Shown here: positions 1-64,000 of the stretch, in pieces | Numbering within the stretch: the stretch's first letter is position 1 | Layout of the letters: every line of letters starts with the position of its first letter | Assembly: GCA_037200005.1 (NCBI GenBank) | Contig: JBBCGY010000001.1 | Coordinates: 540,416-604,415, forward strand | Direction: 5' to 3' | From: Alphaproteobacteria bacterium | GTDB taxonomy: Bacteria; Pseudomonadota; Alphaproteobacteria; UBA9219; RFNS01 | DNA: 64,000 nt | Notes under the pieces: generated by a model | Told to the model about the DNA's origin: nothing | Seen by the model: the letters and a program-made list of their open reading frames with translations, nothing else | Database searches by the model: none | Program-made: the position numbers and the translations under genes

Positions 1-1
1 T

Positions 2-727
2 TCGGGCATTCGCGCGCGCGGCGGCAGGGCGCTGCCGCATCTCGGTTATGAGCGGCTGCAGGCGGGGCGCTGCCTGCTGCTGTGCGACGCGGGATTGCCG
101 CCGCCGCGCGGCATGGACCGTTTCGCCCATGCGGGTTTGTTGAGCTTCGAATTCAGCCATGGCCGCGACCGCATCATCACCAATTGCGGCGGCGGGCAGA
201 ATATCGGCGAATGGCGCGTCGCCCTGGCCGCGACCGCCGCGCACAGCACGGTCACGGTGGCCGACACCAACGCCGCCGAAGTGCTGGAACATGGCGGCAT
301 CGGGCGCAGGCCTAAGCATGCCGCCGCGCGGAGCTATGAGCTGGACGGCACTTACACGATCGAGGCCACGCATGATGGTTATCGCGAGAATTTCGGGCTG
401 GTCCATGAGCGGAAACTGTCGCTGGCGGGCGACGGCAGCTTCCTGACCGGCAGCGACGTGCTGCGCGGCCCCGGCCTTTATCCCTATGCGATCCGGTTTC
501 ATCTGCATCCGAAAGTGCAGGCGGTGCTGGCGCAGAACGGGCAGTCGGCGCTTTTGCGGACCGCGTCCGGGCAGGGCTGGAAGCTCGACGCTGAGAATCA
601 TCCGGTGACGCTGGAGCCGAGCATTTACTGCGGCGACGGCGCGCGGCAGCGGTCGCAGCAGATCGTCATTCATGCCAAAAGCGGCGCGGATGTGGCGGTG
701 GCGTGGCGTTTGAGCAAGGTGAATTAG
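2..727 (+). CDS. Heparinase II/III-like protein, C-terminal part
   Basis: The reading frame is open from the first base of the window to a TAG stop at 725-727, so the start lies outside. The visible 241 residues match the C-terminal beta-sheet domain of bacterial heparinase II/III-like proteins, which act on polyanionic sugars in the periplasm or envelope. Typical blocks are FEFSHGRDRIITNCGG near residue 45, followed by the NFGLVHERKLSL and RFHLHPKV segments. In alphaproteobacteria such a gene often stands upstream of housekeeping loci. The substrate cannot be told from this fragment, and the catalytic N-terminal alpha/alpha toroid is not in view. Confidence 0.8.
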   Translation, partial: SGIRARGGRALPHLGYERLQAGRCLLLCDAGLPPPRGMDRFAHAGLLSFEFSHGRDRIITNCGGGQNIGEWRVALAATAAHSTVTVADTNAAEVLEHGGIGRRPKHAAARSYELDGTYTIEATHDGYRENFGLVHERKLSLAGDGSFLTGSDVLRGPGLYPYAIRFHLHPKVQAVLAQNGQSALLRTASGQGWKLDAENHPVTLEPSIYCGDGARQRSQQIVIHAKSGADVAVAWRLSKVN

Positions 728-760
728 CCATCGCCGCTAAAATTAGTTACCATCCGTTCC

Positions 761-2053
761 ATGCCGGTCTCGAATCCCCAAACTTTCTCTTCAGAAGAAT
801 TCGCCGCCGCGATGGGCGCGCTCGAATGGCGCGGCGACGCCATGGCGCTCGCGGTGTCGGGCGGGCCGGACAGCATGGCGCTGGCGCTGCTGCTGCGCGA
901 CTGGGCGCGAACGCAAAATATTCGCCTGATCGCGTTCACCGTCGATCATGGGCTGCGCGAAGAATCCGCCGCCGAGGCCGCGCGCGTTCATGAATGGCTC
1001 GCGGCGCTGGGCATCGATCATGAAATTTTGCGCTGGGAGCATCCGCCGCTTGCGAAAGCCGTCCAGGAACAGGCGCGCGACGCTCGCCATCGCCTGCTCC
1101 GCGAGGCGTGCATCCGCCATGATGTCGCGGCGCTCGCGCTTGGGCATCATCGCGACGATCAGGCCGAGACGGTGCTGATGCGCTTCGCCAAAGGCTCGGG
1201 CATCGACGGCCTTGCGGGGATGAGGCCGGTATATTCCATGGATGGCCTGACGCTGCTGCGCCCATTGCTCGGCATGCCTAAGGCTCGGTTGATCGCGACC
1301 TGCGTGGCGCGGGGCCAGGCTTATGTAAGTGATCCGTCCAACGCCCATGCGCATTACGCGCGCGGTCGTTTGCGCGGCGCGGCCGACGCTTTGGCCGCCG
1401 AAGGCATGGATGCGGAGCGCCTCGCCGATCTGGCGGGACGGGCGGCGCTGGCGAGCGACGCGCTCGCGGAATATACCGCGCGGCTGCTGGCGCGCGCAGC
1501 GCGCTTCGACGCGGCGGGCTATGCGGAACTGAATATCGAAGAGACGCTGAAGGAGCCGGAAGAAATTCGGACGCGCGCTTTGGGCGAAATTTTGCAGATT
1601 ATCGGCGGCGCGGCCTATCCGCCGCGCCATCATGCCATGATGGATGTATCGCGCGCATTGCAGGCAGGCGATATGCCGCGCCGCACTTTGCATGGGTGCG
1701 AGATCGCGCTGGCGGACGGGTCGTGCCGCATCATCCGCGAATTTTCTGCTATTCGCGATCGCAACCCGGTCAAACCGGGAGAAACCGTGCTGTGGGATCA
1801 TCGTTTTCGTGTCGGCCTGGCGGCAGGCGCGCCGGACGGGCTGATCGTCGCGCCGCTCGGCCTTCTCGATCACGAAAAGCTGGACTCCATCGCGCCGGGT
1901 CTTCGCAAAAAAATCCCGATGGGCCGCGTCCGGGCCGCCCATCCCGCGCTGTGGCGCGGCGCGGAATTATGGGCGGTGCCGGGCTGGCATGAATATACGG
2001 TTATCGAGACGGCTTTGGCCGGCGGATTTGCCTGCCGAAACGGCTTCGTGTAA
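761..2053 (+). CDS. tilS: tRNA(Ile)-lysidine synthetase TilS
   Basis: TilS attaches lysine to C34 of tRNA-Ile(CAU) in an ATP-dependent reaction, changing decoding from AUG to AUA; it is cytosolic and essential. The PP-loop motif SGGPDS lies at residues 33-38, followed by the conserved DHGLRxES block (about 68-75) and LGHHRDDQAET (about 127-137). At 430 residues the length fits a TilS with a C-terminal substrate-binding region. The ATG at 761 is preceded by only a weak Shine-Dalgarno sequence. In many alphaproteobacteria tilS directly precedes ftsH; here one unknown gene lies between them. Confidence 0.95.
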   Translation: MPVSNPQTFSSEEFAAAMGALEWRGDAMALAVSGGPDSMALALLLRDWARTQNIRLIAFTVDHGLREESAAEAARVHEWLAALGIDHEILRWEHPPLAKAVQEQARDARHRLLREACIRHDVAALALGHHRDDQAETVLMRFAKGSGIDGLAGMRPVYSMDGLTLLRPLLGMPKARLIATCVARGQAYVSDPSNAHAHYARGRLRGAADALAAEGMDAERLADLAGRAALASDALAEYTARLLARAARFDAAGYAELNIEETLKEPEEIRTRALGEILQIIGGAAYPPRHHAMMDVSRALQAGDMPRRTLHGCEIALADGSCRIIREFSAIRDRNPVKPGETVLWDHRFRVGLAAGAPDGLIVAPLGLLDHEKLDSIAPGLRKKIPMGRVRAAHPALWRGAELWAVPGWHEYTVIETALAGGFACRNGFV

Positions 2054-2088
2054 ACAGGATTGAGGCAAAGCTTTCAAGGATATTGGCC

Positions 2089-2769
2089 ATGAAACGGCGT
2101 TTGAAAAAAGATAGATCGGAACGGATTTTTGATGTCATGCCCATGTCCGACGATGACGAACTGCCCGACCGCACGTTCGGATTGGGAACGTCGGACGAAA
2201 TTTTCATGTATGTTGGAATAATGCGGGCCGGGCCGGAAGGCTCATCCATAAGATATCTCTGGGATACCGGTTTTACGGAGCTTGACGCCAAGGCCATGAC
2301 GGAATTGCCGAAACTCCTTCCCGGAGGAGACGGAGGCCCGCTTTCGGCTAAGGTGACATTCCTTGCGAGAGAAGAAGACGGGCCTAAATCCCTGCATTTC
2401 GACCTGCCCGCCGATCAGGCGGGGTATGCCGCGGTTCTTAAGGAACGGGCCGATCAAATCGATTTTGCGCGCTACGATTTCATGCGAGGGACGGAATATG
2501 CGGGAGCTTTCACGACGGAAAATCCCGCCCATCAGACGCCGGGCAACCACGCCGAATGCAGCGTTTTGCTGCCCGGCCGGGCGGAATGGACTCCCGCTCT
2601 GCTCGGCTGGATTATCGACCATCATAGCTATAAAGAATTGATCAAGCCCGCCCTCGATCTGAAAAAATCCAGCCGGCAGCTTGTGGAGCTTGCCGGAATC
2701 CCTACCGCGCCGGGACGGCCCACGGCGGCGCCCTCGTCGCAGGCCGGGAATGAGAAGCCAACCCCCTGA
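2089..2769 (+). CDS. Protein of unknown function between tilS and ftsH
   Basis: A 226-residue protein that I do not recognise. I chose the ATG at 2089 because AAGGA lies about 8 bases upstream; a TTG two codons earlier is possible but less likely. It starts with a basic stretch (MKRRLKKDRSER), then an acidic segment, and ends in a Pro/Ala-rich tail. There is no signal peptide or membrane segment, so it is probably cytosolic. It interrupts the usual tilS-ftsH pair in the same direction and could be transcribed with tilS. GC content is slightly below that of its neighbours. Confidence 0.75.
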   Translation: MKRRLKKDRSERIFDVMPMSDDDELPDRTFGLGTSDEIFMYVGIMRAGPEGSSIRYLWDTGFTELDAKAMTELPKLLPGGDGGPLSAKVTFLAREEDGPKSLHFDLPADQAGYAAVLKERADQIDFARYDFMRGTEYAGAFTTENPAHQTPGNHAECSVLLPGRAEWTPALLGWIIDHHSYKELIKPALDLKKSSRQLVELAGIPTAPGRPTAAPSSQAGNEKPTP

Positions 2770-2894
2770 TCCGCCCCGCTTATTTCCATACTGAAAAAAC
2801 ATCCGGTTTTTCGTTGTATATGGCTGAATTCGTATTATCTTAACAGTTAACACGGTAAATTTGGTCGTTTATCCGCCACGATGGCGGGCAAAGA

Positions 2895-2971
2895 GGCAAG
2901 ACCCTTAAAAAGGCAAGACTCTCAAAAAAGGGCAGGCCCTTGAATAAGACTCTTAAAGAGGAAAGACTCTC
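2895..2971 (+). repeat. Degenerate short tandem repeats in the ftsH leader
   Basis: Just before ftsH there are four imperfect copies of a unit like AAGACTCTTAAAAAGGC (for example AAGACCCTTAAAAAGGC, AAGACTCTCAAAAAAGGGC, AAGACTCTTAAAGAGG). The last copy supplies the GAGG ribosome-binding site of ftsH. This would lie in the 5' untranslated region. I see no established function; slippage or a translational standby site are guesses. Confidence 0.6.
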
Positions 2972-4909
<1,938 letters not shown>

Positions 4910-4952
4910 CAAGGCCGCTATTATCGCTGCTTAAATTAGACGCGGGGGGAAG

Positions 4953-6008
4953 CTATTCCTGCCGGTCCCGCATCACGCTCGGCATCATGGTCGCGCCCGG
5001 CGCCGTAGGCGGCGCTCCCAAAGACGGGCTGGGGGGGGCGGCTGACGGCGCGAGCATCGGCGGCGCGGCGTCCGCGCTCAGATTTTTCCTGAGCAAGGTA
5101 ATGGAAATGCGCCGGTTCTTCGGAGATTTCGGATCGCTTTTGTCCATGGCGTCGCGGTCGGCCATGCCGATGACCCGCGCGATACGGCTGCCCGCGACGC
5201 CGGCATCCATCAATTCCTGGCGGCTGACATTGGCGCGCTCCGCGGAAAGCGTCCAGTTGTCGCGCCGCGATCCGGTGGGGAAAGGCGTGCCGTCGGTGTG
5301 CCCCGCGATGCTGACCTCATTGGGAAGCCGTGCGAGCACCCTGCCGATCAAGCCGAGCAGCTGGCGGCTTTTTTCATAGAGGATGGTGCTGCCCGACGGG
5401 AACATCGAGTAATTGTCCTTATCCACGATCTGAATCCTCAGACCTTCCGGCGTATGGTCGATCATGATCTGGTCGGCGAATTCGCTGAGCAGGGCATTGC
5501 CCTTGATCGCCGATTTGAGCTCCTGCTCGGCTTCCTGGAACCGCGCATTGTCGATGGCTTCCTGCTTGGCGCGGGCGGCTTCCTCGGCGCCGGGGGTTTT
5601 CTTCTTGCCCGCCCCGCCGCCGATTTTGTCGTCCTTGCCGCCGCCGTGATCGCTGCCGCCGACGGTATCCTCGTCGCCCTGCTCGCCCTGGCCCACGCTG
5701 GGGATGGTGCGCTCGTCGAAAGTCGGGGGCGTGTTCTGCGAAATCATCGCGCCCGGCGCGGTGATCGTCTGGCCGCCCATCATGCCGCCCGCGCCGGATT
5801 CCGAGCGCGCGATGCTGGCGGGGGTGAAATAATCGGCGATGCCGTGCCGCTGCTCGTCCGTCGTGACATTGAGCAGCCAGAGCAGCAGAAAGAACGCCAT
5901 CATCGCCGTCACGAAGTCGGCATAGGCGACTTTCCACGCGCCGCCATGATGGGCCGCTTCGCCGCCTTTCTTCTTGCGGCGGATGATGATGATGGGAGCG
6001 TCGGCCAT
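4953..6008 (-). CDS. motB: Flagellar motor stator protein MotB
   Basis: MotB anchors the flagellar stator to peptidoglycan and forms the proton channel with MotA. The single transmembrane helix spans about residues 28-50 and contains the proton-carrying aspartate D31 (equivalent to E. coli D32). A Gly/Asp-rich linker follows, then an OmpA-like peptidoglycan-binding domain with the block IAGHTDGTPF and NWTLSAERA (about residues 236-262). The C-terminal tail is rich in Pro and Ala. It lies 9 bases downstream of motA in one operon and converges on ftsH. Confidence 0.95.
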   Translation of the reverse strand: MADAPIIIIRRKKKGGEAAHHGGAWKVAYADFVTAMMAFFLLLWLLNVTTDEQRHGIADYFTPASIARSESGAGGMMGGQTITAPGAMISQNTPPTFDERTIPSVGQGEQGDEDTVGGSDHGGGKDDKIGGGAGKKKTPGAEEAARAKQEAIDNARFQEAEQELKSAIKGNALLSEFADQIMIDHTPEGLRIQIVDKDNYSMFPSGSTILYEKSRQLLGLIGRVLARLPNEVSIAGHTDGTPFPTGSRRDNWTLSAERANVSRQELMDAGVAGSRIARVIGMADRDAMDKSDPKSPKNRRISITLLRKNLSADAAPPMLAPSAAPPSPSLGAPPTAPGATMMPSVMRDRQE

Positions 6009-6017
6009 TTAGACCTC

Positions 6018-6887
6018 CTATCCCGGCGCGGCCAGCTGCGCCGTCGCTTCTTCAACTTCGGTGAAGCTGGGGCGGGTGTCCGACAGCAGGGTCTTGCGCG
6101 CGTATTCGATGGAGATGGACGGCGCATAGCCGTGCAGATGGCCGAGCAGGCCGATTTTCAGGCATTGCAGGTATTTGGATTCCTCCTCGAACCGGGCTTT
6201 CAGCGAACTGGCGATCGGCCCGACGAACCCATAGGCGATCCAGACGCCGAGGAAGGTTCCGACCAGCGCGCCGCCGATCAGCCGTCCGAGGACTTCCGGC
6301 GGCTCGGTGATCGCGCCCATCGTCTTGATGACGCCCAGCACCGCGGCGACGATGCCGATCGCGGGCAGGGCGTCGGCCAGGTTTTGCACCGCATGGGAAA
6401 TTTCATGATCTTCGGAATGATGAACCTCGAGCTCCTCGTCCATCAGCGCCTCGAGCTCATAGGGCTTGTCGGCCCCGAGCGTCACCAGCCGCAGATAGTC
6501 GCAAAAGAAAATCGTCGCATGGTGGTCCTTCAAAAAGCCGGGGAATTGGGCGAACAGCGAGCTTTCCTCCGGCTTTTCGACATGCGCTTCGAGCGCCAGC
6601 ATCCCCTTGGTGCGGGCGAGCTTGAAGGTCTGATACATCATGCTCAGAAGCTCGATATAGTTTTGCTTGCCGTATTTCGGCTTGGCGACCAGTTTTTTGA
6701 AGGATTTCAGCAAGCGCTTGAGCGCGATCGAGCGATTGCCGATGATCGTGGCGCAAAAGCCGGTGCCGCCGATGATGACGAATTCCAGCGGCGCGGCGCG
6801 GGCGATCACTTCCAGATGCCCCCCCATCAGGACATAGCCGCCGAAAGTGCTGAGAACGACGCCGACAACGCCGATGATGAATAACAT
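6018..6887 (-). CDS. motA: Flagellar motor stator protein MotA
   Basis: MotA is the inner-membrane stator subunit that couples ion flow to torque on the flagellar rotor. The 289-residue protein shows two N-terminal hydrophobic segments (about 1-22 and 33-52), a large charged cytoplasmic loop (about 60-165, including MYQTFKLARTKGMLALEAHVEKP), and two further segments (about 172-192 and 203-225), with the conserved PAIGIVAAVLGVIKTMG block. It is the first gene of the motAB operon. A CtrA-type box lies about 90 bases upstream. Confidence 0.95.
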   Translation of the reverse strand: MLFIIGVVGVVLSTFGGYVLMGGHLEVIARAAPLEFVIIGGTGFCATIIGNRSIALKRLLKSFKKLVAKPKYGKQNYIELLSMMYQTFKLARTKGMLALEAHVEKPEESSLFAQFPGFLKDHHATIFFCDYLRLVTLGADKPYELEALMDEELEVHHSEDHEISHAVQNLADALPAIGIVAAVLGVIKTMGAITEPPEVLGRLIGGALVGTFLGVWIAYGFVGPIASSLKARFEEESKYLQCLKIGLLGHLHGYAPSISIEYARKTLLSDTRPSFTEVEEATAQLAAPG

Positions 6888-6975
6888 GGGAGATCAACCG
6901 GCTGTTACGAAGAACGGCGCATGGCGGCCGCCACATTCGGCCTGACGCCCCTTCCTGCACCTTGCCAAAACAGGG

Positions 6976-6990
6976 TTAAGGAGGGTTTAA
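6976..6990. promoter_or_regulatory. Full CtrA-type box TTAA-N7-TTAA upstream of motAB
   Basis: The sequence TTAA at 6976-6979, seven bases, and TTAA at 6987-6990 matches the full CtrA recognition consensus exactly. CtrA is the alphaproteobacterial cell-cycle response regulator, known to control motility genes. The box sits 89 bases before the motA start and 92 bases before the divergent flavin reductase start, so it could serve either side. The assignment to motAB is inference. Confidence 0.6.
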
Positions 6991-7081
6991 CGGGGGCCAT
7001 TTATGCTTAAGATTCGGGGGACGGAAAGCGCTATCATGCAATTTTGTTGCGCGCCGTGCCGGGCTCTGGCACCACTGCGGC

Positions 7082-7567
7082 ATGACGTTATCGCCATCCG
7101 ATAGTATCGCATTTCGCCGCATGCTGGGACATTTCACGACCGGCATCACGGTCGCGACCTGCCGCCGCAAGGACGGTAGCCCGGCGGGCGTCACGATCAA
7201 TTCTTTTACGTCGGTATCGCTTAACCCGGCCTTAATCCTGTTTTGCCTTGGCCATGCGACGCGGGTTTACGGAGATTTCATCGCCGCCGAGCAGTTCGCC
7301 ATCAGCATCCTGGCCGAGCCGCAGGAGCCGCTGGCCCGGCATTTCTCCGGCCCGAACGCGGATGATTGGAGCCGCATCGGCGTTCCTGCACAATCGGGAG
7401 ACGGCCCTCCCGTTCTCGCCGATTCCCTGGGCTGGCTTTCCTGCCGCCGCCATGCGATCCATCCCGGCGGCGATCATGCCATCATCGTCGGCAGGGTGAC
7501 GGCTCTTGGCCAGCCTCACGAAGCCGATCCGCTGCTCTATTTCCGCAGTCAGTACCGGCGGCTTTAG
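7082..7567 (+). CDS. Flavin reductase-like FMN-binding protein
   Basis: A 161-residue protein of the flavin reductase-like (FMN-binding split barrel) family. These use NAD(P)H to reduce flavin, often for a partner monooxygenase. The family signature is seen in FRRMLGHFTTGITVATC (residues 11-27), the GxTxNSFTSVSLNP block (about 37-51) and the GDHAIIVGRV segment near the C-terminus. No monooxygenase is adjacent, so the partner is unknown. It reads away from motAB and overlaps the convergent acylase gene by four bases at their stops. Confidence 0.85.
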   Translation: MTLSPSDSIAFRRMLGHFTTGITVATCRRKDGSPAGVTINSFTSVSLNPALILFCLGHATRVYGDFIAAEQFAISILAEPQEPLARHFSGPNADDWSRIGVPAQSGDGPPVLADSLGWLSCRRHAIHPGGDHAIIVGRVTALGQPHEADPLLYFRSQYRRL

Positions 7568-10098
7568 GGAAGCAATATCAGGCGTCCGCGATTGCTCGCC
7601 GCCAACTGCTCGCGCGTGCCCCCGATTGTCACATACTGCCCGCTGTTCCATAACGGCGCGAGGTCGCCGTAGAAAGACGACAACGGATGGCCGGATTGAC
7701 CCGTGGCGATCATGAAACGCGAATTGCCGGGATCGGCAAGATCATAGATCGCGCGAAATCCCGCGCCGTGGGTTTTGGCGAACGGATGGGCTTCGCCCTC
7801 GTCGCCGTCATTGCCGCCGCGATTGACGGTATATTGTCCGCCCCCGCTGCGAAGATCGAAGCCGAAAATGCGGTCGAAGCCCGGCAAATGACGCAAGACC
7901 TTGTTTTCGAGCGGCGCGGCATGCTCGTCGCCCCAGCGCCAGCGGTCGATGGAGCCGCCATGGCGCTCCGTCAGTTCTTTCAGGGTCCGCTGAAAGGCAT
8001 CCTTCACCTGCGCCATGCAGTCGCGGCTCTTTTCCGAGGGCAGGCGCTCGCACCATCCGTCGGAATTGCCGAGAATCCCGGCCAGAACCTGCGCGTTATA
8101 AGGGCCCATCTTGCCGCCTTTGTCGCCGAAGGCGGGACGAACCATGACGTCATGCAGTCTCATGGCCCACCACTCGAAGATCAGCGGCTCCGGCTTGTCC
8201 GCGTCCATGGTGAAATCCCATCCGCGCAGACGTTCGAGAGCTTCCCGCTCCAATGGCGTCTCGGGCTGCAGTTTCAGAAAAAAGCGCATCAGTGCCGCGG
8301 CGGCCAGGGATGTCACATCGCGCTGCATGGACGCGAAATCCTCCGCCGTGAATTTATCCTTGGCGTGCAGCATCTGCTCGATGCGCGCCGCCCGGTAGGG
8401 CGTTTCCCATTCCCGGCCGAACCAGTATGAATTCCGTCCCACGACGGCATTGTTGCCGTTGAAGATCGTGCCGCCAGCGGGATCGTAAAGCTGCGGGGCG
8501 GAGGCGAAAGGCACCATGCCGCGCCAATCGTATTTGCCTTCCGCGCCCGGCACGGGATAGCGCCCATTGCCTTCCTTGCGCACCGGCACTTTTCCCGCCG
8601 CCGTGAATCCGATATGCCCGTCGCGGTCGGCATAAACGATATTCTGCGGCGGCGCTTGAAAGAGCTTGAGGGCGTTCTGGAAGTCGTCCCAATTCCGCGC
8701 CATGTTCATCCGCTGCAGCGCTTCCGGAGTCGTATCGTTCTCCTCCAGCGCGGTGAAGGCAAAGGCGATGACCTGATTTTTGTCCTTCAGGATCGCCGCC
8801 GCGCTTTCATCGGCGTCGGAAATCACCGGCCCATGGCGCGTCGCCCGCACGGTCATGACGGCATCGGGCTCGCCCTTGACCTTGATCGTCTCGGCGCGGA
8901 CGGAAAACTTTTTGCCGCCGTCCGGCGTCAGATAGGATTCGGCGTCATCGGGATCGACGGTTTCGACGAACATATCCTGCACGTCGCTGTTGGTCGTGGT
9001 AAAGCCCCAGGCAATATGACCGTTCTGGCCCAGCAGCACGCCCGGCAGCCCCGGCACCGTCGCGCCGGTCAAAACCATGTCGGGCGCCGTGATGCTGGCG
9101 AGATACCAGAGAATCGGGGCTTCGAGTTCCAGGTGCGGATCGTTGGCGAGCAGGGGCTTTCCGGTGGCGCTGCGCGCGCCCGAAACGACCCACTCGTTGG
9201 ATGCGCCGCGCCCCTGCACCGGCCAGGATTCGGCAAGAAGATCGTATGCTTTGCCTAACGCGGGATCGAGCGCGCCGTCTTTTTCGGATTTGGGCATCGG
9301 GGTTTGAAGCGGCGCGCCGGGCGCGGCATCATCCGGTTCGGGAACGGCGTCCGTTCCCGGCGGCGGCGCGAGCGGCATGAATTTCGGATTGACGGTAATG
9401 GGCGCGTTCGCCGGATAGGCCGGATAGAGGCGCTCGACCGTTTCGGCGGAACTCGCCGAGGCCAGCGAAGCGCGGCGCAATTCCGCTCGCATATTGGCGC
9501 TCAGGCGCAGCGCCATCAGCTTGCCCCAGACGACGCTGTCTGCGGGCCGCCAAGGCTCCGGCTTGATGCCGAGCATCTGGAATTCGAGCGGCAGGCGATC
9601 GCGGTGCGTTTCAAGCCAGGCATTCACGCCCTCGGCATAGGCGTGGAATAAATTCTGCGTTGGCGGCGGCAGATTCGCGAAGCTGCTTTCCGCCAGACGA
9701 TAAAGATCCAAAGTGCGCAGAAAACGGTCGGTCGGCAGCATGGATTTGCCGATTGCCTCGGAAAGCCGCCCTTGTCCGGCGCGCCGGTTCATTTCCATGG
9801 AAAAAAAACGGTCGGAGGCATGGACATAACCCAGCGCCCGCATCGCGTCTTCGCGGCTTGCGGCAAAGATATGCGGAATGCCGTGGTCGTCGCGGAATAT
9901 CTCGGTCTTGGCGGTAAGACCGGCCAGCTGCGCTTCGCCGCTCAGATCGGGCAGCGACCGCGACCAATAGATATAGGCTCCCGCCAGCGTGACGCCGATC
10001 ACGGTCAGAATCGTCAAAGTCAGTCCCTTGGCGATAAGCGCAAGCCATGCGCGCACGGTTTTCTTTTGCCGAGGCTTCTTTTGCTGGGGTTCGATCAT
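7564..10098 (-). CDS. Penicillin acylase family Ntn-hydrolase
   Basis: An 844-residue member of the penicillin amidase (S45) family. These are made as a precursor that cuts itself into alpha and beta chains, exposing an N-terminal serine. The likely nucleophile is S300 in the conserved GASNEWVV block. The alpha-chain start is seen in EIFRDDHGIPHIFA (about 67-80). A hydrophobic segment at about residues 24-45 after a basic N-terminus suggests membrane anchoring with the enzyme in the periplasm. Family members hydrolyse beta-lactam side chains or acyl-homoserine lactones; the substrate cannot be predicted here. Confidence 0.9.
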   Translation of the reverse strand: MIEPQQKKPRQKKTVRAWLALIAKGLTLTILTVIGVTLAGAYIYWSRSLPDLSGEAQLAGLTAKTEIFRDDHGIPHIFAASREDAMRALGYVHASDRFFSMEMNRRAGQGRLSEAIGKSMLPTDRFLRTLDLYRLAESSFANLPPPTQNLFHAYAEGVNAWLETHRDRLPLEFQMLGIKPEPWRPADSVVWGKLMALRLSANMRAELRRASLASASSAETVERLYPAYPANAPITVNPKFMPLAPPPGTDAVPEPDDAAPGAPLQTPMPKSEKDGALDPALGKAYDLLAESWPVQGRGASNEWVVSGARSATGKPLLANDPHLELEAPILWYLASITAPDMVLTGATVPGLPGVLLGQNGHIAWGFTTTNSDVQDMFVETVDPDDAESYLTPDGGKKFSVRAETIKVKGEPDAVMTVRATRHGPVISDADESAAAILKDKNQVIAFAFTALEENDTTPEALQRMNMARNWDDFQNALKLFQAPPQNIVYADRDGHIGFTAAGKVPVRKEGNGRYPVPGAEGKYDWRGMVPFASAPQLYDPAGGTIFNGNNAVVGRNSYWFGREWETPYRAARIEQMLHAKDKFTAEDFASMQRDVTSLAAAALMRFFLKLQPETPLEREALERLRGWDFTMDADKPEPLIFEWWAMRLHDVMVRPAFGDKGGKMGPYNAQVLAGILGNSDGWCERLPSEKSRDCMAQVKDAFQRTLKELTERHGGSIDRWRWGDEHAAPLENKVLRHLPGFDRIFGFDLRSGGGQYTVNRGGNDGDEGEAHPFAKTHGAGFRAIYDLADPGNSRFMIATGQSGHPLSSFYGDLAPLWNSGQYVTIGGTREQLAASNRGRLILLP

Positions 10099-10174
10099 GA
10101 GATGACGGATATTTCCTTATCGGAAGAAGGACGACTATAATAGCTTACCGCGAACAATTGCCCATAGCCATATC

Positions 10175-11032
10175 ATGAAAATCATGCAGCAAAAATTCCT
10201 TTCCGGCCTCAATCCCTACGGTTTTCACCGCCTGTCTTATTATGAATGGGGACAAAAGGACGCGGCGCGCACTATTGTTTGCGTTCACGGTTTGACGCGC
10301 AACGCCCATGATTTCGATCGTCTCGCCGAGGCGCTTTCCGATAAGGCGCGGGTCATAAGCCTGGATGTCGCTGGGCGCGGCGACAGCGACCGGCTGCCCA
10401 ACCCCGCGCTTTACAGCGCGCCGCAATACCTCGCCGATATCAACGCGCTTATCGCGCGGCTCGACTGTAAAGAGGTGGATTGGATCGGCATTTCGATGGG
10501 CGGGCTGCTCGGCATCCAGCTTGCCTCCATGTCGAATACGCCGGTCAAGCGCCTGGCTCTGATCGATATCGGGCCGTTCGTGACTTTAGCTGCCAAGGAC
10601 GCCATCACGGCCTCCTTGGCCAATCACCCGGCGGCTTTTCCCGATTTCGACGCCGCCGCGGCTTATGTGCGCAACCGGCTTGTCACCATGGGCGTCGGTC
10701 CCTGCGCGGACGAGGACTATGCCGAGATGGCGCGGCATACCATCGCGCCCGCGCCGCAGGGCGGGTATATGCTGAAATACGATCCCGGCATCGCCGTCAA
10801 TTTCGCCTCCATCGACAAGGATATTGATTTGTGGCCGGTCTATGACCGGATCGCCTGTCCCACGCTGGCGCTGCGCGGCGGAAATTCCGGCGTGCTGACG
10901 GCGGCGACCGCCGAGGGCATGACCAAGCGCGGGCCGCGCGCGAAGCTGGTCACGATTCCCGGCGTCGGGCATTATCCGGCGCTGCGGGACGGCGGGCAGA
11001 TCGAAATCGTGCGCGATTTCTTAGGGCTTTGA
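10175..11032 (+). CDS. Alpha/beta-fold hydrolase
   Basis: A 285-residue cytosolic alpha/beta-hydrolase. The oxyanion-hole strand VCVHGLTRNAHDFDRL is at about 35-50, the nucleophile elbow GISMGG has serine at residue 107, and the catalytic histidine is in PGVGHYPAL near the C-terminus. The sequence resembles esterases and lactonases of the family, but the substrate is unknown. No signal peptide is visible. The 3' end overlaps the convergent next gene by 12 bases. Confidence 0.88.
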   Translation: MKIMQQKFLSGLNPYGFHRLSYYEWGQKDAARTIVCVHGLTRNAHDFDRLAEALSDKARVISLDVAGRGDSDRLPNPALYSAPQYLADINALIARLDCKEVDWIGISMGGLLGIQLASMSNTPVKRLALIDIGPFVTLAAKDAITASLANHPAAFPDFDAAAAYVRNRLVTMGVGPCADEDYAEMARHTIAPAPQGGYMLKYDPGIAVNFASIDKDIDLWPVYDRIACPTLALRGGNSGVLTAATAEGMTKRGPRAKLVTIPGVGHYPALRDGGQIEIVRDFLGL

Positions 11033-12190
11033 GCCGGCGCAATTCCCATCGGCGAACAGCGCGCTCGAGCCGCAAGGCGAAGCCCACAGCGCCATCACGT
11101 CGTCGCCGACGCCATGCACCATCATGAGCTTGTGGGTCTTGCGCTCGGCATCGAACAGGCTTTGCAGATAGCGGTCGTAATTGACCGCGCGCGCCTTGGC
11201 GCTTTCGCCCTGCAGCTTGGCGGCGCAGTTCGTGTCGGAAGCGCTGGCGTCGTTATCGCCGACGAGATAGACGACATTGCGGGTCAGATAGCTCTGGCGC
11301 GCCACGTTGGCCGCCGTCCAGCGTCCATAGGGATTCAGCGTCCCTATGCCGTAGGGATAGTTATGATAATCGGGACAGTCTTTGGCATCGGGCGGGGTGA
11401 AGGCTTCGCTCTTGGGTTTCGGCCGCGCCGCGGTCAGATACGCGTAGCTTTGCGCGCCGCCGATGACGAAGCGCAGCGCTATTTTCTTTTCCGCCGCGAG
11501 CAGATCGGCGGCGTGGCCGAGCAGCGCGTAACGCTGAGCCATGTCGCCGCCGCGTCCGTAACCGGCGATGACGATATCCTTGATCGCCGGGAAAAATTTC
11601 GAATCGGCAAGATAAAGCAATAATATGTCGAGCGCCGTAAAGCTGCTGACGCCCTTTTTGTTTCCGGGGGCAATCTCGCTTTCGCCGCCGAACTGCCATG
11701 TTTCCGGATTCCAGTGAGCGACGCCCTTTTCCGGCGCGCTTATAATGCTGGAAAAGACCGGCAGATCGAGCGGGGACGGGAACACCGGCGCGAAAATGAT
11801 CGTCGGCGCGTCCGCGCTGCTGGCGGAAAGCCCGGCGATGGTCTTCAGCCGCTCAAGGCCATCTTCCGCATTGCGGTCGGCGCCGTGAATCAGGATCACC
11901 GCCCGCGTGACATGGGTATGATCCCCTGCGAGCGGGCGGCTGGTCATCAGCGGCCACAAGACCGGCGCCGCTCCGGGGTCGTCGGCGACGGCCAGCAAGG
12001 GCAGGAACTGGTATTTGGCCGCCGTGGATACGGCGGCGGTCTGATTGGGCGTTAAAGGAGCCGCGCCGCTTCCGCCGCTCAGCGGTATCCCCGGACTCTC
12101 GGGGACGACGACCCGGTCCGCCAGCGCCGGGGATGCTGAAAGGAAAAGAATGCCTATGAAAAGGAGGCAATAACGCACATGGTTCGGCAT
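11021..12190 (-). CDS. Secreted alpha/beta-hydrolase-fold protein, probable pseudoenzyme
   Basis: A 389-residue exported protein with a signal peptide (hydrophobic core about residues 8-20, cleavage likely after ALA at 22-24). I chose the ATG at 12190 because it gives a proper signal peptide; the longer frame would run into the divergent gene. The fold markers are VILIHGADRN (98-107), a nucleophile-elbow-like VIAGYGRGG (207-215) and YLVGDND (308-314). The elbow carries glycine 212 where an active member would have serine, and GVGDD (360-364) has aspartate where GVGH is usual. Both catalytic positions therefore look lost, so a binding role is more likely than hydrolysis. Confidence 0.75.
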   Translation of the reverse strand: MPNHVRYCLLFIGILFLSASPALADRVVVPESPGIPLSGGSGAAPLTPNQTAAVSTAAKYQFLPLLAVADDPGAAPVLWPLMTSRPLAGDHTHVTRAVILIHGADRNAEDGLERLKTIAGLSASSADAPTIIFAPVFPSPLDLPVFSSIISAPEKGVAHWNPETWQFGGESEIAPGNKKGVSSFTALDILLLYLADSKFFPAIKDIVIAGYGRGGDMAQRYALLGHAADLLAAEKKIALRFVIGGAQSYAYLTAARPKPKSEAFTPPDAKDCPDYHNYPYGIGTLNPYGRWTAANVARQSYLTRNVVYLVGDNDASASDTNCAAKLQGESAKARAVNYDRYLQSLFDAERKTHKLMMVHGVGDDVMALWASPCGSSALFADGNCAGSKP

Positions 12191-12285
12191 GGGGAGTCTT
12201 CTGAAAAGAGAGCGTCGCCCGCGCTTGCGGGAGGGATTGGAGAAAGAGTAGGTTGCCATACCCCACTCTTGGCTTCCGGCAGCTT

Positions 12286-13536
12286 ATGACAGAATCTGGT
12301 TTATTGAAAGTCGCAGTTTTGGTCGATCTGCTGCGCTCGGCAGAGGCGGGCGGCCATGTCAAAGGCTGGGAAAGACTGGCCGCCGTCGCCGCACGGCTCG
12401 ATTTGCCGCTCCAGCTTACGGTTTACTTTTCCGGCGAAAGGAAGATCGAAATCCTGTCGCCCAAGGTCAGAATCAAGCAATTGCCGCAGGTTTTCTCGAC
12501 GGCAAAATTGAAATTCCTGCCCTATCTGCCCGACCATACCGATCTCGCGCCGTGGCATCCCGCCCTGGCCTTCGATCTGCCGCAATATGACGCCGTTCAT
12601 ACGACCGACGCCTATTTCGCCTTCACCCGCACGGCGGAGCGCATGAAGCGCACCGGTTTCGCCATGACGCATTCCTTCCACACCGACCAGCCGAGCTATG
12701 CGCGGATTTTTACCGCGAAAGCCATTCGCGACATTTTCGGCAAGGGCGCGATCGCCCGCCTGCTGATCGACAAGTGGAAATTACCCGAGCGCAAAGCGGC
12801 GCAAATGGAGCGCCAGCGCGACCGGCATCTCGGGCAGTGCGAGATCGCGCTGGCGACGAGGCCTTTGGACCGCGCCGTAGCCGAGCGCGCGATCGGCCCG
12901 CAACGAGTCCGCCATCTGCGGCTTGGCGCGGACAAGGCCGTGTTCAATCCGGGGCGCGGCGACCGGGCGAAGATCATGGCGCGATATCAAATACCCGAAG
13001 GCAGGATCATCATCGTCTTCGTTGGGCGCATGGATGAGGGGAAAAATATATACACGCTGATCGCCGCGCTCGAGGAGCTGATCGCGGCGGGATTGCCGTT
13101 GCATCTGGTCACGGCGGGAATCGGCCCGGCGGAAAAAGATGTGCGCGAACGCTTGTCCGGCCATGCGACGGTTCCAGGATTCATCAAGCCCGACGAGCTT
13201 GCCGAGCTTTATGCCAGCGCCGATGTCATGGCGCTGGCGTCCGAGGTGGAAATCCGCAGCATGGCGATGGTGGAAAGTTTAGCATCGGGACTGCCGGTGC
13301 TGGTCGCGGCCAAAAGCGGTCTCGATAAACTGTTCGCCCCGACGCAAGCAATCCGCACCGTCACCGGCGGCGCGGATGCCTGGGCGGCGGCGCTGCGGGA
13401 ATTCGCGACGACCGGCCTGCGCGAAATCATGCAAGCGGCGGCGCGGGATTACGGCGCCGCCCATATCGCAAGCTGGGAACAGGTGCTGGCCGAGGATTTG
13501 TTTCCGGCGTGGCGGGACGCGGCGCGAAGGCGTTAA
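12286..13536 (+). CDS. Glycosyltransferase family 4-type (group 1) protein
   Basis: A 416-residue GT-B fold glycosyltransferase. The donor-binding C-terminal half contains FVGRMDEGKNI, VPGFIKPDELAELYASADV and the retaining GT E-x7-E motif in SEVEIRSMAMVESLASGLPV. The N-terminal half carries VHTTDAYFAF and MTHSFHTDQPSYAR, which resemble acceptor-binding regions of lipid glycosyltransferases. The ATG at 12286 is preferred over a TTG at 12253, which would read into the divergent gene's leader. Acceptor and donor are unknown; glycolipid or envelope polysaccharide synthesis is a fair guess. It ends in TAA, which is part of a TTAACCATAAT motif. Confidence 0.88.
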   Translation: MTESGLLKVAVLVDLLRSAEAGGHVKGWERLAAVAARLDLPLQLTVYFSGERKIEILSPKVRIKQLPQVFSTAKLKFLPYLPDHTDLAPWHPALAFDLPQYDAVHTTDAYFAFTRTAERMKRTGFAMTHSFHTDQPSYARIFTAKAIRDIFGKGAIARLLIDKWKLPERKAAQMERQRDRHLGQCEIALATRPLDRAVAERAIGPQRVRHLRLGADKAVFNPGRGDRAKIMARYQIPEGRIIIVFVGRMDEGKNIYTLIAALEELIAAGLPLHLVTAGIGPAEKDVRERLSGHATVPGFIKPDELAELYASADVMALASEVEIRSMAMVESLASGLPVLVAAKSGLDKLFAPTQAIRTVTGGADAWAAALREFATTGLREIMQAAARDYGAAHIASWEQVLAEDLFPAWRDAARRR

Positions 13537-13621
13537 CCATAATATCCGCTTTTAGTTGCCGTAGATGGGAGGCTATAGTCGCCGCGGTTCGGATTCAAAA
13601 TAGCGATTTAAGGAGTCGGAT

Positions 13622-14488
13622 ATGGGCGATTCATCGAATTTCCATGAGGCGGCGCTTCGTTCCTTCAGGCATGGCATGCCGGAAGATAACTATGATGACG
13701 AGTCCAGCTATCCGGATTATGAAAAAATCCGGGAAAAACTAGAGCAGCGCAAAGCGAAGAATGCCGCGCTCGTTCCCGTGCTCCGGCATCAGGCGAAACA
13801 GCAAGGCCGGATGCACGATTATGCGGGCCTGAGCGAAACCGCCAAACAAATGAGCGCGTTGATATGGAGAGGCAAGCGGCGCGAGCTTGTCGCCGATTTC
13901 GTCAACGCCGCCGCCATCCTGACGGCTGATCCCGCTTATGCCGAACAGGGCCTGCGAAGTTTGCTTAACGCCGCGGGACGCGTGCCGGAAAAAGGCGAAA
14001 TAAACAAACGCCGTCAGATCAAGAAGCGGGCGGTGCTGGCCGTCCTTGCCCATCACGGCGATGTCGCGGATGTCGGAAATCGAATCGAAATTATCGAGCG
14101 CGCCATACCGCAGGCCTTGGCTAGCGGCGAACCGGCCCTAGGCCACCAATTGGCGGAAAAGCTGTTCGATCATATTGAACTCACCTTCAATTGTTATGAC
14201 AGATCCGGGCGGCTCGAGAGCGTGATCGGCGGCGCCCGGCCAGGTTCGGCCCTGCATACGGATTCGATTCTGAAGCTTCTTGATACCGTCAATCAATTCG
14301 ACGTGGCTGGCGGCCAGCCGTCGATAAAAAAAATGAAGCTGTATAGTATCGAATTCGCCAAAAATCACGCCTTGCCCGGCAGTCATGCCGCGCGATGCGC
14401 CGAAGCGGCTTTGACGGCGGCGATGGAACCCGCGAAACCGTCTTCAAGGCACAGCCCAAGTTCCGCGCCGGATTGGAAGTTGGATTAA
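13622..14488 (+). CDS. Protein of unknown function, helix-rich
   Basis: A 288-residue soluble protein that I do not recognise. The ATG at 13622 follows a good AAGGAG site. It is rich in Ala, Lys, Arg and Glu, with predicted long helices, for example YEKIREKLEQRKAKNAALV (about 36-54). A repeat-like alpha-helical middle could be a TPR or HEAT-type solenoid, but no clear repeat register is seen. A plausible promoter (TTTAGT, 17 bases, TATAGT) lies at 13551-13579. It converges with the next gene, overlapping by four bases. Confidence 0.75.
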   Translation: MGDSSNFHEAALRSFRHGMPEDNYDDESSYPDYEKIREKLEQRKAKNAALVPVLRHQAKQQGRMHDYAGLSETAKQMSALIWRGKRRELVADFVNAAAILTADPAYAEQGLRSLLNAAGRVPEKGEINKRRQIKKRAVLAVLAHHGDVADVGNRIEIIERAIPQALASGEPALGHQLAEKLFDHIELTFNCYDRSGRLESVIGGARPGSALHTDSILKLLDTVNQFDVAGGQPSIKKMKLYSIEFAKNHALPGSHAARCAEAALTAAMEPAKPSSRHSPSSAPDWKLD

Positions 14489-15468
14489 GCCGCCTTGGCG
14501 CGCCGCTTCGCCATCATCCATTTTCCCTCGATGCTCTGCCAGACGATCAGGCCGGGCACATAGATGATGACGTCGCGGCAGCGGCGTATCAGCGCCAGCG
14601 CCAGCGCCATATCGGGCGGCAAACCCAGCATCGCGCCGAAGAACAGGAACGCGCCCTCCTGCGCGCCAAGCGCGGCGGGAACCACGAACGCCGCCGTGCT
14701 GGCAAGCTGCACCATCGCCTCGACGATCACGCAATCGACGACGGAAAGCGGGTGGCCGAGGAAATACAGCGAAATCCAGATTCCGCCCGCGCCCGCGAAC
14801 CATGACGCCATCATCCACGCTCCGCATGCCAGAACGCGGCCATGGCGGCGATACATCGTCGAAATCGCCCGGTCGAGCCGCGCGCTGTGCGCCACAATAT
14901 GCTGCAGCTTTTCGCCCGCGAGCAGGCGCGTCAGCCGCGCCAGCACGCGGAAAAATCCGATTTTCTGCACCACGGCCAGAACGACGATGACAGGCGTCGT
15001 GGCGATCGCGCCAATGACGAGGCGCTGCATGACATCCGCCTGGGTATCGCGCAAGGCGAGCAAGGCGATTCCGGTCATCACCAGCGCGAAAACCGTCGCC
15101 ACCGAAACCGTCGTTTCCACCACGAGGCCCGCGATCACGGGCGCGCGCCGCCAGCCGAATTTGATCATGACCCGCGCCGCCGCCACTTCGCCGCCGATGC
15201 GGGCCACCGGCAGCAGGTTATTCACCGACGCCCTGATCCATTGCGCCAGGAACATGAAGCCGAATGTGGGCCGGTTTTGTCCCGGCCATAGCAGCCGCCA
15301 GCCCACGACCGACATCGCCATCGGGCCGAGGTGAAACAGGCTCGCCCACACGATTCCCCATCCGGCGGCGGCGAACGCGGCCAGCACCTGGTCATAGCCC
15401 TGCCAGACGATCAGGCCGATGGCGGCGGCGAGGCCCAGCAGGCCGAAGAAGGCGGCGGCGCGGATCAT
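14485..15468 (-). CDS. Lysylphosphatidylglycerol synthase TM-region family membrane protein
   Basis: A 327-residue polytopic membrane protein with about seven hydrophobic segments, matching the YbhN/AglD-like 'LPG synthase transmembrane region' family, which includes the hopanoid-associated HpnL. These resemble the flippase half of MprF. Recognisable parts are RASVNNLLPVARIGGEVAA (about 83-101) and VVPAALGAQEGAFLFFGAMLG near residue 270. The ATG at 15468 is chosen because it begins one base after the stop of the upstream phosphatase gene; the longer frame lies inside that gene. No hopanoid genes are in the window, so its lipid substrate is open. Confidence 0.82.
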   Translation of the reverse strand: MIRAAAFFGLLGLAAAIGLIVWQGYDQVLAAFAAAGWGIVWASLFHLGPMAMSVVGWRLLWPGQNRPTFGFMFLAQWIRASVNNLLPVARIGGEVAAARVMIKFGWRRAPVIAGLVVETTVSVATVFALVMTGIALLALRDTQADVMQRLVIGAIATTPVIVVLAVVQKIGFFRVLARLTRLLAGEKLQHIVAHSARLDRAISTMYRRHGRVLACGAWMMASWFAGAGGIWISLYFLGHPLSVVDCVIVEAMVQLASTAAFVVPAALGAQEGAFLFFGAMLGLPPDMALALALIRRCRDVIIYVPGLIVWQSIEGKWMMAKRRAKAA

Positions 15469-15469
15469 A

Positions 15470-16264
15470 TCAGCCCGCCCATGCCGAACGGATGACGTCC
15501 AATGCTTTTTTGTGCAGAGCCGGATCGCCGGAAGCCAGGACATAGCCGGAGCTTTCCATGCCGAGCGGCTCGCCGTTCCAGCCGGTGATTGCGCCGCCCG
15601 CCGCCGTGATCACCGGAACCAGCGCGGCGAAATCATGCAGTTTCATCTGCGCTTCCATGATGAGATCGATATGCCCGGACGCGAGCAGCCCATAAGCATA
15701 GGCGTCGCCGCCATAGAGAGCATGTTTCACCCGCGCGGTCAGCGCGCGATGGGGCGCGTCGTCCTTGCCCGCGAACATAAGAGGCGTCGTGGCGTTGAAC
15801 CAGGCATCGGCCAGATCGGCGCAGACCCGCGTGGCGGCCCTCGCGCCGTTGAAAGTCGTGGGATGTCCCGCGCCGCCGATCCAGCGTTCGCGCAGCACCG
15901 GCTGGTCGATGATTCCGAGAACCGGAACGCCGCGATGCAGCAGCGCGATGAGGGTCGCGAACATCGGCTTGCCGGTCACGAATGCCTTGGTGCCGTCGAT
16001 GGGGTCGATGATCCAGAGATATTCGGAATCAAGATTCTGCCGCCCCATTTCTTCGCCCCAGATTCCGTCATGGGGGCGCTCGGCGGCAAGAATGTCGCGA
16101 ATCGCATGCTCGCCTGCGCGATCCGCCGCCGTCACCGGCGTGGCGTCGCTTTTATCCTCGGCGATGCCGTGAACGCGGAAATAGGGCCGGATCGCCGCGC
16201 CACTGGCGTCCGCGAGACGATGCACGAGCGCGATCAGTTCAGGCGGAACATCGGGGACGGTCAC
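15470..16264 (-). CDS. Inositol-monophosphatase family phosphatase, HisN-like
   Basis: A 264-residue Mg-dependent phosphatase. The metal-binding residues are E71/E72 in WGEEMG and D87-P-I-D90-G-T in LWIIDPIDGTKAF, with the second-site aspartate in KLHDFAALVPVITAAGG. The DPIDGTKAFVTGKP variant is typical of the histidinol-phosphatase (HisN) branch, so histidine synthesis is more likely than inositol metabolism. The start is GTG at 16264: it overlaps the cytochrome c stop as GTGA, and the longer frame has no similarity. The two genes are thus translationally coupled. Confidence 0.85.
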   Translation of the reverse strand: MTVPDVPPELIALVHRLADASGAAIRPYFRVHGIAEDKSDATPVTAADRAGEHAIRDILAAERPHDGIWGEEMGRQNLDSEYLWIIDPIDGTKAFVTGKPMFATLIALLHRGVPVLGIIDQPVLRERWIGGAGHPTTFNGARAATRVCADLADAWFNATTPLMFAGKDDAPHRALTARVKHALYGGDAYAYGLLASGHIDLIMEAQMKLHDFAALVPVITAAGGAITGWNGEPLGMESSGYVLASGDPALHKKALDVIRSAWAG

Positions 16265-16815
16265 TGGCCCGCCGGAGCAGCCGGAAGCGGCGCGGGATTG
16301 TCGGCCAGCGTCCGCAGCCAGGCGATCAGGTTGGCGCGGTCTTTGGTATTCGTTACGCCGGCAAAGGCCATCTTGGTACCCTTGATATAGCCTCGCGGGC
16401 TGAACAGGAAATGGTTCAGCTCCTCGTAATCCCATGTCTTGTCGTGCATGGATTTCATGGCCTCGGAATAGCCGCCGAAATCTTCCTTATGAGCGTGAAC
16501 ATTGCCGACGATGCCCCACAGATTGGGGCCGACCTTGTTCGCGCCGTCTTTCTCGAAACTGTGGCAGGTGACGCAGACGCGCGACAATTTCTGTCCCGCC
16601 GCCGCGTCGGCTCCGGCCAGAAGCGCCTCGATAGGGTCGGGCGCCGCCGTGACCGCCGCCGTCACCGCCTGCGCGGGAGCCGTGCCTTCGACGATATAAG
16701 CGGGCTTTTCCGGAATTTCCGGCTCCATCAGTTCCCGCGCCACGAAGCCCGAGAGTGCCGCGACCAGCATCGCCAGCAGAATCGCGCCGAAAATCTTATT
16801 CCCCTCGAAACCCAT
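16261..16815 (-). CDS. Membrane-anchored class I cytochrome c
   Basis: A 184-residue CycM-type cytochrome c, carrying electrons in the respiratory chain on the periplasmic side. The N-terminal hydrophobic segment (residues 8-27) is an uncleaved anchor. It is followed by a Pro/Ala linker and a cytochrome c2 fold. The haem site is C81-V-T-C84-H85 and the distal ligand is M149 in GTKMAF. Haem attachment would depend on a biogenesis system; the CcsBA protein at the end of this window is a candidate. It is the first gene of a pair with the HisN-like phosphatase. Confidence 0.93.
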   Translation of the reverse strand: MGFEGNKIFGAILLAMLVAALSGFVARELMEPEIPEKPAYIVEGTAPAQAVTAAVTAAPDPIEALLAGADAAAGQKLSRVCVTCHSFEKDGANKVGPNLWGIVGNVHAHKEDFGGYSEAMKSMHDKTWDYEELNHFLFSPRGYIKGTKMAFAGVTNTKDRANLIAWLRTLADNPAPLPAAPAGQ

Positions 16816-16879
16816 TTGCTTTGCCCCTGAAAGACTTAAGCGGGAAAATAAGCCGTCAGAGTGGCTTTGTCGAGAGTCA

Positions 16880-16909
16880 TTGCCAAAAGCCGGGCAGGAG
16901 TGGTTTATA
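16880..16909 (+). promoter_or_regulatory. Putative sigma-70 promoter of pheA
   Basis: TTGCCA at 16880-16885 and TTTATA at 16904-16909, spaced by 18 bases, stand 22 bases before the pheA start. This is a sequence match only. Confidence 0.4.
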
Positions 16910-16931
16910 GGAAACAGCGAGGATTAAACCC

Positions 16932-17774
16932 ATGGCAAAAAACAAAATCATCGCCTTCGGCGGCACGGCGGGGGCCTATTCCGATATCGCCTGCCGGGCG
17001 CTGTTCCCGGATGACGAGACTTTGCCCTGCCTCGGCTTCGAGGAGGCGATGCGCGCGGTCGCCGAGGGGAAGGCCGACCGAGCCGTGATTCCGGTCGAGA
17101 ACGCCATCGCCGGGCGCGTGGCCGACGTGCATCATCTGCTGCCTCGCGCGGGCCTGCATATCGTCGGCGAGCATTACCAGCCCATCGCGCATCACCTGTT
17201 CGCCGTCAAGGGCGCGGCGCTGGCGGGGATCAAGACCGTCAAAAGCCACGTCCAGGCGCTGTCGCAATGCCGGAATTTTATCCGCGAGCATGGCTATATC
17301 GCGACGGCGCAGGGCGATACGGCGGGCGCGGCGGCTTCGCTGGCCGCCTCGCAGGATAAAACCGTCGGCGTCATCGCCTCGGCATTGGCGGGGAAAATTC
17401 ACGGGCTTGAAAGCCTGGCTTCCGACATCGCCGACATGAAGGGCAATACGACGCGCTTTCTGATTCTGGCGCGCGACGCCGAACCGGCTATCCCGTCGCA
17501 ACCCTGCATCACCACGCTGGTCTTCCGCGTCCGCAGCATTCCGGCGGCTCTTTACAAGGCGCTGGGCGGCTTCGCCACCAATGGCGTCAATCTCACCAAG
17601 CTGGAGAGCTATCTCGTGGACGGCAATTTCAACGCCGCGCAATTCTATGCCGATTTCGAGGGCCATCCCGATTCCGCGCCGGTCAAGAACGCGCTCGAGG
17701 AACTGGCCTTCTATGCCGAGGAAGTGAAGATACTAGGGACGTATCCGGCGCATAAATTCCGCACCCCGGCATAG
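16932..17774 (+). CDS. pheA: Prephenate dehydratase
   Basis: A 280-residue stand-alone prephenate dehydratase that converts prephenate to phenylpyruvate in phenylalanine synthesis. The catalytic domain shows RAVIPVENAIAGRV and the hallmark threonine motif GNTTRF (about 174-179). The C-terminal ACT domain (about 195-270), with LTKLESYLVDG, binds phenylalanine for feedback inhibition in the family. There is no chorismate mutase domain, as is usual in alphaproteobacteria. A putative promoter lies directly upstream, and the VOC gene follows 12 bases after the stop. Confidence 0.95.
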   Translation: MAKNKIIAFGGTAGAYSDIACRALFPDDETLPCLGFEEAMRAVAEGKADRAVIPVENAIAGRVADVHHLLPRAGLHIVGEHYQPIAHHLFAVKGAALAGIKTVKSHVQALSQCRNFIREHGYIATAQGDTAGAAASLAASQDKTVGVIASALAGKIHGLESLASDIADMKGNTTRFLILARDAEPAIPSQPCITTLVFRVRSIPAALYKALGGFATNGVNLTKLESYLVDGNFNAAQFYADFEGHPDSAPVKNALEELAFYAEEVKILGTYPAHKFRTPA

Positions 17775-17786
17775 GAGGATTCCGGC

Positions 17787-18215
17787 ATGAACGCCTTCAA
17801 CCCGGAAACTTACCAATGGGCGCCATGCGTTCCGGAATTGCTGGTGAGCGACATAGGGGCGAGCCTCGACTTTTGGTGCGCCAAGCTTGGGTTTCACGTC
17901 GCCTATGACCGCCAGGAAAGCAAATTCGCCTATCTGGAAAGAGAGGGCACGCAGCTCATGCTATGCCAGCGCAACGGCATATGGGAAACCGGCGCGATGG
18001 ATGCGCCTTACGGACGCGGCATCAATCTGCAAATTTTTACCAGCGGCCTTGCGCCGATTTTACTGGCACTCGAGGCCGCGAACTGGCCTTTTTACAAAGA
18101 GCCTTATGAAGTCTGGCGCAAGACCGGGAATGGAGAATCCGGAACCAGGGAATTTCTGGTGCAGGATCCAGACGGTTATCTGGCGCGTCTTACGGAAAAC
18201 CTGGGATTCAGATAG
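17787..18215 (+). CDS. VOC superfamily protein (glyoxalase/bleomycin-resistance type)
   Basis: A 142-residue vicinal-oxygen-chelate protein. The fold is seen as two beta-alpha-beta-beta-beta modules, with VPELLVSDIGASLDFWCAKLGF at the start and the closing VQDPDGYLARL. The block PYGRGINLQI resembles the bleomycin-binding branch, in which the dimer binds and sequesters the drug, but many such proteins have other ligands. It lies 12 bases after pheA and is probably co-transcribed. Function cannot be settled from sequence. Confidence 0.82.
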   Translation: MNAFNPETYQWAPCVPELLVSDIGASLDFWCAKLGFHVAYDRQESKFAYLEREGTQLMLCQRNGIWETGAMDAPYGRGINLQIFTSGLAPILLALEAANWPFYKEPYEVWRKTGNGESGTREFLVQDPDGYLARLTENLGFR

Positions 18216-18263
18216 CGCCTGACCCAATGCCGCCGTCAATTCCGGCAATATCCGTCCCCTGGC

Positions 18264-18470
18264 CTATTCCTGGAATGTAAAACGCGCTACGGCCTCGCCC
18301 TCATGGACGATATTCTCCGTAAACATGGCCAGCGGCCTGACCCAATATCCGTGATCGCCATATAAGGCTTGGTAAAATACCAATGCTTCAAGCGTCTCGC
18401 TATGTTTGCCGATACCGACAACACGGTAGAGATTGCCTTTGTAATGCCGGTAAATGCCTTGTTTGATCAT
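18264..18470 (-). CDS. DUF1653 domain protein
   Basis: A 68-residue protein matching the small DUF1653 family: GIYRHYKGNLYRVVGIGKHSETLEALVFYQ at its core (here residues 5-34, broken as G-I-Y-R-H-YKG and later VFYQALYGD) followed by WVRPLAMF. The family is widespread and of unknown function; the compact all-beta form suggests a binding protein. It is on the minus strand, 40 bases downstream of the EamA gene's... opposite-facing VOC gene, and stands alone. Confidence 0.85.
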   Translation of the reverse strand: MIKQGIYRHYKGNLYRVVGIGKHSETLEALVFYQALYGDHGYWVRPLAMFTENIVHEGEAVARFTFQE

Positions 18471-18510
18471 GTAACCCTCTCCGCCTCGATACGCATAATC
18501 ATCTTGCGCC

Positions 18511-19404
18511 CTACTTGAAAACGACCATAGGGATCGCGACGAAGAAAATTGCCGTGCCGATTAGTTTGAAGCGAGTGATTTTTTCCTGAAAGAAAACCCG
18601 CCCGCCGATAATAGAAATTGTCTGATAGCCGGCCCGCTTGACCATTTCCATGATGCCGACGGGCATGAGGGTCAGCGCGATAAGCTGGATGATATAGCCC
18701 GCGCCGCGCAGCGATCCCGATATCAGGATGACGCCGGCATGCCTCGGCTTCAGGCGCAGTTCGTGAAGTCTTTTCTGCCACCAGATCAGCAGAAAGCTCG
18801 GCGGAATCATGGCGGCGTAAATCACGATGCAATGAAGCTGCGGCGATGCCGCCTGCGAGGCCAGTTTATCGAAGGGCGAGGCGATCGCCCAGCCCAGCGC
18901 CGCCAGCAGCGAAAGCCAGCCGCCCTTGCTTTTGAAGAAAGCGAAAAAATCATGCCGCTCCTTCGGGTGGTTTCTGGGCGGCACATACATGACGGCGAGG
19001 CCGATAAACGACAGGACGATGCCGCTCCATTGCATCCGGCTTAGCTCTTCGCCCAGCTCGAAACGGGCGACGAGCGCGGCGAAAAGCGGCACCAGTCCCA
19101 TCGCGGAGCCGGCCAGGGAAATCGGCGAAATCCTGATCGACGTCAGATAGCACACATTGGCGATGACATTGACGACCGCCGAAACGGCGAACGGATAGTA
19201 ATAAGCGGCGGTGAAATGGCTGTCGGGTTTCACCGTAAACCAGATGATTCCCACCAGCATGCAGGGGATCATGAAAACGAACATCACGGTGGCGGGCGAG
19301 GCGTATTCGGAAGCTTTTTTGCCGACCAGAGAGCTTGCCCCGAAACCCAGGCTGGCGGTGGAAGCCGCGAGCATGGCGGCCGGGCTGATGCTCAAAAAAT
19401 CCAT
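18511..19404 (-). CDS. EamA/DMT-family transporter
   Basis: A 297-residue membrane protein with about ten hydrophobic segments arranged as two five-helix EamA repeats, as in drug/metabolite transporters. The second repeat begins near residue 150 (WLSLLAALGWAIASPFDKL). The ATG at 19404 is preferred over a TTG five codons upstream. Proteins of this family export amino acids, nucleosides or drugs; the substrate is unknown. It lies 30 bases downstream of etfA on the same strand and may be read from the etf promoter. Confidence 0.85.
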   Translation of the reverse strand: MDFLSISPAAMLAASTASLGFGASSLVGKKASEYASPATVMFVFMIPCMLVGIIWFTVKPDSHFTAAYYYPFAVSAVVNVIANVCYLTSIRISPISLAGSAMGLVPLFAALVARFELGEELSRMQWSGIVLSFIGLAVMYVPPRNHPKERHDFFAFFKSKGGWLSLLAALGWAIASPFDKLASQAASPQLHCIVIYAAMIPPSFLLIWWQKRLHELRLKPRHAGVILISGSLRGAGYIIQLIALTLMPVGIMEMVKRAGYQTISIIGGRVFFQEKITRFKLIGTAIFFVAIPMVVFK

Positions 19405-19434
19405 GACGCGTCCCGGCAAGATTATGAACGGCTT

Positions 19435-20370
19435 CTAAAGCGCCGCCGTCAATTCCGGCAAAATCTGGAACAAATCGCCGACGAGGCCGTAATCCGCGAT
19501 CTGGAAGATCGGCGCGTCGGGGTCTTTGTTGATCGCGACGATGACCTTGGCGTTGCTCATGCCCGCGAGATGCTGGATCGCGCCCGATATGCCGATGGCG
19601 ATGTAAAGCTCCGGCGCGACCATCTTGCCGGTCTGGCCGACCTGGTAATCGTTCGGCACATAGCCCGCATCGACGGCGGCGCGCGACGCGCCGACGGCGG
19701 CGCCCAATTTATCCGCCAGCGCCTCGATCAATTTGAAATTTTCCGCGCTGCCCAATCCGCGTCCGCCCGACACCACGATCTTCGCCGCCGTCAGTTCCGG
19801 GCGCGAGGATTGCGAAAGCTCGTGCGAGACGAAGCGGCTGCCGTTGGCCGTAACGGCGGCGGGCACGATGGCCGTGACCGTGGCGCTGCCGCCTTCCGCC
19901 GCGACGCCGGGGAAGGCCGTGCCGCGCACGGTGATGATTTTCAGCGCGTCGGAGGATTGCACCGTGGCGATGGCGTTGCCCGCATAGATCGGCCGCACGA
20001 AAATGTCGGCGCTTTCGATGCCGATGATGTCGGAGATTTGCGCCACGTCGCACAAAGCCGCGACGCGCGGCAGCAGATTCTTGCCGAACGATGTCGCGGC
20101 GGCGATGACATGCGAGAAGCCCTTCGCCTGCTCAGCGACCAGAGGCGCGAGCGTTTCGGCGAGGCCGTGCGCGTAAATCCCGGCGTCGGCGGCCAGCACT
20201 TCGGCGATACCCGCGACCTTCGCCGCCTGTTTGGCGACTTCGCCGCTGCCATGGCCCGCGACCAGCATCGCCATTGGAAAACCAAGCTTCGCCCCCGCCG
20301 CGACCGCGTGCAACGTCGCCGGGTTCAGCGTCGCGTTGTCATGTTCGGCGATGATTAATGTGCGTGTCAT
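19435..20370 (-). CDS. etfA: Electron transfer flavoprotein alpha subunit
   Basis: The 311-residue large subunit of ETF, which carries electrons from acyl-CoA and other dehydrogenases to ETF-ubiquinone oxidoreductase. The C-terminal FAD-binding domain is complete: [22 protein letters not shown] is present as a block from about residue 196, followed by [24 protein letters not shown] and [21 protein letters not shown]. It overlaps etfB by four bases, so the two subunits are translationally coupled. Confidence 0.96.
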
Positions 20371-21116
20371 ATCACTCGCGCTTCGTTCTTGAGTTTATCG
20401 ACCAGCGTCGCGACGTCCGGCACTTTGATGCCCGCCTTGCGCTTGGGCGGCTCGGTGACTTTCAGCACTTTCAGGCGCGGCGCGAGATCGACGCCGAGCT
20501 CCTCCGGCTTAACGATATCGAGCGGCTTTTTCTTCGCTTTCATGATGTTGGGCAGCGAGGCGTAGCGCGGCGTGTTGAGCCGCAGATCGGTCGTCACCAG
20601 CGCGGGCAGCGTGAGTTCCAGCGTCTCCAGCCCGCCGTCGATTTCCCGCACCACCGTCACTTTATCTCCGGCCATGTCCATCTTGGAGGCGAAGGTCGCC
20701 TGCGGCCAGCCGAGCAGCGCCGCGAGCATCTGGCCGGTCTGGTTGCAATCGTCGTCGATGGCCTGCTTGCCCATGATGATAAGTTGCGGCTGCTCGCGCT
20801 TCGCCACCGCAGCCAGGGCCTTGGCGACGCCCAAAGGCTGCGTCTCGCCCTCGAAGGGAATATAGATGCCCCGGTCGGCGCCGATTGCCATGGCGGTGCG
20901 CAGCATCTCGCCCGCCAGATGCGGGCCGACGGTGACGGCGATCACTTCCGACGCGATGCCTTTTTCCTTCAGCCGCGCGGCTTCCTCGACGGCGATTTCG
21001 TCGAACGGATTGATCGCCATTTTGACATTGGCCAGCTCGACCCCGCTTTGATCCGCCTTGACGCGGATTTTAACATAGGGATCGACGACTCGCTTGATCG
21101 GCACCAGAATCTTCAT
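20367..21116 (-). CDS. etfB: Electron transfer flavoprotein beta subunit
   Basis: The 249-residue small subunit of ETF, which holds AMP and docks partner dehydrogenases. It begins [19 protein letters not shown], the normal N-terminus, so the ATG at 21116 is chosen over an upstream frame. The dehydrogenase recognition loop and the block [25 protein letters not shown] (split here around residues 121-145) are family hallmarks. It heads an etfB-etfA operon. A GC-rich gap of about 85 bases separates it from serA. Confidence 0.96.
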
Positions 21117-21203
21117 GCAGCCGGTTATGCCCGATGAACCGCCCGCCATGCAATCGCCGCGTTATAATTATCACGGTTTTTGGACGAGTGTGGCGGGAAT
21201 GCC

Positions 21204-22781
21204 CTAAAACCCCAATCCCCACGCCTTGACCACGCTCGGCAGCTTATTGATCTCGGCCAGCACGTTTTCCGAAGGCGGCTGGTCGATGGCGATCAGCGAC
21301 AGCGCGTCGCCGCCCGCCTGATTCCGGCCCAGGTTGAAATTGGCGATATTCACGCCCGCCTCGCCGAGCCGCGTGCCGAGCCGCCCGATGAAGCCCGGCT
21401 GGTCGCGGTTATGCACGAACAGCATATGCGCGGTCAGTTCGGCCTCGATCGGCACGGAATCGATGGCGACGACGCGCGGTTTTTCTCCGCCGAACAGGGT
21501 TCCGGCGACGGAGCGCCTGCCGCTCTCGCTGTCCACGATGACGCGGATCAAAGTCTGGTAATCGGCGGCTTGCTCGCGGCGGGTTTCGCTGACGGCGATG
21601 TTGCGCTCGCGCGCGATCACCGGCGCGTTGACCATGTTCACGCTGTCGAGCAGCGGCCGCATCAGTCCCATCAGAACGATTCCCGTCAGCGGCTTGACGT
21701 TCAGTCCCGCGACATGGCCCTCATATTCGATGGTGACCGCCTTGACGCCCGTCTCCACCGTTTGCCCCGCGAGGCTGCCAAGCAGCTCGGCGAGCTTCAT
21801 ATAGGGGCGCAGGCGCGGCGCGTCCTCCGCCGAGACCGACGGCATGTTGAGCGCGTTGACGACCGCGCCGGTCAGCAGGAAATCCGCCATCTGCTCCGCC
21901 ACCTGCAGCGCGACATTCTCCTGCGCTTCGTTGGTCGACGCGCCGAGATGCGGCGTGCAGATCACCTTCTCGTTGCCGAAAAGAATGTTGGTTTTGGCCG
22001 GCTCTTCGGCGAACACGTCCAGCGCTGCGCCCGCGACCTGCCCGGAATCCAGCGCCGCTTTCAGGTCGGCCTCGACGACCAGCCCGCCGCGCGCGCAATT
22101 GATGACCCGCACGCCTTTCTTGCATTTCGCCAGCGCCGCCGCGTCGATGATGTTCTTGGTTTGCTCGGTCAGCGGCGTGTGCAGCGTGATGAAATCCGCG
22201 CGGCGCAAAAGTTCGTCCAGTTCAACTTTCTCGACGCCAAGCTGCTTCGCCCGCTCGGCGGAGAGGAACGGATCGAACGCCGCGACCTTCATCTTGAGGC
22301 CGAGCGCACGGTCGGCGACGATGGCGCCGATATTGCCGCAGCCGATGACGCCGAGCGTCTTGCCGTAAAGCTCCACGCCCATGAAGCGCGATTTCTCCCA
22401 CTTTCCGGCATGGGTCGAAGCGCTGGCGGCGGGCAGGTCGCGGGCGAGCGCGAACATCATCGCGATGGCGTGTTCCGCCGTCGTGATGGAATTGCCGAAC
22501 GGCGTGTTCATGACGACGACGCCGCGCGCGGTGGCGGCGGGAACGTCGACATTGTCGACGCCGATTCCGGCGCGCCCGACGACTTTGAGATTCTTGGCGG
22601 CGGCGAGAAGGTCTTTCGTCACCTTGGTCGATGAGCGGATCGCGAGGCCGTCATACTCGCCGATGATGGCGGCGATCTCGTCCGGCTTCAGGCCGGTTTT
22701 CTGGTCGACTTCGACGCCGCGCTCCTTGAAGATCGCGATGGCGGCGGGGCTGAGGGCGTCGCTGATAAGCACTTTGGGCAT
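21204..22781 (-). CDS. serA: D-3-phosphoglycerate dehydrogenase
   Basis: The first enzyme of serine synthesis, oxidising 3-phosphoglycerate with NAD. The 525-residue form is the long type: catalytic domain, NAD-binding Rossmann domain (GVIGCGNIGAIVAD, about 144-157), an intervening ASB domain and a C-terminal ACT domain ending near the stop. The catalytic arginine is in VINCARGGLV and the histidine in CTPHLGAST. It lies downstream of serC, with one small gene between, in a probable serC-serA operon. Confidence 0.97.
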   Translation of the reverse strand: MPKVLISDALSPAAIAIFKERGVEVDQKTGLKPDEIAAIIGEYDGLAIRSSTKVTKDLLAAAKNLKVVGRAGIGVDNVDVPAATARGVVVMNTPFGNSITTAEHAIAMMFALARDLPAASASTHAGKWEKSRFMGVELYGKTLGVIGCGNIGAIVADRALGLKMKVAAFDPFLSAERAKQLGVEKVELDELLRRADFITLHTPLTEQTKNIIDAAALAKCKKGVRVINCARGGLVVEADLKAALDSGQVAGAALDVFAEEPAKTNILFGNEKVICTPHLGASTNEAQENVALQVAEQMADFLLTGAVVNALNMPSVSAEDAPRLRPYMKLAELLGSLAGQTVETGVKAVTIEYEGHVAGLNVKPLTGIVLMGLMRPLLDSVNMVNAPVIARERNIAVSETRREQAADYQTLIRVIVDSESGRRSVAGTLFGGEKPRVVAIDSVPIEAELTAHMLFVHNRDQPGFIGRLGTRLGEAGVNIANFNLGRNQAGGDALSLIAIDQPPSENVLAEINKLPSVVKAWGLGF

Positions 22782-22792
22782 GATGGATTCCT

Positions 22793-23281
22793 TTAAGGGT
22801 GACGATGGAGAAGCCCTAGGCTTCCGGAAGGTTTGCGGGTGAAGCTTGTTTTAGTAATAAAGTTGCCGCGAGGCCCTGTTGTTTCATGGGTCGCAGTGAA
22901 ATGGTCGGCGTCCAGAATGCTATATTTCGAGCGCCGACGGTTCGCGCCGTCGGTCGGCAAGCCACCCAGCACGCCATGATCTAGATCGAGGGTCTGGAAC
23001 GGCTTGCCGGCATCGATGCCGTCGGCGAAGGAGCTGATGATGGCGTCGTTATGGCGTTCGATGTGGAAATGCCGGAAACAATTGTATTTCTTTCCGCTCG
23101 CGGCGACCCACACTCGCCCTTTTTCTTCATAATCATAACGGCTGTTGCCGCGCGGCGCATAGCGCGCCTCGCCTTCCACGACGGCAATGACGGCCGGTTG
23201 GCCCGCTTGCCTGATTTCGCGCTTATAGAGCCAATTGCCGCTCCATTGCGCGAAAATGCTATCGATGCCGTTCGTTGTCAT
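22793..23281 (-). CDS. DUF6314-like small protein between serC and serA
   Basis: A 162-residue soluble protein resembling the DUF6314 family from memory: W-x-G-x-W, then ARYAPRGNSRYDYEEKGRVW and FHIERHNDAIIS. The ATG at 23281 is chosen because the longer frame would overlap serC. It lies between serC and serA (20 bases after serC, 11 bases before serA) on the same strand. Its role is unknown; the serine operon context may be incidental. Confidence 0.7.
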   Translation of the reverse strand: MTTNGIDSIFAQWSGNWLYKREIRQAGQPAVIAVVEGEARYAPRGNSRYDYEEKGRVWVAASGKKYNCFRHFHIERHNDAIISSFADGIDAGKPFQTLDLDHGVLGGLPTDGANRRRSKYSILDADHFTATHETTGPRGNFITKTSFTRKPSGSLGLLHRHP

Positions 23282-23300
23282 GCGACCGCCGAAGATGGAG

Positions 23301-24494
23301 TCAGGCGATTGCGCTGGCGGACTTCGCCGCCGCATAGGCCCAGTCGAGCCATTGCGTCAGCGCTGCGACATCCGAAGCCTCGACCGTCGCCCCGCACCAG
23401 ATGCGCAGATGCGGCGGCGCGTCGCGATGGCCGTTGATGTCATAGGCGGCTTTGGCTTTTTCCAAAAGATCGGCCATCGTCTTGCAAAGCGCCGCCCGCT
23501 GCTCCACCGACAAAGCCGGATCGGCGATCGTGATCGTCACCGAAGTCGGCGAGCGATATTTTGGATTCTCGGCCATGAAAGCGGCCCAGGGCGTGCGCGC
23601 GACCCAATCTTCCAGAACTTTATAATTCGCGCGCGTCCGCGTCTGCAGCGCCGCAGCGCCGCCGAGGCTCTCGGCCCATTTCAGCGCGTCGATCGCGTCC
23701 TCGACGCACAGCATCGAGGGCGTGTTGATGGTTTCGCCCTGGAAAATTCCGGCATTCAACTTGCCGTCCTTAGTCATGCGGAACAGTTTCGGCATCGGCC
23801 ATGAAGGCTTGTGGCTTTCCAGCCGCGCGACCGCGCGCGGGCTGAGGATCAGCACGCCATGCTGCGCTTCGCCGCCGAGAACTTTTTGCCATGAGTAAGT
23901 GACGACATCGAGCTTCGACCAATCCATCGGCAGGGCGAAAATCGACGAAGTGGCGTCGCAGATCGTCAGGCCCTCGCGATCCACCGCGATCCAGTCCGCG
24001 TTCGGCACGCATACGCCGCTGGTCGTGCCGTTCCAGGTGAACACAATGTCATGGGCGGGATTCGCTTGCGCCAGATCGGGCAGTTGGCCGAAATCGGCGA
24101 CGAAGCTGCGCGCGTCGGTCAGTTTCAATTGCTTGACGATATCCGTGACCCAGTCTTTGCCGAACACTTCCCAGGCGAACACGTCGACCGGGCGCGCGCC
24201 GAGCAGCGACCACAGCGCCATTTCGACCGCGCCGGTGTCGGAGGCGGCGACGATGCCGATCAGGTAATCGTCGGGCAGGCCGAGAATCTTCCGCGACAGG
24301 TTCAGCGCTTCCTGCAGCTTCGCCTTGCCCGGCTTCGAGCGGTGCGAGCGCGCGATGCAAGCGCCTTCAAGCGCGTTAACGCTCCAGCCCGGACGCTTGG
24401 CGCAGGGGCCGGAGGAGAAATTCGGGTTTTTTGGGCGGATAGACGGCTGCGGGGGAAGGGATTCGGCAACGACGGCGGCAGCTTGCTGCGTCAT
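23301..24494 (-). CDS. serC: Phosphoserine aminotransferase
   Basis: A PLP enzyme that converts 3-phosphohydroxypyruvate to phosphoserine. The 397-residue sequence belongs to the alphaproteobacterial/archaeal SerC subgroup rather than the E. coli one: it starts with [17 protein letters not shown] and has the SKPGKAKL block. The PLP lysine is in [11 protein letters not shown] (about residue 209). The start codon lies 8 bases after AGG of a weak ribosome-binding site that falls inside the predicted leader stem, so translation may be controlled. Confidence 0.95.
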
Positions 24495-24498
24495 GATG

Positions 24499-24586
24499 AT
24501 AACCTATATTCAAAACGATACGTTGGGGTATCGCGGCCCGCATCGAACATAGCGGGTTTGCGGAAGGAGTCAAATCGACAGGTTAT
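24499..24586 (-). promoter_or_regulatory. Structured serC leader (three-stem junction)
   Basis: Reading the minus strand, ATAACCT (24586-24580) can pair with AGGTTAT (24505-24499), which contains the serC ribosome-binding site. Inside are two hairpins: CCCGC/GCGGG (24556-24552 with 24541-24537) and CGATAC/GTATCG (24533-24528 with 24521-24516), the latter followed by TTTT. A 'serC' leader motif whose last stem overlaps the ribosome-binding site is known upstream of alphaproteobacterial serC-serA operons; identity with it is inferred from position and shape. Confidence 0.5.
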
Positions 24587-24591
24587 AAACG

Positions 24592-25302
24592 CTAGCAGGC
24601 GCCGGGATATGTGTACCGCAGCCGCAAATGGCATCCTTCGTCATAGATCGGGTAAAGGCTCAGCTCCCTGGGCTCGTAAGGCTTAAGGACAAAGCGGTCG
24701 CCGCCGGAGGAGCACGCTTCGCCTTCCTGTTCGTCCCGGATCAGAAGGGTTTTTGCCCTGACTTCCAGCACCATATAGGCGTGTGTGGAGAGACTGACGT
24801 AATCGCCTTTTTCCAGATATTTGACATTCGCGCCTTTTCTTTCGGCCCAGCCGAATTCGCCGCCAGGCAGCGCAAGACGGAACCAATCGCCTTCGCGCGC
24901 GATAAATGTCTGATGAAAATGCACGTCGCCCCAATCAGGATCGTAATCGTCTGGCTTGAAATACTGCACGTGACTCAGCGGAGAAATATAGGCAGCGCTC
25001 AGGCCGTTAGCTGGAGCATAGACGACCATGATGGAGCCTGCCGGTTTGCCGCCCGGCGTTTCGCGCAGTTCAATCATTCGGGTTTGCGGCGCGAGTACGC
25101 GAGCGGCGCAGGCCGCTGAGAGCGCTTCCTTTTCGCATAATTTTCCGAATTGATTGCTGTTTTCCAGCCAGTTCATCGCGTCGGCGTCGTACAAGGCGAC
25201 CAAGCCGAAAGGCGTCTTGATCGCGGCCCGGCAATCGGACTGCGCGGCCATGGCATAACCCGGCAAACCGAGAAGCAGACACATCATGATGATCCGGCGC
25301 AT
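24592..25302 (-). CDS. Secreted protein of unknown function
   Basis: A 236-residue exported protein with a signal peptide (hydrophobic core about residues 5-17, cleavage likely after AMA at 17-19). Five or more cysteines in the mature part suggest disulphide bonds. The block REGDWFRLALPGGEFGWAER resembles a bacterial SH3-like segment, which often binds cell-wall material, but this is weak. The stop codon TAG lies six bases before the serC leader stem, so the two may be transcribed together or the leader promoter may lie within this gene. Confidence 0.75.
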   Translation of the reverse strand: MRRIIMMCLLLGLPGYAMAAQSDCRAAIKTPFGLVALYDADAMNWLENSNQFGKLCEKEALSAACAARVLAPQTRMIELRETPGGKPAGSIMVVYAPANGLSAAYISPLSHVQYFKPDDYDPDWGDVHFHQTFIAREGDWFRLALPGGEFGWAERKGANVKYLEKGDYVSLSTHAYMVLEVRAKTLLIRDEQEGEACSSGGDRFVLKPYEPRELSLYPIYDEGCHLRLRYTYPGAC

Positions 25303-25310
25303 AATTCCTC

Positions 25311-26000
25311 CTATCCCAAAAATCCCGCCAGCGCATAAGCCGCCGCAGCCGCCAGCGCGCCGATGAGCGTCGTCTGCACGGCGGAACGGGCGATGCCCGC
25401 GCCGCTGAAATGCCCTTTCGCGCCGCCGAAAATCAGCAGCGCGATCAGCGTGACGCTCGCCGACCAGAGCAGCGCCGCGCTAATCTCGCCGGTCAGCATA
25501 TAGGGCGTGAGCGGCACGAGGCCGCCCGCGATATACGCCGTGCCGATCGTCAGCGGGCTATGCAGCAACCGGCGCGGGTCAGGCTCCTCGAGGCCGAGCT
25601 CGAATCGCATCATGAAATCGACCCAGGCGCCCGGATTCCGGCGCAGCCCGTCCACGACCATCGTCGCGCCGCGGTCGTCGAGGCCGTATTGTTTCAGGAT
25701 TCCCGCGACCTCGCGGGCTTCTTCTTCGGGAATGTCCTTGATTTCCTGCTGCTCGCGGGCGCGTTCGGCGGCGTAATGCTCGGCGTCGGTCTTGGCCGCG
25801 AGATAGCCGCCCAAAGCCATCGCAATCGCTCCGGCGGCGATTTCCGCGACGCCCGCCGTCACGATCAATCTGGTGGATGCGACCGCGCCGCTCAGCCCGG
25901 CGGCGAGCGCGAACGGCACCGTCAGCCCGTCCGACATGCCGATGACGAGATCGCGCAAGGTGGCGCTGGCGGCGGTGTGATGTTCGGAATGCTCGGCCAT
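25311..26000 (-). CDS. VIT1/CCC1 family transporter
   Basis: A 229-residue membrane protein of the vacuolar iron transporter family, which moves Fe(II) or Mn(II) out of the cytosol. The N-terminal signature LRDLVIGMSDGLTVPFALAAGLSG (in part, residues 16-39) and the glutamate-rich cytoplasmic metal-binding arm (REQQEIKDIPEEEAREV) are visible, with five hydrophobic segments. The ATG at 26000 overlaps the glmM stop as ATGA, which fixes the start. It is the last gene of a glmM-led group. Confidence 0.9.
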   Translation of the reverse strand: MAEHSEHHTAASATLRDLVIGMSDGLTVPFALAAGLSGAVASTRLIVTAGVAEIAAGAIAMALGGYLAAKTDAEHYAAERAREQQEIKDIPEEEAREVAGILKQYGLDDRGATMVVDGLRRNPGAWVDFMMRFELGLEEPDPRRLLHSPLTIGTAYIAGGLVPLTPYMLTGEISAALLWSASVTLIALLIFGGAKGHFSGAGIARSAVQTTLIGALAAAAAYALAGFLG

Positions 26001-27358
26001 CAAGCCGCCTTCGCGATCACCGCGCATAATTCCTCGACCAGCGCGCGCACGAGTTTTTCGTCGTCGCCTTCGGCCATGACCCGGATCACCGGCTCGGTGC
26101 CGGAGCGGCGGATGAGAATCCGCCCATTGCCGTTCAGCCGCTTCTCCGCCGCCGCGATGGCTTGGGTGACGTGCGGCTGATCCAATATCGCGGCGGACGT
26201 GACGCGCACATTGCTCAAAATCTGCGGCAGCGGCGCGAAGGAATGCAACACCTCGCTGGCGGGCCGCCCCCGCTTCTTGATGACCGCCAGAACCTGAAGC
26301 GCCGCGATCAGCGCGTCGCCGGAGGTGGCGTAGTCGCTGAGCAGGATATGCCCCGACTGCTCGCCGCCGATATTGCAGCCGTCGCGGCGCATCGCCTCCA
26401 GCACATAGCGGTCGCCCACGGGCGTGCGGGAAAGGCCGATTTTTTGCGTCTGCAAGAACCGTTCGAGTCCGAGATTGGACATCACCGTCGCCACCACCGC
26501 GCCGCCGCGCAGCTTGCCGTCCCGCGCCCAGTCATGGGCGATGGCGGCCATGAGTTGATCGCCGTCGACCCGCTTGCCCTTTTCGTCCGCGACGATCAGC
26601 CGGTCGGCGTCCCCGTCCAGGGCGATGCCGATATCCGCGCCATGCAGCACGACGCTTTCCTGCATCAGCTGCGGAGCGGTCGCGCCGCATTGGGCGTTGA
26701 TATTGATGCCGTCGGGCGCGACCGCCACCGGAATCACCTGCGCGCCCAGCTCCCACAGCACGGTCGGCGCGGTGCGATAGGCCGCGCCGTTCGCGCAATC
26801 GACGACAATCTTCAAGCCTTCGAGGCTTAATCCGCGCGGGAAGGTGCCCTTGACCCATTCGACATAACGTCCCAGCGCGTCGTCGAGGCGGCTGGCGCGT
26901 CCGAGATCGGCCGAGGCCGCCGGCTGCAATTTCTCCGGCGTCGCCATCAGCGTTTCGATCTTCGCCTCGAATTCGTCCGACAGCTTATAGCCGTCGGGGC
27001 CGAACAGCTTGATGCCGTTATCTTCATAGGGATTATGCGAGGCGGAAATCATGACGCCGAGATCGGCGCGCAGGCTGGTGGTCAGCATGGCGACCGCAGG
27101 CGTCGGCAGCGGGCCGAGCAGCACGACATCCATCCCCATGCTGACAAATCCCGCCGTCAGCGCGGGTTCGAGCAGATAGCCGGAAAGGCGCGTATCCTTG
27201 CCGATCACGACCCGGTTGCGGTGCGTGCCGCGCTGGAACAAGGCGGCGGCGGCCTGGGCCAGGCGCAGCATGGTCTCGGCGGTCATCGGCTCGCTGTTGG
27301 CCGCGCCGCGAATGCCGTCGGTGCCGAACAACCTTCTTTGATTTCCGTTTTCCGTCAT
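26000..27358 (-). CDS. glmM: Phosphoglucosamine mutase
   Basis: Interconverts glucosamine-6-phosphate and glucosamine-1-phosphate for UDP-GlcNAc, peptidoglycan and LPS synthesis. The 452-residue protein starts [14 protein letters not shown] and has the phosphoserine loop [12 protein letters not shown] (about residues 98-109), the metal loop LDGDADR, and GGEQSGHI. I chose the ATG at 27358 because GAGGGA lies 7 bases upstream; the longer frame is within the upstream gene. It is coupled to the VIT gene by an ATGA overlap. Confidence 0.96.
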
Positions 27359-27368
27359 CTTCCCTCTT

Positions 27369-29300
27369 TCATTTGTCTTCCGTTGTAGCCTCCGCGCGTC
27401 CCGCCGGCAACTTGACCCTGAAAAGCTGTATATCCTGCTGCGGCAAAGGCACCGGCACAAGCCAGCGAGGATGCTCCCCGCTGACCAGCCGGTCGATCAT
27501 GATACGCCCGGCATCGGCATCGGGCAGCAATTTCATGCCCTGCATGCGGCCCATTGCCGCGCTCAGGCGCATCTCCCTGGCCTCTTCGTCGGGATAATAC
27601 AGCGCCGTGACGGTATTGCAGACAAGGACGAGATCGGCGTTATGCATCTGCAGGACCATGCGCGCATAGCCCGGGTCGCGGGCCGAGAAAAATTCATACG
27701 CCACCTGATTGCCCTCAAGATTGTAGGGGGCGGAAAAAACGCGGTGCTTGGTCCGGAATAGCAGCTCCGCCCCGCCGTTCAGGGTCGTCATGATGGAGCG
27801 CGGGCGGTCGCCGAAAAACTTCGGATCGTTCAGCACCCCGGCTATCGCCCATAAGTCGCACGGCTTCTTGCGGTACCAGGAGGGATAAAACAAAAGATAA
27901 GGCCAGCGGCTTTCCTGCGGCGATAGCGTCAGGCCGACCGCCAGAAACGGAACCATGAGAATTCCCGCGCACGCGGGACGAGCGAACCAGGGCCGCAGCC
28001 CTCCGGCATGCCGGAAGCCCTGCGCCATCAGCCAGGCGGCCGGCAGCAGGCTGTATAACTGAGCATAGGTTATGACCCGCGACTGCCAGAAAAGCCCCAG
28101 AAGAAAAACCGGCAGCTGGAATGCCGCCTGAATCGCCCACAGCCGCCGCCGGTAACCCCGGCTGCGAATGAGCATCGCCAGAAGCGTAATGCCCGCGATC
28201 GCGGGCAAGAGAATATTATGGCCGATCATCGGCCAGTAGATGGCGAACCATTTCCAACTGAATGAGAAATCGCCCAGGCGCGCGATCATCGATTGCGCTT
28301 CCAGGACATTGCCGAGAATGATTCTCTGATTATCGGCGCTCATGTCGGCGTAAACGCCGTGCCGCGCCTCGGGCACGGCAAACAGCATCAGGCCGAGGGC
28401 GGCGGTTCCGACAGCGCACAGGACGCCGAAGCGTCGCGTTCGCGATGCTTCGGCGCTGTAATGCAGGATCAGCAGCACCCCCGTCGTGAGGCTCGCGAAT
28501 ATGACATGCGGCATCGATAGGCGATACATTTCATGCAGTAGCCATTCTTCGGGCCGACGCAGAACGGGCAGCAAAATGAGGATTCCGGCCAGCAGGCCGA
28601 AGCCGAACAAGGGCGCGTCCCGCGCGGTTTTTCCGCCGCGAAAAGCCGCGCTTGCCGCGACGGCGGCGATGGTCAGCGCCGTCCACACCAGGGATTCCGT
28701 GCCGATCGCAAGCCCCCAGGCGCAGACGCCCCCGGCCAGCAGAAGCAGTTTGGGATTGGGCCGGAGCCCATAGCGCAGCAGGCATAGCAGATCGAGCATG
28801 GCGAGAAATAATTGCCAGCCATGATGATCGACCCGCATGGGACGCAATTGATGCAGTACCGGCAGCGCGCATAAAGTCGTCAGGACAAGCAGCCAGCAGC
28901 GGTCTCTTGGAATCAGCCCGCGCCCCAGCAACGGCGCGGCGAAGCAAAATGCTCCCAAGAGAAGCAGCGGCGTCATGAAGGCCGCGACGCCCGCCGCCGC
29001 CATGCGCCCGACCCAAGGCTCGGCCAGCGCCATGATCGCCGCGAGCGGCAGATCGACCAGCCGCGACCATGCCATCACGAAGCCCGGGTCCGCCACGAAG
29101 CGGCTGTGGGACAGGTCATACCAGCTCTGCCCGTCGAGCAGGTTGAAAACCTGCGCCATCCGCATGTAATCGTCGGGATCGTTGAACGTCGCCGTCCACA
29201 TCTGGCTGCCGGTGATCAGCACGAAAGACAGGCCGACATAGGCGATGGCGAAGCTCGCCCACCAGATGCGGCGGTTCATGTCACGGACGGATGGGGTCAT
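27369..29300 (-). CDS. GT-C-fold membrane protein, oligosaccharyltransferase-like
   Basis: A 643-residue protein with about 12 hydrophobic segments and a soluble C-terminal region from about residue 470. The first periplasmic loop carries [20 protein letters not shown], similar to the acidic motif of STT3/GT-C lipid-sugar-dependent glycosyltransferases, and RVDHHGWQ follows near residue 155. It probably transfers sugar from a polyprenyl carrier, but no acceptor can be named. It lies 10 bases upstream of glmM in the same direction. An alternative ATG is at 29279. Confidence 0.75.
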
Positions 29301-29396
29301 GGGGTTCAGACTCTAGGCACTACAATCTATAGCGCGTCGCCGCGGAAAGGATAAGGAATAATAGCGGCACGCCGGAATCCGTCATGAAAATGGATT

Positions 29397-29425
29397 TTGC
29401 ATAGGCGGCTTATATTCATTAGAAT
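29397..29425 (+). promoter_or_regulatory. Putative sigma-70 promoter of bpt
   Basis: TTGCAT at 29397-29402, a 17-base spacer, and TAGAAT at 29420-29425. It stands about 40 bases before the bpt start in a 166-base divergent region. This is a sequence match only. Confidence 0.45.
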
Positions 29426-29466
29426 AGACGTTCGGCTCCTAAAGACGATTCTTTTGGCGGGGCAGC

Positions 29467-30213
29467 ATGTCGGTCATTCCATCCGGTCTCAGCAGGCTTG
29501 CGCAGTTTTACCTTTCGGGGCCGCTGCCCTGCCCCTATCTGCCGGGGCAGGTCGAACGAAAACTGTTCACCCGCATCAGCGGCGACGGCGACCGCGACAT
29601 GATGCTGAATTCCGCGCTGACGCGGACGGGATTTCGCCGCAGCCACGACATCATCTATAGGCCCGCTTGTCCCGCATGCCAGGCTTGCATGCCGGTTCGC
29701 GTCCCGGCGTCCCGCTTCGCGCCGAGCCGCGGCCAGCGCCGCCTCGCGCGCCGCAACCTGGATTTATGCGTGGCGCTGGAAGACGCTTTGCCGACGCCGG
29801 AGCAATTCGACCTGTTCCTCGCCTATCAGGCCGCGAGGCATGGCGACGGCGACATGGCGCGGATGGGTTATCAGGATTATCGCGCCATGATCCTGGAGGG
29901 CCAGGCCATGACGCAGCTTTTGACCTTGCGCGATCGCCACGGGGGAACCTTGCAGGCGGTCATGCTGGCCGACCGGCTGGATGACGGACTGTCGGCGATT
30001 TACAGCTTTTACTCGCCCGCCGATCGCCGCCGTAGCCTCGGCACGCAATTGATCCTCAGCCTCATCGAGGCGTGCGTGGCGGAAAACCTGCCCTATGTCT
30101 ATCTCGGCTATTGGATCAAGGCGGCCCGCAAAATGGCTTATAAGGGGCAGTTCCAGCCGCTGCAGACGCTCGGCGCGAACGGATGGACGGAAGAAGACGT
30201 CCAGACTCCCTAA
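29467..30213 (+). CDS. bpt: Aspartate/glutamate leucyltransferase
   Basis: Bpt transfers leucine from Leu-tRNA to proteins with N-terminal Asp or Glu, marking them for ClpS/ClpAP degradation. The 248-residue protein shows the ATE family pattern: PCPYLPGQVERKLFTRI at the start, the cysteine cluster CPACQACMPVRVP (about 68-80) and the C-terminal YLGYWIKAARKMAYKGQFQPL in part. The length is normal. It ends four bases into the convergent SET-domain gene. Confidence 0.94.
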   Translation: MSVIPSGLSRLAQFYLSGPLPCPYLPGQVERKLFTRISGDGDRDMMLNSALTRTGFRRSHDIIYRPACPACQACMPVRVPASRFAPSRGQRRLARRNLDLCVALEDALPTPEQFDLFLAYQAARHGDGDMARMGYQDYRAMILEGQAMTQLLTLRDRHGGTLQAVMLADRLDDGLSAIYSFYSPADRRRSLGTQLILSLIEACVAENLPYVYLGYWIKAARKMAYKGQFQPLQTLGANGWTEEDVQTP

Positions 30214-30599
30214 ATCGCCTTCCGGCAATTGGCCTGTCCGCAGCGGCAGGGAAGCTTGCCCTCATGATGCGAATCTCCATAGTCGCAGGTCAGTTCTTCC
30301 CCGGTTTTTATGTTGCGCCTGGCGTAAAACTCCGCGCGTCCATAGGCGATGCGGATAAACAGATTTGCGTCGCAGGAATGGTTGACGAATTGAAACGGGC
30401 CTCCGCCGACGCTGCCGTCGATGGCTTTCGTTTCACTGATTTCTATGATGACGATTCTTTTCAGCGTCTTGGCGCGCTTGCGCGCTTCCCGCACCGAAAC
30501 AAGCTTGCCGGTGAATTCGCCGAGTTTCTTGCGGGCGCGGATCGGGCGGGTGGCGAACAGGCCTTTCCCTTGGATGGAACTTTTGCGGATCGACAACAT
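30210..30599 (-). CDS. SET-domain protein
   Basis: A 129-residue protein that is almost only a SET domain, the lysine methyltransferase fold common in eukaryotes and scattered in bacteria. S-adenosylmethionine and substrate-site motifs are GKGLFATRPIRARKKLGEF (residues 11-29), FVNHSCDANL (71-80) and ELTCDYG, followed by a post-SET cysteine cluster CRCGQANC at the C-terminus (about 118-125). The bacterial targets are unknown. It faces bpt. The next gene on the plus strand begins 83 bases from its start. Confidence 0.88.
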   Translation of the reverse strand: MLSIRKSSIQGKGLFATRPIRARKKLGEFTGKLVSVREARKRAKTLKRIVIIEISETKAIDGSVGGGPFQFVNHSCDANLFIRIAYGRAEFYARRNIKTGEELTCDYGDSHHEGKLPCRCGQANCRKAI

Positions 30600-30681
30600 T
30601 GACGGGCGGGCTCATAATTGCGGAAAGGGTTCGAAGTTGGCGTCATGCATAGGTCATAGGTATCGCAGCTTGCCGCAGGGG

Positions 30682-31872
30682 ATGTCAAAAAAACATGATG
30701 TGATCGTTGTCGGCGGCGGCCTTGCCGGGCTTAGCCTGACGATCATGCTGGCCGACAAGGGCGTGCGGGTTTTGTGTCTCGACCGCGACCGGCCGTCGCG
30801 CCAGACGCGCCCCGCCTTCGACGGGCGCACCACGGCGCTGGCGGCGGCGGCTAAGAGTTGCCTGGGGCAAATCGGGGTTTGGCGCGAGCTTGCGCCGCAT
30901 GCTTCCCCCATTCATGACATTCTGGTGACCGATCAGGGCGCGCCGCGCACACTGCATTTCGATCATCGCGTAGCGGGCGAGCCTTTCGGCTGGATCGTCG
31001 AAAATCATAGATTGCGGACAGCGCTTGGCCGCCGGGTCGCGGCGCTGCCGTCGGCTTCCTTGTCGCCGGAAACGCAGGTCGCGGGCATCGAGACGTCGCC
31101 GCATGGCGCCAAGGTCGCGGCGATGACGGCCCAAGGCGAGAAAATATTCCAGGCGAATCTGATCGCGGGGGCCGATGGCCGCCATTCCTTTTGCCGCCGG
31201 CAGGCGGGCATCGCCTGGCATGGGCAGGATTATTGGCAAGCCTCGGTGGTCTGCGTCATCGAGCATGACAAGCCGCACCATCATCTCGCGGTGGAGGATT
31301 TTCTGCCCGGCGGCCCGCTGGCCAGCCTGCCGATGCGCGGCAACCGAAGCTCGATCGTCTGGACGCACCACAGGACCACGGCGGCGTCCTTGCAGCAGAT
31401 GGACGAGCAAGAATTCTGCCGGCGGCTCGAAGCGCATCTCGCGCCGATGCTCGGCGGCGTGCGGCTGGCAGGCAAGCGTTTTGTCTATGGCCTCAGCTGC
31501 TATCATGCGGCGCGCTACACGGCGCCGCGCCTTGCGCTGGCCGGCGAGGCCGCGCATGTCATGCACCCCATCGCCGGGCAGGGCTTCAATCTCAGCATGC
31601 GCGACAATCAATGTCTTGCCGGTCTTGTGGACGAGGCGCTCGGCCTCGGCCTCGATTGCGGCGGGCGGGAAGTGCTGAGGCGTTACCAACGCGCGCGGCG
31701 GGCCGATAATTGCCTGATGCTGGCGGCAACCGACGGTCTTGACCGGCTATTCTCGAATAGCGTTCCCGGACTCCGTCTCGTCCGGCAAACCGGCCTTGCG
31801 GCGGTGGATCGCATGCCGAAGCTCAAGAAGTTTTTCATGCGCGCCGCGATGGGGCATCTAGCGGTAACATAA
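30682..31872 (+). CDS. UbiH/UbiF/COQ6-family FAD monooxygenase
   Basis: A 396-residue FAD-dependent hydroxylase that adds a hydroxyl group to the ubiquinone ring precursor. The FAD-binding motif HDVIVVGGGLAGLSLTIML opens the protein, the DG motif is in LIAGADGRHS, and the GD motif is in LALAGEAAHVMHPIAGQGFN. The exact ring position (C5, C6 or C1) cannot be told. The ATG at 30682 is chosen because the longer frame lies inside the SET gene. It acts at the inner membrane. Confidence 0.9.
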   Translation: MSKKHDVIVVGGGLAGLSLTIMLADKGVRVLCLDRDRPSRQTRPAFDGRTTALAAAAKSCLGQIGVWRELAPHASPIHDILVTDQGAPRTLHFDHRVAGEPFGWIVENHRLRTALGRRVAALPSASLSPETQVAGIETSPHGAKVAAMTAQGEKIFQANLIAGADGRHSFCRRQAGIAWHGQDYWQASVVCVIEHDKPHHHLAVEDFLPGGPLASLPMRGNRSSIVWTHHRTTAASLQQMDEQEFCRRLEAHLAPMLGGVRLAGKRFVYGLSCYHAARYTAPRLALAGEAAHVMHPIAGQGFNLSMRDNQCLAGLVDEALGLGLDCGGREVLRRYQRARRADNCLMLAATDGLDRLFSNSVPGLRLVRQTGLAAVDRMPKLKKFFMRAAMGHLAVT

Positions 31873-31986
31873 GGCAAATTTAAGATTAAGCTGATTGGGC
31901 CAGTGGTTAACGTCCGCGCCCTTAATTAAGCATTTTTTCAGAGCATTTAACGGTATATTCATGTCGCCTACGTACCATAAATCGTT

Positions 31987-33951
31987 ATGTCATACCCCCA
32001 TTCATCGGCCCGCCCGCTCGGACCGCTGGTGCTGAAGCTTGTCGCCGGTGGATTGATGCTTGGCATTCCGGCCATGTTGCTCGCCAATATGTATTTGGCG
32101 GCGACGCCTGATTCGCTATTCCAGAATCGCGATTTCATCACCCTCTCCATGGCTTCGCTGGCCGTCGGCGGGCTTGTCCTGCTGTGGATCGAGATCAACC
32201 AGCGCACCCGCGCCGAACGCATGATGGAGGACCAGTCGGAGGTCTTGCGGCGGCAGGCGCTGATCGCCGCCAACATCGACACGATGGTGCTCATTACCAA
32301 CGAGCACGGCGCGATCGAATGGAGCAATAGCGGGTTCAGCCGGGTGACCGGCTATCAATTGGCCGATATCAAGGGAAAAGGCATCGCCGAAATTCTCCAG
32401 GGACCGCGCAGCGAAACGGCGAATGCCGGCCAGCTGATGGAAACCGCCAGGCGCGAGGGCCAGGGATTCCGCTGCGAGATTTTGGTCTATACCCGCGACG
32501 GGCGGCAATATTGGGCCGATATCAACGTGCAGCCGCTGCTCGATAAAAACGGGGTCTTGACCGGCCATGTCGCCTTGATGGCCGATATCACGGCGCGCAA
32601 GCAGCAGGAAAAGGAACTGGAGCGCATCGCTTTTTACGACCACATGACGGGACTTCCCAACCGCCAGATGCTGCTGTTGCAATTACGCGCGGCGCTCAAG
32701 GCCAAGGACAGCCGCCCGGCGCTGATCTATATAAAATTTCCCCGCACCGCGTCCTTGCGCAATTCCCTGGGGCACGATATCAGCGACGAATTGACGCGCG
32801 CCATCGTGGCGCGGCTGCGCGAAGCTCTAAGCGAAGGACAGGTGCTGGCGCAGCTTTCGGCAAGCTCCTTCGTCATTCTGGCCCCCGTCGCCCGCCCGGC
32901 CGACGCGCTGGCGCAGGCCTATGCGTTGCAGTCCGTTCTGGCCAAGCCTCATGCCGTGGCCGACCGTGAGATTCACATGGTGTCCTCGATCGGCGTCTCG
33001 GTCGCGGACAGCGAAAATAGCGATCCGCTGGCGCTGCTGCGCGACGCCGAGATCGCCGTGCGCGCGGTGACGACCCGCAGCATGGACGAGGTCGTGCTGT
33101 TCGACGTGGAGATGCGCCAGCAGCTCGAGGCGCGGCATAAAATGGAAACCGATATGCGCCGCGCGATCTATTTCGACAGCGCGCAATTGACGGTGGTGTT
33201 TCAGCCGATCGTCGATATCCAGAGCCTGCGCCTGACCGGCTTCGAGACGCTGGCGCGCTGGAAGCATCCCGAGAAGGGCTGGATTCCCCCGGATCAGTTC
33301 ATCGGCATCGCCGAGGAAACCGGCATGATCGTGCCGCTGTGGAATTTCGTCTTCGCCGAAGCCTGCCGCTATCTGGTGCGCTGGCAGCGCCTGCGGCCCG
33401 CCGGCGCGCCCCCCTTGTTCATCAGCGTCAATCTTTCGGCGACGCAGTTCTTCTATCCGGGCCTGATGCGGTCGGTCAGCACGGTCATCGACGTGACGCG
33501 GGTCGATCCGTCATGGATCAAATTCGAGATCACCGAAAGCGGGCTGATGGAAAATGCCGAGGCGGCGCTGCGGCTCATGGAGAACCTGAAATCGCTGAAC
33601 TGTACTTTGGCGATCGACGATTTCGGCACTGGCTATTCGTCGCTCAGCTATCTGCAGCGGCTTCCGGTCGACGACATCAAGATCGACCGCTCCTTCATCA
33701 TGAACATGCACAAGAATGCCAGCAATCGCGAGATCGTGCGCATCATCACCGAACTGGGCCGGTTGCTCGGCAAGAAGGTCATCGCCGAGGGTATCGAGAC
33801 CGAACTCGACCTGCATGTGCTGCGGCAGATGCATTGCGATTCGGGGCAGGGCTATTATTTCTACCGCCCGATGCTGCCCGAGGCGGCGGAAGCGCTCGTC
33901 GTCGAGCAGACGCGCCTGCTGCTGGAGCAGGACACGGTGTCTTCGGCCTGA
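31987..33951 (+). CDS. Membrane PAS-GGDEF-EAL protein, c-di-GMP phosphodiesterase type
   Basis: A 654-residue signalling protein with two transmembrane segments (about 12-34 and 48-67), a PAS domain (about 90-205), a GGDEF-like domain (about 215-375) and an EAL domain (about 400-640). The GGDEF signature is degenerate: residues 289-295 read QLSASSF, so it should not make c-di-GMP. The EAL domain keeps E420 (in FETLARW), the DDFGTGYSSL motif (544-553) and the later lysine and glutamate in KKVIAEGIE, so it should cut c-di-GMP. It probably responds to a PAS-bound signal and influences motility or biofilm. Confidence 0.92.
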   Translation: MSYPHSSARPLGPLVLKLVAGGLMLGIPAMLLANMYLAATPDSLFQNRDFITLSMASLAVGGLVLLWIEINQRTRAERMMEDQSEVLRRQALIAANIDTMVLITNEHGAIEWSNSGFSRVTGYQLADIKGKGIAEILQGPRSETANAGQLMETARREGQGFRCEILVYTRDGRQYWADINVQPLLDKNGVLTGHVALMADITARKQQEKELERIAFYDHMTGLPNRQMLLLQLRAALKAKDSRPALIYIKFPRTASLRNSLGHDISDELTRAIVARLREALSEGQVLAQLSASSFVILAPVARPADALAQAYALQSVLAKPHAVADREIHMVSSIGVSVADSENSDPLALLRDAEIAVRAVTTRSMDEVVLFDVEMRQQLEARHKMETDMRRAIYFDSAQLTVVFQPIVDIQSLRLTGFETLARWKHPEKGWIPPDQFIGIAEETGMIVPLWNFVFAEACRYLVRWQRLRPAGAPPLFISVNLSATQFFYPGLMRSVSTVIDVTRVDPSWIKFEITESGLMENAEAALRLMENLKSLNCTLAIDDFGTGYSSLSYLQRLPVDDIKIDRSFIMNMHKNASNREIVRIITELGRLLGKKVIAEGIETELDLHVLRQMHCDSGQGYYFYRPMLPEAAEALVVEQTRLLLEQDTVSSA

Positions 33952-34031
33952 TCTCTGGACATTTCCCGGTTTCCGTCTATAAATTTCCCCGGCAGATTGC
34001 GCCGCGCAATCATCGTGAAAACGGGGCAAAG

Positions 34032-34571
34032 ATGGATTCCAAAAGCCGCATCAAATCCGCCGACGATCTGGCCGAAATTATCGGGCGGCAGAAGCAAGCC
34101 GGGAAAACCGTCGTCACGACGAACGGGGTGTATGATTTTCTGCATGCGGGCCATATAGAATATCTGGAAGAATCGCGCGCCCTCGGGGACGCGTTGGCGG
34201 TGATTCTCAATACCGACGCGTCGGTCAGGAGGATCAAAGGCCCGGCGCGGCCCATCAATGAAGAGCAGGACCGCGCGCTGGTCATGGCGGCGCTGCGCTG
34301 CGTGGATTACGTCACCTTCTTCGATGAATCCGATCCCAGCCAAATCCTGGATAAGCTCAAGCCGTCGATTCACACCAAGGGCGGCGATTACGATCCGGAA
34401 AAAATGCCCGAAACCAAGGTGATCCGGAAAAACGGCGGCGAGGTCAGGATTTTATCTTTGAAGTCCGGATATTCCAACAGCCGCCAATATGAGAGAATTC
34501 GGGCTGCGACCGACCAGGAAGCGAAGTTCGAGCGCCCGGAATGGCTCGTCCAGGCGCAAAAAGCCAAATAA
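34032..34571 (+). CDS. hldC: D-glycero-beta-D-manno-heptose-1-phosphate adenylyltransferase
   Basis: A 179-residue cytidylyltransferase-fold enzyme, the domain II type of RfaE, which makes ADP-heptose for the LPS core. The nucleotidyltransferase HxGH motif is in DFLHAGHIEYL (about 40-50), and GGDYDPEKMPET and ISTKGG-like HTKGGDY are present. Only this domain is encoded; the kinase domain must be elsewhere. The ATG at 34032 is chosen by similarity; the upstream frame overlaps the c-di-GMP gene. Confidence 0.88.
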   Translation: MDSKSRIKSADDLAEIIGRQKQAGKTVVTTNGVYDFLHAGHIEYLEESRALGDALAVILNTDASVRRIKGPARPINEEQDRALVMAALRCVDYVTFFDESDPSQILDKLKPSIHTKGGDYDPEKMPETKVIRKNGGEVRILSLKSGYSNSRQYERIRAATDQEAKFERPEWLVQAQKAK

Positions 34572-34581
34572 GCTTTCTCTC

Positions 34582-35535
34582 TTAAGCCAGCGCCTTCTTT
34601 CCCATGTCCAGGAATTTCGCCTGGCGCTTCGCGACAAGCGCGGTGCTATCAAGCGGCTGCAGTTCCGCCAGCGCCGCGGCGATGGCGTCGCCCGCATGGG
34701 CGATGGTTTCCTGGGCGTGGCGATGCGCGCCACCCAGAGGCTCGGTGATGATGCGGTCGATCAGGCCGAGTTGCAGCAAATCCTGCGCGGTGATTCTAAG
34801 GGCCGCCGCCGCTTCCGCCGCATGGGTGGCGCTGCGCCACAGGATCGAGGCGCAGCCTTCGGGCGATATCACCGAATAGACCGCGTGTTCGAGCATCAGC
34901 ACGCGGTCGCCCGCCGCGAGGGCGATCGCGCCGCCGGATCCGCCTTCGCCGATGATGCAGGCGACGAGCGGGGTCTTGACCGTCAGGCAGGTTTCGATGG
35001 AGCGGGCGATGGCTTCGGCCTGACCGCGCGCTTCGGCATCGACGCCGGGGAACGCGCCCGCCGTGTCGACCAGCGTGACGATCGGCAGCTTGAAACGCTC
35101 GGCGAGCTTCATCAGCCGGATCGCCTTGCGGTAGCCTTCGGGCCGCGCCATGCCGAAATTATGCTTGATCCGGCTTTCGGTGTCGTTGCCGCGCTCATGC
35201 CCCATGACGACGACCGGCTTGCCGCGCAGCTTGCCGAGGCCGCCGGTGATCGCGTGATCTTCGGCGAAGTTGCGGTCGCCCGCCAGCGGCACGAAATCCT
35301 CGATCAGCGCGGCCAGGTAATCGCGGCAACGCGGGCGATTCACATGGCGCGCCACCTGCACCTTCTGAGCGGGGGTGAGCTTGGCGTAAATCTGCCGCAG
35401 CAGCTTCGCCGCCTTGTCCTGCAGCTTGCTCACTTCGTCGGCGAGATTGACCTTGCCGCCGCCCGCGACATGCTTGAGTTCTTCGATCTTGGCCTCAAGC
35501 TCGGCGACCGGCTTCTCGAATTCCAGTATTTGCAT
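34582..35535 (-). CDS. accA: Acetyl-CoA carboxylase carboxyltransferase subunit alpha
   Basis: AccA and AccD together transfer carboxyl from biotin to acetyl-CoA, giving malonyl-CoA for fatty acids. The 317-residue sequence is standard: coiled-coil N-terminus ([18 protein letters not shown]), [18 protein letters not shown], and [13 protein letters not shown] with [19 protein letters not shown] half-site of CtrA type lies at 35581-35574 on its strand, about 40 bases before the start. It converges on hldC with a 10-base gap. Confidence 0.96.
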
Positions 35536-35613
35536 AAGTCGAATACCCGATAATGTTCCGCGCTTTGCTTATCATGGTTAAATTTCCGGCGCAAATCTGG
35601 CGAGAGCATAGTA

Positions 35614-36540
35614 TTAAGAACTTTTGCGCCTCGCCAGCGGGTGATGGTCCCGAACGGCGGCGGCGAGGCGGCCCGTGGCGACATGCGTATATATCTGCGT
35701 CGTGGCGATATCGACGTGGCCGAGAAGCTGCTGCACGCTGCGTAGATCCGCGCCACCCTCCAGCAGATGCGTGGCGAAAGCGTGGCGCAGCACATGCGGG
35801 CTAAGTCGCGCCGGGGCGATGCCCGCATTCAGGCCGGTCTCGCGCAGCAGCTGAAAGAAACGCTGACGCGTCAGGTGGCCGGTCGCGGCGCGCTTGGAAG
35901 GAAATAAATAAGCCGAATCTTTCCCTGGCGTCAGAAAGACGGCGCGGGCTTTGACATATTCGGCGAGCGCGGCATGGGCGGCGTCGCCCAGCGGCACGAG
36001 CCGCTCTTTGCCGCCCTTGCCGCGTATCAAAAGATTGCCTTTGCCGGAGACGGATTGGAGCGGCAGGGCGACAAGCTCGCTGACCCGCAATCCCGCCGCA
36101 TAGAGAAGCTCGATCAGCGCGCGCAGCCTCGCGCCTTCCGGGCCGGGCATTTCGCGCGCCGCGTCGCATATGCCCGCGACTTCGTCCGCGCTCAGATATT
36201 TGGGCAGCGCGCGGGCGGATTTCGGCGCGGCGAGATCGCGCGACGGATCGTCGCGCCGGATTTTCTCGCTGCACAGGAATTTATAGAACTGGCGCAGCGA
36301 CGACAGCCGCCGCGCCTGGGTCGCGCGCGCCAGGCGGGAAAGCCCGCGCAGATAGTCATGCAGATCGTCCGCGCGCGCTTCAGCCAGGCCGCGTTTGCGC
36401 CCGGCCAGAAACTCGCCGAGATCGCCCAGGTCGCGCGCATAGGCGGCGAGGGTGTTGGCCGCCGCGTTGCGCTCGGCGGCCAGCGCGTCGAGAAATGCCC
36501 CCGCTTCTTTCGGAAGACTTGCTTCGTTAGGAAGACTCAA
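35614..36540 (-). CDS. xerD: Tyrosine recombinase XerD
   Basis: XerC/XerD resolve chromosome dimers at dif during division. The 308-residue protein has an N-terminal SAM-like core-binding domain and a catalytic domain with R152, K178 region (GKGGKERLVPLG), H249, R252, H275 and the nucleophile Y284. The start is TTG at 36540, which overlaps the TGA stop of the small upstream gene; the longer frame read from 36672 is out of register with the real small gene. It is the chromosomal Xer type, not an element integrase. Confidence 0.92.
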   Translation of the reverse strand: MSLPNEASLPKEAGAFLDALAAERNAAANTLAAYARDLGDLGEFLAGRKRGLAEARADDLHDYLRGLSRLARATQARRLSSLRQFYKFLCSEKIRRDDPSRDLAAPKSARALPKYLSADEVAGICDAAREMPGPEGARLRALIELLYAAGLRVSELVALPLQSVSGKGNLLIRGKGGKERLVPLGDAAHAALAEYVKARAVFLTPGKDSAYLFPSKRAATGHLTRQRFFQLLRETGLNAGIAPARLSPHVLRHAFATHLLEGGADLRSVQQLLGHVDIATTQIYTHVATGRLAAAVRDHHPLARRKSS

Positions 36541-36668
36541 TGCGGCAGGCTCTCGTCGGGCAGCGTTTGCCGCACGGTCTCTTGCGGCGGGGCGATATCG
36601 CTGAACGCCAGCCACGCGCCGCCGCCGATGACAACCAGAACCGCCAATCCTATAATAATGCGCGCCAA
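36537..36668 (-). CDS. 43-residue single-pass membrane protein between aroK and xerD
   Basis: A short frame: TTG start at 36668, with AGGAG six bases upstream, and TGA at 36539-36537. The product begins MARIIIGLAVLVVIGGGAWL, one transmembrane helix, followed by a short polar tail ending in DESLPH. The stop overlaps the xerD TTG start (TTGA), so it is translationally coupled. It faces aroK across 46 bases. The strong ribosome-binding site, the membrane helix and the coupling make it a likely true gene. I do not know a function. Confidence 0.65.
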   Translation of the reverse strand: MARIIIGLAVLVVIGGGAWLAFSDIAPPQETVRQTLPDESLPH

Positions 36669-36714
36669 GCAAGTCTCCTGTCAGCTATATAGTGAATTCA
36701 GGGAAAGGTAATGC

Positions 36715-37278
36715 ATGACCTCCGAAAAAGCCAAATCTTCCTTCGTTCCGGCCAGAAGCGTCGTTCTGGTCGGGATGATGGGCAGCGGCAAGAGCAGCAT
36801 CGGCAGGAGGCTCGCGGCGCGGCTGGCGCTGCCTTTCGCCGATTCCGATGCCGAGATCGAGCGGGCGGCGGGCTGCAGCGTTCAGGAATTCTTTGCCCGT
36901 TACGGCGAGGCCGAATTCCGCGCGGGCGAATGCCGGGTCATTTCCCGCCTGCTCGAAGGCGGCGTGATGGTGCTGGCGACCGGCGGCGGCGCTTTCATTC
37001 AGGAAGATACGCGGGCGGTCATCCGGGCGCGCGGCATTTCCGTCTGGCTTAAAGCCGATGCCGATATTCTCATAAGCCGCGTCGGCAAGGGGCGGGGCCG
37101 TCCGGTCTTGCAGCGCCAGCATGCCGATCCGGCGCAGGCGATGCGGGAGCTTCTGGTGGTTCGCGAGCCCATCTACGCCACCGCCGACATCACGGTCGTA
37201 AGCGGCAATCACGCGCCGGATGTGACGGTCGAGCGGATCATCGAAACTCTTGCCGATCAAGGCATTAGCGGATCGTAG
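36715..37278 (+). CDS. aroK: Shikimate kinase
   Basis: Phosphorylates shikimate with ATP in aromatic amino-acid synthesis. The 187-residue protein has the P-loop GMMGSGKSS (residues 20-28), the shikimate-binding DSDAEIE, and the glycine-rich LATGGGAF (about 90-97), with the RPVLQ lid arginine. It starts ATG at 36715. It is followed by a small ORF and then aroB, the usual aroK-aroB order. Confidence 0.95.
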   Translation: MTSEKAKSSFVPARSVVLVGMMGSGKSSIGRRLAARLALPFADSDAEIERAAGCSVQEFFARYGEAEFRAGECRVISRLLEGGVMVLATGGGAFIQEDTRAVIRARGISVWLKADADILISRVGKGRGRPVLQRQHADPAQAMRELLVVREPIYATADITVVSGNHAPDVTVERIIETLADQGISGS

Positions 37279-37346
37279 CGTGGCGTATTGACCTGCGCAG
37301 TTTATCTGGTAGTTTTCCGGCATTATCTTAATCAAGGAGAAGAATT

Positions 37347-37514
37347 ATGGATGCACCCGTTGAGCCGCCGCGAAACCCTAAGAAGCCGCCGTCAGGTTTC
37401 CCCGTGGATAACGGCACCGAAATTCCGTGGCCGTCGATTAATCCTTCGCGGCCCGACCGAAGCCGGTCGCCGGGCAGAACGCCCCAAGTCCCGCAATTGC
37501 CTGAAGTCAATTAA
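37347..37514 (+). CDS. Small proline-rich protein between aroK and aroB
   Basis: A 55-residue frame with ATG at 37347 and a good AAGGAG site six bases upstream, ending TAA at 37512-37514. It begins MDAPVEPPRNPKKPPSG and is about one fifth proline with many charged residues, so it is likely unstructured and cytosolic. It lies 27 bases before aroB. The strong ribosome-binding site supports a real gene; a longer frame from 37288 in another register has no such site. No known family. Confidence 0.55.
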   Translation: MDAPVEPPRNPKKPPSGFPVDNGTEIPWPSINPSRPDRSRSPGRTPQVPQLPEVN

Positions 37515-37541
37515 GGCAGAGTTTTCTTGTAACGGCCATTC

Positions 37542-38672
37542 ATGACCATCACCGCCTTGCGCGTCGCGTTGCCCGTCGCCGCCGAAGATCGCGGCTATGA
37601 TATTCTGATCGGCGGCGGGCTTCTGGCGCGGGCGGGCGCGGAAATCGAAACGCGGCTCGGCGCGCGGCCATGCCTCGTCATTACCGACAATAATGTTGCC
37701 GGACCGTATATAGCGCCGCTGGAGGAAAGCCTGCGCGCGGCGGGCCATCGCTGCCTGCCTTCGATCATTATTCCCGCGGGCGAGGAGAGCAAAAACTTTT
37801 CCGAATTCGCCGCGATGGCGGAGGAAGCGCTTGCCCGCAAGCCCGACCGCAAGACGCTGATCGTCGCGCTCGGCGGCGGCGTCGTCGGTGATCTCGCCGG
37901 ATTTCTCGCCGCCGTGCTGCTGCGCGGGGTGGATTTCGTGCAAATCCCGACAACGCTGCTCGCGCAGGTGGACAGCGCGGTCGGCGGCAAGACCGGCATC
38001 GACAGCGCGCATGGCAAGAACCTGATCGGCGCGTTTCATCAGCCTCGATTGGTGCTGGCCGACATCGATACGCTCAAGACTTTGCCGCCGCGCCAGCTGC
38101 GCGCCGGTTTCGCCGAAGTGGTGAAATATGGCGTGATCGACCGGCCCGATTTTTTCTCGTGGTGCGGGGAATATGGCCCGCGGCTGGTCGAGGGCGACGC
38201 GGCGCTGCTGCAGGCGGCGGTGATGGAAAGCTGCGCCGCCAAGGCGGAAATCGTCGCGGCGGACGAAAGAGAGTCCGGGCGACGCGCGCTGCTCAATCTC
38301 GGCCATACGTTCGGCCATGCGCTGGAGGCTCTTGCGGGTTTCGGCGGCAGGCTCTATCACGGCGAGGCGGTGGCGACCGGTGTTGCTCTGGCGCTGCGTT
38401 TTTCGGCGGAGGAGGGGCTGTGCCCGCCCGAAGACGCCGCGCGCTATGAGGCTTTATGCGAAAATTGCGGGCTGCCGACGAAGCCTTTGGCGTCGCAAGG
38501 CGACATTCCCGCGCTGATGGATTTCATGATGGGCGACAAGAAGAACCAGGACGGAGCGATCACGCTCGTCCTCGCGCGCGGCATCGGCAAGGCCTTTGTC
38601 GCGCCCGGCATCGAGACGGCGAAGATCGAAGCGTTCTGGCGGAAAGTCACGAAAGAAAAGCTGGCCTCATAA
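37542..38672 (+). CDS. aroB: 3-dehydroquinate synthase
   Basis: Converts DAHP to 3-dehydroquinate, the second step of the shikimate pathway, using NAD and a metal. The 376-residue sequence has GGGVVGDLAGFLAAVLLRGV (about 109-128), the DSAVGGKTGID block and the metal ligands in LNLGHTFGHALE and YHGEAVATG. It starts ATG at 37542 after the small proline-rich gene and the aroK gene, in one direction. Confidence 0.96.
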   Translation: MTITALRVALPVAAEDRGYDILIGGGLLARAGAEIETRLGARPCLVITDNNVAGPYIAPLEESLRAAGHRCLPSIIIPAGEESKNFSEFAAMAEEALARKPDRKTLIVALGGGVVGDLAGFLAAVLLRGVDFVQIPTTLLAQVDSAVGGKTGIDSAHGKNLIGAFHQPRLVLADIDTLKTLPPRQLRAGFAEVVKYGVIDRPDFFSWCGEYGPRLVEGDAALLQAAVMESCAAKAEIVAADERESGRRALLNLGHTFGHALEALAGFGGRLYHGEAVATGVALALRFSAEEGLCPPEDAARYEALCENCGLPTKPLASQGDIPALMDFMMGDKKNQDGAITLVLARGIGKAFVAPGIETAKIEAFWRKVTKEKLAS

Positions 38673-38686
38673 CAAGGCGCAGCCTT

Positions 38687-39346
38687 TTATCGTACCGCCG
38701 GCGGAAGAAGGGGCGTGCCGCCGCTCCGCGCTGGCAATTGGGGCGCATCGCTGCGTCCCGGCAGCCGAGGCGTGCCGTTTCGCGCTGCCAATTGGCGGGC
38801 GGGCGCGGGGCTGACAGCAGACACGACTTCGTAAATCCTATCGTGTTTTTTGATCTGGGGCGCTTGAGTCACCGGCTGATGCTGCGCGGAAGGAGCGGCA
38901 GTCGGGCTCCATAAATGACTGAATTCATCAGCCTCCATGCGGAAAACGCTGTCAACGTTTCTGTTGAAAACAAACGGCCAGAAACCCACCGTCCTTTCCT
39001 CGCTGCATTGAAAAAAGACCTTATCTCCGTTCAATACCGCCTTAACCTGCTGCTGAGCTATCTGGCCCGTTGTCATATCTGCCGCGATCTTGAAGGCGGA
39101 TACACTCGCGTTTTTGTAGAAGCTCGAGTTGATCTCACTGGTTTCGATACACCCGCGTCTTCCTTCATCATCGACGGTTGTATAATCAACTCGATCATTA
39201 TCGAAGGGTCTGTCGATATCGGCAATGCGCAGAGTGCGGGCATAGCATGGCACCCCGGATTGAGCGATCAGTCCGGAAGCGAAGCTTCGCGCCTGGCCTT
39301 CGAGTGGCCAATTGGTGCCGAGCGTAATAACAAAATCCGGTCTCAT
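38687..39346 (-). CDS. Unknown protein, paralogue A of a tandem pair
   Basis: A 219-residue protein of no family known to me. It starts ATG at 39346 after a strong AGGAG site, and has no signal peptide. It shares a core with the next gene upstream: spaced matches such as an N-terminal R-x-F-A block, FKIAADMTTGQ (about 87-97) against FRAAADMTTAR, a KVFFQ strand against TAFFRID, and MEADEFSHLWSP against MDAADFTYLYAP. The C-terminus is rich in Pro, Arg and Gly. A 13-base motif is conserved upstream of both. It is on the minus strand between aroB and paralogue B, facing aroB. Confidence 0.7.
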   Translation of the reverse strand: MRPDFVITLGTNWPLEGQARSFASGLIAQSGVPCYARTLRIADIDRPFDNDRVDYTTVDDEGRRGCIETSEINSSFYKNASVSAFKIAADMTTGQIAQQQVKAVLNGDKVFFQCSEERTVGFWPFVFNRNVDSVFRMEADEFSHLWSPTAAPSAQHQPVTQAPQIKKHDRIYEVVSAVSPAPARQLAARNGTPRLPGRSDAPQLPARSGGTPLLPPAVR

Positions 39347-39425
39347 AAAATCTCTCCTAATAATTATCTCTGTTCATTAACTAGAGGCGACGATATCATT
39401 TTTTCATCCCGCTATCAATGTGGAG

Positions 39426-39438
39426 CAATAGTTTCATG
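39426..39438 (-). promoter_or_regulatory. Motif CATGAAACTATTG upstream of paralogue A
   Basis: The minus-strand 13-mer CATGAAACTATTG lies 80 bases before the start of paralogue A. The same 13-mer lies 63 bases before paralogue B. It may be a shared regulatory site or a remnant of the duplication. Confidence 0.4.
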
Positions 39439-39456
39439 CCTTGGCTGGCGGCCCTA

Positions 39457-40395
39457 TTACCCGCGCGGGGCATGGCTCGGTGCGGCGGGCAGGCCGCGCG
39501 GTTGCGGTGGCTCGGGTAGCAGATCGGGAATTTCAAAGACGGGGTCGGCGTTCGCGGGCCCCAGAAGTTTAGGCGGGGCTAATGTCGTTTCGATGCGCGC
39601 CCGCGCGGTGTCCAATCTGGCCGTGAATGCCTGACGGAAAGAAGCCTCGGCCTTAATGGAGGGGTTGAGATCGGTCAGCAACCCATAGACCTGCCGGGCT
39701 TCCGATCTGACATTGGCGTCGCTATCGGACGTGCCGATGACGAACAGCGCGTCGGCGCGGGCCTGGGTGGCGAGGTCGGGATTGTTAGCCGCATGCGCGC
39801 TGAATTCCAGCAACGACGCGTAGCGGACGTCCGCTTCCGGATTATTTCTCGCGTCGGTTAGCAGGGCTTCGACGCGCTGGTACGGTGCGAGCGCGGGCGT
39901 CAGGCTTTGGCCTTCGGCGGGAGCATACAGATAAGTGAAATCCGCGGCGTCCATTTGGTGGTAGCTCGGACGGATTTCCGTGCGATGCCCCAGCCATAAA
40001 AAGCCGCTTCTCACTTTCTTTTGATGGTCGATCCGAAAGAAAGCCGTGTCTTTGTAACATGCCGCCGTTACGGATGGGAATTCGGCGCGCGCTGTCGTCA
40101 TATCGGCAGCTGCGCGAAATCCCAGTTCGTCATATCCCGTCAATCGACGAAAATAATCACGGCTATCGGCATCTGGGCTGGCAGCGACGACGCAAGTCGT
40201 TACGCCATTTTCATTCACGGTCGTAATTTTCGTATGGATATTGTTATAGCCAGAACTTTCCATCCTCCTGATATTAAACGTCAAAGGATGACACTCGACG
40301 CCATGAGAATTAATCATGTCGCGTGCGAATTCCTGGTCGGCGCGAGAAAGGGGTGTAAGAATGCCGCCGGTATCGCCGTGGAATTTAATTGTCAT
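39457..40395 (-). CDS. Unknown protein, paralogue B, with helical repeat tail
   Basis: A 312-residue protein related to paralogue A over its first 170 residues, including FRAAADMTTAR (about 92-102) and MDAADFTYLYAP (about 150-161). After that it has a helical region with Ala-rich repeats (VEALLTDARNNPEADVRYA, FVIGTSDSDANVRSEA) that look HEAT-like, and a Pro-rich end. No signal peptide or membrane helix. The GC content is lower than in the neighbours at the 5' end. No function can be assigned. Confidence 0.7.
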   Translation of the reverse strand: MTIKFHGDTGGILTPLSRADQEFARDMINSHGVECHPLTFNIRRMESSGYNNIHTKITTVNENGVTTCVVAASPDADSRDYFRRLTGYDELGFRAAADMTTARAEFPSVTAACYKDTAFFRIDHQKKVRSGFLWLGHRTEIRPSYHQMDAADFTYLYAPAEGQSLTPALAPYQRVEALLTDARNNPEADVRYASLLEFSAHAANNPDLATQARADALFVIGTSDSDANVRSEARQVYGLLTDLNPSIKAEASFRQAFTARLDTARARIETTLAPPKLLGPANADPVFEIPDLLPEPPQPRGLPAAPSHAPRG

Positions 40396-40457
40396 AACCG
40401 CATCTTTGAAAAGTTATTCCGCAATATACAATTTTTTCCTTCTCTTTCCCATTGCAA

Positions 40458-40470
40458 CAATAGTTTCATG
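40458..40470 (-). promoter_or_regulatory. Motif CATGAAACTATTG upstream of paralogue B
   Basis: The same 13-mer as before paralogue A, 63 bases from the start of B. A TTAACCAT half-site (40480-40473, minus strand) adjoins it. The 155-base gap to ilvA holds nothing else that I can support. Confidence 0.4.
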
Positions 40471-40550
40471 GCATGGTTAACGCGCCTCTGGCCTTCGGCG
40501 GGATGGCGCTTTATAGTGCCGCCTCGCTTCAATCATCAATCAATCCGGCC

Positions 40551-42068
40551 ATGCCCAAAACCGACTATCTCGAAAGAATCCTCAAGGCGAATGTCTATGA
40601 CGTCGCCATCGTCTCGCCGCTTCAGCATGCGCCGGGGCTTTCGGCGCGCATCGGCAACCGCGCGCTGCTCAAGCGCGAGGACATGCAGCCGGTTTTTTCG
40701 TTCAAGCTGCGCGGCTCCTACAACAAGATGTCGCAGCTTTCGCCCGCCGAGCTTAAGCGCGGCGTGATCGCGGCCAGCGCGGGGAATCATGCCCAGGGCG
40801 TGGCGCTCGCGGCGCAAAAGCTGGGCGCGCGGGCGGTGATCGTGATGCCGGTCACGACGCCGGGGATCAAGGTGGCGGCGGTCGCGGCGCGCGGCGCCGA
40901 GATCGTGCTGCATGGCGTGTCCTATGACGAGGCCTATGCCCATGCGCGTCTGCTGGAGAAGAAGCAGAAGCTGACCTTCATCCATCCGTTCGACGATCCC
41001 GACGTGATCGCCGGGAACGGCACCGTCGGCATGGAGCTAATGCAGCAGCATCCCGGCCCGATCCATGCGGTGTTCATCGCCGTCGGCGGCGGCGGATTGA
41101 TCAGCGGCGTCGCCGCCTATCTGAAACAGCTGCGCCCGGAGATCAAGATCATCGGCGTCGAGCCGGTCGACGCGGATTGCATGGCGCGCTCGCTCAAGGC
41201 CGGACGGCGCGTGACGCTGCCGCATGTCGGATTGTTCGCCGACGGAGTGGCGGTCAAGCAACCGGGCGAGGAGACGTTCAAGCTCTGCCGCAAATATGTC
41301 GACGGCATGGTGCTGGCCGATACGGATGCCATATGTGCTGCGATCAAGGATGTGTTCGAGGATACGCGAACCGTGCTGGAGCCTGCGGGAGCCTTGGCGA
41401 TTGCGGGCATGAAGCAATATGCGGCGGCGCATGGGCTGAAGGACAAGACGCTGGTCGCCATCGCCTGCGGCGCGAACATGAATTTCGACCGGCTGCGCTT
41501 CGTCGCCGAACGGGCGGAGCTTGGCGAGCGGCGCGAGGCGGTTTTCGCCGCGACGATCCCGGAAAAGCCTGGCAGCTTCAAGCATTTCTGCGAGCTTCTC
41601 GGCCAGCGTCAGATTACCGAGTTCAATTACCGCTATGCCGACAACAAGCAGGCGCATGTCTTCGCCGGGGTGGCGGTGCGCCAGGCCGGAGAGGGTGCCG
41701 CGCTCATGAAGACGCTGGAGCGCCATGGCATCAAGACGCTCGACCTGTCCGGCAACGAGATGGCGAAGCTGCATATCCGGCATCTGGTTGGCGGCCATGC
41801 GCCGCAGGCGAAGAATGAGCGCATCTATCGCTTTGAATTCCCCGAGCGTCCCGGCGCGCTGCTCAAATTTTTGTCGGCGATGGGCGGCAAGTGGAATATC
41901 AGCCTGTTCCATTACCGCAATCACGGCGCGGATTACGGCCGCGTGCTGGTCGGCATCCAGGTTCCGCCCGGCGACGATAAGCCGTTCCAGGCATTCCTCA
42001 AGAAAACCGGCTACCCCTATACCGAGGAAAGCGGCAACCCGGCCTATAAATTATTCCTGGGCGCTTAA
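40551..42068 (+). CDS. ilvA: Threonine ammonia-lyase, biosynthetic
   Basis: A PLP enzyme that deaminates threonine to 2-oxobutanoate, the first committed step to isoleucine. The 505-residue form has the catalytic domain with the PLP lysine in FSFKLRGSYNK (about 54-64), the glycine loop VGGGGLISG, and two C-terminal ACT-like domains for isoleucine feedback (from about residue 330). The ATG at 40551 is chosen because MPKTDYLERIL is a normal N-terminus; a frame from 40473 adds unrelated residues. Confidence 0.95.
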   Translation: MPKTDYLERILKANVYDVAIVSPLQHAPGLSARIGNRALLKREDMQPVFSFKLRGSYNKMSQLSPAELKRGVIAASAGNHAQGVALAAQKLGARAVIVMPVTTPGIKVAAVAARGAEIVLHGVSYDEAYAHARLLEKKQKLTFIHPFDDPDVIAGNGTVGMELMQQHPGPIHAVFIAVGGGGLISGVAAYLKQLRPEIKIIGVEPVDADCMARSLKAGRRVTLPHVGLFADGVAVKQPGEETFKLCRKYVDGMVLADTDAICAAIKDVFEDTRTVLEPAGALAIAGMKQYAAAHGLKDKTLVAIACGANMNFDRLRFVAERAELGERREAVFAATIPEKPGSFKHFCELLGQRQITEFNYRYADNKQAHVFAGVAVRQAGEGAALMKTLERHGIKTLDLSGNEMAKLHIRHLVGGHAPQAKNERIYRFEFPERPGALLKFLSAMGGKWNISLFHYRNHGADYGRVLVGIQVPPGDDKPFQAFLKKTGYPYTEESGNPAYKLFLGA

Positions 42069-42093
42069 AATCGCTATTTAAATTAAAATTTTC

Positions 42094-42122
42094 TTGACTT
42101 GGATTGCGCGTCTCCATATATT
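42094..42122 (+). promoter_or_regulatory. Sigma-70 promoter of the PadR operon
   Basis: TTGACT (42094-42099), exactly 17 bases, and TATATT (42117-42122). This is the best promoter-like sequence in the window. Its -10 end overlaps the palindrome that begins at 42121. Confidence 0.65.
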
Positions 42123-42144
42123 CTATTTTGTCGAGGAAATAGAA
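42121..42144. promoter_or_regulatory. Perfect inverted repeat, candidate PadR operator
   Basis: TTCTATTT (42121-42128), 8 bases, AAATAGAA (42137-42144): a perfect 8-bp inverted repeat with centre-to-centre symmetry over 24 bases. It starts inside the -10 element and ends 12 bases before the padR start, so a bound dimer would block the promoter. PadR proteins typically repress their own operon at such sites. Confidence 0.6.
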
Positions 42145-42155
42145 AGCGGGTGCTC

Positions 42156-42500
42156 ATGGGCTATGATTCCATCGGTGAACTTGAAATGATGATTATGCTG
42201 GCGGTATTGCGTCTCGGTACGAACGCTTACGGCATAACCATCCGCGATGAGCTTGCTAAGCGTGGTGGACGCAGTCGCTCATTCGGCACGATATATACAA
42301 CTCTTGACCGTCTTTCTGAGAAGGGTTTCGTGACCTCTCGCTTAGGCGATCCCACTGCCGAGCGTGGTGGGCGAGCCAAAAAGTTTTTTGAACTCACTAC
42401 AAAGGGACGTATCACACTCGAAGCAACAGTCAATTCTAGGCGCTCCCTAGAGAACGGTCTGGGCTTCAAAAACCCCGCTCTTCATGGAGCCGCACAATGA
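42156..42500 (+). CDS. PadR-family transcriptional regulator
   Basis: A 114-residue winged-helix repressor. The PadR core is seen in the N-terminal helix GELEMMIMLAVLRLG, AYGITIRDELAKR, then the recognition helix and wing FGTIYTTLDRLSEKGFVTSRLG and KKFFELTTKGR. PadR proteins sense small molecules or stress and usually control an adjacent membrane or transporter gene. The start ATG at 42156 could instead be the GTG at 42150. It overlaps the next gene as ATGA. Confidence 0.88.
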   Translation: MGYDSIGELEMMIMLAVLRLGTNAYGITIRDELAKRGGRSRSFGTIYTTLDRLSEKGFVTSRLGDPTAERGGRAKKFFELTTKGRITLEATVNSRRSLENGLGFKNPALHGAAQ

Positions 42501-43024
42501 ATAACAAACATAAGGGAATGCACCTTATTAGTGTTGAGCTTCAGAAGCTATCTTTAGTTCTTGAAGGAAGTGAAGCTTTAGTTAAACAACTCAAAGAAGA
42601 TGTAACTGCATGGAGGCCTGATGCAGGGCGAGGACCTACGCTTATATTGCGGTGGAAATTATTGAAAACAGCGGCCATAGTTAGCGGACAAAAATCATAC
42701 ATCAAGGTACGTCTATCACAAATAAAAAATAGGGTTCACCATTATGAAAGAAAAGAGCTTGATTACAGATCAAGCCACTTGCCACCAGTAGGTATACAAA
42801 AAATACTTTCCATTTTAGTGGAAGCCCAATACAGAGACGGCCTCTTGGGGGATTTAGATGAATCTTTCCATAGAACAGCCATTCGATTTGGCGGAGAGTT
42901 TGCCAGGAAGCAATACTGCATCGATGCAGTTTTGTCACTTCCTCCGCTCATGGGAAGTCGGATTGCAAAGCTGTTCAGCCTGCTTGCCCTAATGGATTTC
43001 CTGCGAAGGAAATTAGGTTTCTAA
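42497..43024 (+). CDS. PadR-operon partner protein, unknown
   Basis: A 175-residue protein coupled to padR by an ATGA overlap. The first half is coiled-coil-like (VELQKLSLVLEGSEALVKQ). The second half, LLGDLDESFHRTAIRFGGEFARKQYCIDAVLS, resembles in pattern the GDL(D/E)E-F-x-RR-x-G-x-x-x-A-R-x-x-Y segment found before ABC-permease domains and in PadR-linked membrane proteins; this is from memory. No transmembrane helix is strong. GC content is clearly lower than its surroundings, suggesting transfer. Confidence 0.7.
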   Translation: MNNKHKGMHLISVELQKLSLVLEGSEALVKQLKEDVTAWRPDAGRGPTLILRWKLLKTAAIVSGQKSYIKVRLSQIKNRVHHYERKELDYRSSHLPPVGIQKILSILVEAQYRDGLLGDLDESFHRTAIRFGGEFARKQYCIDAVLSLPPLMGSRIAKLFSLLALMDFLRRKLGF

Positions 43025-43028
43025 CCGC

Positions 43029-44747
43029 TTATATCTCCGCATATACATGCGTCTCGGCTTTCGCGCCGGGATGCGTGACCGCGCCCTTTTCGGCGTCGCC
43101 GACCTGCTGCGCGTATTTCCACAGCGCGCCCGACTGGAAATCATGCTGGCGCGGTTTCCATGCTTTGCGCCGCGCTTCAAGCTCGGCGTCGGAAAGCTCG
43201 ACATTCAAAATTCCTGCATCGGCGTCGAGGACGATGATGTCGCCGTCTTTCAATAGCGCGATAGGCCCGCCTACCGCCGCTTCCGGCCCCACATGGCCGA
43301 CGCAGAAGCCGCGCGTCGCGCCGGAAAAGCGCCCGTCGGTGATGAGGGCGATTTGGTCGCCCGCGCCCTGGCCATAGAGCGCGGCGGTGGTCGAGAGCAT
43401 CTCGCGCATCCCCGGCCCGCCGCGCGGGCCTTCATAGCGGATCACCAGCACTTCGCCGGGCTTATAGCCGCGCTCGGTCACGGCCTTGAATGCGTCTTCC
43501 TCGCAGTCGAAGCAGCGGGCGGGGCCCTTGAACCGCAAATTCTTCATGCCCGCGACTTTCACGATCGCGCCCTGCGGCGCGAGATTGCCGCGCAGCCCGA
43601 CCACGCCGCCCGTGGGCGACAAGGGTTTCGTGCATGGGCGGATCACGTCCTGGTCTTCCGGGAATTTCACGTCGCGCAGATTCTCGGCGATGGTCTTGCC
43701 CGTGACCGTGATGCAATCGCCATGCAGATAGCCGCCGTCGAGCAGCGCCTTCATCAGCACCGGCACGCCGCCGATCTCGAACATGTCCTTGGCGACATAT
43801 TTTCCGGCGGGCTTGAGGTCGGCGAGATAGGGCGTGCGGCGGAACACGGCGGCGACGTCGTGCAGATCGAACTCGATGCCCACTTCATGCGCCATCGCGG
43901 GCAGATGCAGCGCGGCGTTGGTCGATCCGCCCGACGCGGCGACGACGACGGCGGCATTCTCGAGCGCCTGCCGCGTGACGATCTGGCGCGGGCGCAGATT
44001 GAGCTTCATCAAATTCATCACCGCTTCGCCCGATTTCACCGCGTAATGATCGCGCGCGACATCCGGCGCCGGCGCGCCCGCCGAACCGGGCAGCGCGAGG
44101 CCGATGGCTTCGGAGACGCAGGCCATGGTGTTGGCGGTGAATTGCCCGCCGCAGCTTCCGGCGCTCGGGCAGGCGACGCATTCGAGTTCGTGCAGATCAT
44201 GGTCCGACATTTTTCCGGCGGCATGGCTGCCGACGGCCTCGAACACGTCCTGCACCGTCACGTCGCGGCCTTTGAACTTACCCGGCAGGATCGAGCCGCC
44301 ATACATGAAGACGCTCGGCACGTCGAGCCGCAGCATTGCCATCATCATTCCCGGCAGGCTCTTGTCGCAGCCCGCGATGCCGACCAGCGCGTCATAGCAA
44401 TGGCCGCGCATGGTCAGCTCGATGGAATCGACGATGACCTCACGGCTGGCGAGCGAGGATTTCATCCCCTGATGCCCCATCGCGATGCCGTCGGTCACGG
44501 TGATGGTGGTGAATTCGCGCGGCGTGCCGCCCGCGTCCTTCACGCCCTTTTTGGCCGACTGCGCCTGGCGCGACAGTGCGATGTTACAGGGTGCGGCCTC
44601 GTTCCAGCAGGTCGCGACGCCGACGAAGGGTTTGGCGATATCCTCTTCCGTCATGCCCATCGCATGATAATAGGAACGATGCGGCGCGCGCTCCGGTCCG
44701 ACCGAGACGTGGCGCGAGGGCAGGCGGGATTTGTCGAATGTCGTCAT
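43029..44747 (-). CDS. ilvD: Dihydroxy-acid dehydratase
   Basis: Dehydrates dihydroxy acids to oxo acids in valine, isoleucine and leucine synthesis, using an iron-sulphur cluster. The 572-residue protein has the cluster cysteines in [13 protein letters not shown] (about 45-57), [14 protein letters not shown], and [20 protein letters not shown]. The C-terminal half has [19 protein letters not shown]. The start ATG at 44747 lacks a clear Shine-Dalgarno site. It lies on the minus strand, converging on the PadR operon. Confidence 0.95.
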
Positions 44748-44839
44748 GGGAGGATTTTAACCATAATCTGCGGTTGCAAGCGGAGAAGGGAAAGGCATAG
44801 AACGAGATATTGATATCGCAATTTGAAAGGATTTTGACA

Positions 44840-45112
44840 ATGACGGAAGCAGAAAACAAGGAACGCACCCGCAGACTGATCCAACATGTCAGCGATGTAA
44901 TCGTGAGCAGAGGCCCGGAACATCCGGTTGTCGTCAAAACCCTCCAGCGTTTGCGCGATCTTGAAGCTCATGCCCCCACCAATACCCTCAGGCAGCTTCC
45001 CGAGGAATATGCGTTCGTTAAATTTCTCATGACGAATCGACAGCCCGGAATGCCTGCGGCGATACGCGTCGCGGCTTTGCAGATCATAGCGGCTACTCAT
45101 ACGCCGCGTTAA
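44840..45112 (+). CDS. Small helix-rich protein of unknown function
   Basis: A 90-residue protein starting ATG at 44840, with GAAAGG nine bases upstream. It begins MTEAENKERTRRLIQHVSDV and consists of amphipathic helices with no membrane segment or signal peptide. It lies between the ilvD start and the ilv promoter; a motif TTAACCATAAT is found 73 bases upstream. It could be a regulator or a toxin-antitoxin remnant, but nothing supports either. Confidence 0.6.
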   Translation: MTEAENKERTRRLIQHVSDVIVSRGPEHPVVVKTLQRLRDLEAHAPTNTLRQLPEEYAFVKFLMTNRQPGMPAAIRVAALQIIAATHTPR

Positions 45113-45156
45113 TAAACGCTGATTCAGGATAAAAAGCTTAACTTCTTACCAAACAC

Positions 45157-45185
45157 TTGCGGGTTGCGGGAGCGCGCCTTATAGT
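45157..45185 (+). promoter_or_regulatory. Sigma-70 promoter of the ilv operon
   Basis: TTGCGG (45157-45162), a 17-base spacer, and TATAGT (45180-45185). Transcription would begin near 45192, leaving a leader of about 35 bases before the GTG at 45226, too short for a classical leader-peptide attenuator. Confidence 0.55.
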
Positions 45186-45225
45186 CTACGCCCCTGTGGA
45201 TAAATACCAAAACAAGGGCAAGCAA

Positions 45226-47001
45226 GTGGCGGAGCAGTTACAGTCAGAACAAATATTAACCGGCGCGCAGATCGTCATCCAGGCCTTGAAGGATCAGGGC
45301 GTGGATGTGATTTTCGGCTACCCGGGCGGCGCCGTATTGCCGATTTACGACGCGCTGTTTCAGTCGGAAGGCATCCGCCATGTGCTGGTGCGGCACGAGC
45401 AGGGCGCGGTTCATGCCGCCGAGGGCTATGCGCGCTCATCCGGCAAAGTCGGCGTGGTGCTGGTGACGTCAGGGCCCGGCGCGACCAATGCCGTCACCGG
45501 CCTCACCGACGCGCTGATGGACAGTATCCCCATCGTCTGCCTCACCGGGCAGGTGGCGACGCATCTGATCGGCAACGACGCTTTTCAGGAATGCGATACG
45601 GTCGGCATCACCCGCCCCTGCACCAAGCATAATTATCTGGTCAAGGATGCCGCCGTTCTCGCCGGCGTGCTTCACGAGGCTTTCTCCATCGCGCGCGGCG
45701 GCAGGCCGGGGCCGGTATTGGTCGATATTCCCAAGGATGTCCAGTTCGCGCAGGCCGTCTATACCCCGCCGCCGAAAAAGCCCGCTTACGGCGCGCGCAA
45801 ATCTTTAGATAAAAACGCCATCGAAAAAGCCGTGGCGCTGATGGCCGCGGCCGAGCGTCCGGTATTTTATACCGGCGGCGGCGTCATCAATGCGGGCCCG
45901 CGCGCCGCGGAATTGCTGGCGGAATTCGTGCATCTCACCGGCTTCCCTTGTACCAGCACGCTGATGGGGCTGGGCGCTTTCCCCATGAGCGATCCGCAAT
46001 TCCTCGGCATGCTGGGAATGCACGGAACTTACGAAGCCAATCTCGCGATGCATGGCTGCGACGTGATGGTCAATATCGGCGCGCGCTTCGACGATCGCAT
46101 CACCGGCAAAATCAGCGAATTTTCCCCAGGCTCGAAGAAAATCCACGTCGATATTGATCCGAGCTCGATCAACAAGAGCGTGCGCGTCGATCTGCCGATC
46201 GTCGGCCATGCCGAGGACGTGCTGGAGGCGATGCTGAAAGAGTGGCGCGGCAAGGGTTATCAGCCGCGCGCGGCGGGCCTTAAGAAATGGTGGGAGCAGA
46301 TCAATCTGTGGCGCAAGCGGGATTGCCTGCGCTACAAAGCCGACGACAAGATCATCAAGCCGCAATACGCGCTCGAACGGCTGCGCGAACTGACCAAGGG
46401 CCGCCGCACGATCATCAGCACCGAAGTCGGCCAGCACCAGATGTGGGCGGCGCAGTTCCTGCGTTTTGAAAAGCCGAACCATTGGCTGACGTCGGGCGGC
46501 CTCGGCACCATGGGCTATGGCCTGCCCGCCGCCATCGGCGCGCAGATGGCGAATCCGGACGCGCTGGTCGTCGATGTCGCGGGGGAAGCCTCGATCCTGA
46601 TGAATATCCAGGAAATGTCCACGGCGGTGCAGTATAAGCTGCCGGTCAAGGTGTTCATCCTCAATAACCAATGGATGGGCATGGTCCGCCAGTGGCAGGA
46701 ATTGATCCATGGCGGGCGCTATTCGCATTCCTATACCGAGGCGCTGCCCGATTTCGTCAAGCTGGCCGAGGCTTTCGGCGGCGCGGGCTTCCGTGCCTCG
46801 AAACCGGGAGATGTGGACGGCGTGATCGCGGAGATGCTAAAGGTCAATGACCGGCCCTGCATCGTCGATGTCATGGTCGATCCCAAGGAAAATTGTTTCC
46901 CGATGATTCCGGGCGGCAAGGCGCACAACCAGATGATCATGGGCGACGAAACCGCCAGCCCCGCCGAAGCCACCCCCGAAGAGGGCATGGTTCTGGTTTG
47001 A
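45226..47001 (+). CDS. ilvB: Acetolactate synthase large subunit
   Basis: A thiamine-diphosphate enzyme that condenses pyruvate with pyruvate or 2-oxobutanoate, the first shared step of Val/Ile synthesis. The 591-residue protein has FGYPGGAVLPIYDALF with the catalytic glutamate in RHEQGAVHAAEGYAR, the central FAD-binding domain and the ThDP motif VDVAGEASILMNIQEM near residue 450. The start is GTG at 45226; a TTG at 45157 lies in the -35 element and is not translated. This family is called ilvB, ilvI or ilvG in different species. Confidence 0.94.
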   Translation: MAEQLQSEQILTGAQIVIQALKDQGVDVIFGYPGGAVLPIYDALFQSEGIRHVLVRHEQGAVHAAEGYARSSGKVGVVLVTSGPGATNAVTGLTDALMDSIPIVCLTGQVATHLIGNDAFQECDTVGITRPCTKHNYLVKDAAVLAGVLHEAFSIARGGRPGPVLVDIPKDVQFAQAVYTPPPKKPAYGARKSLDKNAIEKAVALMAAAERPVFYTGGGVINAGPRAAELLAEFVHLTGFPCTSTLMGLGAFPMSDPQFLGMLGMHGTYEANLAMHGCDVMVNIGARFDDRITGKISEFSPGSKKIHVDIDPSSINKSVRVDLPIVGHAEDVLEAMLKEWRGKGYQPRAAGLKKWWEQINLWRKRDCLRYKADDKIIKPQYALERLRELTKGRRTIISTEVGQHQMWAAQFLRFEKPNHWLTSGGLGTMGYGLPAAIGAQMANPDALVVDVAGEASILMNIQEMSTAVQYKLPVKVFILNNQWMGMVRQWQELIHGGRYSHSYTEALPDFVKLAEAFGGAGFRASKPGDVDGVIAEMLKVNDRPCIVDVMVDPKENCFPMIPGGKAHNQMIMGDETASPAEATPEEGMVLV

Positions 47002-47026
47002 TTCAGTGACAAAGAAAAGATGACGG

Positions 47027-47490
47027 ATGACCGACGCTAAATCATATTTCGCCGCCCTTCACGGCAGGCTCTCCGAAGCACAGGCCGTGCCTTACGAGGC
47101 GACTTTCATCGCCGGAGTCGCGCCGAGGGTCGGGGGCAGCCATCGCAATGTCGATTCCTATATCATCGAGCATGCGGGCTTCATGGCGGTCAGGGGATGG
47201 CTGACGCAGCGCATCGGCGATCACAGCTGCCGCCTGGTTCCTTATTCCGTCGTCACCGACGGCCTTCGCCTGTTCGACATCACGCCCGCCGACAAGAGCA
47301 AGCCGGAGAATCAGGGACTGCCCTTCCTGCGTCATGTGGGCGAGGAAGCCTTGTTTCAGGATATGAGCCTGAAATATCCGCAATGCCTCTATCCGGAGCA
47401 GTTTCTGCCGTCGTCGATGGCGATGAATGTGCAGGGCAAACTCGACATGAATGCGCTGGCGGGCGTCATTGACGACGCGGCGAAACATTC

Positions 47491-47494
<4 letters not shown>
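47027..47494 (+). CDS. Unknown protein inside the ilv operon
   Basis: A 155-residue protein between the large and small acetolactate synthase genes, which are normally adjacent. It starts ATG at 47027 and overlaps the ilvN start by four bases (ATGA), so it is coupled. It has no signal peptide or membrane helix. Some blocks are RRHVGEEALFQDM-like (FLRHVGEEALFQDMSL) and ECYPEQF-like (LYPEQFLPSSMAMNV), but I do not recognise a family. The position suggests a link to this enzyme or its regulation. Confidence 0.75.
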
Positions 47495-49049
<1,555 letters not shown>

Positions 49050-49093
49050 CTATCACGCGGATGCCGGGCAAATCATATAATGGGGAGCTAACC

Positions 49094-50074
49094 ATGAACC
49101 ATCTACTCGCCGCCCTGGTTGCTTTTCTGTGCCTTGCTTCGCCGCAGGCCATGGCGAAGACCAAATTCGCCGTGCCGCCGACCATCGCGTTTGATGCGCC
49201 GTCGCTTTATCCCGAAGGCGTCGCCTATAACGCCGACACTAAAGAATTCCTGGTCGGCTCGCTTCATGACGGCAATATCGGCTCGGTCAGTCTGGACGGC
49301 AAATACCGCCTCTGGGCGAAAGATGCGAGGCTGGTCTCGACCTTCGGCATGAAGATCGACAAGCCGCGCAACCGGCTGCTGGTTTGCGTCGCCGATCTCG
49401 GCGTCGGCACGAAAACGATCCCGGCAACGCGGCAGAAACTCGCCGCCGTCGTCAGCTTCGACCTCGACACCGGCAGGGTTCTGGCTTGGTATAATCTCGG
49501 CAGCCTTCCTCCCGGCGATCATTTCGCCAACGATCTCGCGGTCGATGACAGCGGCAATATCTTCGTGACCGATTCCCTTGCGTCGCTCATTTACGAAATC
49601 GACGCGAGCGGGCGCGCTTTTATCGCCTTCACCGATCCGCAATTTGTGCCGAACCGGGGCAAGGACGCTCCCGGTCTCGGCCTGAACGGCATCGCCGCGC
49701 ATCCCGACGGTTATCTTCTGGTCGTGAAAATGGACAGCGGCACGCTGTTCAAGGTCGATCTGAAAACCCACGCCATCAGCCAGGTCGCCTTGCCGAAGCC
49801 GCTTCCCGGCGGCGACGGGCTGTTACTCGAGGGCGGCGACGATCTGCTCGTCGTTCAGAATGAAGCAGGCTACGTCGTGAAGCTGCATAGCGCCGATGAT
49901 TGGAAGTCGGCTAAAATAACCGGGACGACCAAAGTGCCGCTGGTTTTCCCGACCACCATGACGATGGCCGAAGGCAAAGCGTATGTCCTGGAAGCCAGGC
50001 TGCCAGAGCTTTTCGATCCCAAGGCGGCGAAATCGTCGGCGTTCGCGATTCATGCCGTCAATTTAAAGCCATGA
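49094..50074 (+). CDS. Secreted SMP-30/gluconolactonase-like beta-propeller
   Basis: A 326-residue exported protein with a signal peptide (MNHLLAALVAFLCLASPQAMA, cleavage probably after residue 21) and a six-bladed beta-propeller of the SMP-30/strictosidine synthase-like type: LYPEGVAYNADTKEFLVGSL, then FANDLAVDDSGNIFVTDSL and LGLNGIAAHPDGYLLVV. The family hydrolyses lactones or acts as a metal-binding enzyme; the substrate is unknown. GGGAG nine bases upstream fixes the ATG at 49094. Confidence 0.8.
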   Translation: MNHLLAALVAFLCLASPQAMAKTKFAVPPTIAFDAPSLYPEGVAYNADTKEFLVGSLHDGNIGSVSLDGKYRLWAKDARLVSTFGMKIDKPRNRLLVCVADLGVGTKTIPATRQKLAAVVSFDLDTGRVLAWYNLGSLPPGDHFANDLAVDDSGNIFVTDSLASLIYEIDASGRAFIAFTDPQFVPNRGKDAPGLGLNGIAAHPDGYLLVVKMDSGTLFKVDLKTHAISQVALPKPLPGGDGLLLEGGDDLLVVQNEAGYVVKLHSADDWKSAKITGTTKVPLVFPTTMTMAEGKAYVLEARLPELFDPKAAKSSAFAIHAVNLKP

Positions 50075-50124
50075 AACTATTTTAACCAACGGCAAACGCC
50101 CAGAAACACTATATACATGACTCT

Positions 50125-51015
50125 ATGGATGGAGTCATAAACACCACGCCGCAGAATTATAAAATCGATTTCGCGCCGCACATGCAGCCGGACGAAAAGG
50201 ACAGAGACATGATCTCTTCCTGGCCGGTTATTCAAGAGCATGTCGCCAGGCGCGATCATGCGGGATTTAAGACCTCGCGGTTGCAAGTCAATGGCGCATG
50301 GTTCGTGGGCGCGGGGGAAAAAAGAAAGCTTTTGGGCGCGCAGGCTCGAGTTTTTTATAAAACCCCGGACGGCGCCGATTCATCCTATCACGTCAATTTC
50401 ATGCCCGATGCCGCAGCCTTGCTGCTTGTATTCCGCGTCGGGGCCGCCGCATTCGCCAAGCGCGACCAGAAAGTCCCTCTCCGCAATCATCATGCGATGC
50501 TCGTGCGCCAGCCGCGCTGGGGCGTGGGCGATCCGGATACGCTCGAGATTCCAGCGGGGATTATCGAGCAAGACGGCATTACGCCCCGCTTTTCCATCAT
50601 GGATCGGGCGGTTCTCGCCGCGTTGCGCGAATTCATGGAAGAGACCGGCGCGCGCGGAAAGGAATTGTTTTCGATCAATTCCGGCACGATACAATCGCTC
50701 GGCGGCCCCGTTTCCTGCGCCGTCAATTTGACCGAGGCCCAGCATCAATTCAGCGCGACAATCGATGTGACCGCGCGGCAGTTTCGCAAAATCCAAGAAG
50801 CCATGCAGGACGCTACGGCGGGGCTTGCCAGCGAGCAGGAAAGCACCACGGTGACGATCATGCCGCTCAAACGGGCCTTCGAGGAAACGCTGAGCGGGAA
50901 ATCGCCATTCTCCCAGATAGCCATCGCCCGCTATATGAAGCGGGAAGGATTGCTCGGTTTCGACCGTTCACGCGTCCGGCGTAATGAGCCTGGATCTGGG
51001 CCTTCTCCGGGATGA
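50125..51015 (+). CDS. Nudix hydrolase with long insertion
   Basis: A 296-residue protein with a Nudix fold in its middle: TLEIPAGIIEQD (139-150), then LREFMEETGA (167-176), the core of the Nudix box. Between PAGIIE and the REx2EE part there are about 15 extra residues, more than in most ADP-ribose or nucleoside diphosphate hydrolases. A basic N-terminal domain (about 1-90) precedes it. Its substrate is unknown. The stop codon lies in a TCCGGGATGA repeat end. Confidence 0.78.
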   Translation: MDGVINTTPQNYKIDFAPHMQPDEKDRDMISSWPVIQEHVARRDHAGFKTSRLQVNGAWFVGAGEKRKLLGAQARVFYKTPDGADSSYHVNFMPDAAALLLVFRVGAAAFAKRDQKVPLRNHHAMLVRQPRWGVGDPDTLEIPAGIIEQDGITPRFSIMDRAVLAALREFMEETGARGKELFSINSGTIQSLGGPVSCAVNLTEAQHQFSATIDVTARQFRKIQEAMQDATAGLASEQESTTVTIMPLKRAFEETLSGKSPFSQIAIARYMKREGLLGFDRSRVRRNEPGSGPSPG

Positions 51016-51031
51016 TTTTATATGAGACTGG

Positions 51032-51063
51032 ATCCCGGATAACGCGCTGCGCGCTTCCGGGAT
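51032..51063. repeat. Intergenic palindrome ATCCCGGA...TCCGGGAT
   Basis: ATCCCGGA (51032-51039) and TCCGGGAT (51056-51063) form a perfect 8-bp stem, with a CGCGCTGCGCG-like self-complementary core. A related TCCGGGATGA occurs at 51006-51015. It looks like one copy of a REP/palindromic-repeat family that is common in alphaproteobacterial intergenic DNA; only one full copy is visible here. Confidence 0.55.
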
Positions 51064-51065
51064 GA

Positions 51066-51106
51066 GGGTTTCGTAAGTTCGCGCTAGACGCTCACTAACG
51101 AAGCCC
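51066..51106. terminator. Hairpin downstream of infC
   Basis: GGGTTTCGT (51066-51074) pairs with ACGAAGCCC (51098-51106), with one G-T pair. It lies between the ends of the Nudix and infC genes and could terminate either. No T-run follows, so it may act through Rho or only protect the RNA ends. Confidence 0.4.
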
Positions 51107-51107
51107 C

Positions 51108-51662
51108 TCACTTCGCCGCGATCACCATGGTGATCTGCCTGCCCTCGAATTTCGGATGCTGCTCGATCTTGCCGAGCGGATCGAGGATCGCCTTGACCTT
51201 ATCGAGCACGGCCTGCGCCACTTCCTGGTGCGCCATTTCGCGGCCGCGGAAGCGCATGGTGATTTTCACCTTGTCGCCGTCTTCGAGGAACGCCTTGGCG
51301 TTGCGCATCTTGATGTCGAAATCGTGATCGTCGATCGACGGGCGCAGCTTGATTTCCTTGATCTCGATGATCTTCTGTTTCTTGCGCGCTTCGGCGGCCT
51401 TTTTCTGCATCTCGTATTTGAACTTGCCGGAATCGAGAATTTTGCAGACCGGCGGCTCGGCGCCCGGCGAAACTTCGACAAGATCGAGGCCAACCGCTTC
51501 CGCAAGCTCAAGAGCTTCGCGCGGGGTCATGACGCCGCGCATTTCTCCGGTTTCATCGATCAGGCGGATTTGTCGTGCGGTAATTTCACGGTTGGTGCGG
51601 GGGCCGTCTTCGGGCCGGCGCGGCGCTTCGGGGCGCTCGCGCGTAAAGGTGGGGCGATTAAT
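51108..51662 (-). CDS. infC: Translation initiation factor IF-3
   Basis: IF-3 splits ribosomes and checks start-codon pairing. The 184-residue frame is complete only if read from an ATT codon at 51662-51660, which has GGAGA seven bases upstream and is followed by a frame that gives TNREITARQIRLIDETGEMRG, the normal IF-3 N-domain. The ATG at 51542 is inside the protein. Non-canonical AUU starts on infC are known to let IF-3 limit its own translation. The C-domain has KVKITMRFRGREMAH. It is downstream of thrS, as is usual, but rpmI and rplT do not follow here. Confidence 0.93.
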   Translation of the reverse strand: MNRPTFTRERPEAPRRPEDGPRTNREITARQIRLIDETGEMRGVMTPREALELAEAVGLDLVEVSPGAEPPVCKILDSGKFKYEMQKKAAEARKKQKIIEIKEIKLRPSIDDHDFDIKMRNAKAFLEDGDKVKITMRFRGREMAHQEVAQAVLDKVKAILDPLGKIEQHPKFEGRQITMVIAAK

Positions 51663-51733
51663 GGCGATTCTCCAATTCTATTGAATGACGCCGCAATTTA
51701 GCGGCTTTCGCGCCGGGGGGGGAAGGGGGAAAA

Positions 51734-52640
51734 TCAACCCATGTCCAACCCGGGATGTTCAGCATAGAGCTTTTGCATGAAAGGGGAAAGAGGAGCGATG
51801 CGCTTTTCGGCCTCGAACTCTATGACTTCCACTGTGCGTGGCGTGCCCGCCGGCTCCGCACCCCCGCAAAGGGTTCGTTATGCGCGACGTTATTTCCCGC
51901 TATGAACGTGAGTGCATAAGGAGGAGGGGTCCAAAGCGTGGCGTTCCAACGCGCTTTTATATTCGTAACATTTTTATAAAAAAGCGAGCCGCTATCCGTG
52001 ATATCATTCTCGGAGACATAAAGGGTTCCGTCGCCTTCGCCCATCGTCCTGAGGAGAACCCCTCCTTTGTTTCCAAGTTCGTGCTTATGATAGGATTCCT
52101 CTCTATCTTTTTATAGTCTGGAATCTGATCTCGTGCTGCTGAAGGCGCTTTAGTCCATAGGTTTGATGAACTTGCTGTAAAATCTCGCGGCTGGTGCATC
52201 TCATGTCTGCAGCGCGGAAGCAATCTCCCGGCTCTCTGTGGCAGGCATCGCATCGAAATTGCGTTGAACTGAAGCGTCGATGGTTTTGGCTATATCCTTA
52301 ACCGCGCTGTTCCGATTGAGCGTATATGGCTCTGTACGATATTTTTCACGATCGTCGGCTGTTATTCCCGCGTACTTTCTCTCCCCCGGGGTGAGCCTTC
52401 ACTGCGGGATGCTATCGTTCTTCTTTCATTGGCGGTAAAGAGATTCGCAGCCTTGTTCCAACTCACTAGACACGCGCCGTCTTGTACGGCTCGTGCCATA
52501 TTGGCGACTCCTTCGGCGATGCTGTCGCCATTTACAACAACCCAACCTGTCGGCAGATTCGCGGTCGATTCGATGACGCTCAGCCGCCAATTGTGCGGCA
52601 ATTCCAGATCTGAGGTTTCGAGAGTTTGCGGTAACGCCAT
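51734..52640 (-). pseudogene. Unknown gene broken by one-base shifts between thrS and infC
   Basis: From an ATG at 52640 (with GGAGGAG 11 bases upstream) to a TGA at 51736-51734 the protein-like sequence jumps frame four or five times: near 52385 (CCCCGGGGG run), near 52203, near 52107 (AAAAA run) and near 51862 (GGGGG run). Corrected, it gives one frame of about 302 codons with stretches such as ERKYAGITADDREKYRTEP, ALTFIAGNNVAHNEPFAG and PFMQKLYAEHPGLDMG. No family recognised. The breaks all fall in or near short runs, so sequencing error or real decay are both possible. Confidence 0.6.
52362..52640 (-). CDS. Intact 5' part of the broken gene (92 codons)
   Basis: The first uninterrupted frame of the broken gene, MALPQTLETSDLELPHNW onward, has a strong ribosome-binding site. 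If the shifts are real, only this 92-residue product would be made. It has GWVVVNGDSIAEGVANMA and a lower GC than flanking genes. I list it so that both readings are available. Confidence 0.4.
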   Translation of the reverse strand: MALPQTLETSDLELPHNWRLSVIESTANLPTGWVVVNGDSIAEGVANMARAVQDGACLVSWNKAANLFTANERRTIASRSEGSPRGRESTRE

Positions 52641-52804
52641 AATGTCGTTCTCCTCCAGATTTTATACTTCATTTATCTGAAAGTAATAAGAGCATTATGG
52701 GTGAATCAGGCGACTATTGTCCGGATTGCCCTTTTCTGCGGCGCCAAATTATCATTTGCCGTCGGCGCGTCGGGGCGATTAACCATAATCTCGGCGCTCC
52801 CCGC

Positions 52805-54778
52805 TTAGGCCTTCAAATCCGGCGGCAGAGCTTCCCGGCTTAACAGGCGCGCGGCTTCATCCAGCGGCATGATCTGCTGCTGCTCGCCGCCGAGGCGGCG
52901 CAGGGCGACGCTGCGGCTCGTAGATTCCTTGGCGCCGACGACCAGGATCAGCGGGACTTTCATCAGGCTGTGATCGCGGATTTTCGCGTTGATTTTTTCC
53001 GGGCTTGCATCCAGTTCCGCCCGCAGCCCCGCCGCCTGGAGCTCCTGAACCGCCTCGCGCGCATAGGCATCGGCGTCGTTGGTGATGGTGCAGACCACGG
53101 CCTGCACCGGCGCGAGCCATAGCGGAAACTTGCCCGCGTAATGCTCGATCAGCACGCCGATGAAGCGGTGCAGCGAGCCGAGGACGGCGCGATGCAGCAT
53201 CACGGGGCGGTGCTTCTTGCCGTCTTCCGCGATATAGGAAGCGTCGAGCCGTTCCGGCAGCACGAAGTCGCATTGCAGCGTGCCGCATTGCCATTCGCGC
53301 CCGATGGCGTCGCGCAGATAGAACTCGATCTTGGGGCCGTAGAACGCGCCGTCGCCCGAATTGATGTCGTAATCGATCTTCAGGGATTTGAGCGCCTGGT
53401 GCAGCGCGCCCTCCGCTTTGTCCCACACCGCGTCGGTGCCGCCGCGCACGGCTGGCCGGTCGGCGAGGCGAACCCGCGCCACCTCGAAGCCGAGATGGGC
53501 GTAGACTTGGTTGAGCAATTCGCAGAACGCCACCGACTCTTCCTGGATTTGGTCTTCGGTGCAGAAGATATGCGCGTCATCCTGCGCCATTTGCCGGACG
53601 CGCATCAGGCCGTGCAGCGCTCCATGCGCTTCATTGCGATGCAGGTTGGTGAACTCCGCCACCCGCATCGGCAGATCGCGATAGCTCTTGATGCCCTGAT
53701 TGAACAGCAGCAGATGGCCGGGGCAATTCATCGGTTTCACGCCGATATGTTTTTGTTCCGCGCCTTCTTCCGGCGCGGGGCCGGGAATCTTGAACATGTT
53801 GTCGCCATACATGTCCCAATGGCCGGAAGCCTTGAACACCGAACTGTCGAAAAGCTGCGGCGTCTGCACCTCGACATAGCCGCGCCGCTCGATCTGGCGG
53901 CGCATGTAGTTTTCGAGCGCGCGGTACAGCGTCCAGCCTTTGGGATGCCAGAACGCGCTGCCCATGCTTTCATCTTGCATGTGGAACAGGCCGAGTTCGC
54001 GCCCCAGCTTGCGGGTGATCGCGCTTCTCGGCCTCCTCGAGCTGCGTCAGATGGGCGGCAAGCTCTTTCTCGTCGCGCCAGGCGGGTGCCGTAAATCCGC
54101 TGCAGCATGGGATTGCGGTTGATCGCCGCGCCAATAGGCTCCCGCGACTTTCGTCAGCTTGAAGCCGTTGCCGACATGGCCGACCGACGGCATATGCGGC
54201 CCCCGGCACAGATCGAGCCATTCGCCCTGCCGGTAGATGGAGATGATCTCGCTGTCCGGCAGATCGCGGATCAGTTCGGCCTTGAATCTTTCGCCCTTGC
54301 TCTCGAAAAATTCTATCGCCCGGTCGCGCGGCCATTCCTCGCGCACCAGCTTGGCGTCGCGGGCGATGATCTCGCGCATCCGGGCCTCGATGGCGGCGAG
54401 GTCGTCGGTCGAGAACGGCTCCTGGCGATAGAAATCGTAATAGAAGCCGGTCTCGATGGCCGGGCCGATCGTCACCTGCGTGCCGGGGAACAGGCCTTGC
54501 ACGGCTTCGGCCATCACATGGGCGCAGTCGTGCCGGATAAGCTCCAGCGCGTCGGCGATTTGCGGGTAATGATCTCCGCCTTGGCGTCCGCGCCGATGGG
54601 GCGCGCGAGATCGCGGATTTCGCCGTTCAGCTTGATCGCCAGCGCGGCCTTGGCGAGGCCCGCGCCGATGCTGGCGGCAAGCTCAAACCCGGTCGGGTCA
54701 TGATCGAAGCTTTTCACCGTGCCGTCGGGCAGGGTGATCTGGCGGTGCGGGGGCGATGCTGACGGCAGTTTGATTCAT
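52805..54778 (-). pseudogene. thrS: Threonyl-tRNA synthetase, five apparent frameshifts
   Basis: The full ThrS order is present on the minus strand: start MNQTAVSIAP (ATG at 54778), TGS domain, SAD editing domain ([33 protein letters not shown]), catalytic domain (53980 on, [13 protein letters not shown]) and anticodon-binding domain. One-base shifts are needed near 54743 (extra C), 54558 (missing base), 54118 (extra), 54092 (extra C) and 54020 (extra C). The 391-residue catalytic half is intact. ThrS is essential, so either these are sequence errors or another copy exists. Confidence 0.85.
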
Positions 54779-54836
54779 GCAATGAAAATAGCGGCAGCGA
54801 TTGAAATAGTCCAGCCAGAGGCCGCGCCCATGGGTT

Positions 54837-56633
54837 TCATGGTGTCGGAGAGGCCGGCAATTGCCTTGGGCCCAGCACCGCTTCGCATTGGCCGGGCGGC
54901 GTTTTCGAGATATCGATCAGCGTTCTTTGATCGTCATCGCGCAGAATGACCTGGGTTTGCCCCAGTTCCGCCGTCCATGGAGCAAGGTTGGCTTGCGCTT
55001 TCGGACCGAAGGCGAGCTTTTCGATCAGCACCGCATCATAGCCCAGGCAGCGCAGGGCCGGAATGAATTTCTCGGCGGGCCAGCCGGTCATCGTCGCGAG
55101 CAGTTGCCACTGCGGCTGATGGATCATGGAGCCGAAACTCCAGCGCCGCCGGGCCGAGCTGTCCAGAAGATACGGCCAGAAATGCTCCGCATTGCCGAAT
55201 TCCGGCCGCGACGGCGCTTCGGGAAAATAATAGGACGGCAGCTGGGCGACGGCATTGAGCTGGCGCGCCTCCAGCAGGCCGAGCACTTCCCGGTAGCTGT
55301 CGCGCTTTTTCTGCCAGGCGTCGGACGATGCGCGCTGAAGGGCGTTGATGGTGTGGGAGGCGGGAATCAGCGTGAGCGCCAGAAGGATCGAGGTCGCGGC
55401 GTAAAACGCGCCGCGCCGCGTGGAAGGACGGCGTCGCCAATTCTCCAGCAGCAGCGCGGCGGCCATCACGGCCATGAACAGGACGAAAATGCCGACCCGG
55501 TTCTGGGAACGGAGCGTGGGCGAGACATACATATTGAAGATGAAGCCGAGCCCGTAGGGAACGGCGAAGAGGATGGCGGCGAACATGAAAACCGCCGCGG
55601 TCTTCACCATCGGCCCGCGGCGCATATATCTGCCGAACAGGCGCGGCGTTCTCGCGGGAAACAGCGAGGCGAGGCAGAACAGAAAGCCGCCGGCCAGTCC
55701 TGCTATGCCCCATAGGCCCAGAAGATTGTAATTGCCTTCCGGGCTGATCTTCTCCTGAGCGGCGGCGTAAGTCCGGTATTTCTCCAGAAAGGGAGGCAGC
55801 GGCGGTATCAGCACATCCGTCAGCCGCATGGCGTAGCGCGTCTGCTCGAAATAACGGCGCTCCGGAAACTGAATCCCGTGCTCCGCGATATACAGGTAAT
55901 TGGGCAGCAGCCAGAGTATGAAAGCGGCGAGAAGGCATAAAAGCGCCCATAGCGCGGGTTTCACCCTGGCATAGCCGCCGCCCATGAAAATCGTAAGAAC
56001 TATTGCAAGGCCGAGGAAGGCGGCGCTGAAGAAGGCATGATAGAGTCCGCAGGACGCGGCGGCGATTCCCAGCGCCGCGGCATGGAGAGCGCTCAGGCGG
56101 AAGGGAGGGGCGGAAAGGCGTCCGCGCTGATACGGCAGCAGGAAGCAGAAGCGGATCAGCCAGGGAATGACCGCGACGAAGCAGAGATGATGGTGGATCG
56201 CGGCTCGTGCGCTAAGATGGGCGGCGCAGGCGAAGGCGAGCGCGCCGCATGCGGCCAGCCATGGCGGGATGCGGGTCAGGCGCATGGCCAGATAAGCCGA
56301 CATGGCCGCCGTGAAGAAGCACAGCGCCTCGAAAGCGTGCAGGATCAGGAAAATATCACCGGTGAAACGGCTGATGATCCAGACCAGAAAAGCTTGAACG
56401 GCTTCGGGCGTGGGAAAAGCCAGATAGTTGGCCCCTTCGGGAAAGGCGACTTCGGGATTGGTATAAATGCCGCCATAACGCAGCAGTGTTTTGGTCTGAA
56501 ATAGGGAGATGACATAATCATCGCTGATGGCGAGCGGGGCCGCGAAATCGATCGACCCCCAGCCCGCGATAAGGACGGCCAGCAGGCCGAGGCCGCAGGC
56601 AATCGTCAGGTCGTGCGCAAGTCCGGGTTTCAT
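54837..56633 (-). CDS. GT-C-type membrane protein of unknown specificity
   Basis: A 598-residue protein with about 12 hydrophobic segments and a soluble C-terminal third. The first loop has LAISDDYVISLFQTKTLLRYGG with acidic residues typical of GT-C glycosyltransferases, and the block SARAAIHHHLCFVAVIPWLI. It is 8 bases upstream of lptB's end... the two genes lie on the same strand, lptB first, so it follows lptCAB in the operon. A role in envelope sugar transfer is likely but unproven. A distant resemblance to the GT-C gene at 27.4-29.3 kb is general only. Confidence 0.7.
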   Translation of the reverse strand: MKPGLAHDLTIACGLGLLAVLIAGWGSIDFAAPLAISDDYVISLFQTKTLLRYGGIYTNPEVAFPEGANYLAFPTPEAVQAFLVWIISRFTGDIFLILHAFEALCFFTAAMSAYLAMRLTRIPPWLAACGALAFACAAHLSARAAIHHHLCFVAVIPWLIRFCFLLPYQRGRLSAPPFRLSALHAAALGIAAASCGLYHAFFSAAFLGLAIVLTIFMGGGYARVKPALWALLCLLAAFILWLLPNYLYIAEHGIQFPERRYFEQTRYAMRLTDVLIPPLPPFLEKYRTYAAAQEKISPEGNYNLLGLWGIAGLAGGFLFCLASLFPARTPRLFGRYMRRGPMVKTAAVFMFAAILFAVPYGLGFIFNMYVSPTLRSQNRVGIFVLFMAVMAAALLLENWRRRPSTRRGAFYAATSILLALTLIPASHTINALQRASSDAWQKKRDSYREVLGLLEARQLNAVAQLPSYYFPEAPSRPEFGNAEHFWPYLLDSSARRRWSFGSMIHQPQWQLLATMTGWPAEKFIPALRCLGYDAVLIEKLAFGPKAQANLAPWTAELGQTQVILRDDDQRTLIDISKTPPGQCEAVLGPRQLPASPTP

Positions 56634-56641
56634 GAAGCGCC

Positions 56642-57418
56642 TTACAGCTTAAATCCTTCGCCCAGATAGACGCGGCGGACGTCGGCATGCTCGACGATCT
56701 CGTCCGGCAGCCCTTCCATCAGCACGCGCCCGTCATGGATGATATAGGCGCGGTCGACGATTTCCAGCGTGGCGCGGACGTTATGATCGGTGATCAGCAC
56801 GCCGATGCCCCGGTCGCGCAGATGGCTGACGAGATCACGGATATCGGCGAGCGCGATCGGATCGATGCCCGCCAGCGGCTCGTCGAGCAGCATGAAATGC
56901 GGCCTTGCCGCCAGCGCGCGGGCGATTTCCACCCGCCGTCTTTCGCCGCCCGACAAAGCCAGCGCCGGGGCGCGGCGCAGATGGGTGATGCCGAATTCGG
57001 CGAGCAGCTCGTCGAGCATCTGCTCCTGCCGGTCGCCGTCCTTTTCCGTCACTTCCAGCACGGCGCGGATATTGTCCTCGACATTGAGGCCGCGAAAGAT
57101 CGAAGCTTCCTGCGGCAGATAGCCGATGCCGAGGCGCGCCCTGCGGTACATCGGCAGATGCGTGATGTCTTCGCCGTCGAGCGAGATCGCGCCGGTATTG
57201 GCGCGGATCAGTCCCGTCAGGATATAAAAACAGGTGGTCTTGCCCGCGCCGTTGGGGCCGAGCAGCCCTACCGCCTCGCCTCGCTGCACCGACAGGCTGA
57301 CGTCATGCAGCACCGGGCGTTCCTTATAGCGCTTGCCGACATGCATGGCGGCAAGCCCGGTGGCGGGAGCCGACGTGGCGGTGGTGACCTGGTCGCGTTT
57401 ATGGGTGGATTGATGCAT
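56642..57418 (-). CDS. lptB: LPS export ABC transporter ATPase
   Basis: LptB powers extraction of LPS from the inner membrane with LptFG. The 258-residue ATPase has Walker A GPNGAGKTTCF (about 54-64), the signature LSGGERRRVEIARALA and the switch HNVRATLEIVDR. The N-terminal 25 residues are Thr/Ala-rich and not part of the ABC domain. It lies 9 bases after lptA, completing the usual lptC-lptA-lptB order. Confidence 0.95.
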   Translation of the reverse strand: MHQSTHKRDQVTTATSAPATGLAAMHVGKRYKERPVLHDVSLSVQRGEAVGLLGPNGAGKTTCFYILTGLIRANTGAISLDGEDITHLPMYRRARLGIGYLPQEASIFRGLNVEDNIRAVLEVTEKDGDRQEQMLDELLAEFGITHLRRAPALALSGGERRRVEIARALAARPHFMLLDEPLAGIDPIALADIRDLVSHLRDRGIGVLITDHNVRATLEIVDRAYIIHDGRVLMEGLPDEIVEHADVRRVYLGEGFKL

Positions 57419-57427
57419 GGATGATCT

Positions 57428-58306
57428 TCAAGGCAGTTGCGGCGCGCCGGCTTCCGAGCCGGGAAGGAAAAGAGCGCGAATCCGGTTGTCTTTGCCCGCG
57501 GCGGTCATGCGGCTCAGACCGGTATTCATATCCACTTCGGCCACCGCGCCTTCCATCTGGCTTTGGCCGCGTGTCACCTTCACATTGCCGCTCAGGACGG
57601 CACTGTTGCGGTTCATGTCGTAGACGCCGCGGTCGCCGCGCACCACGTCGCCCTTCGTGGTGATGACCACATGGCCCTCCGCCGTCAGCTGCTGAAGCTC
57701 CATCGTGCCGTTCGGCAGCGTGCGGAACTGCGCGATCAGCATGTCGGCGGCGACGCGGCGGTCGTCGCGTATCGCAACCGCGTGGCCGCGCGCCACGGCC
57801 TGCAGCTTGTCTTGCCAGTATTCCATCGCGTCGCTGGCGGTCACGACCGCCTTGGAATCCGTGAAGCGCAGATTCTTGCCGGTCAGCACGGCAAGGCGCT
57901 TATCGGCGTCATAGGTGCCTTCGTCGCCCTCGATCACATGCTCTTTGGATTGGATCCGTACATTGTCGCGGGCTGCCAGCCGGTATATCTCATGTTTGCC
58001 GGAAGCGTCCACGCGCTCATAGGCGGCAAGTTCTTCGGCGCTGATGGTGACATCGCCGCGCGCGGCCTTGGCCTGGCCCTTGGCGAGATACATCCGCTCG
58101 TTCTGATGCCATTCGAGGCTTTGCTGCGCGGTGACTTCGATCGGGCCGCCGCCGCCGAGGCCGGCCGGCATGAACGAGCTTTGTTTGTTTGCGGATGGCT
58201 GCCCCGCCGCGTTCGCCGGAGCGGACGGCGGTTCGGCGGCGAAGGAGGCCGCGGCCCACAGCAGGCAGACGGCAAAGCAGGCGAAGGGACGAAAACGATT
58301 CATCAT
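57428..58306 (-). CDS. lptA: LPS transport periplasmic protein LptA
   Basis: LptA forms the periplasmic bridge that carries LPS to the outer membrane. The 292-residue precursor has a signal peptide (core about 8-21, cleavage near FAAEPP) and an OstA-type beta-jellyroll: MYLAKGQAKAARGDVTISAEEL, then EGDEGTYDADKRLAVLTG and VVRGDRGVYDMNRNSAVLSG. It is longer than E. coli LptA, as usual in alphaproteobacteria. Confidence 0.92.
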   Translation of the reverse strand: MMNRFRPFACFAVCLLWAAASFAAEPPSAPANAAGQPSANKQSSFMPAGLGGGGPIEVTAQQSLEWHQNERMYLAKGQAKAARGDVTISAEELAAYERVDASGKHEIYRLAARDNVRIQSKEHVIEGDEGTYDADKRLAVLTGKNLRFTDSKAVVTASDAMEYWQDKLQAVARGHAVAIRDDRRVAADMLIAQFRTLPNGTMELQQLTAEGHVVITTKGDVVRGDRGVYDMNRNSAVLSGNVKVTRGQSQMEGAVAEVDMNTGLSRMTAAGKDNRIRALFLPGSEAGAPQLP

Positions 58307-58318
58307 AGAGCGCTCAAG

Positions 58319-58978
58319 TTATTTCCTGGTGAGTTCCGAGCCGAGGTCGCTTACCGATTCACCAGAATTCAGGATAGCACGCGAAGCGCCGGTGAACACC
58401 ACCACTTTGCCGCCGTCATAGGCTCGAAAGCCCTGGCCCTCGATGGTGCCGAAAGCGCCGGTCACCCGCGAGGGCTTATCCCCCCATACGACGCGCTGCC
58501 CCAGATCGATGAACAATTCATCGGTATGAAAATGGTAACCGCCGCCATGCGCCAGATCGACATCGCCGCCCAGCCAAAGCCGCTTTTTTTCCTGATCGAA
58601 CCGTCCAAGCTGGGCGGTGCCGGACACTTCGATATTATCCTGTAGGGTCATCTGCGCCTGAAGCCCTTCAAGATCGACGAGCAGCTTTGTCTGCGGCTGA
58701 AAGGTCGCCCGGGTGGCGGTCAGGGCATAGGGGCGGTTCTGGTCGTCGGTGCCGGTGAAGTGCGGCTTCTCCATCGTAAGTTGCGGCAATTTCGGGGTCG
58801 GCGGCAGCTGAATGAGATGCTGCGATGCCGCAAAAGGCCACAGAAATACCGCGCCCAGCACGATCATCGCGGCAATCGGCAGCGCGACGCGCAGCCGCGC
58901 CACGCGCTTGGTATGCCCCATATGCGGGAGCGGCAGCCGGTCGAGCGGCGCAAAGATGATTTTGGATGCAGCGGCCAT
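58319..58978 (-). CDS. lptC: LPS export protein LptC
   Basis: LptC is a bitopic inner-membrane protein that hands LPS from LptB2FG to LptA. The 219-residue sequence has one N-terminal transmembrane helix (about 28-50) and a periplasmic DUF1239 beta domain, with YALTATRATFQPQTKLLVDLEGL and VVWGDKPSRVTGAFGTIEGQGF. It starts the lptC-lptA-lptB run and is read after rnd. Confidence 0.9.
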   Translation of the reverse strand: MAAASKIIFAPLDRLPLPHMGHTKRVARLRVALPIAAMIVLGAVFLWPFAASQHLIQLPPTPKLPQLTMEKPHFTGTDDQNRPYALTATRATFQPQTKLLVDLEGLQAQMTLQDNIEVSGTAQLGRFDQEKKRLWLGGDVDLAHGGGYHFHTDELFIDLGQRVVWGDKPSRVTGAFGTIEGQGFRAYDGGKVVVFTGASRAILNSGESVSDLGSELTRK

Positions 58979-59024
58979 GAGGCTATTTTCGCGCTAAACG
59001 CCTACGATAGCAATATCAACCGAT

Positions 59025-59654
59025 TTAGCCTGGTCTGGAGGTCGGGCGATGGGCGAAAATATCGACATCGCTCCATCCGGCGATATCGAGTTCGGCCCGC
59101 GTCGGCAGGAACTGGCATATTGCCGCGGCAAGTGCGGCGCGGCCTTCGCGCGCCAGTGTGGCGTCGAGCTTGATGCGGAGCTGATGCAGATGCAGCACGT
59201 CGGACGCGGCATAGGCCAATTGCTCCGGCGTCAGATTCGGCGCCCCCCAGTCGGAGGTCTGCTGCTCCTTGGAAAGGTCGATGCCGAGCAAATCGCGGGA
59301 AAGATCCTTGAGGCCGTGGCGCTCGGTGAAGGTGCGGGTCAGCGCCGAGGCGATTTTGGTGCAATAGACCGGCGCGGCCATCACGCCGAGATAATATTTG
59401 ATCGTCACGAGATCGGCGCGGGCGAAATGGAACAGCTTCGTGACCTTGGGATCGGCGAGCAGGCGCTTGAGGTTGGGCGCGTCATATTCGCCCTTCTTGA
59501 ACTGCACCAGATGCGCGTTGCCGTCGCCCGACGAGAGCTGCACCAGGCAAAGCCGGTCGCGCTCCCAGTTGAGGCCGAGCGATTCCGTATCGACCGCGAC
59601 GGAGTCGCCGAAGCTTAGAGAGTCCGGGAGGTCGCCTTGGTGAAGGGTGATCAT
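59025..59654 (-). CDS. rnd: Ribonuclease D-type 3'-5' exoribonuclease
   Basis: A 209-residue single-domain RNase D (no HRDC domain), the short alphaproteobacterial type. The DEDD metal residues are in VAVDTESLGLN (about 20-30), FHFARADL and the C-terminal YAASDVLHLHQL. It trims tRNA and other RNA ends. ATG at 59654 is preferred over the ATG at 59660 because AGGA then lies at a better distance. It lies downstream of tRNA-Leu and upstream of the lpt genes. Confidence 0.92.
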   Translation of the reverse strand: MITLHQGDLPDSLSFGDSVAVDTESLGLNWERDRLCLVQLSSGDGNAHLVQFKKGEYDAPNLKRLLADPKVTKLFHFARADLVTIKYYLGVMAAPVYCTKIASALTRTFTERHGLKDLSRDLLGIDLSKEQQTSDWGAPNLTPEQLAYAASDVLHLHQLRIKLDATLAREGRAALAAAICQFLPTRAELDIAGWSDVDIFAHRPTSRPG

Positions 59655-59721
59655 ATGCATGTCCTGATAAAGTCCGTCTTCGCTCCCTTCGGGAGCTTCG
59701 CCGGACACTGCTTCGCTCTAA

Positions 59722-59754
59722 CGGGCTAAGCGCGGCTGCGCCACGCGTAGCCCG
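59722..59754. repeat. Hairpin between tRNA-Leu and rnd
   Basis: CGGGCTA (59722-59728) pairs with TAGCCCG (59748-59754), with extra GCG/CGC pairs inside. It lies 14 bases 3' of the tRNA and 68 bases before rnd. It may be a processing or termination stem or a palindromic repeat; no T-run is present. Confidence 0.45.
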
Positions 59755-59767
59755 CAAGGGCGAAGCG

Positions 59768-59854
59768 TGGTGCCCAGAAGAAGACTCGAACTTCCACGAC
59801 ATTTCTGCCACAGGTACCTGAAACCTGCGCGTCTACCAATTCCGCCATCTGGGC
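59768..59854 (-). tRNA. tRNA-Leu (anticodon CAG)
   Basis: An 87-base tRNA on the minus strand with an encoded CCA. The acceptor stem is GCCCAGA/TCTGGGC, the anticodon stem-loop is CAGGT-TTCAGGT-ACCTG with anticodon CAG, a class II long variable arm follows, and the T loop is GTTCGAGTC. It reads CUG. Confidence 0.95.
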
Positions 59855-59888
59855 CTTGCGGCCAATTTCGGGGCGGGAGAGGAAAGAG

Positions 59889-60425
59889 TCAAGGTCTTTC
59901 ATGCGTTAACGCCGCAAGCTTCGCTTGCATGGCGGCGTCTTTCCAGTCGGCAGGGCCGACGATCTTGCCGCGCATGGTCATATCGGGCGCGATCAGGATG
60001 GTTTCGGGATAGCCGAAAGTCTGAAATATGTCCTGCGCGATTTTTTTCTCCGGATCATGGATGACGAGAAAATTGGCGGGCATGCCGTTACCGCCGCGCT
60101 TGGCGGGTATGTCCGCCAGGAATTTTTCCGCTGCCGCGCGCTCGGCATCGACAGTGACGGCCAGCACGGTGATATCGCGGCGGGTTGCGGTAAAATCGAG
60201 CAGGCCGGGGAATTCGGCGGCGCAGGGCGCGCACCACGACGCCCAAAAATGCAGCAGGACGATCTTGCCCTTGAGGTCATGCAGTCTGCCGCCATGCCCA
60301 TCGATGGCCGTATAGGCAAAATCCGGCGCGGCCGAAGGCGGCGGCGCGGGCTGTTCGTCAAGAAGCGGCAGACTCACAACGGCCAGCCCGCCGAGCAGCA
60401 GGGCGAGAATGACGATTTTTTTCAT
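59889..60425 (-). CDS. TlpA/ResA-type thiol-disulphide protein
   Basis: A 178-residue membrane-anchored thioredoxin-fold protein, with a signal-anchor helix (residues 4-21) and the redox motif W-C65-A-P-C68. In cytochrome c maturation such proteins reduce the haem-binding cysteines of the apoprotein. It overlaps the CcsBA gene by four bases, which strongly supports that role (ResA/CcsX). The downstream gene is a tRNA. Confidence 0.9.
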   Translation of the reverse strand: MKKIVILALLLGGLAVVSLPLLDEQPAPPPSAAPDFAYTAIDGHGGRLHDLKGKIVLLHFWASWCAPCAAEFPGLLDFTATRRDITVLAVTVDAERAAAEKFLADIPAKRGGNGMPANFLVIHDPEKKIAQDIFQTFGYPETILIAPDMTMRGKIVGPADWKDAAMQAKLAALTHERP

Positions 60426-63298
60426 GCGCGTCCTCGCCGCAGCAGGAAGGCGATCGCCGCAAGCTCAACGGCGATGAACGCGGCCAGTCCCATGACGCCT
60501 TGCTCGGCGAATCCGTATGAATGCAGTCCGATGCCGAGGAAGTTGACGCCGAACCAGGCCAGCGCCACGACGACGCTCAGGAATGAAAGGCCTGCCGTGA
60601 ATCCGCGCTCGCTGAACTGCCCGGCGATGCGGCCATGCAGAAGCCATATGAGCCACAGCACGATCAGCAGCGCGCCGTTTTCCTTGGGGTCCCAGCCCCA
60701 GAACCGTCCCCAGGATTGATCCGCCCATATGCCGCCGAGCAGGGTTCGGGTTCCCGTCGCCGTGAACAGCAGCGACAGCAGCGCGAACAGTTTCAGATTG
60801 TCTTCCGATGCCATGCCTTGGCTGGACTGCCACAATGCGTAATGCGCCAGCGCCGCCGTCACCAGGCATAGCGCATAGCCTGCGGTGATGCAGATGACAT
60901 GCGTTGTGAGCCAGAATTTCGTGTTCAGCACGGGGAGCAAGACGCCCAATGTATCCCCCGCAGGCGCGAGAGCCATGGCGACGATTTGCAGCAGCAGGCC
61001 GAGCGCGCCTGCAATCCACAACGCCGCCCGATTGCTTTTGATCCGGCTCCAGCCGAAAGCCGATGCCGCGACGATGAAACCGACAAACAGCACGGATTCA
61101 TAGAGGTTGCTGACCGGGGGGCGCCCTAAAAGATAGACGCGTAACGCAAGGCCCAGGCCGTGGACGGCAAGCGCTGCGCCTATCGCAAGCGACGCGAAAG
61201 GCGGAATTTTCTCGGCAATTTTCTTGAATCGCATGGCGGCGGTCAAAGCGGCGATGCCCATCCCATACAAAATTAAACTGATAAGAAATGGATCATAGCG
61301 GTAATAGAAAGTCTCCAGCGCCAGGCGGGTTTGCGGCGCGGCGCTGCCTGCCTGCGCTAGCGCGGTTTGACGCAGATCATGCGTCGCGGCATTCCATGAG
61401 GCGCTGTCTTCCGCCCGCCATGCCGTCATCGCCCGCCGCCATGCGTCGAGCAGCGCGCCGGTCGCGGGACTTCCCGCGCCCGCGAGCATGACGGCCCAGG
61501 GGCTGCTCCATTCCTGTCCCGGCCATTGCGGCGGAACGACGCGCAGCAGGCGGTTGCGCGCGCCCGCGATATCCATCAGGTCGAGCAGCATCGCGAAATG
61601 AGCCGCCTCGATCTCGCCGGGATCGTAATTATCCAGCGAGTCGCCTTTGGCGGCGACGATTTGCTTCAGGCGCTGCCGCGCGGCCTCGCGATTTCTGACC
61701 GCCTCCATATAGTCCGTCGCGTCCGACGCGCCATCGAGCGGCATCAGTATGGTCAGGGACTGCGATAATTCCTGAAAAACCTGAATCCGTCCGGCAAGAG
61801 CAAGCAGATAAGTCTCGGCGCGGCTCAGGCCGGCGGCGCGCCGCCGTTCGAGTTTCTCCAGCAGCGGCCTCGCCTCGCCGAGCTTTTCTATAAGGATGCG
61901 CGGCGGATAGAGACCGCCCGGCGCGGCATCGAGGCCAAGCATGGCGGCGGCTTCGTTGTCGGCGACGTCGATGATCGGCGCATCGGCGAGGCGGCGCGGA
62001 TCGAACAGCGCGTCGGCCAGCCATACAATCGCGCCGCCATCGGCGCGGACGCCGCAGATTTCGCCATAGAGCGCGCGCGCGAAACTGTCCAAGGGCTTCA
62101 CGCGTCCGTCATGCAGCACGGGGATTTGCCGGAAATCCTGCATGGACAATTCCGCCGCGCTTACGGCAGGACTCAACCCGCACATCATCACGATAAGCGC
62201 GACGCCCACGCGGCGCGATACGGCGCGGATCAGGATATGGAGCAGCAATCCCGCCGCCAGCAGCGCCGTGGCGTAATAGGGCAATTCGCGGGCCGGATTG
62301 CGCATGACGGTCAGCACCGAGACCTCTTTGCCGTTCTCGCGCGCGTAGGAGGATTGATAGATGACGTAGGGGCCATGGCGCAGCGGCTGATTCATCTCGA
62401 TGATGCCCGGCTTGGTTTCTTTGCCGTCTTCGATGACGACCCGCGAGACATAGGCGCTGGGCTTGTCGGTGCCGGGATGAAGGCTGCGGGTGAACTCCGT
62501 GAGGCTTATCGAGAAAGGCAGCGGTATGGGAGTCCGTCGCAGCACGATATCGTAGCGGCTGCCGCCATGATCGATGGAAACAGGCTGCGGCGCGCCTTCC
62601 CAGCTCCACCACAGCCCGTCATGCGCGCTGTCCGCGCCCGCGACGGTAAAACTTGCACCGCTTTGCCAGGCTTCTTCTTCCTTGGGCGGCGGGACGGATT
62701 CGAAATCGGCCTGCGCCGCCAGCCCGTGGCGCGCGGCGCTCTTTTCGGCTTCCGGTATGGAAGCGGGCGCGCAATGGCGGCATAGTTTTCGTATCGTCAG
62801 GGTGAAGGGCGCGGCTTCAATGATTTGCCCTTCATGCAGGGATTTGAAATCAGCCCGGCTGACCGGCATGCCGTCTTTCAGGACGACGAATTCGCGGGTC
62901 ATGTAGTCCGACATCGCGGCGGTTTTCTCGCCCGCCGCCAGCGCGACAAAGCCTTCCTCGATCTGCGTCGCGGCGATCAGGCCTCCGGCCATCAGAAACA
63001 AAACGGCGGCATGAGTCACAATGATGCCCGCGTCGCGCCAGCGCCACGCCGTATCCAGCAGCAGCTTGCCCGCCAGATTGACGCAGATCAGGCCGAGCGT
63101 CAGGCCGCCGCCCGGCAAGGGCAGGGGGCCGAGCCACAGGATCGCGCCGCCGAAAAAAATCCGCGAAGCTTCATGGGCGCTGAGCCAGCGCTGCGCCAGC
63201 GTGCCCGCGACGAGCAGCAGCATCAGCCAGACCAGCGCGCCGAACAGCAGGCGCGGCGCGGCGATTTCGCGCATGATCAAGAGGGCAAGGCGTTTCAT
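60422..63298 (-). CDS. Fused ResB-CcsA cytochrome c biogenesis protein (system II)
   Basis: A 958-residue membrane protein. The N-terminal third has ResB (CcsB)-like transmembrane segments and a periplasmic domain, and the C-terminal half is CcsA, with the haem-handling tryptophan-rich motif WGRFWGWDPKENGALL (near residue 865), flanking histidines (THVICITAGYAL, LHSYGFAEQG) and about eight transmembrane helices. Together they export haem and attach it to apocytochrome c. The ATG at 63298 is chosen because an upstream frame runs through a terminator. Alphaproteobacteria normally use the Ccm (system I) machinery, so this is unusual. Confidence 0.9.
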   Translation of the reverse strand: MKRLALLIMREIAAPRLLFGALVWLMLLLVAGTLAQRWLSAHEASRIFFGGAILWLGPLPLPGGGLTLGLICVNLAGKLLLDTAWRWRDAGIIVTHAAVLFLMAGGLIAATQIEEGFVALAAGEKTAAMSDYMTREFVVLKDGMPVSRADFKSLHEGQIIEAAPFTLTIRKLCRHCAPASIPEAEKSAARHGLAAQADFESVPPPKEEEAWQSGASFTVAGADSAHDGLWWSWEGAPQPVSIDHGGSRYDIVLRRTPIPLPFSISLTEFTRSLHPGTDKPSAYVSRVVIEDGKETKPGIIEMNQPLRHGPYVIYQSSYARENGKEVSVLTVMRNPARELPYYATALLAAGLLLHILIRAVSRRVGVALIVMMCGLSPAVSAAELSMQDFRQIPVLHDGRVKPLDSFARALYGEICGVRADGGAIVWLADALFDPRRLADAPIIDVADNEAAAMLGLDAAPGGLYPPRILIEKLGEARPLLEKLERRRAAGLSRAETYLLALAGRIQVFQELSQSLTILMPLDGASDATDYMEAVRNREAARQRLKQIVAAKGDSLDNYDPGEIEAAHFAMLLDLMDIAGARNRLLRVVPPQWPGQEWSSPWAVMLAGAGSPATGALLDAWRRAMTAWRAEDSASWNAATHDLRQTALAQAGSAAPQTRLALETFYYRYDPFLISLILYGMGIAALTAAMRFKKIAEKIPPFASLAIGAALAVHGLGLALRVYLLGRPPVSNLYESVLFVGFIVAASAFGWSRIKSNRAALWIAGALGLLLQIVAMALAPAGDTLGVLLPVLNTKFWLTTHVICITAGYALCLVTAALAHYALWQSSQGMASEDNLKLFALLSLLFTATGTRTLLGGIWADQSWGRFWGWDPKENGALLIVLWLIWLLHGRIAGQFSERGFTAGLSFLSVVVALAWFGVNFLGIGLHSYGFAEQGVMGLAAFIAVELAAIAFLLRRGRA

Positions 63299-63370
63299 CG
63301 GCGGAGTGAAGACCAATATTCGGGCCGAGGCAATCTCCTTTGAGCGCGCCGAAAGCGATGGGCGCAACAA

Positions 63371-63400
63371 AAAACCCGCCGGGATTATCCGGGCGGGTTT
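63371..63400. terminator. Hairpin terminator AAACCCGCC...GGCGGGTTT
   Basis: A 9-bp stem AAACCCGCC/GGCGGGTTT with A- and T-rich flanks, readable on both strands. It lies after the DUF882 gene (minus strand), which ends at 63482, and just before ccsBA, so it separates the two transcription units. Confidence 0.7.
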
Positions 63401-63481
63401 CTCTCGGGCGCAATTCGCCCGTGGATTGTCAATAACACGAGCGGCAGGCGAAAGTCAAGGGAAATTTCCCACACTCGTTTT

Positions 63482-64000
63482 TTATCCGCCATTCCATGTT
63501 CTTACGCCGCCGGTGTCGATATGTACATGGCCGGATTTGGGATAGAAGGCGACGCCGCCGCGCTGCATGGTCCGGGCGATTCCGGCCATCGCCTTGCCGG
63601 TAAGATTGGGCACGCGCAGGTCGATGGCGCGGCCTTTCATATGCAGGCTGTTGCGCGCGACATTGCGGTCGCTCTGCGCCAGAGCGGCATTGGTGTCGCT
63701 GCTGCGGTAGCATGAAAGAATATCGAAGGTCGCGGTTTCCGGCAGGCCGATGCTGTCGCGCATGTCGGCGATGAAATCCATCAATTTGGGATCGATGCGG
63801 GCTTCCTCGCCGTTATGGCGGTCGCGGCAGATACGATTGATCTTGCCGAGCGCGGCGCTGTCATAGCGCCAGTCATGGACATAAAGGACATTGACCGTCT
63901 CGCCGCTCGGCGCGTGGCGCAGGCTGATGAAGCGCCGCGCGACGCCGGGATCGCCGAAGCTGTGGGCGCAGGCGGAAAGGAATAACAGTCCCAAAAATAC
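63482..64000 (-). CDS. YcbK-like (DUF882) peptidase-fold lipoprotein, start cut off
   Basis: The frame runs to the window end, so the N-terminus is incomplete. A lipobox-like LSAC (FLSACAHS) near the start suggests a lipoprotein. The DUF882/M15 fold is visible: LSCYRSSDTNA, LHMKGRAIDLRVPN and GHVHIDTGGVR hold the zinc-ligand histidines and aspartate of a D-Ala-D-Ala carboxypeptidase-like site. It probably acts on peptidoglycan in the periplasm. A TTG at 63994 gives a shorter alternative. Confidence 0.85.
   Translation of the reverse strand, partial: VFLGLLFLSACAHSFGDPGVARRFISLRHAPSGETVNVLYVHDWRYDSAALGKINRICRDRHNGEEARIDPKLMDFIADMRDSIGLPETATFDILSCYRSSDTNAALAQSDRNVARNSLHMKGRAIDLRVPNLTGKAMAGIARTMQRGGVAFYPKSGHVHIDTGGVRTWNGG

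Follow-up and report, generated by a model that had tools for sequence, protein, structure and literature searches.

P1 and P2, two tandem genes of an uncultured alphaproteobacterium, are likely each to be transcribed from a promoter of their own that belongs to a genome-wide class, one on which an activator would drive about 35 co-expressed genes. The 13-mer upstream of both genes, CATGAAACTATTG, is a variant of the degenerate element NTGAAASTAWTN, which occurs in promoters throughout the genome. We established by computation the paralogy of the two proteins, the excess of the motif, its fixed spacing to the −10 and −35 boxes and its absence, in this promoter context, from the sampled sister genera.

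P1 and P2 share an N-terminal domain and differ in their tails

We analysed a window of 64,000 nucleotides, to which all plain coordinates below refer. Both open reading frames described in a preceding sequence-only reading are present on the minus strand, encoding 219 aa (P1) and 312 aa (P2):

38687–39346, minus strand: P1, a 219-aa orphan paralogue with an N-domain (residues ~1–150) and a Pro-rich C-terminal tail
39457–40395, minus strand: P2, a 312-aa orphan with an N-domain (residues ~1–162), a HEAT-like segment (~170–247) and a Pro-rich C-terminus

The genes are flanked by aroB and ilvA, both on the plus strand, and oriented against both; the sequence AGGAGAG lies 6–7 nt 5′ of the P1 ATG. 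G+C content is 51% in the two N-domains, compared with 63–66% in the flanking aroK, aroB, ilvA, ilvD and xerD genes. Since ilvD directly adjoins ilvA on one strand in a genome of the same family (G003), the ilv region has been rearranged in the present genome. Between ilvA and ilvD (42099–43024, plus strand), a PadR-type regulator precedes a 175-aa orphan whose gene is AT-rich (42% G+C).

P1 and P2 are old tandem duplicates. Two-sequence BLASTP gave an E value of 5e-12 with 25% identity across 179 aa, and the pair also matched in a genome-scale search (E 2e-8). The Smith–Waterman score of 112, against a shuffled mean of 27.6 (sd 4.7; z about 18), supports the duplication that had been proposed. 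Homology is confined to the N-terminal ~150 residues, which are 25–28% identical; the spaced blocks seen there by the sequence-only reading are real, and their AADMTT core is invariant in the alignment. Codon mismatches climb from 0.45 at position 1 through 0.55 at position 2 to 0.69 at position 3 (152 aligned codons), the pattern of a conserved protein, and at third codon positions identity within the N-domain is down to 31%, close to saturation. The C-terminal tails are dissimilar to each other, and Pro-rich stretches terminate both proteins. The shared N-domain presumably does one job in combination with different C-terminal modules, and both proteins are probably soluble and cytoplasmic (or exported). 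Within the P1 C-terminus, an imperfect repeat with a spacing of 54 bp (38720–38800; GCCGCTCCGCGCTGGCAATTGG and GCCGTTTCGCGCTGCCAATTGG) codes for the QL.AR.GTP.LP repeats of the protein.

The helical repeat tail ascribed to P2 was located at residues ~170–247. Residues ~176–247 can be aligned (E 2e-7) to a HEAT-like part of the 461-aa protein P0003, which is also encoded in this genome. P0003 itself has a HEAT_2 match below threshold (19.3 bits versus a cutoff of 27.7), and the P2 tail is similar to recognised HEAT-like proteins. P2 thus resembles HEAT proteins (Pfam HEAT_2, PF13646) through this segment, but differs from them in that P2 itself has no Pfam match and its N-domain no known relative. 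Neither P1 nor P2 matched Pfam even at E 10, or reached the gathering score for HEAT repeats (PF13646/PF02985). A profile of the P2 tail also retrieved other repeat proteins in the genome. Several HEAT-like proteins of 300–640 aa are encoded at G000:C1:31.4 kb (P0003), C2:145.6 kb, C2:184 kb and C1:1577.5 kb; the 13-mer is absent upstream of the other HEAT-like genes (P0003 and those encoding 494, 641 and 301 aa).

The earlier impression that P1 and P2 belong to no known family stands for the protein libraries and genome collections searched. We found no relatives in Pfam, NCBIfam, PHROGs or PADLOC; none in PDB sequences, phages, plasmids, IMG/VR or GTDB contigs; none among 96 relatives or in all 33 genomes of the order; and none beyond chance in 385 genomes of the class and 398 of the phylum. 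The N-domain matched nothing in the public profile and sequence libraries or genome sets searched, and HMM and profile searches with it yielded neither a known family nor a further paralogue beyond chance. Weak genome matches to the single proteins or to the N-domain profile (E 0.003–0.1) were rejected as chance: they were short, contained stops or lay in other frames. Same-family contigs around aroB carry no P1/P2 homologue. By AroB, the nearest named relative is an uncultured Alphaproteobacteria MAG (JAGOHT010000155.1, 66%). Structure prediction with AlphaFold2 on two-sequence alignments did give models, but with pLDDT of 36 and 42 these were too poor for a fold search.

Conserved DNA upstream of P1 and P2

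The shared 13-mer, described as lying ~80 and ~63 bases upstream of the P1 and P2 starts, was confirmed at these distances. Together with the putative promoter boxes, the upstream features are:

39394–39457, minus strand: ~64-bp conserved block upstream of P1, homologous to the P2 block at 40426–40490
39426–39438, minus strand: 13-mer CATGAAACTATTG upstream of P1, ~80 bases from the start
39413–39418, minus strand: putative −35 box upstream of P1, TTGATA
39390–39395, minus strand: putative P1 −10 box, TATCGT, 17 bp after the −35 box and 30 nt after the 13-mer
40426–40490, minus strand: ~64-bp conserved block upstream of P2, alignable with the P1 block
40458–40470, minus strand: 13-mer CATGAAACTATTG upstream of P2, ~63 bases from the start; putative activator site
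40423–40428, minus strand: putative P2 −10 box, TATATT, 29 nt after the 13-mer

The P2 −35 box is poor (TGGGAA). Exact copies of the 13-mer occur twice in the 2.36-Mb genome, only upstream of P1 and P2, and sharing of at least 13 identical bases arose in 2 of 3,000 dinucleotide-shuffled pairs of the upstream regions. The score of the ~64-bp block was reached by none of 2,000 shuffles, and a 65-position profile of the block recovered only the P1 and P2 copies from the genome.

We considered whether the 13-mer is merely left over from the tandem duplication and plays no part in regulation, as might be suspected of two paralogous genes whose similarity reaches ~64 bp upstream. However, the upstream block is ~66% identical, whereas third codon positions of the N-domain have fallen to 31%, which indicates that the upstream DNA is constrained. 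Unrelated genes throughout the genome are also preceded by degenerate copies at a fixed distance from a −10 box, as described below. This explanation is already contradicted, and we regard it as very improbable.

We detected no RNA structure in the P1 and P2 leaders (z 0.3–0.5), and an Rfam search returned tRNA only. A sigma-54 promoter (TGGCAC-N5-TTGC) was rejected on inspection, its spacing in P1 and P2 not fitting.

The element recurs at a fixed distance from −10 and −35 boxes

Whether the 13-mer is common elsewhere, a point raised by the sequence-only reading, depends on its form: the exact sequence is confined to its two sites, whereas the degenerate element, with up to two mismatches, has 64 sites in the genome, compared with 9 for a reversed control. 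By a simple codon-model gene call, 37–41 of the 64 are intergenic. In an unselected sample, 291 upstream regions contained 21 forward sites (up to three mismatches) versus 5.2 for permuted patterns, and 0 of 1,000 permuted patterns reached 21.

At 11 of 41 intergenic sites, a TANNNT sequence starts 29 nt (five sites) or 30 nt (six sites) after the motif; each remaining offset from 10 to 57 has 0–2 (mean 0.5). Among genic sites, TANNNT at 29–30 nt was found in 1 of 23. The Poisson P for the peak is about 1e-8, or about 5e-7 corrected for offsets, and applies to the same 64 sites in which the spacing had been spotted by eye before counting. For this reason, we retested the spacing on further samples of the same genome, using the core pattern [N]TGAAA[CG]TA[AT]T[N]. 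A 424-kb sample, window included, held 22 cores, of which 10 had a −10 box at 29–30 nt, five of these being absent from the 64-site set; a second sample of 378 kb held nine cores, three with a −10 box at 30 nt, one of them new. Only six composite sites were thus new relative to the 64-site set. Outside the window, composite promoters number 11 in 738 kb, extrapolating to about 35 per genome, a count drawn from the readable sequence of the two samples; two stretches of the genome and parts of the second sample read as N. About half of the near matches, those that are genic or without a −10 box, are probably chance.

Similarity to TTGACA, which was not a selection feature, peaked exactly 17 bp before the −10 box in 18 promoters (mean of 2.67 matches, versus 0.8–1.9 at nearly all other spacings), and six of the 18 had at least four matches there. 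The promoters agree with the layout of activator-dependent sigma-70 promoters, in which −35 and −10 boxes lie 16–18 bp apart with a conserved upstream element at a fixed distance. ORFs start 27–55 nt past the −10 box in ten listed cases, some of them with a low coding score.

These spacings bear on a second explanation, in which the 13-mer opens a small leader ORF (ATG AAA CTA TTG, encoding MKLL) and ATG-AAA starts account for the excess of sites. Both copies do open a short ORF, of 25 codons before P2, where the TGA overlaps the P2 ATG, and of 13 codons before P1. Across the genome, however, most sites open ORFs of widely varying, mostly short length, and on inspection the second shared block lies in different frames in P1 and P2. 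Nor does a start codon explain a −10 box at 29–30 nt with a −35 box at 17 bp. The varied ORF lengths and fixed −10 spacing led us to reject a leader peptide, which we hold to be the least probable of the explanations considered.

The element could also be an intrinsic polymerase contact, resembling an UP element, or part of an alternative sigma promoter, with no dedicated activator and no true regulon. The position from −42 to −54 overlaps the UP-element region, and a gene for a sigma-70-family protein has a near match upstream (see below). Yet the 13-mer does not form an A-tract, the −35 and −10 boxes, 17 bp apart, are weak but otherwise ordinary for sigma-70, and the core is strongly sequence-specific, with information of about 2 bits at most positions. 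We consider this unlikely, and favour an activator-dependent sigma-70 promoter.

A third copy of the element lies within the window, 42 nt before an ORF at 50125–51015 (plus strand):

50070–50082, plus strand: third copy, CATGAAACTATTT, with one mismatch; TATACA 29 nt later

The 296-aa protein encoded by this ORF has a Nudix-box-like stretch, AALREFMEETGA, and no Pfam match.

In 7 of 17 composite promoters, GTTAA lies no more than 30 bp upstream, at irregular spacing, compared with a background of 3.2%, and is possibly a second regulatory element. GTTAA(CC) is seen upstream of the element at, for example, 40471–40485. These occurrences were viewed against the CtrA regulon, whose sites are of the type TTAA-N7-TTAA.

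We found no composite promoter in the sampled sequence of three genomes from other genera in this family, namely 316 kb for G002, ~240 kb without N for G003 and ~35 kb for G001. At the density seen in the present genome, about nine would be expected in these ~0.59 Mb (P about 1.5e-4).

Genes downstream of the element are mostly orphans

Eight of ten scanned products downstream of motif sites had no Pfam match above the curated cutoff, the exceptions being a sigma-70-family protein and a D-Ala-D-Ala carboxypeptidase. In calling the set orphan, we relied on Pfam for 10 proteins and on simple codon-model ORF calls. The sigma-70-family gene, in L141 (G000:C2:185230), matched regions 1.2, 2 and 3 and is cut by the locus end; upstream of it, the near match CGTGAAACTATTT is followed 28 nt later by CATAAT. 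When 16 members of the set were compared, we found no mutual similarity apart from that of P1 and P2.

At least five prolines fall within the last 30 residues in 8 of the 16 members, compared with 33 of 363 called proteins (Fisher P 6e-5). As orphan proteins in general may share such C-termini, this trait of the set is only suggestive. A second tandem pair of orphans (278 and 410 aa, with Pro-rich C-termini) lies at G000:C1:136523–138685 (L151:16523–18685, minus strand). Each gene of this pair is preceded by [GA]ATGAAACTATTGTTG with a −10 box at 30 nt, and the pair has no sequence similarity to P1 or P2.

A proposed regulon of lineage-specific genes

In the proposed mechanism, the 12–13-bp element NTGAAASTAWTN would be followed after 6–8 bp by a weak −35 box, itself 17 bp from the −10 box (TANNNT). 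The element would then span about −42 to −54 relative to the transcription start, a position suited to contact between an activator and RNA polymerase. One putative transcription factor would bind the element and recruit the sigma-70 polymerase, so that about 35 genes at scattered positions would be expressed together, most of them, like P1 and P2, orphans specific to the lineage. We infer that a protein activator binds the element and that the genes respond together.

Because the 13-mer occupies the place of an activator site in weak sigma-70 promoters, P1 and P2 appear to be under joint regulation, along with a dispersed, mostly orphan set. The sequence-only reading had suggested co-regulation from a duplication with a retained upstream motif. 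That suggestion is strengthened, since genome-wide recurrence of the spacing to the −10 and −35 boxes marks the 13-mer as a working component of promoters rather than a duplication relic; what did not hold is that the motif was retained by the pair only, as degenerate copies lie elsewhere.

Activator-dependent sigma-70 promoters have the same weak −35 box, 17-bp spacer, −10 box and specific element just upstream of the −35 box, but NTGAAASTAWTN matched no motif that we could identify. Among the titles listed in a literature text search for ATGAAACTATT, none was of a promoter paper. A comparable arrangement is found in Legionella, where effector-encoding genes are under global and local regulators (PMC12239595). 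These sets likewise comprise scattered, individually promoted and mostly unrelated genes of unassigned function with a shared upstream element. The motif and lineage differ, however, and the present set is linked to no particular secretion system, host or regulator. It is a tentative and rather doubtful extension that a genus-specific transcription factor controls P1, P2 and the other orphans of the ~35-gene set, which would act together in a lifestyle-specific process such as export into a partner or prey cell.

Our findings point to a previously undescribed set of about 35 genes that would be switched on together. Orphan genes usually stay unexplained because nothing links them. Here, a shared, position-fixed promoter element would link about 35 otherwise unrelated orphan genes in a single uncultured alphaproteobacterium as a co-regulated set open to testing, which may offer a route to orphan function via the regulator and the inducing conditions.

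Follow-up and report, generated by a model that had tools for sequence, protein, structure and literature searches.

The stretch of DNA analysed here (the window) covers 64,000 nucleotides of an alphaproteobacterial contig and contains, between genes that we named ilvA and ilvD by reading their translations (ilvD also from plasmid relatives), a padR gene coupled to a small partner gene by a 4-nt overlap (ATGA). The nearest plasmid relatives of ilvD likewise suggest that the genome belongs to Alphaproteobacteria. The next gene after the partner is ilvD, on the opposite strand, and no ADOP/FtsX permease lies behind padR (Table 1). The first-pass annotation had described this locus as a compact autoregulated unit with a near-consensus promoter, a palindrome over it, and padR together with a coupled, low-GC partner gene between ilvA and ilvD. 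The promoter motifs, the open reading frames, their overlap and the GC contents of padR (0.513) and the partner (0.417) agree with this description, and both the sequence and the recurrence of the layout elsewhere are in line with a compact unit carrying a repressor-type palindrome on its own promoter. An Rfam search of positions 41000-45300 gave no match, and the single tRNA of the window lies at 59768-59854.

Table 1. Features of the padR locus, with positions counted in the window.
Feature	Position	Strand	Remark
ilvA	40473-42068	+	flanks the padR pair
Predicted sigma-70-like promoter, TTGACT-17-TATATT	42094-42122	+	-35 at 42094-42099, -10 at 42117-42122; 10/12 consensus
Inverted repeat TTCTATTT-N8-AAATAGAA, putative PadR operator	42121-42144	.	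inner half-sites ATTT-N8-AAAT
padR, 114-aa winged-helix repressor	42156-42500	+	PF03551
GGAG, Shine-Dalgarno-like, 7 nt 5' of the partner start	42486-42489	+	read from the sequence
Partner gene, 175 aa, all-helical prediction	42497-43024	+	
Partner residues 4-93, predicted long helical hairpin, variable among relatives	42506-42775	+	AlphaFold2, alignments
Partner residues 97-152, perm_prefix_2 domain	42785-42952	+	NF038404
Hydrophobic C-terminal tail of the partner, net-basic (+4 over the final 30 residues), which may form a membrane-surface helix	42932-43021	+	
ilvD	43029-44747	-	flanks the padR pair

The repeat consists of the arms TTCTATTT (42121-42128) and AAATAGAA (42137-42144) around the centre TGTCGAGG. 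It had been reported as a perfect inverted repeat of 24 bases starting in the -10 element; it does begin at the last two bases of the -10 hexamer and does span 24 nt, whereas exact pairing is confined to two arms of 8 bp (16 bases) around an 8-nt centre of partial palindromic symmetry. With arms of 8 and 8, the palindrome is thus weaker than an exact one of 24 bases. Dinucleotide shuffling gave P values of 0.006 for the last 60 nt before padR (1,500 shuffles) and 0.022 for the last 80 nt (1,000 shuffles). The window as a whole holds 26 repeats with arms of at least 8 and spacers of at most 12 (0.024 per 60 nt), among which the padR repeat is the sole AT-rich one (29% GC). Allowing up to three mismatches, the padR site is the sole occurrence of the pattern in the genome (the reversed pattern, used as a control, occurs twice per strand), and a single site of this kind suggests mainly a local switch. 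Half-sites of the form ATGT/ACAT with spacers of 8-10 nt, of which degenerate forms exist, are described in the available part of one study (PMC3506622), and self-binding half-sites of the form TACT-N11/12-AGTA in that of another (PMC5050560). The ATTT-N8-AAAT of the window keeps the spacing of the ATGT/ACAT type with a symmetric change of one base.

The window PadR matches PF03551 with 50 bits (cut-off 27, E 3e-13), which identifies it as a winged helix-turn-helix protein, and it also matches TIGR03433 (padR_acidobact) below the cut-off (9.3e-9). It resembles LmrR, cdPadR1 and bcPadR1, as far as the available descriptions of these proteins go, in its length of about 110 aa, the repeat on its own promoter and the half-site spacing of 8; it differs from them in the ATTT/AAAT half-site, the lack of tryptophan and the coupled prefix-2 partner. 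A central tryptophan in the C-terminal helix is given as a feature of the PadR-s2, LmrR type in the accessible text of PMC3506622, and the absence of any tryptophan from the window protein argues against a drug pocket of the LmrR type. PADLOC returned no match for the partner and, for PadR, a weak match to a CARF-type model (0.0021) and nothing else. The genome has one other PadR match, an 89-aa open reading frame (L049:1468-1737) between reading frames that we read as birA-like and nuoN-like, with no prefix-2 partner visible beside it.

The function of the partner had been left blank by the first-pass annotation, and the assignment can now be improved to that of a carrier of a PadR-associated permease prefix domain, at a score that for the window protein straddles the curated cut-off. 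Residues 97-152 of 175 match the NCBIfam model NF038404 (perm_prefix_2) with E 1.7e-8 and 34.6 bits, and with 36.6 bits in a six-frame search, against a curated cut-off of 35. Relatives with the same layout score 40.3 (L007) and 39.0 bits (L036), the others 20.1-31.1. The domain therefore lies at the C-terminal side of a small protein, not at the N-terminus of a transporter, and an FtsX/MacB match is absent. The partner has no Pfam match above noise, and its profile gave no match to PDB chain sequences. The structure prediction proposed earlier did yield an all-helical model of modest confidence, with helices at residues 4-38, 45-93, 98-107, 110-131 and 133-173 (AlphaFold2 with five sequences; pLDDT 70, pTM 0.40), whereas no significant fold match came with it: none of the 173 matches at E <=10 reached 0.001, and the top match (Z 9.2, rmsd 2.6, 87 aligned) covers the helical hairpin only. 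The prefix part modelled alone with nine sequences reached pLDDT 79.5 and pTM 0.60, and its fold search gave a best E of 5.8 and a best Z of 3.4 (rmsd 3.8, 60 aligned). HAAS domains are not listed in these fold searches, an absence that excludes nothing. The Kyte-Doolittle value of the hydrophobic tail stays at or below 1.39 in every 19-residue stretch, which makes a membrane-surface helix likelier than a transmembrane one. Judged from its sequence, the partner represents a PadR-linked domain that occurs here without a transporter.

Searches with NF038404 found the domain in 3 of 289 genomes of the class, 4 of 398 of the phylum and 1 of 229 of the class of genome G428. A profile built from the first members matched 6 of 385 class genomes (E <=1e-3), and a second profile 4 of 398 genomes of the phylum. 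Because these draws overlap, they amount to nine distinct genomes (G000, G090, G268, G345, G766, G428, G347, G125 and G622), seven of which, all Pseudomonadota, have an NF038404 match at E <=0.001. A PadR open reading frame lies directly upstream in six of the seven (the window, L003, L004, L005, L007 and L012). The seventh protein (L006 in G347, 3.4e-11) lies about 256 nt from the end of its contig, with no PadR in that interval, and was counted as not assessable for PadR linkage. We dropped two candidates: L013 in G125 (profile 1.2e-5) has no NF038404 match at E <=1 and no PadR reading frame in the 1.2 kb upstream, and L053 in G622 (7.9e-4) is a coiled-coil reading frame beside chemotaxis-like ones that matched outside the prefix domain.

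Five of the six PadR-linked proteins (the window, L003, L004, L007 and L012) are of a standalone type, 163-195 aa long with the domain C-terminal; in L005 it is N-terminal on a 243-aa protein with weak MotA-like similarity. The standalone layout thus occurs in the window, in four other genomes of the class and on one IMG/VR contig (L036), with differing neighbours, and the recurrence of the padR-partner pair that the first-pass annotation had made a test of its reading is borne out. Over the six PadR-linked loci and L036, padR and the partner are spaced by -4, -4, -4, -13, -22, +17 and +42 nt. The N-terminal regions of the relatives give no convincing mutual alignment, and that of L004 has zinc-ribbon-like matches below cut-offs. 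The GC content of the pair is below that of its flanks (2 kb or the available part) in the window, L036, L012 and L004, and that of the partner alone in L007; in L003 and L005 it is not. With tblastn, no close relatives of the partner were found in plasmids or phages and none were confirmed in viral or genome contigs; the L007 partner as query gave nothing confirmed in genome contigs and nothing in plasmids, and the L006 reading frame nothing in plasmids.

Two of these loci have conspicuous surroundings. In G268 (L032:3904-5483), direct repeats flank the padR pair (146 alignment columns at 86% and 60 nt at 93%), and one copy of the 146-column repeat is the 3' end of an acyl-CoA dehydrogenase-like reading frame; such repeats suggest integration or tandem duplication. 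In G345 (L031:7783-8691), a CAP12/Pycsar TIR-domain gene (PF10137, 7.5e-35) is encoded directly upstream of the pair.

Several PadR relatives on viral contigs and plasmids are also followed by prefix-2 proteins. A search of IMG/VR with the window PadR gave one relative, and an alignment of PadR sequences gave two loci, of which one lies on the contig already hit; both viral-contig relatives precede a prefix-2-type protein. In L036, PadR overlaps by 4 nt a gene for a 174-aa protein with the prefix-2 domain at residues 100-157 (7.2e-10), and an integrase-like reading frame (by reading) lies about 1.5 kb from the pair. In L046, the protein behind PadR has hydrophobic segments and an N-terminus that resembles prefix-2, the latter identified by alignment only. 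PadR as query had no match in phages. Among eight plasmid records with a PadR match, five continue with prefix-2 ADOP/FtsX permeases: L037 (split into two reading frames), L039, L040, L042 (weak prefix match, 0.0038) and L043, a count that excludes L038, known from its reading-frame listing alone. In plasmid L041, an ADOP/FtsX permease without a prefix match lies behind PadR. A linear Nostoc plasmid (L044:237-4051) with an annotated protelomerase-family gene encodes two PadR-like genes, each with small hypothetical proteins; the two of these that were scanned have no prefix-2 match. Overall, the PadR-partner unit is a real, recurring and probably mobile dyad.

Palindromes precede padR in several of the relatives. 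In the last 60 nt, L003 has arms of 10 (P 0.014), L004 arms of 10 (P 0.0007) and L012 arms of 14 (P 0.0007), and no significant repeat was found in L007 (arms 4, P 0.66) or L005 (arms 5, P 0.41). In the last 80 nt, L036 has arms of 6 (P 0.12), the plasmid loci give P 0.07-0.76, and L046 has arms of 7 (P 0.04) in a stretch that ends 3 nt short of the ATG at 2489. Significant repeats are therefore present in four of the six standalone members (the window, L003, L004 and L012) and lacking in L007 and L036, so the palindrome is not universal. The predicted -10 element touches or lies inside the repeat in three of the four (the window, L004 and L012), and no promoter was predicted in L003. For L007, a promoter is predicted 67-94 nt ahead of padR, and no more than a weak 5-bp repeat covers its -10. 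Each of the four significant loci has a different repeat sequence, and hence there is no cross-relative footprint for PadR binding. Upstream of padR, L005 (a genome) and L036 (a viral contig) have the palindrome-like TCTACATTGTAG in common.

The third-position GC content of padR (0.478) and the partner (0.369) is far from that of ilvA (0.806), ilvD (0.820) and ilvB (0.776). In G003, a relative from the same family, ilvA comes immediately after ilvD on the same strand, and the pair is absent between them. Together, the low third-position GC and this adjacency point to a horizontal gain, and on these grounds the pair was probably acquired laterally. Of the 59 genomes in a set of relatives, only the one studied here gave a match to the partner, and it is likewise the only one among 33 genomes of the order with a prefix-2 family match; an ilvD-like match (E <=1e-30) is present in 13 of the 33, own genome included. 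In the window, ilvA is convergent with ilvD and thus inverted relative to G003, a rearrangement with the pair at its junction. Around the window pair, a search for direct repeats gave low-identity alignments only, none of them convincing. We also considered a functional tie of the pair to the ilv genes; it is unsupported, given the G003 order without the pair and the foreign composition of the latter.

Two kinds of known systems are comparable. PadR operons with prefix-2 ADOP/FtsX permeases (NF038404, TIGR03434) likewise have PadR directly upstream and the prefix-2 domain on the second protein. Those of the Fibrella and Spirosoma oryzicola plasmids (L039, L040) encode PadR proteins 41-42% identical to the window PadR over the match; there, however, the domain is N-terminal on permeases of 875-878 aa, whereas in the window it is C-terminal on 175 aa without a permease. 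The second kind is the HAAS-PadR dyad, for example lltR-lmo0600 of Listeria, in which a standalone PadR winged-helix protein also accompanies an all-helical-domain protein whose other parts vary. In the available portion of Ravi et al. 2024 (PMC11237479), HAAS domains coupled to standalone PadR are proposed to relay signals from fused sensors, the dyads are proposed to replace kinase-based two-component systems, and FtsX/MacB fusions are listed. In Listeria, the operon of the PadR protein LltR, which also encodes a DUF1700 protein, rises more than 100-fold in expression when LltR is lost, according to the accessible text of PMC6624303. The window likewise has a standalone PadR coupled to a candidate signalling-domain gene by the 4-nt overlap, and self-repression would be a further likeness. 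On the other hand, HAAS domains are mostly N-terminal to membrane sensors in what is available of PMC11237479, and the window prefix domain is C-terminal; the HAAS type is a helical domain with a GxP motif, neither the partner nor its relatives had a Pfam match above noise, and the helical model had no significant fold match. Within the PMC papers searched, we found nothing that pairs PadR with a permease prefix domain, a duplicated orphan permease or an acidobacterial FtsX-like permease, and no paper on the standalone PadR-prefix layout or on PadR together with an ATGT/ACAT palindrome.

We favour the interpretation, with a probability of roughly 0.55, that the locus is a self-contained and horizontally gained regulatory dyad, in which an autorepressing PadR is set by its partner in the manner of HAAS-PadR systems. 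By analogy with LltR and these systems, PadR would repress its own promoter through the repeat, which makes autoregulation plausible, and the prefix domain would be the part that addresses PadR. PadR dimers would occupy the repeat and so silence the operon that encodes them, a negative feedback. The prefix domain may dock on PadR, probably at the membrane surface by way of the hydrophobic basic tail, and the variable N-terminal part, in the window a predicted helical hairpin, may sense or oligomerise. A change in this part would then alter the hold of PadR on DNA and raise both proteins together. In the permease-bearing arrangement, an ADOP/FtsX permease would occupy the sensor position that a soluble or peripheral region takes in the window.

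That the repeat arose by chance or serves another regulator seems improbable to us: the modest P values of 0.006-0.022 and the two standalone members without a significant repeat leave room for it, but significant repeats with arms of 8-14 bp occupy the same place in the other four, and the window repeat is unique in its genome. Granting the operator, the locus could still be a simple repressor-effector operon, in which PadR itself senses a ligand and the partner is an effector, for instance a membrane-surface stress protein, that sends no signal to PadR. Small molecules are often the signals of those PadR proteins that have been studied, and the hydrophobic and basic tail of the partner would suit an effector at the membrane surface. 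In the available part of PMC6624303, the Listeria genes downstream of lltR were in fact examined as effector genes. Nevertheless, we regard this alternative as rather unlikely, since the window PadR has no tryptophan and the prefix domain accompanies PadR across permeases, hydrophobic multi-segment proteins and helical or zinc-ribbon-like regions; that the domain and the regulator stay the same while the other parts change suggests contact between the two.

The foreign composition of the pair could also fit a degenerate remnant of a PadR-permease operon that lost its permease, as could the lack of a predicted terminator on the strand of the pair, the end of the partner 4 nt from the ilvD stop and the split prefix-2/FtsX gene on a Spirosoma plasmid. 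This is very improbable, however: in a truncated permease the domain would be N-terminal, but here it is C-terminal in an intact reading frame with about 95 residues ahead of it; five other loci have the layout in intact form, and the promoter and overlap are intact as well. A role in conflict, as an accessory module of mobile elements (a defence-linked switch or a toxin-antitoxin-like pair), would account for the sporadic distribution (6 of 385 class genomes, one of them later dropped), the copy near an integrase-like reading frame on the IMG/VR contig, the TIR-domain neighbour in G345 and the flanking repeats in G268. We give it little credence, because PADLOC was blank apart from the weak CARF-type match, the window neighbours are ilv genes and not defence genes, and a defence-type neighbour occurs in only one of the scanned relatives.

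A broader and more tentative proposal, to which we would give somewhat less than even odds, is that permease prefix domain 2 serves as a portable module for docking to PadR, which bacteria and mobile elements detach from transporters and fuse behind exchangeable cytosolic sensors. It would define a two-protein, kinase-free signalling family that spread horizontally, with a private operator for each copy. The 175-aa version, free of the permease of about 900 aa, would make the contact between PadR and the prefix domain directly testable in vitro, and would help to decide if such dyads can generally take the place of two-component signalling based on kinases.
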